Origin: Pestalotiopsis fici W106-1
Lineage: Eukaryota; Ascomycota; Sordariomycetes; Amphisphaeriales; Sporocadaceae
Reading direction: 5' to 3'
DNA: 64,000 nucleotides
Assembly: GCF_000516985.1 (NCBI RefSeq)
Contig: NW_006917099.1
Location: forward strand, 62,001 to 126,000
In this document: piece by piece, positions 1 to 64,000 of the stretch
Layout: the number at the start of each line of letters is the position of its first letter
How positions within the stretch are numbered: the first letter of the stretch is position 1
Program-made: the position numbers and the translations under genes
Notes under the pieces: model-generated
What the model saw: only the letters and a program-made list of their open reading frames with translations
Told to the model about the DNA's origin: nothing
Database searches by the model: none

Positions 1-375
1 GCGATCGTTGACAGCTCCGAGATAAGAAGACCAAGTCAACTGAGTATTTTGAGGCAGAACAGACTTATGACTATGTATATAGACAACAATGGAGATCAGC
101 TCTGCCTCAAGTAAAACAAACCTAATCGACCAACTTATGCCGATGAAATTATATGGCATGAATCTTACGATCAGTATAAGGATGGCATAGATAGACATTG
201 CGAGCCCTGGAAATAGGGAAGGCTAGGAAAAATAAGTAAATTTAAATTTTCAAGTCCAACAAAATATCCTTTCATCTAGTGCTTCTGCGGGAGCCAGAAA
301 TGAACTTGCGAACCCTGCGATTTCGCAATTTGCAAGGTATGGTACAATAATTATTTCGCAGCCGTGCTCATTACA
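1..375. other. Intergenic, no gene seen
   Basis: No open frame with a recognisable product. It lies downstream of the minus-strand gene ending at 376, so it holds its 3' flank and whatever precedes the window. Confidence 0.5.
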
Positions 376-1451
376 TTATAGGACTTTCAGGACAGCGAAT
401 GTTACAATGGCGAACCCAATGCTAAAGCTCAACGTCGTCCCGCTTAGCGATGTCCCCAGGCTGCGCTCATTCTCACTGGCCATGGCCACACCATCGCCGT
501 CCGCGTCCCGTTCTTCAAGTTGAGTTGTGTTAACACGCATGCAGTGTAACTCAGGTCCCCCAATGTACTCATTGCCGTTGCCCGTAGGTATCTGCGCATT
601 GAACATGAGAATGTGCAGCTTGTTCACTGCTAGGAGGTAATCGTCGCTGAGACTGCCGTTCAAGTCCCTCAGAATGTCATACTTGAAGCCCTTGCCATTG
701 GTCCACGGCCTGCTGGTCTCATTGCTGCTAGCGTCAAGGCCGCCGAGGGCATAGCCTGTGCCGTCCATGCCCCAGTCGGCTGCGTCTCCGAGGGAGTCCT
801 TGCAGGCCGACAGCAAGTTCCACGGTTCTGCAGGACTACTGCAATAGCTGCCGTTGCCCGCCGCGCTGATGGCGCCGCGCTGCAGGATGGCGGCGACGCA
901 ATCTTGGCCGAGCGCGGGTACGCAGCTGGTGCTATTGGCGTCGTCTTCAGTGTACCCGTTCAGGACGCTGACGGGGAGGTCCAGGCTTTCCACAACGCTC
1001 ATGCAGAAGCTCGAGTTGGCGCCGTCCAGAGCCTCCGAAAGGTCGTCCCCATAAGGCCACGTGAAGTCATATGTTGTGCTGACCACATGCGGGTCAGCGA
1101 GGTCATTGTCTTCTACCTTGGGGGTTGCGACGTCGCTGATGTTGACTCCTGTAAAGTATGACAATTAGCAGTCAGATCCAGAGAAAGACACCGCACTCGT
1201 GGTTACCTACGCCACGTCCACTCCGAGTTCCGCACTACCGAGTCTTCTGGCAAGGAAGACCAGTATTCTTCCAGCATTCCAAACTTCACAGAGCGTGTAA
1301 CCGTAGGATTACTTTTTGCGTCGATGACCGGGTCCCTTATATCTTTATCAAGTTCTGTCATGGAAGTTTCAAACCATCCTGACACCATGTTGGTGAGGTC
1401 AGCTACCGCAACCGTTGCCAGGAGCGGGATTATGACCAAGCTTCGGGACAT
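376..1451 (-). CDS. Secreted, probably GPI-anchored protein, paralog A
   Basis: Two exons, 1451-1211 and 1148-376, joined by a 62-nt intron (donor GTAGGT, acceptor ACAG), give 337 residues. The ATG at 1451 opens a signal peptide (MSRSLVIIPLLATVAVA). The C-terminus is a hydrophobic run after a small-residue stretch (LGTSLSGTTL), as expected of a GPI-attachment signal. The middle has several N-glycosylation sequons, paired cysteines, and an acidic DADGDG motif like a calcium loop. Exon 1 is exactly as long (241 nt) as in the paralog at 7003-8069 and the intron sits at the same residue, so the two are duplicates. I do not recognise a named family; a cell-surface role is inferred only from targeting signals. 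Confidence 0.8.
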
Positions 1452-4347
1452 TTTGACTGGACGATGTTTATTTTTCTGTTTTCTTTTCTTGGTAGCGACG
1501 ACAGCAAAGGAAATGGTGTGTTCTTTCTCTTCCTTCTGACTTGTCCGATGAGAAGATTAGCAAGCCAAAGATTTATTTCAATGAAAGGAAGAAGAAAAGT
1601 CTGACTTGAGCGAAGGCGAGTGCATGCACTTACGAATGCTAAAGACCAATCGTAAGATCACCCAATTGGACCCAGTTTGCTCCATTTCCAAGCCTCATGA
1701 TGTATGCCAAGTGGCACAGCGAGGCAGTTTGATGTGATAATGTGAAGATCGACAAAGGAGTGCATGGTTTGATAGAAATACTGACCAAATGATAAGCTTA
1801 ATGATGAGGCTCGATAATCCATGTACCAACAGTTTGAATACAGCTGTGCTATCCGCTGGAACCACAAGGATGTCGCCTGAGTATGGAGAATCTGTGGGCT
1901 GGCTTGCTTTCTTCGTTATATTCGCATTGTTCTTATGGGTACGTTGCCCACTAATGGCAATTCCCGGCAGCTTTTTTATATATGAGGTAAAAATTCAATA
2001 ATTAGCGTGTGTCACGGTGCACGCCTGTCAATGGGCTATGCACCAATTGTAGTTTATTTTATGTGAGATTATCAGATATCTAATATGCCGGTTTCGCGCT
2101 TGACGGGATCGGGGATCTACCTGAATAGTACCATATCTAGTAGGCGCGACAGCGAGACAGATTCTGACCATTGTATCTCGAATTATTCCTAGCTACCTTA
2201 GTGTACAGTAAAAAACAGACTCTACAGAAAGACCGAAGCAACCAAGACAGGAAATGGCTCAACAAGACAAGCTTGGTCCTCATTGTAAGTGGTTCACTTC
2301 CATACCCACCAGCTGGTGATGAGTGATTGATGGTCAACATCTGGCCGAGAGCTGCATTTGTCTCAACTTGCGACAGAGCTGTTCCTGGCCCTTATCCTGG
2401 CCATTCTCGGAATCAGCATCAGAACGAAAGCAGGCCAGAGCCCAATGCGTTCCTGCTTCCTGTCGTTCTACACCTAGTCAGTTTTGCAAAGCACGATCGA
2501 CATGCACCGATGTGGAATTTAAACGGGGTTCGTTTCTCGTCCCCACTTTGAGTCTGACCGGCAAGACATGATCTTTCGCTGTTTCATTGATAAAGTAATC
2601 TAGGAGGTACATATGTTGAAGTAATCTCCAAGCAAGTATTACACACAGGACACTATCTACCTCTCTCCGAGCGGTCATCAAAAACACATAGACCAGTAAC
2701 CGGCACTGCCGACGAGCGGCAGTAGCATGTTCACTATCTCGCACGCAGGGTGGGACATCTGCGGCCGTCGCAGGATCAGAATATGCTGGCGAGGAATATC
2801 ACGCGTAATCACTTGGACTTCATGGTGGCGCTTATCTGTCAGCTCAGAGAGCGTTAAGACATTACATTCCCAGGCACAAAGCACGGCGAAATGGAAACCG
2901 CGTAGTCAATGAAGAGGAAGGGCAGACGATAGGAAGAGGAAAGGAAGATGACTATGCTTGTGGTTCTAGAAGGTGACAAGAAGTGTTTCCTAGACAAATG
3001 CGGACATTTCTGACGTAGATTATGTCATGGCCAGCAGCTATACATCTTCACTTGACCTCATCATTCCATGGCCCGAAAAGCCAACTGGACGGGAAGCGGG
3101 AAACTTTTGGCTGCATCAACTGCTTTGGGAGAATGCCAGCCCCCCAAAATACAAAATGGCCCGGGTACTATACCTAGGGTATGGCGAGTTCAATATGCTC
3201 GTAAGCTGGGCAACAGGCTAATCCTAATCGTAGCCCATCTGACCTAAAAACAAGAATCAACGGACCCATTCCGCTATGTGAGGCGGCTATACAAGTCTTA
3301 AAGCTGAATGATCCCGAGAAATAAACTTTAAACTTAATCGCCACCAGCCTACTTTCCAGCAAGTCGCAGTGCCTGTGTGAAACCTTTTATTATTGTTGGA
3401 TGCACATTAGAACTTCATCCATCCATTAATGCTCGTAAGTAAACGTCTTTGGTGGGCCTACCATACTGTATGATTGAATATCGCAACTAAACTCTTCTGA
3501 GACAATGGTGTTCCGCTATGAGAGCTATGATACAATTTTTGTCCTTGCGTCTGGTTAGCTGCCTATTAATCACAAAAATTTGAAGCTGGATGATAAGTTC
3601 ATGAGAGATTAATCGAGCGTGGTTTGTGGTCTGAATTAAGTATAAGCATCGAATTAGTCCCTAAGAAGTGAAAGCTTTCAACATAATCCGTCACAGTTCC
3701 TAATATTTTTATTTCATCGGTTTACATAATCAGCATAGCTCTTTAGGTAGGGATTGTAGGTCCTTAGGATTCGGTTTTCACCTTTTTCATAATAGTAATG
3801 ACAAAGCAAAAGATTAATTCTCCATTATTTACTTTAGATCTTCCGTCTTGGACCCTTCCCACATTTACCGCCACGGGTATTTTAGCGTAGAACCCTGAAT
3901 TTCAGCACGGAAATAGAGACGAATAGCGATGCGTTATAGGGCGGCAACCTGCATGATCAAGCCTCGATATGCGTCCTCGCCCAAAGCTTTAACCACCCAA
4001 CCTTAATGGTACACCCTCCATTACTTTCTATTTTCAACGATCATTAACAGCTGGTAAGACCTTTTACGCCGGATACTTATTAACTTTGTGGCTGCAATTG
4101 AGTCTTGAGACCACGAGAACCTTGACAGGGCTGAACCCTTTGGCGGAACTGCAACTTTACAAAGATCCACGGCTGCTTAGCATATGTGAGTACGGCGGAT
4201 GTAACAGCATATTCATTATACACAAAAGTCTAACTGCATATTTTAGTTTTCAGCTATTTAAACCAGCATTGCACCCACTCGTTTATAGCAACACCGATAA
4301 CTACAAGCTTCTCAGCTTTGGCACTTTTCTCTCTCAAAGTCGTAAAA
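1452..4347. other. Gene-poor intergenic stretch of 2.9 kb
   Basis: Only short overlapping frames without homologous motifs, signal peptides or convincing splice partners are visible. The left end is the promoter of the minus-strand gene starting at 1451, the right end that of the plus-strand gene at 4348. A TATTTAA-like box lies near 4255, about 90 nt before that ATG. Confidence 0.4.
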
Positions 4348-4831
4348 ATGAAATCCGTCTTCTTATTCTCTACGCTTCTTCTACTTGCTGTGGCGTCTGC
4401 GGCACCAGAACCAGCCCCCATACCGCAGTTGAGCGGCGGAACCATCACTTGCAATATCCGAAGCACTTGTGGATCCGGCCCCGTTCCGTATCGACAGACT
4501 GCTTATGTCAACGGTCAGATTCTAGGATATTATGCTCCTGGGACTCGGCTGAGTCTGAGCTGCTACAAGATCACAGAACCTGGTGGCTGTGGCGATAGCA
4601 AGTGAGTTGATCATCGAATCCTACTTATACTTAATAAAGGCTTGAACACGTTTAACAACTGTCTAGCATCTGGTACAAGGAGGGAAGCCGTGGTGGCTAT
4701 GTGCCCTCTGCTTGCTTTGAAGGCTGTACAGGAGGTAAGTTGGGCCTGACCGCATTTTATATGCATGCAGCCCCTCCTACTATTTACTAAAACTATGGCC
4801 AGGTGGCTCCGGGGGAATGACTAAATGTTAA
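4348..4831 (+). CDS. Small secreted cysteine-rich protein
   Basis: Three exons (4348-4601, 4667-4734, 4803-4831) with clean GTGAGT/CTAG and GTAAGT/CAG introns encode 116 residues. The ATG at 4348 (context AAAAATGAA) starts a strong signal peptide, MKSVFLFSTLLLLAVASA, followed by a Pro-rich APEPAPIPQ stretch. The mature part has seven cysteines (TC, TC, SC, GC, AC, GC and the very last residue) and is Gly/Ser-rich near the end. Size, secretion and cysteine content fit small secreted fungal proteins such as effectors or surface proteins, but I see no named fold. The third exon is only 29 nt, so an annotation that misses it would end differently. Confidence 0.7.
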
Positions 4832-5536
4832 TTGGGTGAAGTAGCTTATAAGATTACTAGACAATCATATTGCTCACGAGGTCGTGATGTATATCCTGTA
4901 GTAGGATTAGGATTTCTGGGTGGGCCTCCATGCGAGTACTTGATGAATATCACGATGATTGATATGTACCTACTAGTATTACCACAAAGCTCATTTCGTG
5001 AATGGAAAAGTTTGCCATAACACTTTTATTGATTTTCTCGTCAGGCCAGATAATTGGCCCGCTCGGCTTATGATATTTCCCTCTTTTTCATTTTGCGCTT
5101 TCGCTTCCTAGTATTAATCACACCATATCAATCCACGATCTCTTAGTGTCTTTGTGGAAGTTTCGTTGCGGCTGAGGGCGGAGAATGTACCTTGTATAGG
5201 ACTCTCCAGCTCTCTGTCTGACGATGAGGGGCTTCGGTGTCTGCAATAACCGACTATACGACTTGCCTTGCCTTGCCTTCCTTTTGAACAGCTGCTACAA
5301 CCGCAATGCCGACTCGGCATCCGGCCCGAACGGTCCGAATTTAGCTTATGTCCGCCCGACATTGCATTGGAAGTTAATGATGGCCCTGAACCTTGCGATC
5401 ATGCACAGCGAAATTCCTTATTTCTCGAAGCGGCCTAGCTCATTCCTGGATAAGTAGAAATATCTCATCGAAGACGGTCTGTCCCAAGGTCTAATTGCTG
5501 TCTCATCATTGAATAACTCCTTCCAAAACAATAACA
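4832..5536. other. Intergenic, promoter side of the GFA gene
   Basis: No supported gene. It separates two plus-strand genes; short frames here have no recognisable motifs. Confidence 0.4.
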
Positions 5537-6084
5537 ATGTCTACACCAAGCGAGACGACACCTACCAAGAAGCCTGGCCGGTTTGACCCGCCGGTCTGGC
5601 GCTTCAACGAAGACCCAATGCCCAACGTCTCCCAGACTGGTGGATGCCACTGCGGCGCAGTACGCTTCCGTGTTCAGCACCCAGTCTTGACCAAGCAACC
5701 TGGCTTCCACTTTCCCGTAAAGATGTGCAACTGCAGTATTTGCGCCCACAACGGCTATCTGTTAATCTATCCGGAGAGATACGAGCTTGAATGGATCAGC
5801 GGGGAGGAAGTCCTCGTCGACTACAGGTTTGCGACAGAGAAAAAAGCTCATCGGTTTTGTGGACGCTGTGGGAGCAGTATCTGTATGGACCCTCAGGGAT
5901 CTTGGAGTTCATGGGCTGGCGACGTTGTGGGATTAAACGTGAGTTGTGGCCCGGTGTCATGTTCTCTGGCCGACACTAGCATCATCGCTAACAGCGACTG
6001 ACTCAGGTGCGCATGCTGGATGAATGGGACATTGCAGACCTCAACTTCCATGAAAAGGACGGCAAGAACTTTATACCCAAGTAG
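5537..6084 (+). CDS. GFA-family zinc enzyme (glutathione-dependent formaldehyde-activating enzyme-like)
   Basis: Exons 5537-5938 and 6007-6084 (donor GTGAGT, acceptor TCAG) give 159 residues, usual for the family. Zinc-binding cysteines are arranged as in GFA/CENP-V proteins: GGCHCGAVRF near residue 36, CNCSIC near 64, and CGRCGSS near 110. Family members are Mss4-like folds that bind structural and catalytic zinc; many fungal members have unknown substrates, so the formaldehyde role is only a family label. The intron falls just before the last 26 codons, and reading through it would give an unrelated tail. A second, divergent GFA gene lies at 53720-54307. Confidence 0.85.
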
Positions 6085-7002
6085 TGATACATGATCTATC
6101 ACACGGAACGTATCTAGATAGACTCATTCCAGATTCTCCAACTGGTACTTGCGCGGCCTGTCGGAATATCCTTAAGCTACCTGGAGAAGGCTCACTGCAG
6201 CAGAGAAGGATTTCGGGGATCTCGTAGCTGACTTTGCCAAAAAATCCACATGTCATTCCTAGATAAGGCAAAACATTTTTATTTGAACCGTTCACGTCTT
6301 GTAACAATGCAGCCAATTGAATACAGAAACCTATTGAGACCAAACCAGGCAAGTTTCTGTTGAAAATGATCAACACGAGTCTCAATTCGCCTTGACGAAG
6401 CTGGAATGCTTTGGGCTTATCGCACAGACAGAAGCGCAGCCGTAGGGAGTACGCTAACTGCATTTAAGATCATTCGAGCTGAACTCACAAGAGATTCACC
6501 ACGGACCTCAAGATCTCGCCCAATGTGCATACGGAGGTTAGTCTCGCAAAATCTGCAGAATGGCCAAAATTTGCGGCGGTCTGAAGTGATTTGATAGGGC
6601 TGAGGATGGTCAATGTTATGAAATTGGTTAGTTAGATGTCCCCTCAATATCTGCACTTCGCTCTGCCCTAGATAATCTGGGGACCACTAGGTTCCCTGTT
6701 AGCTGCCCGGTGCACCCCCAAATTGCTGACTCATCAGTCGCCCGCCCGCCGCCGCCCCGACGTTACGCGCCAGGCCCGCTTTATACCTGTATAAGCTTAT
6801 TTTTTTTTTACGTATACTTTTCTTCGAATCCGCTTGTTTTCGCCAAACGGAACACCGACAATCTGGCCGCTAATAGGGGACTCATACCCATTAGTGCATG
6901 TATACGGTTGTTACGCCTCAACAATCTTAATCTTTAATAAAAGCTGCATTTCTATTATAATATATCTTGGTCATTCAGATTATATGCTGTAGCCATACAC
7001 TC
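6085..7002. other. Intergenic between convergent genes
   Basis: Lies between the ends of the GFA gene (plus) and paralog B (minus), so it holds two 3' flanks. No supported gene. A short CCGCCGCC-rich patch near 6745 and a T-run near 6800 are the only compositional features. Confidence 0.4.
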
Positions 7003-8069
7003 TCACAGCACTCCCAAGCATACGACCAAAGTGAGGAAGACTCCCATGACACATCCGATGAACGGGTCAGTGATTGACGTGCCCACATTCCGGATGTTTT
7101 CGCTTGTCATCGCATCGCCATCCCCGTCAGCGTCATTTTCTGGAAGCTCAGTCGCATTGACGCGCATACAATGCAATTCGGGTCCTCCAACAAAACCGTA
7201 ATCCGTGGGTATGCGGGTGTTAATCATGAGAACGTGGAGCCGGTTGACACTCTGGAGGTACCCGTCGCTGAGAGATCCATTCAGGGGCTCCGACACGTTG
7301 ACGAAGAAACCTTGACCACTGACCAAAGGCGACGAGGTCGCGTTGTTTTGTCGATTCACCCCGCTGAGAGGGTAGTCCCCATAAAGCGTGCTGAACACTG
7401 TTGCTTTACCAATGGAATCGCTGCACTCCAGCAATTCGCTCCAGAAATAGCGTGGTGGTATGCACGAATTCCCATCATCTGAGATGGTGGTAGCACCGTT
7501 GCCGGCCAGGAGGAGGGAATCAATACATGACTTGCCAAGAATGGGCTCGCAGTCGGTACTGTCGTCGTCGTCGGTGTACTTATTTATAATCTCTACCGGG
7601 AGGTCGATGCTAGTCAGAGTAGCCATGCAGAAGGTTCCATCGGCGCCGTCGAGTGCCTCTGACAGGTTGGTCCCTGTGAACTGGAAATCGTAGATTGCGC
7701 TTGCCACGTGCGGTTCATCGACGTCCTCCAGGTCCGCGTCTGGTATCGACACGTCGCTTATGTTGATTCCTACGTGGCACATCAGTCAGTTGCAGCTCCG
7801 CTAATAAGCCTCGTCCGAATCTACTTACGCCACATCCACTCCGAGTCTCTCAGCTTCGAGTTCTCTGCCAAAGAGCCCCAGTATTTCTCAAAAGGCTTGA
7901 ATGCTACCGAACGCGTGGCGGTAGGATTGTGGTTTGCCTGAATAATCGCATCTCTAGCTTTCGGGTTTAGTTGGTCCAGCGCCGATTCTCTCCATCCTGA
8001 AATTTGACCATAATCGCCAGCAACAGCACTTGCAGCCAGTGCCAGGAGTGAAAAAAATATCCGACTCAT
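7003..8069 (-). CDS. Secreted, probably GPI-anchored protein, paralog B
   Basis: Exons 8069-7829 and 7769-7003 (donor GTAAGT, acceptor GTAG) encode 335 residues. Start chosen at the ATG at 8069, which opens a signal peptide (MSRIFFSLLALAASAVAG) and makes exon 1 the same 241 nt as in paralog A; the longer upstream frame has no signal peptide. Shared blocks with A include NPTATRSV/NPTVTRSV, LSEALDGA, LNGSLSD, GGPELHCMRVN and the acidic DADGDG loop, and both end in a hydrophobic GPI-type tail. Six or more N-glycosylation sequons are visible. Function unknown; the pair probably arose by local duplication, with two unrelated plus-strand genes in between. Confidence 0.8.
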
Positions 8070-9130
8070 ATTGACTTGGTAACTTATAGAAACTAGTGGA
8101 GACTGAATGAGAGTGACAACTGTGATGAAAATGGTACGGTAATTGGGACAATTGACTTGAAATTGTGAGAGCAGTTGAGAAACGCAACACATTTATTTAA
8201 GCACAAGAGTAAATCAGCGAGCACCAAATGAGACGTACCAGACTCCTGGGCCGATGATGCACGCCAAGTGTAGCCAAGCATTATTTATGCAGTTGGTTGC
8301 AAACACAGTGAGAAAGGTGTGGCTCAGTGCGGCGTAGGATGCACATGGATCCACCCCATAGAAATTTCTGTATTGTGACTGTGCATGACAATAACGCCAA
8401 GAGAAGACAGTTTGAACTCCATTGCCATGTGTTCTATGTTTACTTACAAACAACTCACATCAGTCACCGCCTCACCCTCGCATCCGTGCCCCACCTCCTG
8501 CTCGTCCCCAAGCTGCCCCCGTTATGGCGGCAAGATTATGGCGGAATTGTCTGATATGGGGTTCGGTGTGTCTTAGAGCATCAATCAGTTAATAATTTGC
8601 TGTTGTAGTATTGCGGTTTGAAACATTCTCGTTTGCAGGAAAAGGTGGATTTGTACTACATCATGCGCGGTGTTTGTTCCTCCTTCTCCTAACCACCAAC
8701 ATATGTCCAAGCTATACCTGCCTACCTCCAAGCATCGTGAATTCCAACCACCAGAGGCTTATCACGTCCTTTCGTGATTCCGTCCACCGGCTTTCTGACA
8801 TCATTGTGAGTCTGAAGCAAATGGAAGCAGATGTGGATTTTGGTACTATTAAGCCAGGGAGTATAGTTCAAGAGATACAGAGCAAATAATATAATGCGTG
8901 CATCGGACATGACATTATATGACATATCCTCATGGATGTTATGCCACCATATCATATGACGAATCTTGATGAATGTTTTGCATGGGTTATGGCCATTTAT
9001 CTTCAGCTTAATTCCAGGCTTTTCAGCTTTCTTGTTTTATAACAAGGTGAACTTGACTATTTACGAATCGCAGAATGGCATGAACATACATACTGAAACA
9101 CAAAGCGTGTCCGGCGGTAAGGAAATAAGT
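8070..9130. other. Intergenic, no supported gene
   Basis: Contains the promoter of paralog B and the 3' flank of the Ecm33-like gene. A frame at 8611-8889 was considered but begins with a non-ATG codon and has no recognisable motif. Confidence 0.4.
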
Positions 9131-10939
9131 CTAAGCTGGCTTCTCCACCGGTCGTGGTGTAGCGTCCATTTCGACGGGAGAGCGACGCCCATCCATCTCG
9201 GCAGGTCGAAAGCTGGTATCGCCTTCAAACTCCAGAATTCTTGGCGGCAAGTCATGCCCGTTGTGCGCCATCACGACATCGGGCGATGGGGCAGCCTCTG
9301 CATTCATATTTATCTTGCGTTCCATATTCCTGCGGCGACGGTGTGACAGCGTCCAGCTAAACGAGAAGATCAGAGCGAGTGCGAGAACGCCAATACCAAC
9401 GCCAATTCCTACCCATGCACCTAGTGAGAGGGAGCTCCCTTGGTCGCTCGGTACAGGCTGGACGCTGGTTGTTGTGGTGGAATTTCCGCTGTCTGTCCCG
9501 TTGCAAGTAAGATGGCCGATCAGTCCATCCCTCTGTTGTTGTACCAATTTTGAGCAGTTGAAATCCGCGTTCCAAGCTTCGATTGTAACCTGTCCTTGAA
9601 CAAGTCTCAGTGATGGAAAAATGTTACCATTTGATGACCTTTGAAGTGTCAGCTGATGATCAGACTCGAACAATAATGTTCATCAACATACATGTCGATG
9701 TTGCCATTTAGTACCACTGTATCTGCGAATTGCAACGTCCGAAAATTACCTGGCAAGAGACTGCCAGGATTGTTTTGCATCAATAGTACTGGGATGCTGG
9801 TGGTACTAGCAAAAGAAAATGTGCTGTTGACACAATTCTCGATTGTGAGCTGTGCATTGACGTTTGTAAGATTCGGCATTGAAATGGCGACATTTGAGAC
9901 ATTCGAAACGATAAAGTGGCCTTCGACATGATGGATGTTCCACTCATATGTAGAATAGTCCTCAGACAGTGATCCGTCGCTGCTGCCACCCACCGAGGCA
10001 GTGTCCCAATTGCCAGCACCATTATCTTGGATTGTCAGATTCCCACCTACTTCAAGATCACCGACCTTGATAGGACTGAATTTTCTTTTGAAAATGGCGT
10101 CTCCGTTCACTTGCACAAGGTTGGGGAGGACTGGGGAAAAGTCGTCACCGCCGAAATTAGCGAAGGATCCCTCCAGAATCAATTCATCCACCTCTGTTAG
10201 GTGAGGGAATTGCGCCACAAGAGATGATTGTATTCCGAGTTCGGTCAGCTGAGTGACATTGTGGAGAATCGCACTAGTCCCTTCATTCTGTACCCAGGAA
10301 CCGATGCTATCACCAAATACATGCATAGGATTATCTGCCATGGAGGAACTATAGGAGCTAGGCTCGGTAGTTGCAAGAATAACTTTTCTGATCCCATAGG
10401 CCGGTGAAGATGGTATGATTAGTTGGCCGCTCTTTACACTTCCACTGATTGACAAAAGAGTCGTGAGCTGGATGAGGCTGACGTCGATGCTGAGATCTTG
10501 ATCAAGCCCTTTCACGGATATATTAGTTATATATAGCCCGTCTGGAAACGTGAGATTGCTTGTGGGCGACTGAATCTCCACTTTTTGAGCCGGCGAGCAT
10601 GATTGCATGAATAAGGTTTGCGAATCGATATCTGCCTGGCTCGTCAGCGTGATCGTCTCTGTGCAGACATTAGATGCTAATGGACACTAGTTAGTATACA
10701 CATTGATTTTCAAGTTCCTATACTATAGGGTAGAGATTGCAGTACTCATGGTCTCAGGCAAGGTGCTAGATAAGATCGCAAGAGCCTGCAAGTTGCGGTT
10801 GGCAAAACAAACACAAGTTTACTTGTACCAATGTCTGGTGTGGATAGCGGGATCTTTGACGTTCAAATACAACTCACATTTGCGTCATTTTTACAAAGAA
10901 AGACAAAGGCACAATACGTATCTTCGAGCGCTCTTGCAT
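9131..10939 (-). CDS. Ecm33-like surface protein with transmembrane helix and cytosolic tail
   Basis: Four exons (10939-10895, 10785-10746, 10676-9692, 9638-9131) keep frame for 525 residues. The first two short exons together build a signal peptide (MQERSKIRIVPLSFF joined to ALAILSS). Then follows the family hallmark, a Cys followed by ITLTSQADIDS, and leucine-rich receptor-L-like repeats (LTNVNAQLTIEN, LEVGGNLTIQDN) with many N-glycosylation sites. Unlike GPI-anchored Ecm33, the end is a Ser/Thr-rich stalk, one transmembrane helix (WVGIGVGIGVLALALIFSF), a basic stop-transfer RRRR and about 70 cytosolic residues rich in PVEM-type motifs. Role: probably cell-wall or surface sensing. Exons 1-2 are the least certain; an upstream branch motif TACTAAC supports the exon 3 acceptor. 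Confidence 0.75.
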
Positions 10940-11623
10940 GAATTGGGCTGGCCAAACATGATGATTGGTCTCCGTGCCGCCGTGACCTCCAACGCACAGA
11001 TCGTCAGCGTGATACCAATGAAGTCTATGAGCCATACCAAGACCATGCATTTACAGTTAATCATACCCTACCAGCTCCATAACTGACTCTTTATTGGCTG
11101 GGCAGAAAGTATCATCGTATCAGTGAGCCAATCAAACGCGTAACATTTATGACACCCTTGCATATTTCGGTGAGGCTGCATAATTATTAATTATCTCTTT
11201 AACCGCCAAGCTTTGAGAAGGGGTAGTTGGACTTTTCCCAATGGAACAATTTTGGAAATGGATGCGCATGGAGAGCGACCAAGCTATACCTGAAAGAGCT
11301 CGCACCCTATTGCCCCGCGCTGTTTGCGTAGGTAAACTTTAACTGCTGGATTAGTAGCTAGGTACTCAGGTCGGTAACTTTGGTCTTTCATTTTTCCCAT
11401 TTCAATGGCGGTTCACTCAATAAAGTTGCATGCAAGGTTACGGCGTGACTTTGTTTTCCCTTCAGGTAGGTAGGCTGCTTTCGATGCGGCTATTTTTATT
11501 ACCTACATTAAAGTTTACCCCTCGATGCGATAAGGTGGAGTTTCTGCACCAGTTTGTGGTGACATGAAGCTCTCTGCCCTTTCATGGCAAGCCTTAATGA
11601 TATAGAGGATGTTAATCGAGGCT
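10940..11623. other. Intergenic, no supported gene
   Basis: Holds the Ecm33-like gene's promoter and the 3' flank of the HET gene. Copies of a TAGGTA/TACCTA-type motif occur near 11340 and 11467. Confidence 0.4.
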
Positions 11624-13796
11624 TCACACAAGCAAGATGTCTTGCTCTTCGATGCCCAAATTCTCCACCTCGCCATGCATCATGTCATGAACATACGCCT
11701 GGCCGATTATCTGATAATTCGCACCCTCAGGATTACTACAACGCAGTACATGCGGCGTCTTTGCATAATTGAGCACACACACTTTATCTCCCTCTTGCAG
11801 ACTCAACGGGCCAAAGCCAAAGCGACCCATCGAGGTCATGAAGGGCCTTTTCCCCATAAGGAAAAAAGCACTATCACTCATGTACTTGATGCAGGGTGTG
11901 TTTGGGCCGATAAGTCCCATGGCTTCCTTGTCAGCCTCGATTATTGCAGGGTCCAGAGGACCGGCAAAGGCACACTCGTGAAGTAGACTAAAAGGAACCA
12001 TAAGCAGCAATCGAGATGGGGGTTTGATCATGCATGTCGACTTACATAAGACTGTCAAAGTCAACATCTAATTTTTCCATTAGCTCAGCCCAACGAGCGA
12101 GGCTCACTTTGAATGTCCGGTATGTCTCGTACGTCAAAGTGTAGCGTACCCTTTCCGTCATGTCGCCCACAAGCGATCGCCAATACCCGTCAAGCGTGAA
12201 CCTTACCCGACCTTCATCCTCCTTGGTGCACATCGTCGTTGGGTCGTCCGGCAGGTTGTCAACCTGGTCGCCCAGAACAGCCTTGGCTAGCGATTTCTCC
12301 CAAGCATGGAATCTCAAAAATCTCTGCTTACCTTCCTCAACAGAAGTGAGCTGGTCTTTCCATTTGATGACATCAACCAACTCGGGAAGCAATGTCTCGA
12401 CGGTATCGAAGATCTTTCCACACACAGAGATCGCGCGGGGGTTTTCTGGCAGTGGCGGAACTCTCTTTCCGCGGCTGGCATCATAATGATGTTTGGCAGT
12501 AGTCGATGCTATGTGTCGCTCAAGAGGGAGTAGCAGCTCTTGGGGATGCGTCGGGCTGTCGCCCAGATTGTGGTAATCGGGACACCAGCTGGGTAAGCCC
12601 GCCCTTTTCTTCTCCGAGGACCATGCAAGAGTGAGGAGGTACCACCAATTCATCGCTGATGGGTTCACGTTGGCCAAAAGAAAGCGCGTCAACTTGGTGT
12701 AGAGCTCCCACGCGTCCATGTCTCTACCTATCCCGACTCTCTGGAGATCCTGTCCGGAGAAAAAGCCGAGGATTCCGAACACTCTATCCCGAGCATCATA
12801 ACAATGATGATTTCTGGTTGTAGAAACGAGCAACCTCATCAGTGCGAATGGTACTTCTTGTGGATTAGCAAGGCTTTGGGTATATTTGCGAATGTCGAAC
12901 ACAACTTCGGTCCCGCCAGGCAGAGGGAGAGGCTTGAAGCCATTGGCATCCCGAAGGCGATGGCGCAAATCTGGGCCATTCCGCACGGCATCGTCAAGCA
13001 CGTCCCATGGTATCTCCCCATCTCCGTACAGTACTCTGATGTGCCTCGCCAATGCAGCCTCTTGAACGATCCACAGCCGGGAGAAATAGTTGTTGTTGAT
13101 GATCTTGGTCACAGCACCCCATTGTGGCGAGGAAAATGCCGGCAAGCCTTTGTCCACAGGCGAGGCCTGATCGAATTCCCAGGCTTGACTCATGACCTCT
13201 CTGGCTACCGCGCTGACCTTTGGTAGCAACGAAATGGCTTCGTCTCCATGTTCCGGGTCACAGCCCAGCCACACCCAAACTTGAGTTGCCTGACGGTAGA
13301 TGCTGTGCATCATGTTGATCTGAACAAATTTCTCTTCCCCATCAGACTGGTTGATACAAACGGCATCAATCCATAGCGGCAGAGACGAGCGCCGCCTAGC
13401 GAGATAGGGCAGAGCATTCTTCAGATTTCCGTGGATCCGGAGTTCGGAGTCGTTGCATCGAAAAGGAAAGGTGTGGCCAAGGTCGCCCCATGTGTAGGAA
13501 AGCGCGTCGAACTCTACTGATGCATTAGGGCCTTGCTCCTGTATCTGGACAGTCTTGAGAGCCCATACAACGATTCCATCACGAATAGAGTGATGAAGCA
13601 GTCGGATCTCACCGGGCTTGAGAGGAGTATACCGAAAAGGGACTGTCATCATGGAACGTGAAAGGTGAAGAAAAGGAATAGAGACGGTTGTTCCGTTTCG
13701 TGGGAGCCTGGTAATGTCATCGGGCCCAGTGAATTTGGGGGCCAAGCACCCATGTCTATTGCCCCTCTCTCCTGGGCAATGATTGGCTGTGCACAT
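11624..13796 (-). CDS. HET-domain (heterokaryon incompatibility) protein
   Basis: Exons 13796-12046 and 11987-11624 (donor GTAAGT, acceptor TTTTAG) give 704 residues. The HET domain is clear: PLKPGEIRLL near residue 55, FDALSYTWGD near 97, LPLWIDAVCINQ near 140 and QVWVWLG near 172. HET proteins trigger cell death or growth arrest after fusion of unlike cells; many are standalone and unpaired. The C-terminal exon (…GANYQIIGQAYVHDMMHGE) matches the common tail of fungal HET proteins. The first 48 residues before MMTVPF are low in recognisable motifs, so translation could begin at 13652 instead. A 704-residue length is normal for the family; no lesion is visible. Confidence 0.88.
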
Positions 13797-16127
13797 GATC
13801 CGTGGTCAGGGTCAAGATGACAGGGTAATGTGCTGGGTGAAAAGTCTCAACGGGTAACGCTCCTATTCTTGACAAGATGGAACCGAATCTTTCTATTCGG
13901 ATCCCGATCATCCTCGATAGACATTCGATACGAGACTCACCTATGATGACTGAATGTCAGAATAAGCGAAGAAATTGAGACGATGTGAAAGTATCTCATT
14001 GGGCTACAAAATGCAGGCACAGAAAAAATATGTTCCTAGGTAGTGTATTCAGCTTGACCTTGCGTACACTGGCTGTGTACAATCAGAGAAAGATGCTGTT
14101 GCACCCATGGGTTAGCAACAACCATTTTCCAATGTCTTGAGTTGGGTACTGCCCCGATGGTTTGCTAGACTTCTCGAGTTCGTATACTAACTAAGTCCTG
14201 AACATCACTAGTCTTACACCTTAAAGTGACGAGACAATTGGGTAGCTAATACTGCTGTGGGACATTGACGACGGCTCTATTCAATGCTTATCGTGTCTCT
14301 GACTTACTTGCTCGGTTTCCTTGGTTTTGTTTGAGGCGAGGTATCTTGTCTTCAGCGTCGTCCATTGTCAGTTTCTGGATAAGTAGCAATTCGCATTATC
14401 GAAAATGGTGAACTTTAAATTAGGATTGAGCGCAACGAGTCTGCAATTCGTTCGAGTCGTGGTAACGTCAATTCATAGCAACAAACCGTTTTTGATAGAA
14501 AAGCTTTAAATCAGCTGTTTATATCTAAATGCAATTATATTGCCTACATCTTCCAATCATATCTTCCTGAGTCTAAGTGACATTGCCGAACTTGGATTAG
14601 ACTTGCGGCTCCGATTCTACTAATGCTGCAGCGATTTGGACGTCGTCTTTCGGCTTTGCTTTTTGCTTTCGAGCGCCACATATCGTAACTAAGTCCTGTC
14701 ATTCTTGGGTACCCCTCGTCGCTTCAAGTGTTGTTCCGTCGGCCGTTGTCTCATGTAGCCTGCAATCCTGGAGTAATTATTTGAGCGCAAATGGCTTTCA
14801 ATATTTCAAAATTGCAACATGATATGCTAGGACAAAGTGGATTGTCAAAGCATCAAGGTAAGGCTGTGCTTGCCCCAAGGGTTCTACAAAGTACAAAATT
14901 TTCTCTTCGACCTGGTGGCTAAAAGCTCCGACATTTGTAGTGGCTGGAACATTCAGAGGCAGAGGCCCAGCGTCTCAGGCGGCGTTCGCTAGTTTTGGTA
15001 TTTTTGACAGGATGACGGCGGTTTGAACGCAGTATGCCGCTGACATGAAAAATGATCAAAAAAATAGCTGCGTTGTACCGCCTCAGGAGTAGAAGAATGC
15101 TGGAATTGAGACGAGAGGTTTTCGACTTATAGGACTACTTTGGTCGACCTCTGCAACACCTCAATCTTCCTGTTTCGGAATGCTGCACAGATGCTAGGTA
15201 TTAGCTAACCTAGGTTAGTACCTAACTAACCTAACCTACCTACTATAAGTGATATGGTACCTTACAGGTAGGCTGCCCGCCTTGTTCAGCGTTTTCCCAA
15301 ACAGACCCAACGTATATTCCATCGCTTTCCTCACAATCCAATGCAGCACTGGATGGATATATTTAAAGAAAATTCAATTGCCATATACTTAGCACAAGAC
15401 GGAAATTCTCCTACCTCGTGGGCTCTTGAGACACTGACTTGTCGAAATATATGACCTCGGTAACAGGTTACAGCGACATGCACGTTAGCTGGATTGCAGT
15501 TAGCGCACACCATGGGTGGAAACCCGCCTTAGCCAATATACATGTGGCCTATTAGGCGGGTACCTACATACCTAACCTAGAAACTTATTGTAAGAATATT
15601 TCCATAACTGGTTGACTTTGAATAATAAAATGATATAGGTCTATAAATTAGATCACATTTCCATGCCCTAAACAAAAATGATTAGCAAAGATGATTATAT
15701 GCCTCCCAGTCTTAGCTCAAGAGCTACCTTTCATTGGGACCGTGGACTCTCTCCTTAACACGACGAAATACCTACCATCCATTCTCCCTTAGAAACTGCA
15801 TTGATTGTGCTGATTTGGCCAAAGGTGAACTTTTTGATTGGAAATATCCTTCCAAATTTGCGTGACACATTGAATTGCTTTCGCAGTTGCGTCCAATCGG
15901 CTGGACAGAGCCCCTCTCCCGTGTTGGTGGGGGATGTTGCCTGCTGCTGCCTGAGCCAAAACGTCTCCGCCTACTTGCCGTTGCCTGAAGAATCACGACC
16001 ACCACAGAACGAAAACGTGCCCTGTAAAGAATATAAAACGATCAGACATTGCTATAGTCTCTCGTAGTATATCAGGGACTGGAAGAAAGAAGATTGAACA
16101 AGGTCAGCTCATACCACAACCGAAGCA
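13797..16127. other. Gene-poor intergenic stretch of 2.3 kb
   Basis: No frame here has recognisable motifs. From 15195 to 15245 and near 15560 there are runs of TACCTA/TAGGTTAG-type short palindromic repeats. The segment separates the divergent HET gene and the DUF7730-like gene, so both promoters lie within it. Confidence 0.4.
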
Positions 16128-17372
16128 ATGGCGCGGCCACCCGTGATCGGCCACTGGGCCGACCCCGACTTTGATCCTCAGATGCAGTCACCGCTGTTCA
16201 ATATTTTGCCCTCAGAGATACGCGACTTCATTTTCCGATACGCGCTGCAGGAGTACTGTTCCGCCGAAGTCCAGGCCAAGCTGCCGAACCTCGCCGTCCG
16301 CCACGACCACGAGCCGGTGGAAGAGGAGGAGGAGACGCCATCCGTCGACATTGCAGTGGGTCCGAGTATCAACGCCGCTCGGCGCGTCGCCCGGCGCGCC
16401 CCCTATGGTTACGACTGGCTCCGCCCAGACAATGTTGAACCCATGACGGTAACCACAGCGCTGCTACGAACATGCCGACGGGTCTACATCGAAGCGTATG
16501 AACTGCCTGCGTGGCAGAGAGAGCACAGATTTTATATGATGCGGGGAGACTATGGGGCCAAGGCCGTTTGTTCCATCGACACGCTACGCACCCACTTTGA
16601 GCAGCACTTAGCAGCCGGGATCTATTGGCGATTATCGCCCACAGCAGTAGAAGACAATGACGAACAGGTGAGGTTGGGAGAGGAGGCGCCGCAGCAGCAG
16701 CATCCAAGACAAAAATTTATCCGGCGCGGCCTGATCCGCCGTGTACGATTGTTTACACAATTATTTTGGCTTGAGGACTCGAACAGCCCCCTCCACTTCT
16801 GGCGTCTCGTCACAGAAACTCCCTGGCTTGGACGCGTGGAGCACCTTCGCATCACGATCCGTCGCGGCGATTGGTGGAACTGGGAGTCGAAGCAGTCTCT
16901 CAGCATCAACCCTTTCCGGGGCACCGTGAGCACGAGGGTCATGAGCGAGGACATTGAGCGTGCAGCGGCGCGGGCCGCCGCCGGCGACAACGACATCAAC
17001 CCCGACTTTTCCCCGCGCGCCTGGGGCCTCGCCTTTCAGCACCTGCGGTGCCTGGAGACGCTCACCATTGACTTTGAGACGGCCGAGGACCAGCGGCAGG
17101 AGCTGGACCGCATCGTTGAGTGGGCGGTCGGATGGAAGCTGCCGCTAGCGCCGGGCCTCTTTGGCCGGCCGCGGTTCCTCAGCGCCCAGGGCCGCCCCGT
17201 CGAAAAGATGAGCTGGCGCGGCCAGGCCTGGCACTCGCAGCCGGGTCTCTTTGGCCGGCCCAGTACCGCAGTTGGACGACCCCCAAGGCTGTATGTCAGT
17301 ACTGTGACTTGGGTGCATTGTGAGGACAGAGACTGGAGGAGGGATGATAACGTGCAGGGTACCGCCGTATGA
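16128..17372 (+). CDS. DUF7730-like (F-box-like N-terminus) fungal protein
   Basis: Single exon of 414 residues from an ATG in good context (AGCAATGGC). The N-terminal block SPLFNILPSEIRDFIFRYAL is the typical short helix-loop of fungal DUF7730/F-box-like proteins, followed by LLRTCRRVYIEA, FTQLFWLE, and the late WELRITIRRGDWW-type and RLYVSTVTWV segments seen in that family. Acidic (EPVEEEEE) and Gln-rich stretches lie in loops. A short sequence PGLFGRP occurs twice near residues 343 and 378 (nucleotides near 17153 and 17242). Base composition is notably GC-richer than neighbours. Biochemical role unknown; F-box-like proteins may act in ubiquitin ligases. Confidence 0.75.
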   Translation: MARPPVIGHWADPDFDPQMQSPLFNILPSEIRDFIFRYALQEYCSAEVQAKLPNLAVRHDHEPVEEEEETPSVDIAVGPSINAARRVARRAPYGYDWLRPDNVEPMTVTTALLRTCRRVYIEAYELPAWQREHRFYMMRGDYGAKAVCSIDTLRTHFEQHLAAGIYWRLSPTAVEDNDEQVRLGEEAPQQQHPRQKFIRRGLIRRVRLFTQLFWLEDSNSPLHFWRLVTETPWLGRVEHLRITIRRGDWWNWESKQSLSINPFRGTVSTRVMSEDIERAAARAAAGDNDINPDFSPRAWGLAFQHLRCLETLTIDFETAEDQRQELDRIVEWAVGWKLPLAPGLFGRPRFLSAQGRPVEKMSWRGQAWHSQPGLFGRPSTAVGRPPRLYVSTVTWVHCEDRDWRRDDNVQGTAV

Positions 17373-17688
17373 CTTTAGGCTCAGGTATCCTCTTACGATA
17401 GCTCGAATTAATTTTGACTTGATACTCACAAGGCTCATGCATTACGCCTTCATTTAAGTATGCACCGGGAAGCCCACCTTGCAGCTGAGATAAGATTCTT
17501 TAGGGTCGCCATTTAAAATATGAACAATTCTTTTGTTGTCCCTGCTGATATAATAAGATGAACAACTCAGAGCCAGAAACCAACAAATAGAACTAAATTA
17601 TCGGTAACTCCCAACTTTAAACTGATCCAACCCCATTTCCCATCCCAAATCAATTTACAAGGCACATAACTGCTACTCTGAAGAAGAT
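17373..17688. other. Short intergenic between convergent genes
   Basis: 316 bases between the stop codons of the DUF7730-like gene and the minus-strand membrane protein; AT-rich, nothing else seen. Confidence 0.4.
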
Positions 17689-20190
17689 TTAAGAATTTCG
17701 GTTCACGAATTTTACCCTGCCGCCATCCATTTCACTTGCTTCGACCCCCACAAGGTTTTCTTTCATCTTGTAGCAATTATCCTTGGCAATTGCCCGATCC
17801 ATCGCGTTATTACCGTTTGCGATCAATGTATATAAATCATCCGATAAGAGTTGAGAGATCGTATGCCAAATGTTTCCGCATCTCGAATACCTCACCTGCC
17901 CCACGTAAAGTGTTGTTATTGCGGCAACGCATATCAAGTAAACAACTATGAGTGTAGCGACGGATATGAAACCACCGCACGTATACTGGGAACAAGGGCC
18001 TGGGGTCCTGACAACAGTGGTCGTTGCAAGCTGGACTGGCTCTGCGGGGTAGTTGAGCTTGAGCGACTCGATATAAGCACCAGTTGTCAACATGTAGATG
18101 AGGGACTGCACAGCATAGGCTGCACGGCCAGAACTGGTGATGATGTTCCCCATCAATGCGACAAATTCATAGTGTATAGGCACTGGCGCCAAATAACAGC
18201 CCAGACAAAGGGGGATGGTCTGGTTTGATCCGATAGCATAGCCCATGTTCCAGTAGACGAGCGTCTCTGGGATCCGAGATGCGAGCATACCAATAGTCAT
18301 GGTGCTGTTGGGATCTGCAGGCGGAAATACATCAAGAGCAGGCCCGCTGTCTGGTTCTTGGTGCAGATCCATGTCGAATATACCTCTTTTCATGTGACTC
18401 AGGTTGCCTGACTTGACATCAAGGAAGTTTTCAACTTCGCTTGTATCGGACTGTAATGTCGTCAAATTCCACGGGATCACCGGCTCCTTGAGGGCGGTTT
18501 CTGCTTCCAGGTGCACCACATAACGCTCGGTGCTGAGAGCAGGAAAACACAACGTAGCATTAACGTAGCGATCAGGAGCAATGGTGAAGCTCAGCCATTC
18601 TCCGTCGCGATGTCCGTCTGTGATGGGGTGGCTTTCATTATCCGCAGGCCAGTCCTCAACGTTTGCATTCGATACAATGGCCATGTATAGAGGAACACCC
18701 CATGACCAAGGCATACTCGAAGAGTCCCACCTCATAGAGGAATCAAGATTGGGTGCACTGTTCCCAGATGAGACGATACATATTGACGATTGAGGGTAGT
18801 TGGCAATTGGAAAGTCCGGGCGAACAATTGGTACATTGCACCGAAAGCCAATCGTTTCGCATGTCCCCGCGCTACAATTTGATATGTCTTGTCCGCTGTT
18901 TCGCAAACTGGCCGCTGCGTCTAGCGTCCCGGTTAACCATGCGAGCGCTGGCGCGACAGGGTTATCCAATTGCTCGTCCAACAAATACTTGACCTCCATG
19001 ACAGGTGGCATGCAAGAGACTCTGGAATTCAACACCATTCCTGTACCGCGATAGTCTCTTACTGAGGTCCTCGTATTACTGTCCGCGAAGGGGAGAAGAC
19101 CTTGCTGGACAAGACCAGTGTCGCTGAAACCATTATTATCTGGCGGGACGCTGCTATTAATGCGCCTTTCACCGAATAAAGAAAGAACTGGCGTCGATTC
19201 CAAAAGGTCGACAAAGTTCATGGCCCATTGAGGCCCGTGGCCCTCTGGAACATAGAACAGGCTCTGAACATTTGTCGAGTTGATACCTCCTACAATTGTG
19301 AAATCGTGCAAATCGGACAGGAGAATTGTCGATGAGAACTGAAGACTGAGTGCGATAAGTGAAAGGAGGGATAAAAGCCAGAACTCTGGGTACAGGAGCA
19401 CAGCTGTTGGCCTGTGCGAAAGCATGAGCTGTACCAGCTTTCTCGGTCCATCATTGACGCCTCTAAAGACTGAGAAAAACGCTGCGTCGGGCTTGCGCAC
19501 AGAGCGCTTCTCTAGAATCAGAGCCGCCACCAACGACGTGCACACGATTGACTGAGTCGAGACCAGAACGCGCAGTGCGAGAGAGCACAAGGTAATGGTT
19601 TGGGTCATCCAATTGTGCAAAGCCAGGATACGCCACAAGTCGGTTGCCGTCTTTCCTTCAGGCTCGGTACCGTATCCGAACCACAGAAAGATCAGGAAAC
19701 CAAGGACACCTAAGGCCCCTAGGGATCCACCAAAGATGCTCAATAATCCTACAACGCCCAGGGACTCTTTCAATGGAAGAGCCGGTCGATGAGAAACCTT
19801 GACTGTGGAGGTGGAACCAGTACGCCAAGTACTGCTTCCACTCTCAGCACTTTGGTACATTTTAGGGTACTTGTGTATGTCTCCCATATTGCCTGATGCA
19901 GCGCTCGACCCCTTGGCGCTGTCGCTATCACGACTTTGGTCATGGCTCTCAACAGGTGGCAGGTGGAAAGGTGCAACTGGCGCATTTGTTGGCGGCGCAA
20001 GCCCACGAGCGTCGCATCTGTCCGGTGTCGTACTGCGATACCCGTGATTCGTCTCCCAGCTGCCAGCTGACTGAGTTGAACCTTGGCCGGTCATTTGGAT
20101 GGCGTCGATGGCAGACTCCTGGTGCTGGTGGTGTGGTACTTCATTGCTGTAAGAATGGAGCAAGGCACCATCTCTGACTTCGTCGTTCAT
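17689..20190 (-). CDS. Large uncharacterised fungal membrane protein
   Basis: Single exon, 833 residues. About 125 polar, Ser/Pro/His-rich residues precede a cluster of membrane helices: GLLSIFGGSLGALGVLGFLIFLWFGYG, then ALHNWMTQTITLCSLALRVLVSTQ, SLVAALILEK and LLSLLSLIALSLQFSSTILL. A roughly 350-residue extracytosolic segment with many N-glycosylation sites and paired cysteines (CSAGTCETIGFRC) follows, and a last helix (FISVATLIVVYLICVAAITTLYV) leads into a cytosolic tail. Such proteins are common in Pezizomycotina and have no assigned function that I know of. The layout suggests a surface receptor or wall-associated protein, which is inference only. Confidence 0.75.
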   Translation of the reverse strand: MNDEVRDGALLHSYSNEVPHHQHQESAIDAIQMTGQGSTQSAGSWETNHGYRSTTPDRCDARGLAPPTNAPVAPFHLPPVESHDQSRDSDSAKGSSAASGNMGDIHKYPKMYQSAESGSSTWRTGSTSTVKVSHRPALPLKESLGVVGLLSIFGGSLGALGVLGFLIFLWFGYGTEPEGKTATDLWRILALHNWMTQTITLCSLALRVLVSTQSIVCTSLVAALILEKRSVRKPDAAFFSVFRGVNDGPRKLVQLMLSHRPTAVLLYPEFWLLSLLSLIALSLQFSSTILLSDLHDFTIVGGINSTNVQSLFYVPEGHGPQWAMNFVDLLESTPVLSLFGERRINSSVPPDNNGFSDTGLVQQGLLPFADSNTRTSVRDYRGTGMVLNSRVSCMPPVMEVKYLLDEQLDNPVAPALAWLTGTLDAAASLRNSGQDISNCSAGTCETIGFRCNVPIVRPDFPIANYPQSSICIVSSGNSAPNLDSSMRWDSSSMPWSWGVPLYMAIVSNANVEDWPADNESHPITDGHRDGEWLSFTIAPDRYVNATLCFPALSTERYVVHLEAETALKEPVIPWNLTTLQSDTSEVENFLDVKSGNLSHMKRGIFDMDLHQEPDSGPALDVFPPADPNSTMTIGMLASRIPETLVYWNMGYAIGSNQTIPLCLGCYLAPVPIHYEFVALMGNIITSSGRAAYAVQSLIYMLTTGAYIESLKLNYPAEPVQLATTTVVRTPGPCSQYTCGGFISVATLIVVYLICVAAITTLYVGQVRYSRCGNIWHTISQLLSDDLYTLIANGNNAMDRAIAKDNCYKMKENLVGVEASEMDGGRVKFVNRNS

Positions 20191-21417
20191 AATGGATTAG
20201 ACGGTGATACAGTCTGTGCGTATAATTGATAGAGAGGAAGTTGGGAGGATGTTCTCATTGTAATCTCAAAGCTCAAGCAGGAAGGCATTGACAGGTATAC
20301 TCTCAATCATGCGATAAGAACGATACAAATAATACACGAGCATTCCTGAAGCGGCAATCCATGATTAACCAATGGTCGGCCAAGCACAAATCAAATACGA
20401 ACAAACCGTTCCGATGTTAATATCGAACATCATTGGTGGGTGCATCAGCCGGTCCGCAGGATTGTGGCGGGAGCTGCAAAGAATCATGAACCTCCAATGA
20501 AAATACGGTTTATAAAAATAGGAGAATGTGGTGGCATGTTGCCTAGAACTTGGAGGGACATGAATTTTCAGCTGCACTTGGCCAAACACCGTCAACACCT
20601 CATTAAGACCAATCACTATTGAGGCCCTGAAAATAGGCTCTTTTCGCGTTATACTGCATAATGCGGAATGATGTTACATGAAGCTGAAGTACGAATACCA
20701 CCGTGTCGCCCACTCACCAGACGATTGCGCAACGGCACCTTGACCCTCCATGTGAGAAATATGACCACAATTACCGCACTGCACTTAGAATCCTCTTAGG
20801 CGTCGCTGTGCATTTATTGGTGGTTGAAAAACGTGCTCCATAGGCGATCAGGCTTCTGGGTTAGCATGTGGCTTGAATGTGCATGCATCTGAAACAGCTG
20901 TACCTGGTGGGGGCCTTTCCCGTCTATGTCTTTTTTTGTGTTCGCTGAGGGTGGGGGCCACAGGTGGCGGTTTCGGTCAGCTTGCCTGCATATCGAGGTC
21001 TGCTTAGCAAAATCTCTAATAGGCCTGTTTGTTCGCTTAGATACGCACCGATAATGAGCTCTCACTATGGCGCAGTCAAGAATTTGGATAGAGGAAGAGA
21101 GCAATGTACTAGGAAGAAATATCATTGATTAAAGAAAGGATACCATCATGTATGACCCTAGCTCTACGCCAGATTAGCTGGCAATCGCCCGCTTGATATC
21201 TGGTATCTCTAGGTCGCAGCACCGAAGCCAAGAATGGATTCCCGCTCCATCTTTCCCGGCCGCGGACTCCACCAATCCGTCCGATCGTTCTCCTACCAAA
21301 ACCGAGACTCACACCGTCGTTAGTGTATCAATATGCTTACACTGAATCTCGTTGTCCTTGCCGGCGGGTTGTGCAGCGCGGCCATTCACCTCGTCTTCCT
21401 AGAGACGAGGCTGCCGT
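20191..21417. other. Intergenic, no supported gene
   Basis: Between the start of the membrane protein and the 3' end of the kinase-ankyrin gene. Several short frames lack motifs and plausible starts. Confidence 0.4.
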
Positions 21418-24400
21418 TTATGATCCCAAGTTCACTTGAACCACACCTAGCAATCCTTCTTCTTCCTCAATCAAGACCATCCACCTGACTAGGAGTTCCT
21501 GTACCAAAGTGGAGATCTCGTCATTGTTCCAGGAGCGGCCAGATCTGGTCCACTTTACAGTATGGTCGTAAATGGTTTCTTCGTATGTAGTTTCCTCCCA
21601 TGGACCTATCACGTCGCATGTTAACCCTGCCTCTGCGTCATGAAAAGTGCGCAGACTTCATCACTCACCAGAATTATCTGTTCTTCTTGACCGTTGCGCA
21701 AGCCTTTCTTGGATGTATGCCGCAATTGTGTGGGGCATGACCTCCTTTGCACGAAGGATAAACCTGTCAAAGCACCAGCAGAGTTCCATGACGTATATCG
21801 AGTCAGACATCGCGTCCCTCGGCTTTTCACTGTCGTCTGCAGGGATGTTGTTAGCACATCGTATCACGGGGGTTTAGCTGGTGAAGCAAGCGTATCGTGG
21901 CTTGAGGGGCAGGACAGAGTGGAGTAGCTTTCTGGCCTACCTTCAACAAGTTCCCAGGTCAGACCCATGGACATCTGCACTGTGATGAAGAACTCGATCA
22001 GTGCCTCTCTGGGCAGCTCGGCTGTACGACGAGTTACGATCCTGGCAGGTGTTAATTAGAATGCCTCCGACGCGGGTCGAGTACCTACCACAACGGAATG
22101 CCGATCTGTTCCGAGCTCAAATAAGCACCAAGGTTGCGCATGTACTCGTATGAGCGTGCCGTGTTTCGCCGGAAGCCAGCCGTTATAGTCCTCAATTCTG
22201 ACTCTTCAAACCTGAATCTCTTCAGCTGCAAACCCAGACCATCGAGGGGCGTAGAGCCGTTCTTGTTGATGAGATTAGGGTTGAGCTCCTTGCCGATGCT
22301 CTGGAAGTGGTCTCTGATGATTTCAATGGCAACAGCATTGGAGCAAAATGCCGCGTAGTGAAGTGTACTGCTACCCGTGTTATCCGCTATCTCCAGATAC
22401 TCTTTTCCAGGGAACGTCCGCAAAAGCAGCCTCAATGTGGCATAACCGGTTGGGTTGCTCCCCATGCTGTCTGTATTTGGGTGAGCAGTGGTGGGCATCC
22501 ACAATTTGTGTCAAGAATAGACTCACCATGTTGCGTCCCCATTACAGCATAATGCAGTAGAGTCCTGCCAAGTGAGTCAGCAATGAAACGTGGTCGAGGG
22601 TTCATCTCGATCAAATATTCCATTTGTTCGAGAGTGAAGAGGTTGCTCATGATGGCATTCTCAACCATGTATGCAGTAAAGGTCATCGTGGTTTCCATTC
22701 GATTAACCATCTTGCCTTCATGTGAGATCAAGTCCATGTCGTAATCGAGATTGTAGCGAGTTCGGATATGCTCAGCAAATTTCAGATGCTCTTTCGCCCC
22801 TTCGATCAAGGCTGTCATGAACACGGTGTGATCGTCATGGCTCTTGGTGTTGAGTATGGTATATATGTCCATTCCTTCCGGACAGGGTAGGCTGCCATCT
22901 TCAATTGCGTTGATGAGTTTGAGTAGGAGATCAGGAAAAAATCTAGCGGCTCGATGGAAAACAGTGAGACCTTCCACCCTGTCCTGTATCATAGGGTCTG
23001 CCCCACGGCGCAGGAGAAGGAAAGCGACTTCGACTCTTCCGCGCTCTGCGGCCCAGTGAAGGGCGCTCATGCCGTTCTGGTCGTCAACCTCATTTAGGTC
23101 TGGGGAGTTGGTAGCGTCCAGAACGGCGGATACCATGTCTACATGTCCCTGGTAGCATGTGGAGATCAGTGGGTTTGTTCCCTGGCTGAACTCCGATAGA
23201 GAGAAGTGCTCCAACATCTCAGGATCCATGAGGAGATTCACCAGTTCTGTCAACTTGCTCATGGCTGTAGCTCCCCCGATACGTCGTCGAAGGAAATCGT
23301 TCATGCCGCAAATCTGTTGGAAAGCTTCAACCTTGGCTTCACCGAGAGACTGGTCAGGCCTCGTCAGACTAGCTGCTCCGCTCAAAAGGCTTGAATCATG
23401 GTTTTGGTAGATCTCTCGTATAAGATCCACATTAAATGCAGCGGCGGCAGCTGTCATTGGCGTCCATAAATCCTTTGATTTTACGACAGCGGTTGCTTTT
23501 AGGCCCACCAGATATCGTGCGGCATCGCCGTTGCTGAAATCCCACCCGCAGAATGTCGACAACAAAGGTGTGTTCCCGCTCGCATCGCGTATCTCAAGAT
23601 CAACAAGACCGCCCTTAGATGAGATTTCGAAGAGTCGCACAAGATCAGCAGTGTCTCTGCATTGGTTGAGGAAATGCAAGATAGTACGGCCAGTTTTGGT
23701 ATCTCGGTGGGTTGCATCTGCTCCATGTTCGAAAAGAAACGAAGCCACGTCAATATTGCCAGATGCGCAACTAATCCAAAGTGGTGTGTATGATGGCGTA
23801 GTACCAACATAATCGACTTCAGCGCCCAAATCTAGTACCAGAGTCTTGGCCAGCTCTAGATCTCCCATAGCAGCGGCCCGCTGAAGTAATGTGACGGAAA
23901 ACAAATCTGCCTTCTGGACGCATTTTAGTTTCCGGACGGATTCGATGAAGGACGCTTTTTGACTCAGTTGGAACTTCTCGTGAGGATTGTATCCCTCGAG
24001 AGAGTCCGAGTCAAATCTATCCTCTTCACTTTTTGTTTGACCTTCCAACGAAGACTGGATCGCCAGAATGTAGATGCCAAGGCATGTTATCTTCAGAGAT
24101 CCATAGATAGAAGAACACAGGTACTCATTGTACTCCCGTGGGTTTGACCGAATCCACTGCCGCAACGCAGTAAATGTTTGCGGCTGCGATATCTTATTGC
24201 CATGTACATCACTCAAAGATACCAGCAGTTCATTACTCGCAAGATCTGGCAGCTTTGAGCGGGTAATCGCGTCGATATCGTGGGGTACACGAAAGCCCAA
24301 CGATGAGAACACTGGTTCCAGGCTCGAGATGCCCTTGGCGGACTGTTTGAAGTGTGCAGTCTTGAGCCACTGGAGGCCCTGCTCTACATTTCTCGAAGTA

Positions 24401-26265
24401 CCAATGCCCTCAAAATGAGCAATCGCGAGCTGGAATGATGCCTCTGCTGAGACGCTGGTTGAAGACTCTTGAACTTTGCAATTCAAATCCTCAACCAATT
24501 CTTTGGCAACCCCTCTGGGAAGCGTGAAATGGGCGTACTTTGTTGTGTATTCGAACTAAAAGAAAATTAGTCCTATATTATTTGATATGATGCAGCCTTG
24601 TGTGTGCATACATCCGGCAATGCAGATAAGAAATCACGGTTATCGCTCTCTGAAGCGACGTTCCTCTGAGTGTCCAATAGCCCTGCAACTCTCGATATGG
24701 GCTGAACCTCCATATATTTTGGTTTCCACAGGTCTTCGAAAGGATCTTTCAACAAACCCTACAATGAATCAGCGCGTCATTTGCTCTACCAAGACCAGAA
24801 GATCTTACCATTCGTTTGAGGACTAATCGCAGTACAGATAGGAGTCCAGACTTGACAGCACCACGAAGTACATTGAGCGGTTTCATGATGATTGAAAAAC
24901 CTTGGCTCGCAATATTGACCATATTCCACCACAATCCACCAGGCGGATTTAGTTGAGGCGATGCGGCTAGCGGCTTCTCTGAGTGAGTCTCTTCAGGTTC
25001 GCTGTTATCAGCTTCAGCAGTAGGATGGCTGTTGATGATCTTTAGCAGCCTTTCTCCTTGGCGATAATGAACCTAATTCTTTTTGGATCATTGATAACTC
25101 ACTCTGTAAATAATACCCCGAGAAGGATCAGCTGGGGTCCAATTAGCCGAATCGGGAATCTGTGCTCGGGCTTATATCTCAGCGTAACCAATAGTGTTTT
25201 ATTGATAAGTAGTTGTTGACTCTCCGTATATGCGACTCGTTCAAAGATTTTTGTTTTCAGGAAATCAACAAGTCTCATCATTGCGTCCTCATCTCGCTTC
25301 ATCTCGCGGGTCTTATCAAGGATGAGACTTTCGAAAGGGTCGCCACCATGCATGTAGATTCTGCTGAATAGCAACCCAAAGCTGAAGATATCTGCCTGGG
25401 GAAGATCGTCTACCTTGACCTTGGTTCCAAATGTCAGTTCGGGGGCGGTCCAGGGTTCGGTTCCAAGTCGCGCGGAAAACATGGCATCGTTGTCATAGTC
25501 GTTCATGATGACAGAGAATCCAAAGTCACAGAGCTTGGCAACATACTTGCTCTTGTCGACTTTTGTGGTATCTTGTTCTTGGAATATCAGAACGTTCTCT
25601 ACCTTCAAGTCGCAGTGCGCTATCCTGTGGTTGTGTAACACTGCGAGTCCTGAGAGAATATCGAGATTTAGATCGAGTTTCACCTTCCAATCGGCTATGT
25701 CTGCGGATTGCGCCATGAAGGCAGCGAGGTTTCCATGGTCTGCTGCTTCGAGTAAGAGACGAGGCCAGTAACGGCCCCCTCTCGGGAGCTCATCCCAGGC
25801 GACACAGAGCAATTGTACCAAGCATTTGGTCTGCTTCACTGTCCTGTTTCCAAGGATGCGCACTTCATTGGTGATTGCGGCTAGCTGTTGAGCGTCACTG
25901 ACAGACTTGGAAAGAATAGGCACGATCTTTTTGGTGACAAACTTGCGGCTCAAGAGGTCTTTCTCTAGCTCTTTCCCTTTGCTGTTATTAATCGAAGCGT
26001 GGTCGTGACGGATGAGAGGTCGAGTGACACCATACGAAGCTCCTGTCCCAACGAATACATGGTCTTGTCCCCCGGAAGAGTTCGAAGAATTATTGAGCAC
26101 AGGTATGTTCAATCTGTTGACCAAACTGAAGAACGCAGCCTGGCCGTACAATGTCCTGGTGGTCTCGGTTCGGCGCAGAACTTCTGCATCTGGAGATACA
26201 GTGTCAAAATCATACTCAAACAAGCTCAAACTAGTAACACTCGTGGGAGCATTTGGATCGTCCAT
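21418..26265 (-). CDS. Protein kinase - Sel1 - ankyrin-repeat protein, 8 exons
   Basis: Eight exons keep one frame for about 1475 residues: 26265-25117, 25072-24809, 24758-24612, 24555-22527, 22470-22089, 22041-21941, 21836-21669, 21605-21418. Residues about 75-380 are a Ser/Thr-kinase fold: FVTKKIV lysine motif, HCDLKVENVL catalytic loop (His217, Asp219), DFG at 247, and a GTEPWTAPE activation segment, so it looks catalytically competent. A Sel1-like repeat (ASFQLAIAHFEGIGTSRNVE) lies near 555-590. Ankyrin repeats run from about 740 to 1270 (TPLWISCASGNIDVASFLFEHGAD; MSALHWAAERGRVEVAFLLLRRGADP). The last three exons add an acidic tail. The 44-nt intron joining kinase to the rest (donor GTATTA) is the weakest junction; if unused, kinase and ankyrin would be two genes. 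It faces the HeLo gene across 482 bp. Confidence 0.78.
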
Positions 26266-26747
26266 ATCTGGCGGTATCACACTGGATTCTGCGGACAGGT
26301 GTTCTTCACAAAATCGGAGAAACGACCATGGCTGCAGTTTGGGCAGCTACGCGCAGAGCTGGTCGGATGACTTGGCATCCCGAGGGCTGAGACCACATTG
26401 CAGTTTGCGGCTGAGAACCTGGCTTGGCGTGCCGATGTGTACAAACAGGGTACAAACAGTCTGAGCAGCTCAGCTCAGCCAGCCATGTTCTCCATGGGCG
26501 TTAAATAAGCTCTGCCAACACCTGTTCTGCCTTAACCCCGCTTTTCCGTCTCGCTACAATATGCTTTGCTCCTTCCTGCAATCAGCCCAGCACGCCCAAA
26601 CCACTGCTTTTTGTTAATTACTTGTTATTCGCGGGTCGTCACGAGCCAAAGCCCATTGCTGGACATTATCTGGGCAGAGACATTTCTCGCGCGACGTAAA
26701 GTGATTCTTCTTCTTCTTTATATTTTCCTGGCAACGACCCATTTGAC
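26266..26747. promoter_or_regulatory. Shared divergent promoter of kinase-ankyrin and HeLo genes
   Basis: 482 bp lie between two ATGs pointing away from each other, so the genes may be co-regulated. A TTC triplet run (near 26706) and a TTTATATTTT stretch lie 30-45 nt before the HeLo ATG. No defined operator is recognised. Confidence 0.45.
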
Positions 26748-28580
26748 ATGTCGGGGCTCGAAATACCCGCCTTTATCGTTGGTCTAAGTGGCCTGATTTC
26801 TGTTGTGGAGAAACCCTTGACGATATGGAAGAGTCTCGCCGAAGCAAAAGCGTTTGGTGCTGATATGACAGGCATCGTGGCACAATTATCAATGGAGTAT
26901 TACCGATTCTTTGCCTGGTGCCGAGTCTCAGGAGCTCTTCAGGAGAACACGGGCGATGCTAACCCAAATCTACCAAGCGATGCCGAACTGTCATTTAATA
27001 ACAATGCATCATTGAGTTTGGAGGCACCAATAGAGAGTGCCATCGCCAGAATTATTGATATTTTAACCGAAGTCACTGAGATCTCAAACAAGTACAGAGA
27101 TTCGGATACTTCAAGCGTGAATCCTACAACGAGAAAGCCAAACACCAGTGTTGCCCACGCTTTGAGTACTGTGTTACCTCTTGTTGGAGCCAAGCACAAC
27201 TCTGGGCTGGTCTCCAAATTGGTACAACAGCGGCAGGCTGCGAATGTGCTACAAGAAAAAACCTCCTTCAGGCTTCGCTTCACATTCGGGTCCAAGCCCT
27301 GGGGCGAATCAGACAAGGTTGCTCTAAATGAAAAGGTGCAAAAGCTGTGCTACTGGAACGATCGGCTTGAGCGAATCATACCAGGCACTATACGGTCTAC
27401 ATTGAGCAGCCAAGCTTTACCTGCACATATGCTCGCAGACGAGAACCAAAAGATATTGGACACACTCATAGAAGCTTCTCAAAATGATAAAGTGTCTGTG
27501 AGAACGCATGGAAAGTTGTGGCAGGAGCGACTAAAGTTTGAAAAGGGAGTTTCCATCAATGCGAGCGACTGGGAAAAGTATAGACGCACGAACTCGTCAA
27601 TTGATGAAATTGAAGGGTTTGGGAAGAGTACTTGCTCAGTCACTCTCAAATTATTCAAAGACGGCCAAAAGCGTGAGTGGGACTTTGCATTTCACATGAA
27701 AAGACCAGCTTCTAATTCTGTAAATCTAGCACCATACATCTGTGTCGTCGAGTGGTACTCGTATGGAACGCTTGACTGGACCAACGACGACGTGCAAATC
27801 GCCACTAGCCGCATTGCAGGACTCGTGCACATGTCATCTCAACCCGAAATCCCGCAGAGTCTTAGGATTCTCAAGGGTCTTTGCTTTGTAGAAACATCCG
27901 ACGCAGTTGGACTAGTCTGCAAAATTCCTGATGCCGCCAATCATTCAAAGCAGCCTGTGTCCCTAAGTTCTCTTATGCGAAAGGAAACTCAAGTCGCGAC
28001 CGGCTTCAAGCGACCCAGCTTGGAGAGACGCCTTCAACTTGCCCAGGACCTCGCGAGCGCCATTTACTCCTTTGGCCTTATCCGTTGGTTTCACAAAGAC
28101 TTCAACTCGCAAAACGTCGTGTTCTTCAGGGACAAGGCAGAACCTGCCGCGATCCTCTTCGACTCCCCCTACATCGCAGGCTTCTCTATTGCACGCCCAG
28201 ATACTGCCGCGCAAAAGTCGCTAGACGTGAATCGTGAGGCACAAGCAATATACATGCATCCCGATCTTCGCAGAAGAGAACCCAATGACAGGCCGCGATA
28301 TCACAGGAAATACGAAATGTATAGTCTGGGGCTAGTGCTGTGCGAGATTGCCATGTGGGCCACGATCGATCGCATGGCTTCAAGCATGTTGGAACCCGAA
28401 GCCTTCAAAAGCAAGATAACCAAGATCTGCGAAGAGGACATGGGATTCTTCGTGCCAAGAAGATATTGTGACCTTGTCGTGCGATGTCTCAAATGTGCAG
28501 ATGATGCCGATGAGGCAGCAAGTTCTTTAGACACTCTGTACTGGTCTGTTGTGCTAGAACTTGCCAAATGCAGATATTGA
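26748..28580 (+). CDS. HeLo-domain protein with C-terminal pseudokinase-like domain
   Basis: Single exon, 610 residues. The first about 230 residues match the HeLo (prion-inhibition and propagation, HET-S N-terminal) helical bundle: MSGLEIPAFIVGLSGLISVV, KAFGADMTGIVAQLSMEYYRF, and a later KVQKLCYWNDRLERIIP helix. HeLo bundles permeabilise membranes in HET-S, HELLP and related cell-death proteins. The C-terminal half has a degraded kinase fold: LQLAQDLASAIYSFG, a loop HKDFNSQNVVFF near residue 448 that keeps Asp and Asn, but AGFS (near 477) where DFG is expected and no glycine-rich loop or clear VAIK lysine. Domain order resembles animal and plant MLKL (helical bundle then pseudokinase). No amyloid motif is obvious. 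Confidence 0.82.
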   Translation: MSGLEIPAFIVGLSGLISVVEKPLTIWKSLAEAKAFGADMTGIVAQLSMEYYRFFAWCRVSGALQENTGDANPNLPSDAELSFNNNASLSLEAPIESAIARIIDILTEVTEISNKYRDSDTSSVNPTTRKPNTSVAHALSTVLPLVGAKHNSGLVSKLVQQRQAANVLQEKTSFRLRFTFGSKPWGESDKVALNEKVQKLCYWNDRLERIIPGTIRSTLSSQALPAHMLADENQKILDTLIEASQNDKVSVRTHGKLWQERLKFEKGVSINASDWEKYRRTNSSIDEIEGFGKSTCSVTLKLFKDGQKREWDFAFHMKRPASNSVNLAPYICVVEWYSYGTLDWTNDDVQIATSRIAGLVHMSSQPEIPQSLRILKGLCFVETSDAVGLVCKIPDAANHSKQPVSLSSLMRKETQVATGFKRPSLERRLQLAQDLASAIYSFGLIRWFHKDFNSQNVVFFRDKAEPAAILFDSPYIAGFSIARPDTAAQKSLDVNREAQAIYMHPDLRRREPNDRPRYHRKYEMYSLGLVLCEIAMWATIDRMASSMLEPEAFKSKITKICEEDMGFFVPRRYCDLVVRCLKCADDADEAASSLDTLYWSVVLELAKCRY

Positions 28581-29959
28581 GAATATGTGCCGCAGCTGTT
28601 GCCATGATAGTTCTCGTTCTGACTCATAGTACTCGCAGTTCTACAGGAGAAATGCAATTGACTATGGTCGTCAGACGAATGGACATTCGCCATTTCCAGT
28701 GTCACGAGAACTTTCATTCAATGCTCCTTGCTAGTGGCTCCAATTATGTACTGTATCAGTACGTTACCTCAATAGCCATTCGCAAATGTTTGATTTTGCG
28801 CAATCACTGATATTCTCACATTTCCTTAGTTAGATGATAGTTATTGCAAGTATAGTTGTTCCTTGGTAATTGAAGATGTAATAATTTCAGAATTGCCGAC
28901 CTTCGGGGACAGGAAGACATGTTGGGCCCCCTGCATTGAGACAGTTTATGTGGATCGTGGGAGAAATGTGGGCAAGAGGCGCTGTAAAATGGTGGAAATT
29001 TAGCGATAACCTCGCTGGAAACGTGTCTTGCAGGGCTTAACGCCGTCCACAACGCCCTGAGTAGCCGCCTTGATTATGTCGAGATAGTTGGTGAACGCAA
29101 CACCGGAAGGGGGTATAAGGAGTGTTAGGTTCGATTCCTAATGGCGCTAGTCACTGGGGTGTCCATGAAGTTATTCTTTTCTGAGATTTGCTGCGCCGTG
29201 CTTATGAAGCCGGTCGATCTCTATTCGCTTATAAAAGACTAGGTACCTATGTTTCGCTTGGAAAATTCCGCGGAATGTTATCGGCAAAATCATGATACAG
29301 ATTGGAGGATGCACGGATTCAACGAGGAGCAAGGCTAGTCAGAAATTTATTAGATTGCACAAAACTTAATGCACCAAATTGTGTAAAACTTATGAATTGC
29401 TTTGAAAGGAGCGCGAACATGGCCGGGGTACCACAACTAAACACCAACACCTCCAGGTAATTGCGTGATGAGGCAATGTCTGATCACTTAATGGTTGCAC
29501 CAAGTACGGTCGCATTCAAGTGCAAATTTGTATATATTGATTGTTAATTGTATTGCATTGGCAAAAGCATTCACGGAAGCCTAAGAAACTAAGTGAAATC
29601 GCCGAAACACAATCGGTGTTGGCCGTTTGATCGGATCCCTTGAAAGGGTCGTTATTACCCAAATGAATAAATGCAGGGAGGAAGAGAGTGGTGACAAAAG
29701 TCCAAAGATGCTTTGGGATACTCACGATATGGTCTGAGTAGGACTCCGTACTCTTAGTAAGGATAGAAATTACAACTAGTTTGCACGTGACATGTGTACT
29801 GCAATGAGAGAAAGAGTATTGGCTGTGTTACACGTGTGAGACACTTCCTGCTACTGCTACTTCAGTCAAACGACTAACTGCATAAAGAACGACAAGACAT
29901 AAGGAAAACCCATGCATCCTCCCCGAAACACCTGTTCTCTGTCTCCTAGCTGAAAATGT
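28581..29959. other. Intergenic, 1.4 kb
   Basis: No supported gene. A perfect 5-bp hairpin TTAGG-TTCGATT-CCTAA at 29125-29141 looks like a tRNA T-arm, but no matching acceptor stem or D-arm is convincing, so no tRNA is called. Confidence 0.4.
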
Positions 29960-30304
29960 CTATTTCGGAGGGCCACCCATCAATGAAGCATCCCCTAGAG
30001 TCCAGACAACGTTCAACGCCAACTTCGTAATCTTCCATACACCTGCTTCATCCTTGACAAGGTCAACGGAATACTCGCCGCCCACAGTATACTTTGGCCC
30101 GGTTGGATATCTACCCTTGCCGGGGGGAGCATGCTGTGCAAGTGATGTAGCAGTGAGAGTCGCAGTGTCGGCGCCATCCTCAAGATTCACGCGGACCATG
30201 CTGATGTTGTGCGTGGTATCCATAGGACCAACTTTATCGAAAACATGTGTGCGAATTAGGGAGAGGTTCGGGATGACTCTTTTGTTGTCGTCGTGAATTT
30301 CCAT
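29960..30304 (-). pseudogene. SnoaL/NTF2-like enzyme, C-terminal part only
   Basis: 114 codons from an ATG at 30304. The sequence HNISMVRVNLEDGADTATLTA, then KYTVGGEYSVDLV and WKITKLALNVVWTLGDASLMG, is the C-terminal half of a SnoaL-like cone fold, as found in fungal hydratase/cyclase-like proteins of about 150-180 residues. The N-terminal helix region that normally precedes it is absent: upstream on this strand the DNA is antisense to PrpF, and no splice partner restores it. I read it as truncated, possibly still expressed. Its start overlaps the PrpF-like fragment that runs the other way. Confidence 0.55.
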
Positions 30305-31285
30305 GACAACGTCTTCTCCGGCCCATGCAGAGTTGGGATCTCTAGCCTGTCCAAAGTGTGCATCGTGGGGTTTTCAGAGCATGCAGATGCCGATGTTGAC
30401 TATACATTCGTCTCTTTGGGTGTGGATAATACTCACGTTGACTTCTCCAGTAACTGCGGGAATATGTCCGCAGCGGTCGGCCCCTTTGCGGTCGATTCGG
30501 GCATGTTGGCGATAACGGCGGCTTCTGCAACCAGTCAAGATCAAACTTCGGCCACCGTCCGCATCCGAAATACCAATACAAACAAAATCATCCACGCAAA
30601 ATTCGCTGTCGTCGATGGCGAAGCTCAGGCTCATGGTGACTTTGCCATTGACGGCGTTGCCGGCTCTTCTGCGCCGGTCGAGCTACGTTTCATCGACCCG
30701 GCAGGCTCGCGAACGGGCAAGCTCTTCCCCACTGGAAATCTTGTCGACGTAATTGACTCGGTGCCGGTTACCTGTATCGATGCCGGAAACGGGCGCTGCT
30801 TTGTTGGGGCAGCAGCACTTGGAGTTGATGGTTCTATTAGCCCACAACAAATCGATGACCACCCGACATTGAAGGACCAATTAGAGTCTATTCGACGCCA
30901 AGCGGGTGTCAGAATGGGTCTTGCTTCAAGGGAAGATGAAGTTCCAGGCAGCGTACCGAAAATAAGCGTTGTCTCTGCTCCGACTGGTACATCTTTAGGA
31001 CTCGCCAACGTTGTCGTCCGCGCTATGTCAGTTGGGCAGCCACACAAGGCTGTTCCCGTCACTGTCGCCCTCGCCCTTACTGCTGCTGCAAAGACTGATG
31101 GGACTATGGTATCAGCATGCTCGGTGCTGAGCGAGCGGGATAACCGTGAAACGGTGATCGCCCACGCGAGTGGAACACTGAAGGTAGCTGCTGTATTTGA
31201 TACCGAAGGCAAACTCAGCTTTGCGACTGTTTTCCGAACGGCAAGAAGATTGATGGAGGGACGTGTATTTTGGAAGGGTGTCTGA
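30293..31285 (+). pseudogene. PrpF-family isomerase fragment lacking its N-terminus
   Basis: 330 codons align to PrpF/methylaconitate isomerase-type proteins: GISSLSKVCIVG, VDFSSNCGNMSAAVGPFAV, LFPTGNLVDVID, the C-terminal ISVVSAP and PHKAVPVTVALALTAAAK. Normal members are about 390-400 residues; the first about 50-60, with the RGGTSKG-type signature, are missing. The frame begins with GTG, and the first in-frame ATG is near 30464, after the conserved NCGN motif. In Ustilago the related Adi1 isomerises aconitate, a role that fits the carrier and aconitase next door. Because the N-terminal domain half is gone, I call it a pseudogene; family assignment is firm, activity doubtful. Confidence 0.7.
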
Positions 31286-32051
31286 GATTGTAAAGATAAT
31301 TATGTGAGAAAAGGTAAAACTGCCTAGCTAAGACAAAGTAATGAATTCGAACAATTCCAGTCACACAACATACCTGTGATGCTTGACCATTCTTGTAACT
31401 AGCAATACTAGAACGTGAATCGATACGGCGTAGGTGTCAATATTGTAGACATAGTCAACCGTGGTGGCCGCATGCTGGAATGGGTCATGATTCAAACACC
31501 TCTTGTAGATTGAGGTCAAATGAATTCACTAGTGTGAATTCAATGTAAGATCTTTTAGATATTATAACCAATATCTGAAGAATGTATGAATCACCCAGCG
31601 CACATCAATATCCCGGCAGCCTTGACCAATATCCCAATACGCAATGGCTACAAACCTCCGCAATGTGCTTCAATGCGGGATTTGTGTTAGGTGCTAGGCA
31701 CCACACTAAGGTTAGGTACTAGTACCTAATTTCCCCCGCAGTTACTCTAGCTCTCCGCCCTCTTTTGTATATCACTTTTGCTACGTTTGCCACAAATCAG
31801 ATTGAGAGGATCATTAATGCCTGATTATTATTGGTCTCGTGGCCTGTAGGTAGATTACCTAGTCGACTCCATCTAAACCTTCGTTTCCCGTTATTTCCGT
31901 GAAGTCACTGCTACTTACCACCTAGGCACTGGCCTTACAGTTTGATATGATAGCTTGGCTTATGATAGGATCATGAACCTGCAAAATGATGTGTACTCCG
32001 ATCAACGGTTTCATCTATCCTTCTTCTTCACATAAAGCACAATATGGCACA
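31286..32051. other. Intergenic between convergent genes
   Basis: Between the 3' ends of the PrpF-like fragment and the carrier gene. Contains TAGGTACTAGTACCTA-type palindromic bits near 31715. No gene seen. Confidence 0.4.
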
Positions 32052-33545
32052 TCAGCGATTCAAAGAAGCCATTGCTTCTTTGGCCATGTCCCCAAACCCA
32101 ACCATACAAATAGTCGACCAAACACCAACCGCTATTCTTGGTACTATGCCACGGAAGAGACCGAGAGGGCCAGAGGTCTGAGTGATATACTTTGCAGTGG
32201 ATAGCATCGTCATATTCGCTGGTCGCTTGGGGTCTTTGGTCATGGACTGCATTTCTACCCGCAAGACCTATAAGCAAAGGATCAGTATTCAATCATAAAA
32301 ATATCGACGAAAGGTTCATGAAGAAGGGAAAGTTCATAGACTGGGGAGGAGTTTATAATGGAAATTCCAACCGTCAATATAGTCAACACAAATAATTTCA
32401 CCAGTTTGCTTCGAAGTGATGCGAAAGAAAGTCTCACCTCGAAAGGCTGATTCCAGCAGCTAAGTGCGCCACCAATAGATGATGCCAGAATCTTTTCAGC
32501 AAAAGACGTCTTTTGACCCTTCTTCTTACCCCTCAATGCTCTGATCTTCTCCTCGCTGAATCTTGAGATGCCCATTCTGGAGGACCAGCCCGTGATTTGT
32601 CGAAGGGCAACGGCATTGACACCTCGATATATACCGCGAATGCCCTGTGTCTTAAGAATGTCTGCAAATATCGCCGTGGTGCTACGATCCAATACTCCAA
32701 GTTGCACGTTCTTTGAACGGGTAACTTCAATAGTTTTCATACATGTTGTGGAACCTGTTCTTTTTAGGTTGTGCACTGAGAAAGGAGGGAGGGAAAATAA
32801 AGAAGGGGGGGTTTGTTTAAAATAGGGGGCAGCGGGCGGAACGATTGAACTGAAGTGGATGTGTAGCTGTAGCATAGGGCTTACTCACCCATGGAACCGT
32901 AGGCTTGTGCCGCTCCTCCAGCAACACCTCCTATCACTCCACCAGCACCAGGGCTTGCGTTGAGGTACGTCTTGGAATAGTATTCAGCTTCAGCGGATGC
33001 CAATATCAGGGTAGAACCTTTGGTCGAGGCTTCTATCCAAGCCTATGAGTTTTCAAGCGCCAAGGTGTTAGTGGTGCAAAGGCTCTGAAAGTGGTGGTGT
33101 CATTTAGGTCGCAACACACCCAAGGGATCAATCCCTGATAAAATCCAGCTATGCCTCCTCGTGCCCATGTCTTTTGTATGGCCTCTCGAAGCGTATCGCT
33201 TCTATGAGCTGCAACCTACACACTGTGAATCAATATCATGACCAGTCTCAGTACTGTCTACGGAAAGGACATGTCAATAACTCACGTGGGTCTTTAGAAC
33301 CTCGAAAGGTTGACCAAGCGACGATGCTGTGGAAATGTATCAGTGTCTACGCACTGACCAGCGATGGTGTTGCATTCTGCACACTTCGGTGCACGGCAAC
33401 GATAGAATGCATCGACGAAACCCGGCTTACATTGAAAAATCTGTATCATGGCTCCAACAGCGAGGTTCGACCAGGGAGTCTGCCGCTTCGTGGGCACTCC
33501 CGGCAGTGGCGCGGACACTGGCTCAAGTTTCATTGACATTGTCAT
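32052..33545 (-). CDS. Mitochondrial citrate/2-oxoglutarate-type carrier (Yhm2-like)
   Basis: Six exons (33545-33431, 33326-33286, 33215-33120, 33042-32889, 32754-32438, 32267-32052) give 312 residues, the normal length. Three mitochondrial-carrier repeats are visible. Signatures: SLGQPFEVLKTH (P-x-E-x-x-K) in repeat 1, MKTIEVTR in repeat 2, NQPFEVLRVEMQS in repeat 3. Blocks such as YQGLIPWAWIEASTKG, QAYGSMG and GVNAVALRQITGWSSRMG are those of the Yhm2 group, which moves citrate against 2-oxoglutarate across the inner membrane. It is transcribed away from the aconitase gene, with 956 bp between the ATGs, so the two can be co-regulated. All splice phases agree and no lesion is seen. Confidence 0.88.
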
Positions 33546-34501
33546 GATGAATAGCTGTGAATATTAGAGAATTTGAAGCAAAAGAAGGTGCTCGGCTTAG
33601 ACTTTGTTGCAATTTGAATTGCGGTCACGAGATTATTCGTCGAGCCTGTCAAGGCAGCTTACGACAATTTACCGGGCCAACCCGACACATCCAATAACGG
33701 CCGTCATCCGGGAAGTTCCTGAATGTAATCCGCGGTGCTCGACTCAACAGCCACATTTGATTGTTCGCAAACTAGGATCACGACTGGACCGACCCGGAGT
33801 GGAATGGATCCAAGCGACGCCACTAGATAGTAGGTAGGTGGGGGTGAATAATCGGTGGGTAGTTTCGAAGGCGCACTATTATACTGGATCTCTCCGAGCT
33901 TTCGGCGCGATCCAGTGCAGCTAGCAAACTCCGGGACCTTCCCGAATATTGTTATTGAGCTTTTCTGCGGCTCAGTTCGTCCATTTGATGTGTAAGCAGG
34001 ACTACTTACGGTCGCAACTCTCCTCGCTATGAACTATGTTTTTGCCGGCTGCGATCAATCTATTGCATACTTGATCGGAGCTTACCATCATATGAAAGAT
34101 CCGCACAGACACGGCCACTTAGTCTGATCCGTCCGCATCCTTCCTCGTACGGTTATCTTTTTGGCTCCGTTTTTCTGTTTCTCATGCATTCAGGAGAAAC
34201 ATCAAAGCCTGGCGATGTTTACCTGTCGCCGTGCCGTGCCGTATAACACTTCCGCACGGAAGCTGTTTGGCGCCTCAGTCCTGAAAAGGTCTCACACCAT
34301 AGCCTCTTTCTCAAGCGTTTCGCTTGATCGACGCGTAAGTTAGGAATCCTCAACCACATTTTAATCCTTCTAGGCGACTGGATGTGCATAATGATGTCGT
34401 ACTGACGTAGTCAGTACCCACCGCAGATCACCTGCTTGGGTATATAGTCGCTCTTCAGCACCTCTCTTTTGTAGACTAGAGATCAACTCAGACAACTTTC
34501 A
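33546..34501. promoter_or_regulatory. Divergent intergenic region between carrier and aconitase genes
   Basis: Holds both promoters in 956 bp. Short frames lie inside but none has a motif. GTAGGTAGGT near 33829. No defined regulator site is recognised. Confidence 0.4.
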
Positions 34502-36930
34502 ATGCTTCCTCGATCATCTCGTCTTCAGTTCCCCCTTCACACATCGGCTCAGGTGAGAAATGATTTGTCAAAAGCTATGGACAACTAACTTTGTATAATA
34601 AAAACGACAGGTCCGGCAGAACAACTGGGAGGATGACAGTTTTATTGAATATAAAAAGATGTCAGAGAATCTTCTCGTTGTACGCAGCCGTTTACATCGA
34701 CCTTTGACCTACGCCGAAAAGGTTCTGTATTCACATTTGGACGATCCTTATAACCAGGATATAGAGCGAGGGACTTCCTATCTTCGCCTACGCCCTGACC
34801 GTGTCGCTTTCCAAGATGCTTCGGCTCAAATGGCTCTTTTGCAGTTCATGTCCTCAGGGCTCGAATCCACAGCTAAGCCTGTAACGATACATTGCGATCA
34901 CTTGATTCAGGCTTCCGAAGGAGGCACGCAAGATCTCAGTCGCGCACACGCCGAGAATAAAGAAATTTATGATTTCCTTTCTTCCGCTTGTTCCAAATAT
35001 GGTATCGGCTACTGGAAGCCTGGATCGGGCATTATTCACCAAATTCTTCTCGAAAACTACGCTTTCCCCGGCGGTCTACTTGTCGGCTCGGATTCACACA
35101 CGACGAATGCCGGCGGACTTGGAATGGGAGCTGTCGGTGTAGGTGGTGCCGACGGTGTAGAGATCATGGCCGACCTGCCTTGGGAACTCAAAGCCCCAAG
35201 AATGATCGGCGTCAGGCTCATAGGTGAATTATCCGGTTGGACCTCGCCGAAGGACGTAATTCTCAAGGTTGCTGGTATCTTGACCTCCAAGGGAGGAACT
35301 GGCTCGATTATCGAATACTGTGGGCCGGGTGTTGAGAGCATTTCTGCCACTGGAATGGCAACAATATGTAACATGGGAGCAGAGATTGGAGCAACAACGT
35401 CCATATTCCCCTTCACCAACCGAATGTACGATTATCTAGCCGCTACACAACGACAATTTGTGGGTGAGTTTGCTCGAGCTTATGCTTCGAAACTGCGAGC
35501 CGATGAGGGCGCCGAATACGACCAAATGATTGAAATCAATCTATCAGAGCTCGAACCGCATATCAATGGCCCGTTCACTCCAGATCTAGCTACACCAATC
35601 TCCAAATTCGCCCAGGCTGTTGAAACCAACGAATGGCCCGACAAACTTCATGTCGGCTTGATCGGATCCTGCACGAACTCTTCATACGAGGATATGTCTC
35701 GTGCAGCTTCCATAGCTCGTGATGCCCTCGACCATGGCATCAAAGCAAAAGCAGCATTTACTATTACTCCAGGCTCTGAACAAATTCGATCTACTATGTT
35801 GCGTGACGGCCAGCTTCAAACGTTTGAAGAGTTCGGCGGAACGATTTTGGCAAACGCTTGTGGTCCCTGTATAGGCCAGTGGCGTCGTCAAGACACGAAG
35901 GATGGGGAACCGAACTCAATTATCTCTTCGTATAATCGAAACTTTTCAGGACGCAATGACGGTAACCACGCAACTCACTCCTTTGTGGCATCGCCTGACG
36001 TGGTGGTCGCCATGGCCATTGCCGGAACCTTGTCCTTTAATCCCCTTATCGACAAGCTCACAGACAAGGACGGTGATGAATTTGTCCTCAGGCCTCCAAC
36101 GGATACCAATGGTTTGCCTGACTCAGGTTTTGAATTGGTTCACGATGTGTACCAAGGGCCTCCGGTCGACCGTAGATCAGTCGAAATACGGATCTCGCCC
36201 GGGTCGGAAAGATTGCAAGCTCTGACGCCTTTCGACGCATGGGATAAACGAGATGCAAAAGGTCTGCCAATCCTTATCAAGACCCAAGGAAAAACGACAA
36301 CGGATCATATTTCCGCCGCTGGTCCTTGGCTGAAATATCGCGGGCATCTGGACAATATCTCGAATAATCTGCTAATTGGCGCTACGAGCGCAGCAAATGG
36401 TATGGTGAACAGAGTTTTCAATAGGTTCACTGGAGCTTGGGATGGCGTTCCTGAAGTTGCGCGTGACTACAAGGCTAGGGGTATTCGATGGGTAGTTGTT
36501 GGTGATTGGAATTACGGCGAGGGAAGTTCTCGGGAACATGCTGCCTTGGAGCCTCGACATCTTGGAGGTTTTGCTGTTGTTGCCAGGTCCTTCGCCCGGA
36601 TTCATGAAGTTAACCTGAAAAAACAAGGAATTCTTCCATTGACATTTGCGGATCCATCTGATTATGACCGCGTCAAGCCTGATGACTTAGTAAGTATACA
36701 CACTCAATAAAAGAAAAAGGAATCATCCGAATTAAGCTAATCGCAAATAGATTGATATTGGGTGCACACACTTGGAGGTTGGCAAACCAATTCCAATGAC
36801 TGTTCATCCAAGCAATGGTGAAGCATTCATCATTAACCTCAGCCATACATTCAATGATTTGCAGATTGAATGGTTCAAGGACGGCAGCATGCTGAACACC
36901 CTGGCTAAACATTTCACAGCTCGTACATGA
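34502..36930 (+). CDS. Aconitase paralog with mitochondrial presequence
   Basis: Exons 34502-34552, 34611-36689 and 36751-36930 give 769 residues. The first exon encodes [17 protein letters not shown], rich in Arg/Ser with no acid, a typical matrix-targeting presequence. Iron-sulfur ligands are in place: Cys371 in [11 protein letters not shown] and Cys434/Cys437 in [11 protein letters not shown]. Other aconitase blocks: [55 protein letters not shown] and [16 protein letters not shown]. It should interconvert citrate, cis-aconitate and isocitrate or close relatives. Its place beside a citrate carrier and a PrpF-like gene suggests a second, cluster-dedicated aconitase rather than the TCA-cycle copy. 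Exon 3 carries the last 60 codons. Confidence 0.9.
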
Positions 36931-37473
36931 GATACATGCCAGTGAGGACTTAAGGGAGAGACGTTTGGAAAACTAGTGTTTGTGTGCCGTTGAATATCTC
37001 TGGAGCCATAGCATCATCTCCATCTGCATGAGCCATCATATAGCTTAGTATTCTGCTTATAAATAGGTAAGAAAGTTTACATTTGCCATTCTCGGCGTCT
37101 TTAAATACCTTTCGAAATCTCTTGTACAGCACAATTTAATCGCTGGAAACCCTTCGATATATTTTATAGCCGCCGAGGCCCCATAATGCTGTTCCCGTAT
37201 ATATATATCAGCTGGAGATGCATTCTTAATAGGCCGTTTCCTGTGGAGAAGGATTGATAATGATACTGCTCGCCGTTGGGTGTGTATTGGATGCGCGGCG
37301 GACGAGAGGACTTTTCATTGTTCAAAACGCCGTAGGTTCAAAAGATTATGGCCTACGAGTGTGGAAATGATCCGTTACACAATCCAATGCGCAACGAACT
37401 TAGTGATAATGAAATGAGATGAAGACTGTTGCCAGCTTACAGCAATATCTACTGCGAGACTACTGACTAGTAT
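36931..37473. other. Intergenic between convergent genes
   Basis: 3' flanks of aconitase and the MFS gene. Includes a short TATATATATA run near 37199. No gene seen. Confidence 0.4.
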
Positions 37474-38880
37474 CTAAATAACCGTCAACAGCCTGGGTCC
37501 AACCTTGAGAATGCGCGCAGCAACCATACATAGAGCGGAAGCGATAAGCAGCGCGCCACACCACACAATCAATCCAGCCCAATTTTGACCCGCCCCCAGA
37601 ATTGCCCCAGCGATCGGATTACTCACAAGCACCCCAAAGCCCAAAGCCCACAAAGGCCAGCGTCATTCCTATCCGAGTTCCGATCTTGATCTTATCGGCC
37701 AACAACGTTACGATGCTCGCAGCCGGCAGGCCCATAAAAGCCCCAGCGGAGAATCCGTAGAGGACGCTAAACACAATTATCGAAGGCGCCGTTTCAATGA
37801 CCAACAAGCAAAATGTAAGGATAGCACTTAAAATGGCCACAATCCCTTGTACATTAACAGAACCAATCTTATCAGCATAGTACCCAGGAATGAGGCGCCC
37901 AGCTAGCGAGCTTCCGTTAACTATCACAAGGAAATATTTGGACAAAGTCGTTGAGGAGTCGGTTCGGTCAAGGGCGAATAGCTCTAGATAGTAAAAAACA
38001 ATATAAAGACCCATAAAGCCGAAAAAAAGTCCGAGGTTAAGCAAAAGGTAAGGCGCGTCACGGAATGCCTGACGATCGATAAGGCTGTGATTGCGAAGCG
38101 GCTGAGGCTTGGATCGAGATTTCATTGCCATGACGGGAATCAGAGACGTTGCTAGGATGACAAAAGCTAAGGCTCTCGTGGCCCAGCCGAAACCAACCCG
38201 TGGCTCGAGTTGAGAGAATATAATGGGGTAAATGACACCACCTAGAGTATGTTAGTCTGGTTGATCTCTGTAGGACCGATAGAAAAGCAACACAAACCCA
38301 GTGCACTGCCTGTCGACGACGCGCCAATAGCAAGAGCCGCATGTCGGTGGAAGTACTGAGAGACGACTGCGGGCGCGGGAAGATACAAACATCCCAGCCC
38401 AAGTCCCATCAGGATGCCCTGCGTGAGCAGCACCTGATAATATTGACTCGTGATGCTCACAAGAAACGCACCAATGACCAGTGCAGCTGAGCCAGTCCAC
38501 AAAAGAGACTTGAGGTGACCGGAGTCGAAAATTGGGCCAGCGACTATAGAGACTAGAAACAGTAGGAAGGCCTGCGTCGACCCGACCCACGCGATCTGGG
38601 AGGAGCTGTAGGAGCTCAGAAAGTCGAGCTGGTAAAAAGTTTGAAAAACTCCATAAGCATTCATCAAGCCCCTGAGCCGTCATGTTAGCAGCACTAAACA
38701 TATTTTGGCGACATGCAAGGAATTGAAAACTTGCCATGTGTTCAAGTTCAGAACGAATGCACCTAGCGTTTGTAGCCAGGCAAACAGATCTTCCTTTGGG
38801 GCTTCTTCATGTGTCTGCTCGATGACTGGGACCTCTTCTAGGCCTCCAGCCGGCACAGACTCGCTAGGCTTTTCTGACAT
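37474..38880 (-). pseudogene. MFS monocarboxylate-type (MCT) transporter, frameshifted near the C-terminus
   Basis: Exons 38880-38735, 38671-38298 and 38241 downward. Typical fungal MCT blocks: LNTWGLMNAYGVFQTFY in the first helix, GSTQAFLLFLVSIVAGPIFD, YLPAPAVVSQYFHRHAALAIGAS, LAGRLIPGYYADKIG. The first intron uses a GC donor (GCAAGT): only this choice restores NTWGLMN. At 37633-37646 a 7-bp unit, CCCAAAG on the plus strand, is repeated in tandem, shifting the frame; the protein then stops at 37619 after about 380 residues. In the other frame coding resumes as VSNPIAGAILG…RILKVGPRLLTVI to a TAG at 37474. The lost part is about the last helix pair. Substrate unknown; an organic-acid exporter would fit the locus. 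Confidence 0.75.
37633..37646. repeat. 7-bp tandem duplication (CCCAAAG x2) inside the MFS gene
   Basis: Two perfect adjacent copies. Removing one restores the conserved GFG-x-L-VSNPIAG reading seen across the family. It may be a real duplication or an assembly error. Confidence 0.75.
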
Positions 38881-39506
38881 TGTAGTTTTCAATCCCTAGG
38901 AAGACTTGACCTTCAATCGATGACCGTCAACGTTTTCTGTGGGTGTGTGGTAACCAGTTCAAGGCCAGCAGTCGCAGCATGCGAGAGAAACATTCATTTG
39001 TGCTCATGCGACCCTGAAAGATTGATGCGCCGCTAAAAGTGGTTGGAGACCTTTTGGGCCTTGGCCGTCTGTGTCACACTGATACGTCCCGGTAGGGCTG
39101 TGGTTGCTTGCCGCAGCGCCCGCTACGGGACTGATTTGGCAAGGGTCGTAACATTACAGGGTTACACTGACAGCATCGGCGTAAAGGTTGTTGGTGTCTT
39201 ATAATGCAGCATAACAGTAACACGTCACCCCAGCTTCTTACTTTGGAGAGATGTACGAGCTAACAGCAATTCTGCGTGGATCTTCCCGGAGAGTAAAGCC
39301 TGCCCTGTCGACCAGGCCAAATGTGTGGAAACACCAAAGCAAGCCCTGTGCGACGCACTGCCAAATCAGTGAACCTCCGTTATCCATAACGCTCATCATC
39401 ACTCTTCGTAATCGGTTCGCTTGCATATTCCCTTCTATTCTTTCTTATCGACCCCAAACCCTCTAAGCGGTGCGTTATCTCATACAGCAGCAGTTTACCT
39501 GGTAAT
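38881..39506. other. Intergenic between MFS and UstYa-like genes
   Basis: Upstream region of the MFS gene and 3' flank of the UstYa-like gene. No supported gene. Confidence 0.4.
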
Positions 39507-40444
39507 TCAACTTGTGCCATTGTCCAGTGGCCACAATATGCGACCGTCAGGACATGACTTGAACCGCTCAGTCAATGGCCCTGGGACCTCGTCCTCGTGG
39601 CGGAAACAGGCCGTGTTCTTGAGTGCCCATTCTTCAAGTTTGCTCCAGTTTTTACACATGCGAACCTATCCAGCGCCCGTTCCTACTGGGACCTGATCAC
39701 CCGCCCATCGAGGTGTATCATCTGCATTGCAAATAACATCTTGCCGTAATTGGTCCAAGCAATGCAAAGCATGAGAATAGGCAATGTGGTTTGGCTGGCC
39801 AGTCTCCGTGTACATGATGTATCGATACAGAGTACGCTAGTCGCATTGTCAGTACCGTTGGCCGTAGTAAGCTGTTGCTTTGGAGACGCGATCAAATGCG
39901 AAACCATCGACGACGGAATATAGACCAAACAGTGCAAGTTGTGAAATCCTTGAAGCAAGTAGACACCCTTATCTTCATCCCATGGAAACCTCATGGCTTG
40001 TTTAAGCCCTTTTTCTTCAACGGAAGCGGTCGGCAAAGCAACAACCCCAGGGTCGCCACTGTATTCTTCCCAGAGTGCCCTGACCTCTGTGATGTTTTAG
40101 CCCGTATACTTCGTTGTTGGGTAGATCTGCATTGGGATATCACGGTTGATGCCCGCTGCCAATATCGGAAACGTTGGAACACGTACAATGGGTCCGGTGA
40201 CCAACCATACCATAAAAGAGGTATGTTCTCTATCACAAGATGATAGTCTGATCTTGGAACCAAGAAAAATGTTTGTCGCTAGTGAAAGAATGAGGATTGA
40301 AACAATAATTGTCATTTGTTTAACTCCCAAGGTAAAGGTGCGCCGGCGACTATGTGGGAGCTCTGGAATATCCGACGTATTTGAGAGGCATCTTTCTGGA
40401 GAGTCTTCTCGAAGTGGCTCATACCCTCTAGATTTTGCCGCCAT
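39507..40444 (-). pseudogene. UstYa/DUF3328-like oxidase with two in-frame stops
   Basis: Exons 40444-39926 and 39836-39507, intron 89 nt (donor GTCTAT, acceptor CTAG), would give 282 codons. The N-terminus has a polar region and one membrane anchor (MTIIVSILILSLATNIFLG). Two HxxHC motifs, the family signature, are present: HNLHC and HALHC, followed by LRQDVICNADDTPRW. In fungal peptide and other pathways UstYa-like proteins oxidise or cyclise substrates at the membrane. In-frame TAA at 40099-40097 and TAG at 39668-39666 interrupt conserved sequence (NITEVRALW just after the first; VRMCKNW just after the second), and no intron removes either. It is therefore probably inactive. An A/T-rich TTATATATTT box lies near 40550, about 100 nt before the start. 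Confidence 0.72.
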
Positions 40445-40560
40445 GGTATACGCTGGGTTGACAAGTAAAATTTTGGGAAAATGGGGAATGGAATGTTGAG
40501 AAATCCCGGAAGTAGAGGAGGTGCGCGCTGCCCCGCAGAGCGGACCAGGATTATATATTT

Positions 40561-40678
40561 GTCGTATCTGGCCAGCAGACTAAAATGTAAAGCTCTATAT
40601 TAGTAGCTAGGCTAATGGTACGGATATGGTAGATGCGGCGCAATATATCAACTTAGATCGGGAAGACAATTGTGGTTT
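40561..40678. repeat. Degenerate dispersed repeat, copy 1
   Basis: Shares with copies 2 and 3 the core CAGCAGACyAAAATrTA, then AGCTCyATAyTAGTAGCTAGGCT, GGATATGG and GGCGCAATAyA. The copy is about 115 bp and imperfect. Confidence 0.6.
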
Positions 40679-40841
40679 AATAGAATAGGAAGTAAAAAGT
40701 AGCAAGCCGGGGCCTTGAGTCTAGCCTTTCATTTGTACGACCCGATCTTGCGGCGACGCCTGCAACCCTAGCTGGCGTTGCCTGGTGTCTGGAAAATCTG
40801 GTGATACTAAGTATCCGGAGATCGAACCTATTTGGAAGTGG

Positions 40842-41009
40842 ACAATGCGCAGCAGCGCTAGCCGGAGCTTATAACTATCCTATGATCTATCTGGCTATTG
40901 CGCTAGCAGACCAAAATATATGGCTCCATACTGGTAACTAGGCTCATAATGTGGATATAGCAGATATGGCGCAATACACCCCCCCAGATCGTGAAAATAA
41001 TTGCGATCT
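40842..41009. repeat. Degenerate dispersed repeat, copy 2 with flank
   Basis: The core is 40886-41009. The flank ATGCGCAGCAGCGC…GCCGGAGCTTATAACT at 40846-40876 is shared with copy 3 but not copy 1. On the minus strand the adjoining DNA reads AGGTTCGATC, like a tRNA B-box. Confidence 0.6.
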
Positions 41010-41248
41010 AAAGGCTCTATATGCTGGTAGGCGGGCTCTGGACCTACGGAGAATTAGAAGTTCCCCTTTGGATCTGAGAGATCGGTTGTTTTAGTGGTTT
41101 ATTTTAATATTCTGGTGATCGGTTGTTCTGATGATCTATTTTGTGATTTGTTCTGGTGTTCTGGGTTTTGGGTTTTGTATCGGATGGCCATTCTGGGGTT
41201 CGAACCTATGCCCTTTATTCTGGTAGTGTAAAACGACTTATACCTAGA

Positions 41249-41403
41249 CTATGCGCAACAGCGCGAACCGGAGCTTATAACTGTCGTATCTGGCTATTGC
41301 GCCAGCAGACCAAAATATAAAGCTCCATACTAGTAGCTAGGCTAATAGAGTGGATATGGCAGATACGGCGCAATATATGTAGTGGCGATTATTATTGCCA
41401 TCT
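41249..41403. repeat. Degenerate dispersed repeat, copy 3 with flank
   Basis: The core is 41283-41403 with flank ATGCGCAACAGCGCGAACCGG. Upstream at 41190-41215 the minus strand reads AGGTTCGAACCCC, again like a tRNA B-box, which suggests a tRNA-derived short element. Mobility is inferred, not shown. Confidence 0.6.
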
Positions 41404-42045
41404 AGATTCCCATGAAATAGGTTTCATTGTCGTCAAGTGTTTGAAGCCATAAACGAGCGTAATACAACCCTCCATGACAAGTGGCTCCGAGTTCAGATCT
41501 AAACGGATTCTGCATGTTGCTTTGCACGAAGCCTACTAATTTTGCAAGGAGCCTACCAACTGGCTTTCATACCAGTTTCATAATTGAGACATTTGCATAA
41601 TAGACTGGTTCATCACAATCATCAAGACCGAAGAGTTGCTCCTGGGAAATTGCACACCTGTCGGCTGCAGAAACAAGCCAAATAACAATAACTCTACACC
41701 ACTGCCGGTCATGGCGAGCAAGTGGGGGACATGGCTCAAAGTCGAGAGCTGAGGTCGAATCATCAATTTGGCGTTGCTGTTTTATAGTAGACGTGATCAA
41801 GTATTTAATTGTCCCTGATAGGATGACATGACATCTCGAATTGACTCTTAGTGTTGAAGATTGCTCGAAGTTATTTATGTCCGAGAAACTAGGCACTCGG
41901 GAGGTTTGGAATGTGAGCGATAGCTCCATCTACAAGATTCACACATTGCCAATCGCAACAAAGTAAAGTCCTGGGTAGTCAACTCAAATAACTATCAACC
42001 AAAACCATTCGGAAAGCTAAGAACATGAGAGTTTATCGTCATTTT

Positions 42046-43794
42046 TCAAGAGTAAAAGTCTTTATGATCAGCCTTGACAGCATCGGCACCTTTTTCCGCC
42101 ACAGCATAGACAGAGTTCTGGATTCTGCAGTCGGGGATCTCCGGGATGCAAGATGCATCAATGACACGCAAGTTCTTGATGCCATGAACTCGCAGACCGG
42201 GATCGACAACTCCCTGCTTGATGTCTTTGGAGAGTCTGGCGGTGCCACAAGGGTGGAATGAGGTCTGAGAACGGTCCAAAACAGTTCTGTTCATCAAGTC
42301 GTTGTCGTGCAGGGGCATGGGGAATGGATATTCAGTAATGACGACATCCTTGAAGGCATCACTGTACTTGAGGATATCGTAAGCATAGCGAATACCCTCT
42401 CGAATAGCGATGACATCAAGGTCATTATTGAAGTAGTTCAGGTTGATGTTCGCTTGCTGCAAAGGGTCGGTGCTGTTGAGAGTGATCTCTCCTGGCTCGG
42501 ATACTGGCCGGACAAGATCGACCATGACCGTCAGGTAGTTGCCTTTGGCTGGTGTCGGATAGTGCCACTGGAAGGCGCTGCCAAACAGACAGACAAAATC
42601 GAGTTCAAAATGAGGTTGTCCATCTGGGCAAAAAGGATCTTTGCCATCGTTGGAGGCCTTTGCCCTTCGATATTCGGGAACCTTTTCCAAGTACTCATCA
42701 ATACGGGGAAACCCAACCATTTCCAGGAAGCCAGACCCCAAAGGGCCACCATGTTTCCCTTCACCATAGGCCTTGAGTGCTTCACCATGTTGATCTGTGT
42801 TGTGGCGGAGAATGTAGTCATCCATTCCATACCCGTCCTTGACTTGGAGAACGAATGGTACACCAGGATGGTCCAGCAGATTTTTGCCGACATGTGGAGA
42901 GTCGACAATGACGGGAATGTTGTGTTTCTTCAGCTCTGCTGCTGGTCCAATGCCACTTAGCATCAACAATTTGGGGGTCTCAAATACGCCTTCGGAAATG
43001 ATGACTTCACGAGTAGCTTAAAGCTTCAATTCCTCCCCAGATGGAAGGATAACTTCGACGCCCTGAACAACTTTGCCCACCTCATCAATGATGAGCCTCT
43101 TGGAGTGAGTGTGGCCCATGATGGTGATGTTCGGTTTGTTGGCAACAGCCAAAAAGCTACCTGTACGGCGACCTTGGTAGATGGTGTTGACACTGTGCGT
43201 CAAGCCGCGCATCGTGCCATCAAAGATGTTCTCGGTGATGGGATGGCCAGTAGATGTCCATGCTTTGGTGATGAGGTCACGGAAAGGCTGCATCTCTGGG
43301 ATGAGTTCCGCGTGGGCGATTGGGATGGGACCACCGCCACCAATCTTCTGAAGCTCTTTGGGGTAGACACCTGCATCGTCGTAGTAGGTGACACTCTTGC
43401 GAAGGTAATGAACAAGGGGTTCCCATGTCCACTCTTTACCACCGTACTTTTCCCACAAGTCGAACGTGGCCTTGGATCCAGGGGCCCAGGTGAAATAGTT
43501 CAAGGCCGAGCTACCACCTAGGGCCTTGCCACGGGTATTGGGTTTCTCGACGCGCTCATAATCATCCCTCTTGATCATAGTAGTCTTGAATGCCCAATCA
43601 TGCTTGCCATTACGCAGACTCATGGCAGACGATGGTGTGCGGATCTCATCAAGGTTGATGGAGTCGGCAGTACCTGCTTCAATAACCAAGATCTGAGCGT
43701 TGGGGTTCTCGGCTAGGCGAGCGGCCACAATACCGCCAGCCGTACCTCCGCCGACAACGATGAAGTCAAAACGGGTGCCGTTTTTGACAGTCAT
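42046..43794 (-). pseudogene. GMC oxidoreductase (alcohol oxidase-like) with in-frame TAA
   Basis: An otherwise continuous 582-codon frame holds the whole GMC family plan: FIVVGGGTAGGIVAARLAEN (FAD dinucleotide fold) at residue 10, signature 1 GKALGGSSALNYFTW near 89, signature 2 ETPKLLMLSGIGP near 270, and SFHPCGTARL with the catalytic His near 507. A TAA at 43018-43020 (codon 259) lies in the same frame just before VIISEGVFETPKLL; no intron can remove it, as both sides are in one frame with no gap. The product would lose the substrate-binding half. Members oxidise alcohols or sugars using FAD and oxygen. TATATATA near 43914 may be the promoter box. Readthrough is possible but the context is not a known readthrough signal. 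Confidence 0.8.
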
Positions 43795-46700
43795 CTTTGC
43801 AGAATCTGTATGTGATTGTATAATAAAATTTTGGAGTGAAAGAAATAATTGACAAGATTTCCTGTGGTAGAGTCACAAAGTTAAATCAACTGAATCTATT
43901 GCGAAACATCCTTCTATATATACGAAGAGTCTAAATGTCCGTCGGTCACCCTCTGCGTCTGTCCAGACCACAAGTGGTCATGGATTGCACGAATTGCCGT
44001 CGGCATGGAAATGAGGAGTCAAACTCCCACGATCAGGTAGATCCCTCCTCATTCTCAAACTCAAAATCAACCGGGGAAGAAGAAATCTTGGGACGTACTT
44101 CAGCTGCCATCTTCATGAATAAAGTTTGTTAGAACCATGGTCCCATGTAGGCAGGCAGCAACCTTTGGGAGAAGGCCATAGTCAGAAAGGATTGCCGGCC
44201 CATTCAATGTCGCCCAGTAACTAACAGCTCAAGATAGAAGGCAGCTAAAGGTTCAGCTCGCGAAATATTTCCAACTGGCTACTAGTAGATTCTTCGGTAT
44301 AGCCTATCCTAGAGTTGCAAATGAATATTGAACGGGATAGTCCAACTACGAAACAGGTATCCAACCGGAAAGAAAGAAACCCATCCCAAATCTAGGTCTA
44401 GTTGTCACGACGCGCCAGCATGGAAAGCTATATCAAGTAGAAGTATACTCCCAATCAAATGTCTATATATTTTATACTCTTTCAACTACCATGTCCATAT
44501 CGGGTATGACTAATTTTGTGGGTAGTCACACTTAATTGAGCTTAATGGAAAACGCCGTCTCTTGCAAGCAGCCAATGAAAGGCGATACTAAGTTGAGCTG
44601 TCATACAATCGAGGTGCGGTGCCCAACCAAGCTGTCTCGCAGACACCCAATTGGATCAAGAAGTCCTTATCCGGAGCACCACAATGCAGCCGCTGTCTTG
44701 AACGGGAGTGATCGACCAAAAGATTCCTTCACAATGAACGATGCAATCAAGCGGGGATTGCGTCGCAAGAGTCTCAAGTCGCTATTCGCCCACCCCGATG
44801 CAGCCTGGCATTGCCTGGCTGGTCTTGGGCTTGAGAATATGAATTATACATGTGACTGGATTCTGTTTCGTTGCGATCATTCATAGTTCCGAGAACTCCG
44901 AGAGTTATGGCAACGAGATCCGAAAAGGTGGTGTCCACGTAACTTGTCTCCTGCGTAAGCTGAAGCTATTATACTCGGCTCCAGACCTAGCTTGGCTAGC
45001 GGAACTCTCACAAGGAATCTCATGGAATGCCTTACGCGCAATATGATGCAAGACTAATCCATTCGTAATTATTCACGATTTGAAGACCTGTGAGATGAAT
45101 GTCATTGTCACGCCACTTATGTAGCGTTGGAATTATGGAGCAATGAGCCAAAAGTCTTGAGTTGAAAAATCAGCTTCCAGTCTCCAACGAATATTCCCAG
45201 AGTTTTCTGCCACCATTGGCCAGCATGAATCTTCCAAGCTATTATACTCAACGCAAGTCAACCCGCACTAGGAATCAAGCCGTGGGGGTTTAGGAGATTG
45301 GAAGTTCCATTCGCATCGCATTCACGGATTGGGAGTCTGTAAAGTGTTATATAGCGACCGCCTGTTCATCTTTGGACGTCTCTATCAGAGGCGACCTGTG
45401 CTCCTGAGATCTGTCGCAATGCTTCATGTGTGAAATCCTTCTGCATGCACGAAGTAACGAAGGATAAATGAATTCTGTCGACCAATGGCCTCCTCTTATG
45501 CATTATGGTGCAATGCATCATATAAATGATTGAGCAGGAACCGCCGATTAAGTCAGCGAGCGGCGAGGTCGTGGACTATCGCTTGTCGCGACAATTTCAT
45601 GAGACTTCTCTGTGGCGGGCAAACTCTGGATGGGAAGTGAATTCTGGCTGTTATTGGAACCACTGAAGAACAATCCTAGCCGTGGTTAGCGGGTGCTAGT
45701 CTGGGTCGTTGGAAAGCTTCTTCTTGGTGCCGCAATAAGGTGCGTGCATACACCTTGATGTACCTAGCATTGCCCGGCTACAGGGTCCACGATTCTAAAC
45801 TCGCGCCGATTTATACTCGGGGTCTTTCCTTTTTTATTCACGATTATAGGCTGCCTTCGGTATGTTTATCTGCCTTCGATATGGTTAAAGGGGCAAAGAC
45901 CGGCAATTCTTGTCAGCTTTCCGTGAAACGCCTGCGGGAATGTGGGAATCGAATCCATATTATGCACTCTCCTCCAGACTTTTTGATTTCATTTATCCAA
46001 ATGCCTTCGCTGACGGCAATCGTCGCCATGGATATGATTATTATGTATTTGATTCTCGGCTTCTGTTTATTCTCGGCGGGATTGGTGAAACCTTTCTACG
46101 TGGAGACTGGCTGACGTACCTTGGAAGGTACTGCCACGACGTTTAAAGAGTCTGCCTTTTTCTCTTAAACGAAAATAAGGCTCTAGGCAGGGGAACAAGA
46201 GACTAGTATCGAGCATTGCGCATATATATTATATGGATACCCTCGTGGCGGCTGGTCGGCTGGATGCACTAGTCCCCGGGAAGGTCAACTTACTTTGGAG
46301 GATTTGTACAAACCGCAACGCATCAAGGTATCAACAAGTCGCTGATACTATTTTGAGCATCATCAGGATATTTACTCATAGCACCACTAATTCAAGTGTA
46401 TAATCTGCAAGGCCACGGTGGAAATTGGTCTTGGATCTGCATAATACTGCCACCGATAAATATGCCCTTGTCGTCCGCACTGCCGGCAATAACACTCCCC
46501 AGACAGCCTCCTCCGCTTTTGCAAATTTGAATAATTTCAAATACAAGCACCATAGCAAATGCTTTTATTCTGCTCTAGTCTATGCTATTACAATTGGTAC
46601 AGCAAGTAACTATTCGTGTGTTTTTGTTGTGGTTAGTGGTAAATATTCGAGGGACAACGACAGTGTATTCCGTGTTCACCAGTACCTGCAGACGCAGCAG

Positions 46701-47333
46701 CGCGGGGGTTTGAGTGGAACCTAATTTGACGGTGCGCGGGGGGTGAAACAAGCGACCACAGTAAACGACTCCGACTCCTTGTCTTAATTGAAGGTGCAAG
46801 CGACGTTTATCCTCTATTTGAAGCACGGAAACTTTCAGTCACCTTGTCTTTGAAGGACGCGAATGGGATCGGGGCAATTACCCTCAAAAGCAAAAAACTA
46901 CCTTGGGCGGCGTCACTTGACTGGGATCCAAAAGGCCAACCCATGGCCGGAGCGAGGACGGAAACCATGCCTGGATCGGACCGTAGTCTGGCTTATCTCG
47001 GATTTAAAGTGCCCTAAAAATCACGCTTGCTTACACCCCGATGCATCGCAAAGCAAGGGCTACACAACCCGGGAACATGGTATTGCATACTTCCTGACTT
47101 TACACTGCAATCAAGTTGATATCCCTTCTTGAATCCTTGTTCACACCACTCATGCGACGATCGGAAGGATTTTCAGCTTGCAAATAGTGCTGCTCGAAAA
47201 TTTATTCCCGGGCCGAGGCAGCTCCTGTCTGCTCTTGTTGACTCTGGGTAAAGGTGTGTGTAGAATACATAAATGAGGGATATCGTCGTCTGATTTTAGG
47301 AGCCTCACTGCAAACACCATCATATTTGGAAAC
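43795..47333. other. Gene-poor stretch of 3.5 kb
   Basis: No frame has a recognisable domain. The best open frames (44536-44886, 45740-46114 and 45910-46146, all plus) are short, overlapping and without motifs or splice support, so they are not called. Both ends hold promoters: of the GMC gene on the left and the SGNH gene on the right. Confidence 0.4.
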
Positions 47334-48459
47334 ATGTTTCTCATCCTAGTTGCGGCCCTCGCGCTGCCAAGCATCTCTGCTTCTCCCATACGCCGAGGTG
47401 CTAGCCAATCCTTCTCTGGAATCGTGGTATTTGGAGACTCATTCAGTGATAATGGTTCGTCTGAATCGCACTGGTCTTGGCTGTCGGAATCCTCTTGAAC
47501 TGATCATGGGCTCCTAGGCGATGGTGCATACCGAATCTCCAATGGCACGTGGCCGCCGACTCCCCCCTAGTAAGATATTGCGCCAATCTGCAAATCTGTA
47601 CAAAACAACCACTGACCTTGGCTGCCGCAAGTAACGGTGGCCGTTTCTCCAATGGACCAGTTTGGCCCGAGTATGTGGCGGGCAACCTTAGCATCCCGCT
47701 GTACGACTATGCCGTAGGAGGTGCAACAACATCCAACGAGCTGGTGCAGGGATATACTGGAAATGGCTCAACCATTCCGGTTCCTTCAGTCGTGGACCAG
47801 GTCGCATCGTTCATAGAGAAGGTGGCTCCTGACGGCACATCCTTCTCGGATAATGATACGGCTGCCATTTCAACGCCCCTGTTTGTTTTGTTTGCTGGCG
47901 CAAACGACGTCTTCTTCAACCCGAACATCAGTGCTTCTCAGTCATACCAAGCACTAGGCCAAGCCCGGGACGAGCTAACGGAAGCGATCCCCGGTGCCAG
48001 GATCTTGACAATAGCGTCGCCAGATTTGGCTGAGCTGCCGTACGGGTTCTTTACCGACAATCTAGGTCGCGAGCAACTGCGGTCGTATACGGATTCTTTG
48101 GCCGAATTATTAAATGGCTATACTTCGGAATCTGTCATTAATCTAGATCTGCGACCACTCTTCGACGATTTCGACTACTACGCGGATCCGCAGAAATACG
48201 GATTTGACCCCCTCGGCAAATACGGCAGCTGTTTGGTGGGCGCCTACCGCGAAACACCCGAAGAGACCATATGTACGGATCCACAAGTTCGTGTTTACTG
48301 GGACGAATATCAGTATGTCATCACCCATAATCCTGCCTGCTATTGTGACATTCGCATTTGCTGTGTAGCGTGCTGACGTGATATAGTCCGACCACACTCA
48401 CGCATTCTTGGATTGCCAAAGAAATCCTCGATATTTTGAGTGGGCCGTTCAGCGATTGA
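47334..48459 (+). CDS. Secreted SGNH/GDSL esterase (acetylesterase-like)
   Basis: Four exons (47334-47454, 47518-47569, 47632-48312, 48387-48459) give 308 residues. Signal peptide MFLILVAALALPSISA. Block I GDSFSDNG carries the nucleophile Ser, RFSNGPVWPEYVA is the typical second segment, GANDVFF holds the block III Asn, and DEYHPTTLTH near the end holds the catalytic Asp and His. This is the arrangement of fungal CE16-type acetylesterases and thermolabile-hemolysin-like lipases, secreted enzymes that deacetylate oligosaccharides or cleave esters. Every intron keeps phase and each splice restores a conserved block; the 52-nt exon 2 is easy to miss. No lesion seen. Confidence 0.87.
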
Positions 48460-49285
48460 TTTGTGTGCACCTTTTGCATCCATGCGTCTTGTTGCGCATG
48501 AGTGGCAAAGCCGACAGGGTTCGTTCATCAAGGGGCCTAGTCAGGGAATGTGCCATTTCTGCTGGAAGTGCCATATTGACTCTAATGTATTCGAGTTTAT
48601 ATTATATAGCAGACCTAAATAACTGTCTTTAGCTATAGTCCTGTTTATAACGACCGCAGAAATAAAATGCCACGTTTTGTGCCATATGCTTTGAACAAAT
48701 TAATACGTACCGTGTTTTTTCGAGACCAGAGGTGTCGGGGCGATGCCAATTGGAGCACGCTAACCAATACTGTACAAACAAAGAGTCGCTACCGAGCCCA
48801 GCTATTTACAGGGGGGGTCAACGCCTTGAAACTAGCTCAAGCAATAAACCCCTCGGTAAGCATCTTGATTGCCTGACTTAGCAAATCAACAAATGCTTGC
48901 AACAAACACCGAGGCAATCACCGTCTAGGCAGAGTAGGAAGACTGGTCCTTGTTCCATCCCTTCGGTCCCTTGGTGATATGATACTCGGTATCCTTCTTG
49001 GTAGAGCTGCCTGGCCTAGCCTTGTCAAGTGGCCATGATGGCTTTCATTAGTTGTCCTGGCATGCATTTGTCTGGACTATTCCATCGTGAATGCTTCTTG
49101 GACAGTGGTAACGCCGGTGCGTAATATGGATTCCCACATGAATCATCTACCGCCACGCGACGCTCCTTGCTGATGCTAACATTTCCCAGGAAAATGATTG
49201 GCGAGGCCAAGATTATTGCCGTTAATCTGGCATGATATTGAGTCCTTGAAGCAGTTCTTTGCTTTCCTCTTGATATGGCCATTTT
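48460..49285. other. Intergenic between convergent genes
   Basis: 3' flanks of the SGNH esterase and the receptor gene. No gene supported. Confidence 0.4.
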
Positions 49286-50376
49286 TCATGCGACGAAGCT
49301 GGCCCTCTGTGCGCTCGCGTGTGAACTGCCGGATAATGTATTGTCGACCTTGTCCGAAGCGATGTATCGAAGGGGAATTTCACTGTCGGCGCCAGGTCTA
49401 CTAGGTAGCTTGATATGCCCCGTCTGTATCATTCCCGACTCCATACTTATGAGCAGGTGCCTAATGTACGGAATGCAGGCAGTGATGAAGGAAACTCCGT
49501 GAACAATTACAACCGAAAGGAGGTATCTCCAAGCATCAAAGGTCCGATCATGAGGCGATTTAAGTCTCTGGGCTTCATATATCTGATATGATAAAGCTCC
49601 GATAACACTATTCAATATTAGCTTCGTGACATCAATTTTGAGCGTCTCGGGAACATCTCAATACATACAAAAGCCGAGCAGAGAAGCAGGCAAGCACTGT
49701 GGCTTTACGCCCTGGTCTCATGGCCAAAGGATAGAACATGAAAACTGGCAAGAGAATCAAAGCAGCTTCCACCAGGATGTTCACAGCTGCATACGCTTGC
49801 CAAAAGGAAAGTTGATCGATGCATTGATCACCCATGATGCCCCAAACCCGAGATGGACGACATGAAAAGATGGCGACAAAAAGAGACGTCGTGGTAAACA
49901 CGGCAACGAACCCAAACATTGCGTAAATAAGCCAACGGTGAAAGTCTTTCGGTGTGAGATCGTAAAGAAAGATGAGAATTGACAATTGCACAGAGCTCAA
50001 GACCAAGAGGAATAAAATGTCGGCAGAATATACTGCTTTCTGCAGGGACTCTAATTGATCCAGAGACAGTGTTTCCTGGTGTCTTCCTATTCCCTGTGAA
50101 ACCGCAATGGATATCGCAACTGTGAACCCGATGTTGAAAGCCTGGTCAACTGCGATTAGCATGTCTGCGCCAGTATTACGTGTGCCTTGTCGCTGGGACT
50201 CATCTCACTGTTGCTAGATATAGCGTCATGTCTTCCCTGTGACGGTTTCCGGGAATAATGTATGACAATGTGAATTTAACACTCAGTGCCATGATTATTG
50301 CAGCCTCCATAATCCAAGTGAGTAGACTCACTACGGGTCCAAGATTGGAAGCCGTGATGGCTTCGCGCTTGTCCAT
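49286..50376 (-). CDS. PTH11-type rhodopsin-like fungal membrane receptor
   Basis: Seven-helix fungal integral membrane domain (DUF-rhodopsin type): LGPVVSLLTWIMEAAIIMALSVKF in helix 1, FNIGFTVAISIAVSQGIGRHQETLS, KAVYSADILFLLVLSSVQLSILIFLYDLTP, WLIYAMFGFVAVFTTTSLFVAIFSC, CIDQLSFWQAYAAVNILVEAALILLPVFMF, and a last YLLSVVIVHGVSFITACIPYIRHLL. Exons 50164-49669 and 49607-49286 join well (…RLF-VIGALSYQ). The first intron is uncertain: exon 50376-50244 with a weak GTCACA donor keeps frame and gives 316 residues, while the better-looking GTGAGA donor at 50203 breaks it. Family members sense surface or nutrient cues. The end at 49286 is the first stop after a polar tail; a further exon cannot be excluded. 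Confidence 0.68.
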
Positions 50377-51187
50377 CTTGCTCACCGTCAAAAGGCAAGT
50401 AAGCAGTAGGATAGATGTGCAAAGATTGTGGATATCGAAATGGTAGATCGAGGGAGAGCAAGGGTCAGACAGGGAGGGTTGTCCTGCGTCCGCGCGATAT
50501 ATATATTATCACACTACAACGAGCGATCAGCAAAGGCTGTGCCTCGCCGTGCCTTCCGCGGGCTTGGGCCTGCGTCGCATCAACTGAACGTTGCAGAATC
50601 CCGGGGTGAGATGGTGGTTAAATTGGTTGGGCGGCTTGCGATGCTCATTGGAAGTGGCCTCCATGGGTGGGTTACGCCGGGGCAGACAGCAGCCAAGCAA
50701 TCGCTNNNNNNNNNNNNNNNNNNNNNNNNNNNNNNNNNNNNNNNNNNNNNNNNNNNNNNNNNNNNNNNNNNNNNNNNNNNNNNNNNNNNNNNNNNNNNNN
50801 NNNNNAATGACAGCCATGTAAAGGGGACATAACGTCAATCTCATGCACGGTACAAATTAAGAAATAAGACTCGTAAATGTACCACATGTATCGCTACACG
50901 AAATGACCAGGCATAATCTTTAGGTATGCAGGACTCTTAGGAGTGCAGTCCCGGGGAAACCGGAGGATATCTTGGCAGACTTGGGTGTGCTGAAGAGTCC
51001 TGCAAAAAGGTCCCCCCCACTCATTCCTTGTGCTACACAATAACACGCTCGATGCCTTGTCTCGGCAGTTCCAATTTGTAACGTTTGCCCTTTTAAAAGT
51101 CCCAGGATTTATGTGTTGGGAACCGCTCGCAGAGCTTTGAATGGTTTCTCAATTCCTCACATTCCACATACTCGGCAGCTCTTGATC
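50377..51187. other. Intergenic containing an assembly gap
   Basis: Divergent promoters of the receptor and permease genes flank a run of undetermined bases. No gene supported; frames that span the gap are meaningless. Confidence 0.5.
50706..50805. other. Assembly gap of 100 N
   Basis: Exactly 100 ambiguous bases, the usual placeholder for a scaffold join of unknown size. Gene order across it is therefore an assumption of the assembler. Confidence 0.97.
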
Positions 51188-53505
51188 ATGAGCGTCCCAT
51201 CGGAATCATGGCATGGAACTGGAGCCGCTTTTGGGACGACGTTCCAAGAAATCCATGGCTCAACATATCTAGAGAGAGATGAGCACGAACTTGCGCGCCT
51301 GGGAAAGTCGCAAGTGTTGAAGGTATATTTGAATCTTTTTCTTCATCTTCTTCTCATTCCAAGTATCTTATAATTGCTTACTTTTCCCCATTAGCGTCGT
51401 TTTGGGTTTCTCTCAATTTTTGGGTTCAGCTGTTGCATCCTTGCTACATGGGAGACAGCTCTCGCGTAAGTCATCAACGCCTTGACACCTACCGCATTCT
51501 TGAGGATCCTCTTATTGACTTGAAGTTCTTCAGACTCTTCACGGAGGCGTTTGAAAAGTAAGCGTCTGGCTTGGAACAAATGCATTCAAGCAAATTATTA
51601 TTCAGAAGAGGGAAAAAAAAAAAAGGAAACATTACTGATACACAGTGCAGTGGCGGACCGGCCGCATTAGCGTGGGGATTCCCTGTCGCCTGGATGGGTT
51701 CGTTTTCGATTTATCTCTGCTTGGCAGAAATGGCATCCATGTCAGTCCCTTCGGTCCCCGAAATAGCCCACATTAGCTTCTTAGCTGATGGTGGATTGAT
51801 TGCAGTGCACCCATATCTGGTGGCCAATACTTTTGGGTCGCTATACTGGCGCCCCAAAAATACAAGCGTTTTTGCAGCTATCTTACAGGTCTCTTATCCC
51901 CGATGAATTGTGGCGATACTCATCGTCGTGGCTATTCATCTGGACTAACAATGTATAGGATGGCTCACAACACTTGCATGGATCGCCACTGTCGCTGTTG
52001 GCAGTATCTTCACAGGCACCATGATCCAGGGTCTTATCATATTGAACTACCCCGACTACGAACCTCGAAATCTTTATGGCGTTTTGTTCACCTGGTCTGT
52101 CATGGCCTTGTGTATTTTCGTTAATACCGTATTGGCCGGGCTTCTGCCTCTGCTCGAAGGCATCATCCTCATAATCCACGTCCTCGGATTCGTTGCTATA
52201 CTCATGAGTTTGGTATATCTATCGCCACATAGTCCGGCAGAAGACGTCTTTTTCCGATCGCTCAATGAAGGTAATTGGCCGACTCAAGGCCTTTCGTATT
52301 GTGTTGGATTTATTGGGAACGTAGCCACTTTTGTCGGTAAGTGTATAAAACTGGTAAGAAACTCGGCTCAGGTATAACTCACCCCAGTGGTATATAATAG
52401 GCGCAGATGCTGCTGTCCATGTAGGTGCCCATCTCACTTGCGCCGTAAGAAGCATTAATAACCGTGTTTTTTGGTAGATGGCAGAAGAAATAGAAAATGC
52501 GGCTGTGAACGTTCCTCGAGCAATCGTCACAACCGTTCTCCTGAACGGCAGTACAGGATGGGCCATGGTTCTCGCCGTTCTTTTCTGTCTTGGGGACATT
52601 CAGTCGGTCATAGTATGCTTCCCAAAGTCCTTTGTGATATGAATGTCTCACTGACTAATTTGCAGGACTCTCCTACGGGTTTTCCGTTCATACAGGTCTT
52701 CTACAACGGCACAGGAAAGGCGGGAGCTACAATCATGGCGACTGTTGTGATCTTTGTAATATGGTGTGCCGTCATTGGTTTCGCAGCCACAGCAAGCCGT
52801 ATGACATGGTCATTCGCGAGAGATCGAGGTCTCCCGTTTCACCAATACATTCGAAAGGTTTACACGACTCCAATCTCCCAAGTAGCCTCTCGATACTAAT
52901 CAACGGTGGGGAAAATATAGGTTAATCCACGGACGCGAGTTCCAGTAATGGCAATCATACTTGTAACCGTTGTACCGGGTTTGCTTCATCTGATATATAT
53001 TGGGTCGTCTACTGCGTTCAACGACGTCATATCAATGTCAGTGTCCGGTCTATATGCTTCCTACCTACTGCCATGCAGCTTCCTCCTCTGGAGACGCACC
53101 ACGGGGCAGATCAAACCATATCGCTCGAGTGAAGAACACGCGGTAGAAATGTACAACAGGCCGCCGAGGGATTCGACCGGGGTTCAGCCATCTACTCATG
53201 AAGACGACAATGGTTCCGACGTTCTCCCCGAAAAGCAATTGGAATGGGGTCCTTGGCGCATACCAGGGCTGCTAGGCCTCTTGAACAACGCATTTGCTTG
53301 CGTCTTTTGCGTGTGGGTGCTTTTCTGGAGCTTTTGGCCACCAGCTACACCAGTCACGCCCGAGAACATGAACTACAGCGTTCTAGTAACAGGCGCAGTC
53401 ATTATCTTTGCAGTCGTGCGCTACTTTCTAGGTGGCAGTGTGGATTACAAGGGTCCCTTGGTAGACTATGAAGTCAAGGGCTTTACCAACACTCGTCGCT
53501 ATTAG
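51188..53505 (+). CDS. Amino-acid/GABA/choline-type permease (APC superfamily), 10 exons
   Basis: Ten exons keep frame for 570 residues: 51188-51322, 51395-51465, 51534-51557, 51651-51740, 51806-51888, 51959-52336, 52401-52420, 52478-52612, 52666-52857, 52921-53505. Two are very short (24 and 20 nt) and are needed: exon 3 restores ALALFTEAFENGGPAALAWGF, exon 7 restores the VGADAAVHMAEEIENA motif conserved in fungal GABA/choline permeases. Other landmarks: LAEMAS-x-APISGGQYFWVA, PFIQVFYNGTG, FARDRGLPFH, VNPRTRVPVMAI. About 12 helices, cytosolic N- and C-termini, plasma membrane uptake of an amino acid or amine; exact substrate cannot be told. No lesion seen. Confidence 0.87.
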
Positions 53506-53719
53506 AAAGGATGGGTTGGTCACTTGGCATAGCGAGTATGAAGAGAAGTAGATTAATAACCACATGTAATTGACACACACCAATCAAGTAACTCATTCGC
53601 TCCAATGTCGAACAACAAGCAAATGGCGGGAAAGTGGAAAGTAACTCGAACGCCGTCCTAGCCATACATTCCATTGTACTAGGTAGCAGTAATCCCCTAC
53701 GCTGTTTTACCACAGTCCT

Positions 53720-54307
53720 TCAAAGTTTGTTTTTGAAAGGGGATGGGGGAATATCCAATCTTTGCGGACAATTATTGGAGTACCATTCCTTTAGGCGGCG
53801 ATCGAAAGACTCGTTAAAACCTTCGTACTTGGGAATACCATCATCATCCGGAACGTTCCACCAGGTTGCTTTATCGCCAATAAAAATATGCTCCTTGATT
53901 GGTGGCATCGCGCCAACGGTAAACTTATCGTCAACCAGGCCCAACGTGATACCAAGACCATCTGGTCGGCAGTGATATTTCATAAAGAGGGGCGTACCGC
54001 AGCGAGGACACCATCCGCGCACGGCAGCAGGGGAGTAGAAAGTAAGCTTGATGCCGTCGGACAAATCGCCGGTCAGGGGCTTTTTGCCGCCGGTGGGAGT
54101 CGAGATGAGCCATTGGACGTAATCGTTATGAAACAGACCGAACGTGAGAAAGGGATTCGAAGATGCTTTACGGCACTCTCGACAATGGCAGACGACGATA
54201 CATTCGGGCAGCATCTTGCTTTCAAGGTGAATCATGCCGCATAGGCAAGAGCCACGCAAGACGACAGACTGCGCATTCTCGTCCAATGGCTTGGGAGTAG
54301 GGTCCAT
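53720..54307 (-). CDS. GFA-family zinc enzyme, second copy
   Basis: 195 residues from the ATG at 54307; the frame extends further upstream only through a GTG. Zinc-binding motifs of the family are in place: GSCLCGMIHLE near residue 20, CHCRECRKASS near 39 and GWCPRCGTPL near 97, followed by the family's GITLGLVDD and IKEHIFIGDKATWW segments. It shares only the general fold with the other GFA gene at 5537-6084 and has no intron. As with that gene, the substrate is unknown. It is divergent from the alpha/beta hydrolase (534 bp apart) and converges on the permease gene, with 214 bp between their ends. Confidence 0.85.
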   Translation of the reverse strand: MDPTPKPLDENAQSVVLRGSCLCGMIHLESKMLPECIVVCHCRECRKASSNPFLTFGLFHNDYVQWLISTPTGGKKPLTGDLSDGIKLTFYSPAAVRGWCPRCGTPLFMKYHCRPDGLGITLGLVDDKFTVGAMPPIKEHIFIGDKATWWNVPDDDGIPKYEGFNESFDRRLKEWYSNNCPQRLDIPPSPFKNKL

Positions 54308-54841
54308 TGCTTGCAGAGTCGTCGATCGTCTAGGCGATTTCAGTGACACAAGGCGAGGCTAGGGTGATGATTCAAAATTAGACAGAATTGCCTCGTTTTA
54401 TAGCCAGTGCCCACAAGCCTTGTAACGTTTCCTGCTTGCAGCATATCCAGCTTATGCGTGTGACGCACCCACCTGCAGATGCATCACCACAAAACAGCTA
54501 TCATGTTCAGCCGAGGATGATCCTTGGCTGGTGCGGAAGGAGGAAAAGAAAGAAAAAGCCCATAAATATCACGGGTCTGATCATTCACATTTGTCTCGCA
54601 TCCCAAGTTTTTCAAGTCTAAAGTTCCTGTTTCCTGCAAAGCTATTGACTTTGCATCTTTCTTGTTTTGGAGGGGTGCTGGTCAATCAATGCCCCACTTC
54701 TTCCCAAGGGTAAGAAGTCCTCAGCAGATTTGGCCCCCAGTCTCTTTTCTCTCAATCCTTGGACAGACTGCAATTTCTTACTCCTCCCGCCGATTCTTCC
54801 TTCCACCAACTGCCGTCCCCACCAGCGCCCGCCACTACACA
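54308..54841. promoter_or_regulatory. Divergent intergenic region of GFA and hydrolase genes
   Basis: 534 bp between two ATGs facing away; includes the A-rich AGGAAAAGAAAGAAAAAG near 54540. The start region of the hydrolase is pyrimidine-rich. No specific site recognised. Confidence 0.35.
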
Positions 54842-55982
54842 ATGGCCAATAGAATTCCATCACCGCGAGAGACGCTCATACCGTTCATCTCAGCCGATGA
54901 GGCTGCCTCATTGGCATACCCGCCCAACGCCTTGCCCGGCGCTCGCGACGTAGAGACTCTCTATGGGACGATGCGAGTCTATGAGTGGGGGCCGGCCGAC
55001 GGAGAAAAGGTCGTGTTTGTCCATGGAGACGCAACCCCTTGCCTTGTCTTTTCCAAAATTGCACAGGGGCTCGTGGATGCTGGGTACCGTGTGATGCTCT
55101 TTGGTCAGTGACCTCGCTTTCCATCTGGGACGTTCCGTCCCGTTATGATACATTGAGATGCAGGAAAACTTATCAGCAGCTGAACGTTTTGCAGATCTGT
55201 GGGGTCGAGGATATAGCGACACTCCGCTTCATTGCCGGCACGATGTTCGTTTGTTCTCTTCTCAATTGCTTCTGGCACTCACGTCGTCGCCGCTTTCCTG
55301 GATGGGAAGCGACGTTACCTTTTCGATAATCGCCTTCTCTCTGGGCGGGCCCATATCCCTAGCATTCGCTGATGTCTACACCTCATCCATCCGATCCATA
55401 GTGCTCCTTGGCCCTGCAGGTCTTCTGCGCAAGTTGCCAGACGGCTACGATGATCCGTTGATGCACCAACCTGAACTTGCTCCATCGCCCCAGGCCCTAC
55501 GCGAAAAGGTCAGACAGATTCTTGAAGTGGCCCCTTCTGGCCCGAATCTGAATGTTCAGCTCAATCAGAGACCAGTGGTCCCAGCCCTAGTGAGCCCTTC
55601 TCGTGTGGAAAAGACCTTTGGCATGCAGGAACTGCTACAGTGGCAGTTTGATCATCATCAAGGCCACGTTCATTCGTTCCAGGATACAGTTCGTTATGGT
55701 CCGCTGCAAACCCAGAGTTTGTGGGAGAGGGTTTGTGATGTGATTTCTGGCCGAACCCGCCCCAATACTACCCTTCATGACTCCAAGTTGCTGGTCTTCT
55801 TTGGCCGGGATGATGGGGTCGTGGTTGGAAAAGAGACAGCCGAGGACATTCAGAAGTGGCTTCCGTCTAGTCATTTGCATGTTGAGTACTTGCCTGGAGG
55901 ACATGGATTCCCGTATCCCAATAGTGAAAACATCACTCGCACCATTCTTTCGTTCTGGAAGCCGAGGTCTTTTGTGCTCTAA
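54842..55982 (+). CDS. Alpha/beta-hydrolase fold protein
   Basis: Exons 54842-55103 and 55195-55982 give 349 residues. The intron (GTCAGT…TTTTGCAG) was placed to restore the family block VMLFDLWGRGYSDTP. Oxyanion motif VFVHGDATP is near residue 73, the nucleophile elbow is AFSLGGP (Ser in GFSxGG-like context), the acid is in FFGRDDGVV, and the catalytic His is in LPGGHGFP. This group of about 300-350 residues includes esterases, epoxide hydrolase-like and haloalkane-type enzymes; the substrate cannot be told. The ATG has an A at -3 (CACAATGG). A GATGCAG acceptor candidate at 55161 is passed over because it breaks the conserved block. Confidence 0.82.
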
Positions 55983-56997
55983 TGGATTATTTTCTACTTG
56001 TATTGTGGTCAAGTCACATTATATTCTAGCTTCTTAGAGGGCTCGCTTGCGCGAGATGAACACGTCAAAAAAAAAAAAATTAATACATGTGCCGCCAAAC
56101 AATTAAAATTCGAGTCGTTGTGCATATAAAATGGACTATATAACTGATGTGCGCTACCTATGATAATGAAGCTCCGAGTGGAGTTGGTGCATTGGCCAAT
56201 AAATGAAGCCTGGTGTGTTACATTTGCAGTGAGGCTCCTTACGGCTGTAATAAGGCTTCAGCCACCTCCACGTACCAAGGTATCCTCGGAGGGGACAGCA
56301 GCGGCAGACACTTTCCAATAGTACCGCGTCGCTTGGGGTGTGTCAAAGACCCCGAAAATGCCAAGATAATTGTGTGATCCTTTACCTCGGTGGGATTCTG
56401 ACGGCGAAATGGATGACTTGTGCTGACAATACTACAACAATCATGTTAGCTTATGTCTGATTACAGGCATTGTGGTCATGGTAGAGGGATTTGTACATGT
56501 ACAGTATGGCTGATCTAGGTATAGTACATGCCTGCGGATGCATGTCCCATGCGTTAGAGCGGCACCCTAAGCCAGCTTGGGTACATCCCTGGTATAATGT
56601 AGTAGTGGTTCACCCATGGAGCAATAACGCGGGTAGATCCGGCGGGTTCCTCTTTGTGGGCCCATTCATAGTTGCCTATCTCTCGGAAGATCTTACTATT
56701 TGAGTTCAATTGCCGATGCACCAGAAGCTGCAAACTCATATTACCAGCATAGAACGTCGGCTTTGCTAATCGTCGATCATTTTCCCACTGAGGGAAAGGG
56801 ACGACCAACATTCAGTCTGGCATCAGCTTATGGTCCACCCCCCTCCCACCGGCAGGATTCAGAATGTGCCACTCGATTGATTCGGCCATGTCCTCGTCTC
56901 TCTTCTCTCTCTCCTTGTCGTTCAGTTTCAGCTGTGAGGCCATTACGCAAAGGACACCCTGCCTACAACTATCTTTGATTAGCGGCAAGGCTCGACC
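55983..56997. other. Intergenic, 1 kb
   Basis: 3' flank of the hydrolase and promoter of the MFS gene. Poly-A of 13 near 56066. No gene supported. Confidence 0.4.
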
Positions 56998-58898
56998 ATG
57001 ACCCCTAGTCAAACTCAATTGCATCCTTTGCCTATACCTTCTGAGGGTATTCCAACAACCGAAGTTGAGGTGAAGAGAAATCAAGACGCTACAGCACTGT
57101 CAGAAGCCGAGAAATTGTCTGGCGACGATGAGAACTCGTCCCAGTTTCTCTCAGGATGGCGTCTTCATGTCCTGTCGATAGGGTATGCCTTTTGTCCATC
57201 TCCCCCGGGCAAACATCTTGATAATAATGGCAACAAGGATCTTCCTGGGAACCTTTATCGTCAACCTTGAGATATCAATTGTCAGCACATCTCTGGTTTC
57301 CATCACCGAGGACCTTCACGGTTTCGACCAAAGCAGCTGGGTTATTACGGCCTATCTTTTAACTTACACAAGCTTCATGATTGTCATTGCCAAATTGAGT
57401 GATGTGTATGGCCGAAAGACGACGATGCTCTTGTCCATGTTTACTTTCGCAGCTTTCTCTGGAGGCTGTGCGGCTGCTCGGACAATGACGCAGCTGTAAG
57501 TGTCCGTGTCTTATTGTAGATTTGAGTCATTTCTTTAACGTCATCTCGTAGTATCGTCTGTCGTGCGTTTCAAGGTATTGGTGGAAGTGGCGTCTACTCA
57601 ATCGTGATGATTATCATCTTTGAAATGGTCCCTCCATCGAAATATTCATGGTACTACAGTGCTTTGACGATACTATACGGCTTCAGCATGACTATGGGAC
57701 CAATCATCGGTGGCATCATCAACGACCGTTCTTTGTGGATCTGGATCTTCCTGCTCAAGTAAGTTCAAATTCCCAAGGGGTTCATATTTACCCTTGGCTG
57801 ATCGTTTAATCAATCACTTACCAGCGTACCTGCTGGAGTCGTTTGTATTCTTCTTGTGGCGTTCTCTATGCCCAGAGACTTTCCAAATCATAAGTTGTCC
57901 AATCAATATGGGTCGCCGGTCTCTCGTATTGATTTCCTCGGAGCCCTTCTTCTTCTTGCGGCAATGACTATGCACCTTACCGGCTTCGAGGAAGCCGCAG
58001 GTCTGAAACCGTGGAAATCGATTCCTGTACTGCTCCCGTTATGTCTGTCAGGGGTTTTATGGATCGGGACAGTTATCTCGCAGTACTATGTCACAGTATC
58101 CGCGAAATCACGTGAACCCGTTTTCCCATGGCGTTTCTTCCAGAACCGGGTCGTCATGGGCTTGATTGTCAATGCCTTTCTCAGCGGAGCGGTATCCACA
58201 ACCAGCATGATCCAGATTCCCATCTACTCACAGGCTGCCTTGGGTATGAGCGCGCTCAGCGCCGGAGTCCATTTGATTCCCTTCACACTTTCTATGGAGT
58301 TTGGCGCCATGCTGGTGGCCATGGCCATCGCGAAACGCAGAGTTGCTCCAATTTATCTTGGCCTGTTGGCAGCCGCCATGCAGCTAATCAGCGTTGCTCT
58401 CTTGTCCGCGCCGTCCAATACAAATCCAGGAAACCGCGCCATGTATGGTATTGAAGTAGTCCTGGGTTTGGGGGTGGGGGCTGCCATTGCCGTGACAACT
58501 CTGATGATGCCTTACGCAACAGAAAAGCGAGATCTCTGTAGGTCGTCCAACCCTTTTTGCAATCCATTCTAGTCTACTGAAACCTTGGAGCTGTCGGAAC
58601 TGCTTCAATCATCCAGTTTCGGTTCATGGGCGGCGCCACTGCGTTGGCAATAGTAACGGCTGTCGCCAATAAATGGCTCCGTGATGCTTTGCTTGGCGTG
58701 CTGAGCGATGAGGACACCGTACTCATCCTACAGCGTCCAGACGAAATAACCTCACTGCCTGATGGCTCTATTGCGTCGGTGCGGGCCATGTTTGGGGACA
58801 GTTTCAATATTCAAATGCGAATATTGATTGGGTTTGCCGCGGCCCAAATTCCAGTCACTTTCCTTACATGGAAGAAAGACCAAATTAGGGTGGACTGA
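56998..58898 (+). CDS. Major facilitator superfamily transporter, 14-helix drug-efflux type
   Basis: Five exons (56998-57182, 57238-57495, 57552-57758, 57825-58537, 58591-58898) give 556 residues. Landmarks: NLEISIVSTSLVSITEDLHGFDQSSWVITAYLLTY (first helices), KLSDVYGRK loop, CRAFQGIGGSGVYS (motif C-type GGSG), GPIIGGIINDRSLWIWIFLLNVPAG, MGLIVNAFLSG, PIYSQAALGMSALSAG and a last block RFMGGATALAIVTAVANKWL. This is the DHA2-like group that exports toxic compounds or metabolites. The last intron (CTGT|GTAGGT…CTTGGAG) was chosen to restore RDLSVGTASIIQFR, and its acceptor GGAG is less typical. No lesion seen. Confidence 0.85.
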
Positions 58899-60509
58899 CC
58901 ATTGGCGTGACTTCCAAGGTGGTTACTGTTCATTCCAAGCCGATGGGCCTATTTTTCTGTGCCCTTGATCCTACAGCAATTATAATATTTTATAATTTTT
59001 AGATTGGGAAATTATATTGCTTCAGTCTTGGTCTTGAAGCAAAAGATGTGGTACGCGATGTACCGCCAGACCATATCTGCAAAAGTGGGAGCTACACACC
59101 GAGCTCAGGCTATTGGAGAGATATATACACGCGTTTCCGCATCATGAGTTGTATGCGCTGTCTATGTGATAATGCGATGACATTAGATCATCCATGCATT
59201 TTGCCCACAATAGTTTGACAGCAATAGTGACTCTGCATTCGAGATTCACAAGTATTGGTAACATTTTATAGGAATAAGAATTCAGACAGGCGAACTATAA
59301 AACATCACTAATCAGCATTGACCTTGACGAACTTTCCAAACTTGTCTCCATTCCACATGCGTAGCATGGCTTCAGGAGCATTGTAAGAATCACTGGAACG
59401 ATAGAGTGATGGGCACCGGTACATTGAGAGAACAACTGAAGCCTGCCGTTGGAACCACCTGTACGGCAATCCAACGGTCCTTATATACGAGTGTGTACGG
59501 CCCCACGTGGAACCCCCACGCAGTCCTGCAGCGCTCTGATAAATAGTCGATGTTTTGAGAATATTGAAAATATGAAACTTTTCATTCGATCCGATACAAC
59601 GTGGTGTGAATGGACAAATAAAAAGGTTTGAAAAGTGTCTGACTTATTTTTATCGACGCATTAAAAACGGTGCCAAGTAGTATTAACTATACCTAGATCA
59701 GATAACTCACGTAAGGTATATCAATGTCAGAACAAATGCTACCTGCGTCAGTGTGATAATATATTTAATCAATGTCAAAAACTGCCGTTCTACCTAGGTA
59801 TCATTAACCTTGGCCGACATATAATACTCTCAACTCTCATGAGATCTGCTCAATGATAATCTATCTGTCACCGTGTGCCCTCACTTAACATATTCCGGTT
59901 CCCGAGCAATTGAACGTCGTATAAACTGTAGCACTGCGGAGAACACCAAATAAGACAGTGCAAATCGTCTCAGAATATGTGGGTAGGTATGTATAGAAGC
60001 GACTTCGTTGCTCAATTCTACCCCGGATGAAACACCCATATAGGTTAGGTGATTTTGGTATATTTGCATGGATAGTAGCGGCACCTGCCGCACCAACGAC
60101 CAACAAAATGCTAACATCAAGTTGGTCACATTTCACTTCGCGTGGGCCCTTACTTAATGCACGTTAGTAGCGGCAACGCCTGCAAGAATGTCACGCTATA
60201 GGCCAACTTCAAACATGCATAAGATGATCTAGGAGCCCAAGTTATCTGCCGGACTACCGTTAGTCCTTATTCCATCCAGATTTCCACACTCGCGCGTCCT
60301 CCTGAATGAATGCAAATAGTATGTAGGTACCCATTGCTTGAAGCAAACATCTTCAACTCTGTAGGTACTTAAAGGCATACAGTCCCCAGCGCCGGATGAC
60401 TTGAAAACTATATACTATCGTTTGCACATCATCTAAAGGCAATATATCCCTTCAGCTACCTCCAATTGTTTCCAGCTGTCCAACATACAAAGTCCCCCAC
60501 CCAATCACA
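58899..60509. other. Intergenic, 1.6 kb
   Basis: No frame with recognisable motifs. TACCTAGGTA-type motifs near 59795 and 60325, and a TATATACTAT box near 60410 about 100 nt before the EthD ATG. Confidence 0.4.
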
Positions 60510-60917
60510 ATGACTTATAGCATTCTGATATTTGCTTTTCGCAAACCTGGCACCACGCCGGAGCAGTTCCGAACGCACTACGAAGGCTCTCATGTTCCCC
60601 TTGTCAAGGAAATTGCGGGTGAACACTTTCCACTTTCCCACACCCGTCGCTACATACACCGCACGGCTGGCAAGGCCCAGGGTACGGAGCGCAATGCCGA
60701 CTCCCCTGCCACTGTCCTTATTGGCAGCCAAGCCGAATTTGACTACGACGCATTTGCAGAGCTGATATTTGCCGATGCCACTGCATTCCAGACGTTCTTT
60801 GGCATTTGTCAGCAGCCTGAGAACCAGGCGCGCATCCAGGCGGATGAGGCAAAGTTCCTCGACAGCTCCAAGATGACTGTTGTCGTTGTTGGGGAAACGA
60901 CCGTTACGACCAAATAG
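60510..60917 (+). CDS. EthD-domain protein (dimeric alpha-beta barrel)
   Basis: Single exon, 135 residues, typical for the family. ILIFAFRKPGTTPEQFRTHYEGSHVPLVKEI carries the EthD start with the conserved His in SHVPLVKE, then HTRRYIHRT, FAELIFADATAFQTFF and a late EAKFLD-SSK. EthD folds include hydratases and polyketide dehydratases in fungal secondary metabolism as well as ether-degradation proteins. Context here is a minus-strand urea-carboxylase-type gene 447 bp downstream, with no obvious pathway link. The ATG at 60510 has A-rich context (CACAATGAC). No introns needed. Confidence 0.85.
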   Translation: MTYSILIFAFRKPGTTPEQFRTHYEGSHVPLVKEIAGEHFPLSHTRRYIHRTAGKAQGTERNADSPATVLIGSQAEFDYDAFAELIFADATAFQTFFGICQQPENQARIQADEAKFLDSSKMTVVVVGETTVTTK

Positions 60918-61364
60918 GTCAGGATGTGATAGGAGGTGCAGTATGACTGCATTTGCTACCGGCGACATATGACATGGTGGCGAAGGAGGAAGACAGTGGC
61001 CCAAGAGCTACTGCTATGTCCGAACTTTCTACTAATGGTCGTTTATCGTGATGGACAATTCAAGAGAAGTGCTCCAAGGCAGTATAAGGATCTCTGAGTA
61101 GCGGTCCGTTGGCAGTTGGGGCGCATTGCCGAGCCGCCAGGGTCTGACTAGGCATGATTTGAAGTTCGATTGAAGTAGATTCCATGATGAGCAACATGCT
61201 CACAGGCCTTTGCAACAATATCATTTTAAACCACAACTTTGAACAATATCCATAGCTACGATGCTGGATCATAAGTCTTGCGAAACAGCTTGATGGCCTA
61301 AAATTAGGGCTTCATAGCAAACTTTATGACAGACTGTATACTTGCGTATATACCGCAAAGGGCA
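60918..61364. other. Intergenic between convergent genes
   Basis: 447 bp containing two 3' ends. No gene supported. Confidence 0.4.
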
Positions 61365-64000
61365 TTATGCGGCAACAATCAGACTTTGTCCGCATGCCAC
61401 TGTTGCCCTAGGAGCAACGACCGCCCTGACCTTGGTTCCCACAGCATTGTCGGGGACTTTGATCGCAATCTCGATTTTCATGGCTTCAAGGATACAAACC
61501 ACCTGGTCCTTGACAAGTACATCTCCTATCTGGACCTCTGTTTTCCACACAGTAGCATTGAGAGGCGAAGTGATTTTTGTCGCTCCTGGTATATTCTCAA
61601 GTTCAGCTTCGGGCTGCAGCGGGCCTTTTGTTGCAACCTCGGCGTCCCAATCCGAATACAGCTTCTGCTCAATGACCAACTGCTCTTCTATCCCCTGGCG
61701 TTGACCCTCTTTGAAGGCCAGATATTCGGCACTGTTCTTGGCTGCCTCGAACTGCTTCGTGATTTTCTTAACATCAAACACGCCGAACGACTGCTGCAAC
61801 TGATAAAAGCCCGCGCGGTACTCGGCTTCAATGCGGTCGTACTCTTCAATGGAGACTTCATAGAAACTGACGACATCAAAAGTCTCCCAGAGCCATGGTT
61901 TTGCTGCATTGAATCCAGACTTGGTACCATATGTATCCCAGGTCTCCAGGGTGCGAGCCAGGAGCATGTAGCCGCCAGGCTGCTCAACTGGATAGAGAGA
62001 GAACAGTGATCCGCCCAGCCCAATGGTGCCGCCAGGTGTCGACACTCTGGTCGGGTTGAACTTTTGCGCAGTGAGCTGGCTCATTGGGTTCAGCGGCAAA
62101 ATGTTGGGACAGGCGAGAAGAAACCCCACGGAAACGACTAGAAACTCGGAATCTAGCAGCTTGTCGAAAACCTCTCTCCGGCTCTTGAGACCGTTGCACT
62201 TGCGCAAATATTCCACATTGTCGGGGAGATAAGCAGCAGTCGGACGCGTTGTTGCCATATGCCTCTCCAGGGACTGCTGGATCATGGGATGGTCCAGGAC
62301 AGCTGGGAGTCGAATCTTACGGACGCAGGTTTGGAACGCTTCCAAGGCCCCGATGGAGTTCTCCGTCATATGTATCCGGTCTACTAGGTCCATCTGGCTG
62401 ATAATATGAGGATTGAAGTGCACAGTCAGGCCTGCGATGAGTCAGTCTTGAAAGATATACGAAATCCTCGGGTGGTGGTGTTGTTGAGAGAGACTCCTTA
62501 GCAATACAATCAATAGAAAAAAAGATTACTCGCCTAGAATTGACGGATTCAGGACAACTTCCGGGATCCCAAGAGCAGTGAGCTTTTCACAGAGCATTCG
62601 TATGCGACAAGTGATGGCAATATCTACTTCTCGTTTTCCACAATCCAGTATGACAGCCTGGTCTCCAGCCTAGAAAGAAGAAAGGTAAGTATGTCGGAAA
62701 AGACTGTGTTGGAAAATGACGGATATACTTGTCGGTATACTACCTGCGGACGAGACTTGCCGTCTCCTTTGACGGTCTTCAGAATTGCCCCCGACTCCCC
62801 AGGTGGGAGGTCGAGATCCAGCCTCGGTTCGTAGCTGGATTGACCGTCGACAAGTCTCTTCACATCCAAGATAAACCCTTCGACCCGAAGAGTGAGATCC
62901 ACAGCACTCTTGTACGTTGTTGGTTTGAACCGTACTTTGTCCCCTGGCCGAAGCTGGCCCAGTCGCCAAAGATCAGACGAAATGACGGTAGTCGAACAAA
63001 TCAAGCCGCCGAGGTTGGGACTATCTTTCGAGAAGACTATGGGAGAGTCTCCGCCCCAGTTCATGCCGCCGACAGGATACCCATAATCAAAGCAGTTGGA
63101 TGGGTGAGCTCCCCCGGCACCTCCATCTTTGCGGCTCCATTCCGGTTTCTGTCCTACCAGGCGAACTCCAGTCCGGTTCGAGTTGTGTCCGACTTCCCAC
63201 AGCGTCGTGTATAGCATGTTTCGGTCGGCCGAGGTCATGAAAGTGTCGTCATCGTGGGGCCCGTGAAGACAGTAGACTTCAGATATGTTGAAGTTTGGGA
63301 TACAAGCCTCTGGTAGAGTGTAGTCAGAGGCTACGGACGCTCAATGTTCTGTTTCCGGTGACAGAGTGAAGTGATCCCCTGTTTGTAGTTGCCTTCCCTG
63401 CATTCCACCAAGGCTCAGATTAGGGGTTGTCGACTTAGACCCGAGGTATGCGGCCACATTGGGGAACCCGCCTTTGATGGCAAGGTAACTACGGCAACCA
63501 CCGTTTTCCATGGACCCGACCTGAAGTGTTTCTCCAGCTTTGACGACAATCCTTGACCACATTGGTGAATCTTTTCCAGCCACCTCCACATTCACGGGAG
63601 CGCCGCATACAGAAATGACCGCCGGGCTGAAGAAGAAAAGTTCTGGTCCAGATAGTGTCATCTCTAGACATTCTGTTCCTGGTGAGTTTCCAACCAGGAT
63701 ATTTGCGACCCTAGAACTGATATTGTCCATGGGCCCACTGCTGGGTATGCCGTGTCCGAGATTGACACGACCGGGAAAATCCTGTACCGTTGTGAAAGAT
63801 CCGGGCTTGATAACATCAAATCCACAGGGGGCGTAGGCGAAAGTTTCGCGAGTATAGTTTGTCAAAGTCTCTCCCTTCTGAAACCCATCCGAAGCAATTA
63901 TTGCCTGGAGATACTGTAGATTGGTCGTGGGGCCCTGAAGGACACAATCCACCAGAACGTTGAGCATCTTTTGCATGGATGTCTCGCGATCTTGACTGTG
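61365..64000 (-). pseudogene. Urea-carboxylase-type biotin enzyme, C-terminal part, with an in-frame TGA
   Basis: The gene enters from beyond the right edge. Visible exons: up to 64000-62729, 62669-62534, 62431-61365. In order: end of a biotin carboxylase (MQKMLNVLVDC, NLQYLQAIIASDGFQKGETLTNY), a KipA/AHS2 domain (PGSFTTVQDFPGRVNLGHG, SGPMDN), a KipI/AHS1 domain (VRLVGQKPEW, GGAGGAHPSNCFDYGYPVGGMNWGGD) and a C-terminal biotinyl domain with the EAMKIE lysine. This is the urea carboxylase/amidolyase plan; the N-terminal amidase, if any, lies outside. The intron between 62534 and 62431 needs a GC donor (GCGAGT). A TGA at 63343-63341 sits in frame just before SVASDYTLPEACIP; no splice removes it. 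Family is certain, function doubtful. Confidence 0.78.

Follow-up and report, generated by a model that had tools for sequence, protein, structure and literature searches.

Two divergently transcribed genes of Pestalotiopsis fici W106-1 probably form a module: a repeat-bearing kinase would control a HeLo executioner by way of the pseudokinase of the latter, in a RIPK3–MLKL-like manner and without amyloid seeding. What we observed are the domains and their folds, which catalytic residues are kept or lost, and the recurrent physical linkage of the genes. Both genes lie in a window of 64,000 nt, which is the whole stretch of DNA analysed (NW_006917099.1 of assembly GCF_000516985.1, positions 62,001–126,000, forward strand); the coordinates below are positions in this window.

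The two genes and their products

The kinase–ankyrin gene, PFICI_11485, occupies 21418..26265 on the minus strand. Its GT-AG gene model has eight exons (26265-25103, 25049-24809, 24758-24612, 24555-22527, 22470-22089, 22041-21941, 21836-21669 and 21605-21418), with the ATG at 26265 and the stop at 21418. The model encodes 1472 aa and is 99% identical to the GenBank copy of 1465 aa; the gene proposed by an earlier sequence-only reading, which gave it 1475 residues, is confirmed. The protein kinase domain (~aa 73–354; 25204..26049, minus strand) matched Pfam Pkinase with an E-value of 4e-22 across aa 118–354. We located Gly73, Gly75, Lys112, Glu134, His217–Asp219, Lys221, Asn224, Asp247-Phe-Gly, Pro275–Glu276 and Asp292, all of which were identical in the alignment of the GenBank copy with six homologues, so that the Gly-loop, β3 Lys, αC Glu, HxD...N, DFG and APE elements were intact in all seven rows. 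Judged by these residues the partner kinase looks active, as had been proposed from the sequence.

This kinase had also been described as carrying Sel1 and ankyrin repeats. The ankyrin part was clear: Ank_2 matched in four stretches (1.4e-32) over exons 4 and 5 (approximate bounds 22089..23850, minus strand). The Sel1 part was weak, as a single Sel1-like repeat (aa 554–584; 24355..24447, minus strand; 3.6e-4) scored 21.4 bits, under the curated Pfam cut-off of 30.7; the kinase homologue of Podospora conica has one Sel1 repeat above this cut-off, at 35.3 bits.

The start codons of the two genes confirmed the head-to-head layout, with an intergenic region of 482 bp (26266..26747, no strand assigned) that is probably a shared divergent promoter. 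A HET-domain gene was found ~13 kb from the HeLo gene.

The HeLo–pseudokinase gene, PFICI_11486 (26748..28580, plus strand), has the 610 codons reported earlier when read unspliced. However, a protein of 591 aa is likelier, because a stretch of 57 nt starting with GTGAGT and ending with CTAG (27673..27729, plus strand), probably an intron, is missing from the GenBank protein. The HeLo domain proposed from the sequence (aa 11–217; 26778..27398, plus strand) held firmly in the sensitive searches: it matched Pfam HeLo (PF14479) with an E-value of 9e-13 and 48.9 bits against a curated cut-off of 23.2, and it also matched the solved HET-s HeLo domain. By structure, Foldseek with the HeLo domain alone gave zero matches at E 0.001, and the top VIA row for the domain was an unrelated bundle. 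The hydrophobic helix at the N-terminus (aa 5–32; 26760..26843, plus strand) was predicted by AlphaFold2, with low pLDDT at residues 1–12, and is expected to be the membrane-attacking helix. The N-terminal 19-mer was more hydrophobic than every 19-mer starting past residue 40 in eight of ten proteins, the exceptions being P0003 and P0004.

The C-terminal pseudokinase domain (aa 266–610; 27543..28577, plus strand) is DUF7580-like (PF24476; 6e-7, 29.8 bits against a curated cut-off of 27), and the GenBank copy is labelled DUF7580 too. It had been read as a kinase-like domain lacking DFG, and this was borne out: the DFG equivalent is Ala477-Gly-Phe (28176..28184, plus strand), with the Asp lost and with Thr or Val instead of Ala in P0002–P0006, and the β3 Lys is also gone according to both the alignment and the model. 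In the alignment, the equivalent of the catalytic loop reads His449-Lys-Asp451....Asn456 (HKD....N; 28092..28115, plus strand). Its HRD-like Asp and Asn, which the earlier reading had not mentioned, are retained in this protein and in the five full-length homologues P0002–P0006 and are replaced in paralogues. Ser491 (28218..28220, plus strand), in the activation-loop equivalent, is invariant, P0002–P0006 included; together with Ser480 it makes up a set of conserved candidate phosphosites. The AlphaFold2 model of the protein (pLDDT 69, pTM 0.70) consists of a helical bundle, linker helices and a C-terminal pseudokinase, with which the fold matches agree.

Recurrence of the pair

In the P. fici genome, 13 places resembled the pseudokinase of the window or one related pseudokinase, a query that is itself a paired protein. 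Eight of them lie head-to-head with a kinase, two are fused to a kinase and three are neither. C10:1136 was left out of this count because its frame carries HGD and DFG (locus L065) and so appears, from its residues, to encode an active kinase. Among the 29 places recognised by Pfam DUF7580, three are divergent from a kinase and 24 are neither divergent nor fused; the kinases at C10:2408 and C1:3402 lie on the same strand in separate frames and were dropped as pairs. A divergent kinase within 3 kb is expected by chance for ~0.3% of genes. It was found for three of the five HeLo+DUF7580 genes but at none of the remaining 24 DUF7580 places (window pair included; Fisher p 0.003). Thus, the adjacency of kinase and pseudokinase exceeds chance. 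Three of the six HeLo+pseudokinase genes of the genome (C1:2976, C2:5048 and C9:2567) have no divergent kinase.

HxD and DFG were present in seven of the eight partner kinases; the eighth, C9:474, shows HRD and APE, and DFG was not seen in it. The pairs are partly paralogous, with about three kinase classes in all. Within the genome, the window kinase is most closely related to two partner kinases from other pairs, and each of these kinases adjoins a frame with ankyrin repeats. The split pair on C3 is similar to the kinase–pseudokinase fusions on both its kinase and its pseudokinase sides. In four pairs of the second group, neither Pfam (four frames and two spliced N-termini) nor hhalign recognised a HeLo in the N-terminal domain. 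The C9:178 pair is a fifth without a recognised HeLo among the eight; the Pfam and hhalign searches covered the other four. We rejected the idea that the fusions hide a HeLo core in the stretch linking kinase to DUF7580 (hhalign probability 0.65%). Elsewhere, DUF7580 is fused to HET and to subtilase domains, which are tied to fungal cell death in the accessible part of a review (PMC12881547).

The homologue searches scored ~8000 candidates each. In each of two other fungi, Podospora conica and Schizothecium vesticola, homologues of both the kinase and the HeLo protein were found on equal-sized contigs; to the extent that contig size and species name can show it, the two share a contig in each fungus. 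Among the matches listed, a HeLo–pseudokinase partner was not found for the four kinase homologues P0013–P0016, nor a kinase partner for the HeLo homologues P0002, P0003 and P0006. The neighbourhood, with gene order read in one genome, that of P. fici, therefore recurs within this genome and, on the contig evidence, in two other fungi. Both this recurrence and the firm HeLo match, two checks that the earlier reading had set itself, came out in its favour.

Relation to MLKL and to amyloid-controlled HeLo proteins

The comparison with MLKL in the sequence-only reading describes a real layout: a HeLo bundle joined to a pseudokinase, with a kinase encoded next door. The profile of the pseudokinase had MLKL as its best match among solved sequences, weakly (E 0.0088, five of eight rows MLKL; 6.3e-5 in a second profile search). 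For the second pseudokinase group, HRI and RAF led in the same kind of search and the MLKL lead was not seen. MLKL was absent from the 50 structural matches listed for the pseudokinase model; the JAK1 pseudokinase was present among them. The fungal pair shares with animal RIPK3–MLKL an executioner made of a membrane-targeting helical bundle and a pseudokinase, a separate active-looking kinase and the loss of the DFG Asp, which the MLKL pseudokinase has also undergone. Unlike RIPK3–MLKL, the fungal genes are divergent neighbours, their kinase bears ankyrin repeats, the pseudokinase has no β3 Lys and keeps the HRD-like Asp, and the N-terminal domain is a HeLo of the HET-s family; a likeness rather than one-to-one descent is meant.

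In the accessible parts of the sources, the NWD2/HET-S and HELLP-type NLR–HeLo pairs are likewise two-gene clusters in which a HeLo executioner is accompanied by a partner with repeats. Here, however, a kinase takes the place of the NLR, and the executioner ends in a pseudokinase, not in an amyloid prion-forming domain. The C-terminal prion-forming repeats shared with the N-terminus of the partner, as in HET-S, were absent. Local alignment with shuffles, a crude test, of three kinase regions against the HeLo protein revealed no amyloid-type motif shared by the pairs of the three species compared; of the nine comparisons of regions, one (kinase C-terminus against HeLo linker, P. fici pair only) stood out by an excess of similarity. 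On this test we rejected amyloid signalling between the partners, in agreement with the earlier proposal that an NLR seeding amyloid is not at work here.

In plant MLKLs and in Pm13 a HeLo/4HB domain is combined with a kinase-like domain in the identical order, but a linked partner kinase is not described for them in the accessible parts of those sources. Fungal HELL-kinase/pseudokinase proteins are noted in PMC12881547, in whose accessible text neither a gene pair with a separate kinase, nor an ankyrin kinase, nor DUF7580 is mentioned. We did not find the kinase/HeLo–pseudokinase gene pairing described in the literature that we searched, nor DUF7580 by name in the open-access papers searched.

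Proposed control of cell death and its alternatives

We propose that the two genes would be a co-inherited module for regulated cell death. The ankyrin-kinase would be the sensor-transducer, switched on by a trigger bound to its repeats, and the HeLo–pseudokinase protein the executioner. By analogy with MLKL and HET-S, the resting pseudokinase, connected by the helical linker, would hold back the HeLo bundle together with the hydrophobic helix at its N-terminus. The active kinase would then engage the pseudokinase, most likely phosphorylating the activation-loop equivalent at Ser480 or Ser491, and the freed HeLo domain would assemble at the plasma membrane and breach it. The kinase would thus act on the HeLo protein, activating rather than restraining it; the trigger, this sign of control, the phosphorylation and the killing are what we infer. 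Counting against the module are the DUF7580 places and HeLo+pseudokinase genes without a divergent kinase, the weak MLKL match, the partnerless homologues, the partial paralogy of the pairs, the excess of similarity between kinase C-terminus and HeLo linker in P. fici, and the five pairs in which HeLo was unrecognised.

More tentatively, filamentous fungi may have a necroptosis-like pathway that is driven by kinases and runs alongside NLR–amyloid signalling without depending on it, in which families of divergent pairs use an active kinase to trigger a membrane-attacking bundle via a pseudokinase switch; ankyrin repeats, a GTPase-like part and others would be the sensors on such kinases. Fungal HeLo executioners are described in the accessible parts of reviews as targets of NLRs through amyloids. 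As split and fused forms occur in one genome, pseudokinase-controlled HeLo-type killers would, if this is true, be a general and repeatedly duplicated fungal immune design. If the kinase acts on the pseudokinase, RIPK3–MLKL logic would be present in fungi as two-gene cassettes, the origin of necroptosis-type control would therefore become testable in a genetically simple organism, and DUF7580 would gain a function. A CRISPR system is reported for P. fici (PMC8539907).

Alternatively, the kinase could be an antidote that restrains the HeLo–pseudokinase, with death following allele mismatch or lost restraint upon cell fusion, in the manner of heterokaryon incompatibility. The tight divergent linkage of the pairs and their several diverged copies would suit this, as would the nearby HET-domain gene, the fusion of one DUF7580 to a HET domain and the listing of heterokaryon incompatibility among the expanded families in the accessible part of the P. 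fici paper. Nevertheless, distant kinase homologues keep all the inspected catalytic residues, of which a passive antidote needs fewer, and some kinase homologues have no HeLo partner among the matches listed, so we consider restraint unlikely. The retained residues also make it doubtful that the kinase is a scaffold, whose clustering by ankyrin repeats would cluster the pseudokinases through kinase–pseudokinase contacts without phosphorylation, even though the single-frame fusions suggest that direct contact could be enough and JAK1 was among the structural matches.

It is improbable that the pair signals without killing, with the HeLo domain merely targeting membranes while something else is regulated. 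To our knowledge, HeLo toxicity has been demonstrated for few proteins, and four pairs of the other group have an N-terminal domain that is not HeLo-like by sequence; against this, most of the ten proteins retain the hydrophobic N-terminal helix and DUF7580 is fused to HET and subtilase domains. That the genes are chance neighbours is very improbable: gene order was read in one genome only and most DUF7580 places have no such kinase, but of the 13 places eight are divergent pairs and two are fusions, which together with the enrichment at HeLo+DUF7580 genes speaks against chance.

The window pair and its homologues

The window corresponds to positions 62001-126000 of contig C9 (2,598,408 bases) of our P. 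fici genome (51.7-Mb, 20 contigs); the published assembly is described as 52 Mb with 15,413 genes (PMC4320822), and the fungus as a tea endophyte (PMC8539907). The proteins of the window pair match PFICI_11485 (kinase-ankyrin gene, 21418-26265, minus strand) and PFICI_11486 (HeLo-pseudokinase gene, 26748-28580, plus strand) with only gene-model differences, and both genes are already in GenBank as hypothetical proteins.

A GT-AG model of the kinase gene yielded 1472 aa from eight exons. The sequence-only reading had assigned kinase, Sel1 and ankyrin parts to this protein; Pfam recovered the protein kinase domain (4e-22) and the ankyrin repeats (1.4e-32), and the Sel1 part is weak, with one repeat under the cut-off. 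We took as the kinase family seven of 13 matches, namely the GenBank copy and six homologues (Podospora, Schizothecium, Cudoniella, Dactylella, Aspergillus and Fusarium), and left out the other six, which are similar in ankyrin or kinase parts only. Every catalytic residue inspected was identical in 7/7 rows of this family. The Aspergillus heterothallicus homologue (P0015) is annotated as a single protein with a deuterolysin metalloprotease, probably two genes joined by the gene model.

Homologues of both proteins were found on contigs of equal size in Podospora conica (450,955) and in Schizothecium vesticola (5,190,215). Among the matches of searches scoring ~8000 candidates each, we observed no kinase partner for the HeLo-pseudokinase homologues P0002, P0003 and P0006, and no HeLo partner for the kinase homologues P0013-P0016.

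Pseudokinase-kinase pairing across the genome

A genome search with two queries, the window HeLo protein and the C10 paired protein, gave 14 places, from which C10:1136, an active kinase, was removed. Eight of the remaining 13 lie head-to-head with a kinase gene, with <3 kb between the kinase and pseudokinase matches: the window pair and those at C2:5404, C3:581, C6:973, C9:475, C3:3136, C10:148 and C9:178 (neighbouring labels, as in C9:474/C9:475, denote the two members of one pair). At C1:2668 and C7:3525, an active-looking kinase and the pseudokinase domain DUF7580 share a single open frame (L029 1-2178 and L034 1-2172; frames of 961 and 779 aa), and three places (C1:2976, C2:5048 and C9:2567) are neither paired nor fused with a kinase. 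Given how densely kinases are spread in the genome (109 merged loci), chance alone would put a divergent kinase within 3 kb of ~0.3% of genes; raw binomial values overstate independence because the pairs are partly paralogous. Half of the recognised HeLo plus pseudokinase genes (3/6) are paired with a kinase. The Pfam-wide count is less one-sided than the 13-place count: a divergent kinase within 3 kb accompanies three of the 29 DUF7580 places, each of which also has HeLo, another two places are fusions, and the other 24 show neither arrangement.

Seven of the eight partner kinases showed HxD and DFG; for the C9:474 kinase we saw HRD and APE but no DFG. Comparison of the partner kinases among themselves by BLASTP gave three classes. 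The window, C2 and C9:178 kinases are mutually similar and all three have ankyrin repeats (class 1); in the eighth pair, a pseudokinase with HKS and GFD (L066 1204-2400, minus strand) faces a kinase (L049 757-3392, plus strand) that is related to the window kinase and has its ankyrin repeats in an adjoining frame. Class 2 holds the C6, C10 and C3:3137 kinases, and the C9:474 kinase was placed there only through a short second part and its partner protein. In four further divergent pairs (L061, L062, L063 and L064, from C6, C9, C3 and C10), the kinase lies opposite a 515-566 aa frame consisting of an unrecognised N-terminal domain and a pseudokinase (HKN, GFD/GFE), and these frames share 33-37% identity along their length. 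The C6 kinase gene (L061 3-1352, minus strand) continues in adjoining frames into a stretch resembling a P-loop and a weak match to AIG1/dynamin-like GTPases. The C3:581 kinase (class 3) most resembles the kinase parts of the two fusions; its partner, the C3:580 pseudokinase, also resembles their pseudokinase parts, although it matches the unpaired C1:2976 protein best. A gene pair whose two members each match one part of a fused gene is a classical sign of cooperating proteins.

A putative kinase-triggered HeLo switch

The observed elements of the proposed mechanism are its parts, their folds, the state of the catalytic residues and the recurrent linkage. The ankyrin part would sense a trigger and the kinase would then be switched on, acting on the pseudokinase, where the conserved Ser480 and Ser491 in the activation-loop equivalent are candidate sites; the HeLo bundle would thereby be released for membrane attack. 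Alternatively, the kinase may restrain the HeLo-pseudokinase protein instead of activating it. As for amyloid seeding, a crude comparison of the partners across three species gave no shared amyloid motif. In P. fici only, the C-terminal 120 residues of the kinase (21418-21840, minus strand) align to the HeLo linker (27114-27311, plus strand), with a score reached by 0/200 shuffles; no such alignment was seen in two other species.

The window pair would consist of a HeLo executioner and a regulator linked to it, with a kinase in the role of regulator and a pseudokinase in that of switch. In the accessible parts of the open papers on fungal HeLo proteins and cell death, we found no account of HeLo-pseudokinase and kinase gene pairs.

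DUF7580 in other contexts

DUF7580 is also fused to HET at C1:1837 (L012 1306-3981, minus strand) and to subtilase at C9:1083 (L013 1723-3039), and adjoins a subtilase frame at C1:3402 (L010 910-4068). The scan behind these fusions covered the frames of 9/29 DUF7580 loci, and further frames were scanned separately. HET domains and S8 proteases are described as parts of fungal regulated cell death (PMC12881547). From its domain partners, the DUF7580 pseudokinase looks like a switch common to several fungal cell-death systems.

In the window itself, frames 376-1164 and 7006-7785 (both minus strand) are alike by eye and may have arisen by local duplication of a secreted-protein gene; the latter frame gave no Pfam match. 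A HET-domain (heterokaryon incompatibility) gene lies at 12045-13805 (minus strand; Pfam 9e-28); its distances to the kinase and HeLo genes are 7.6 kb and about 13 kb, respectively.
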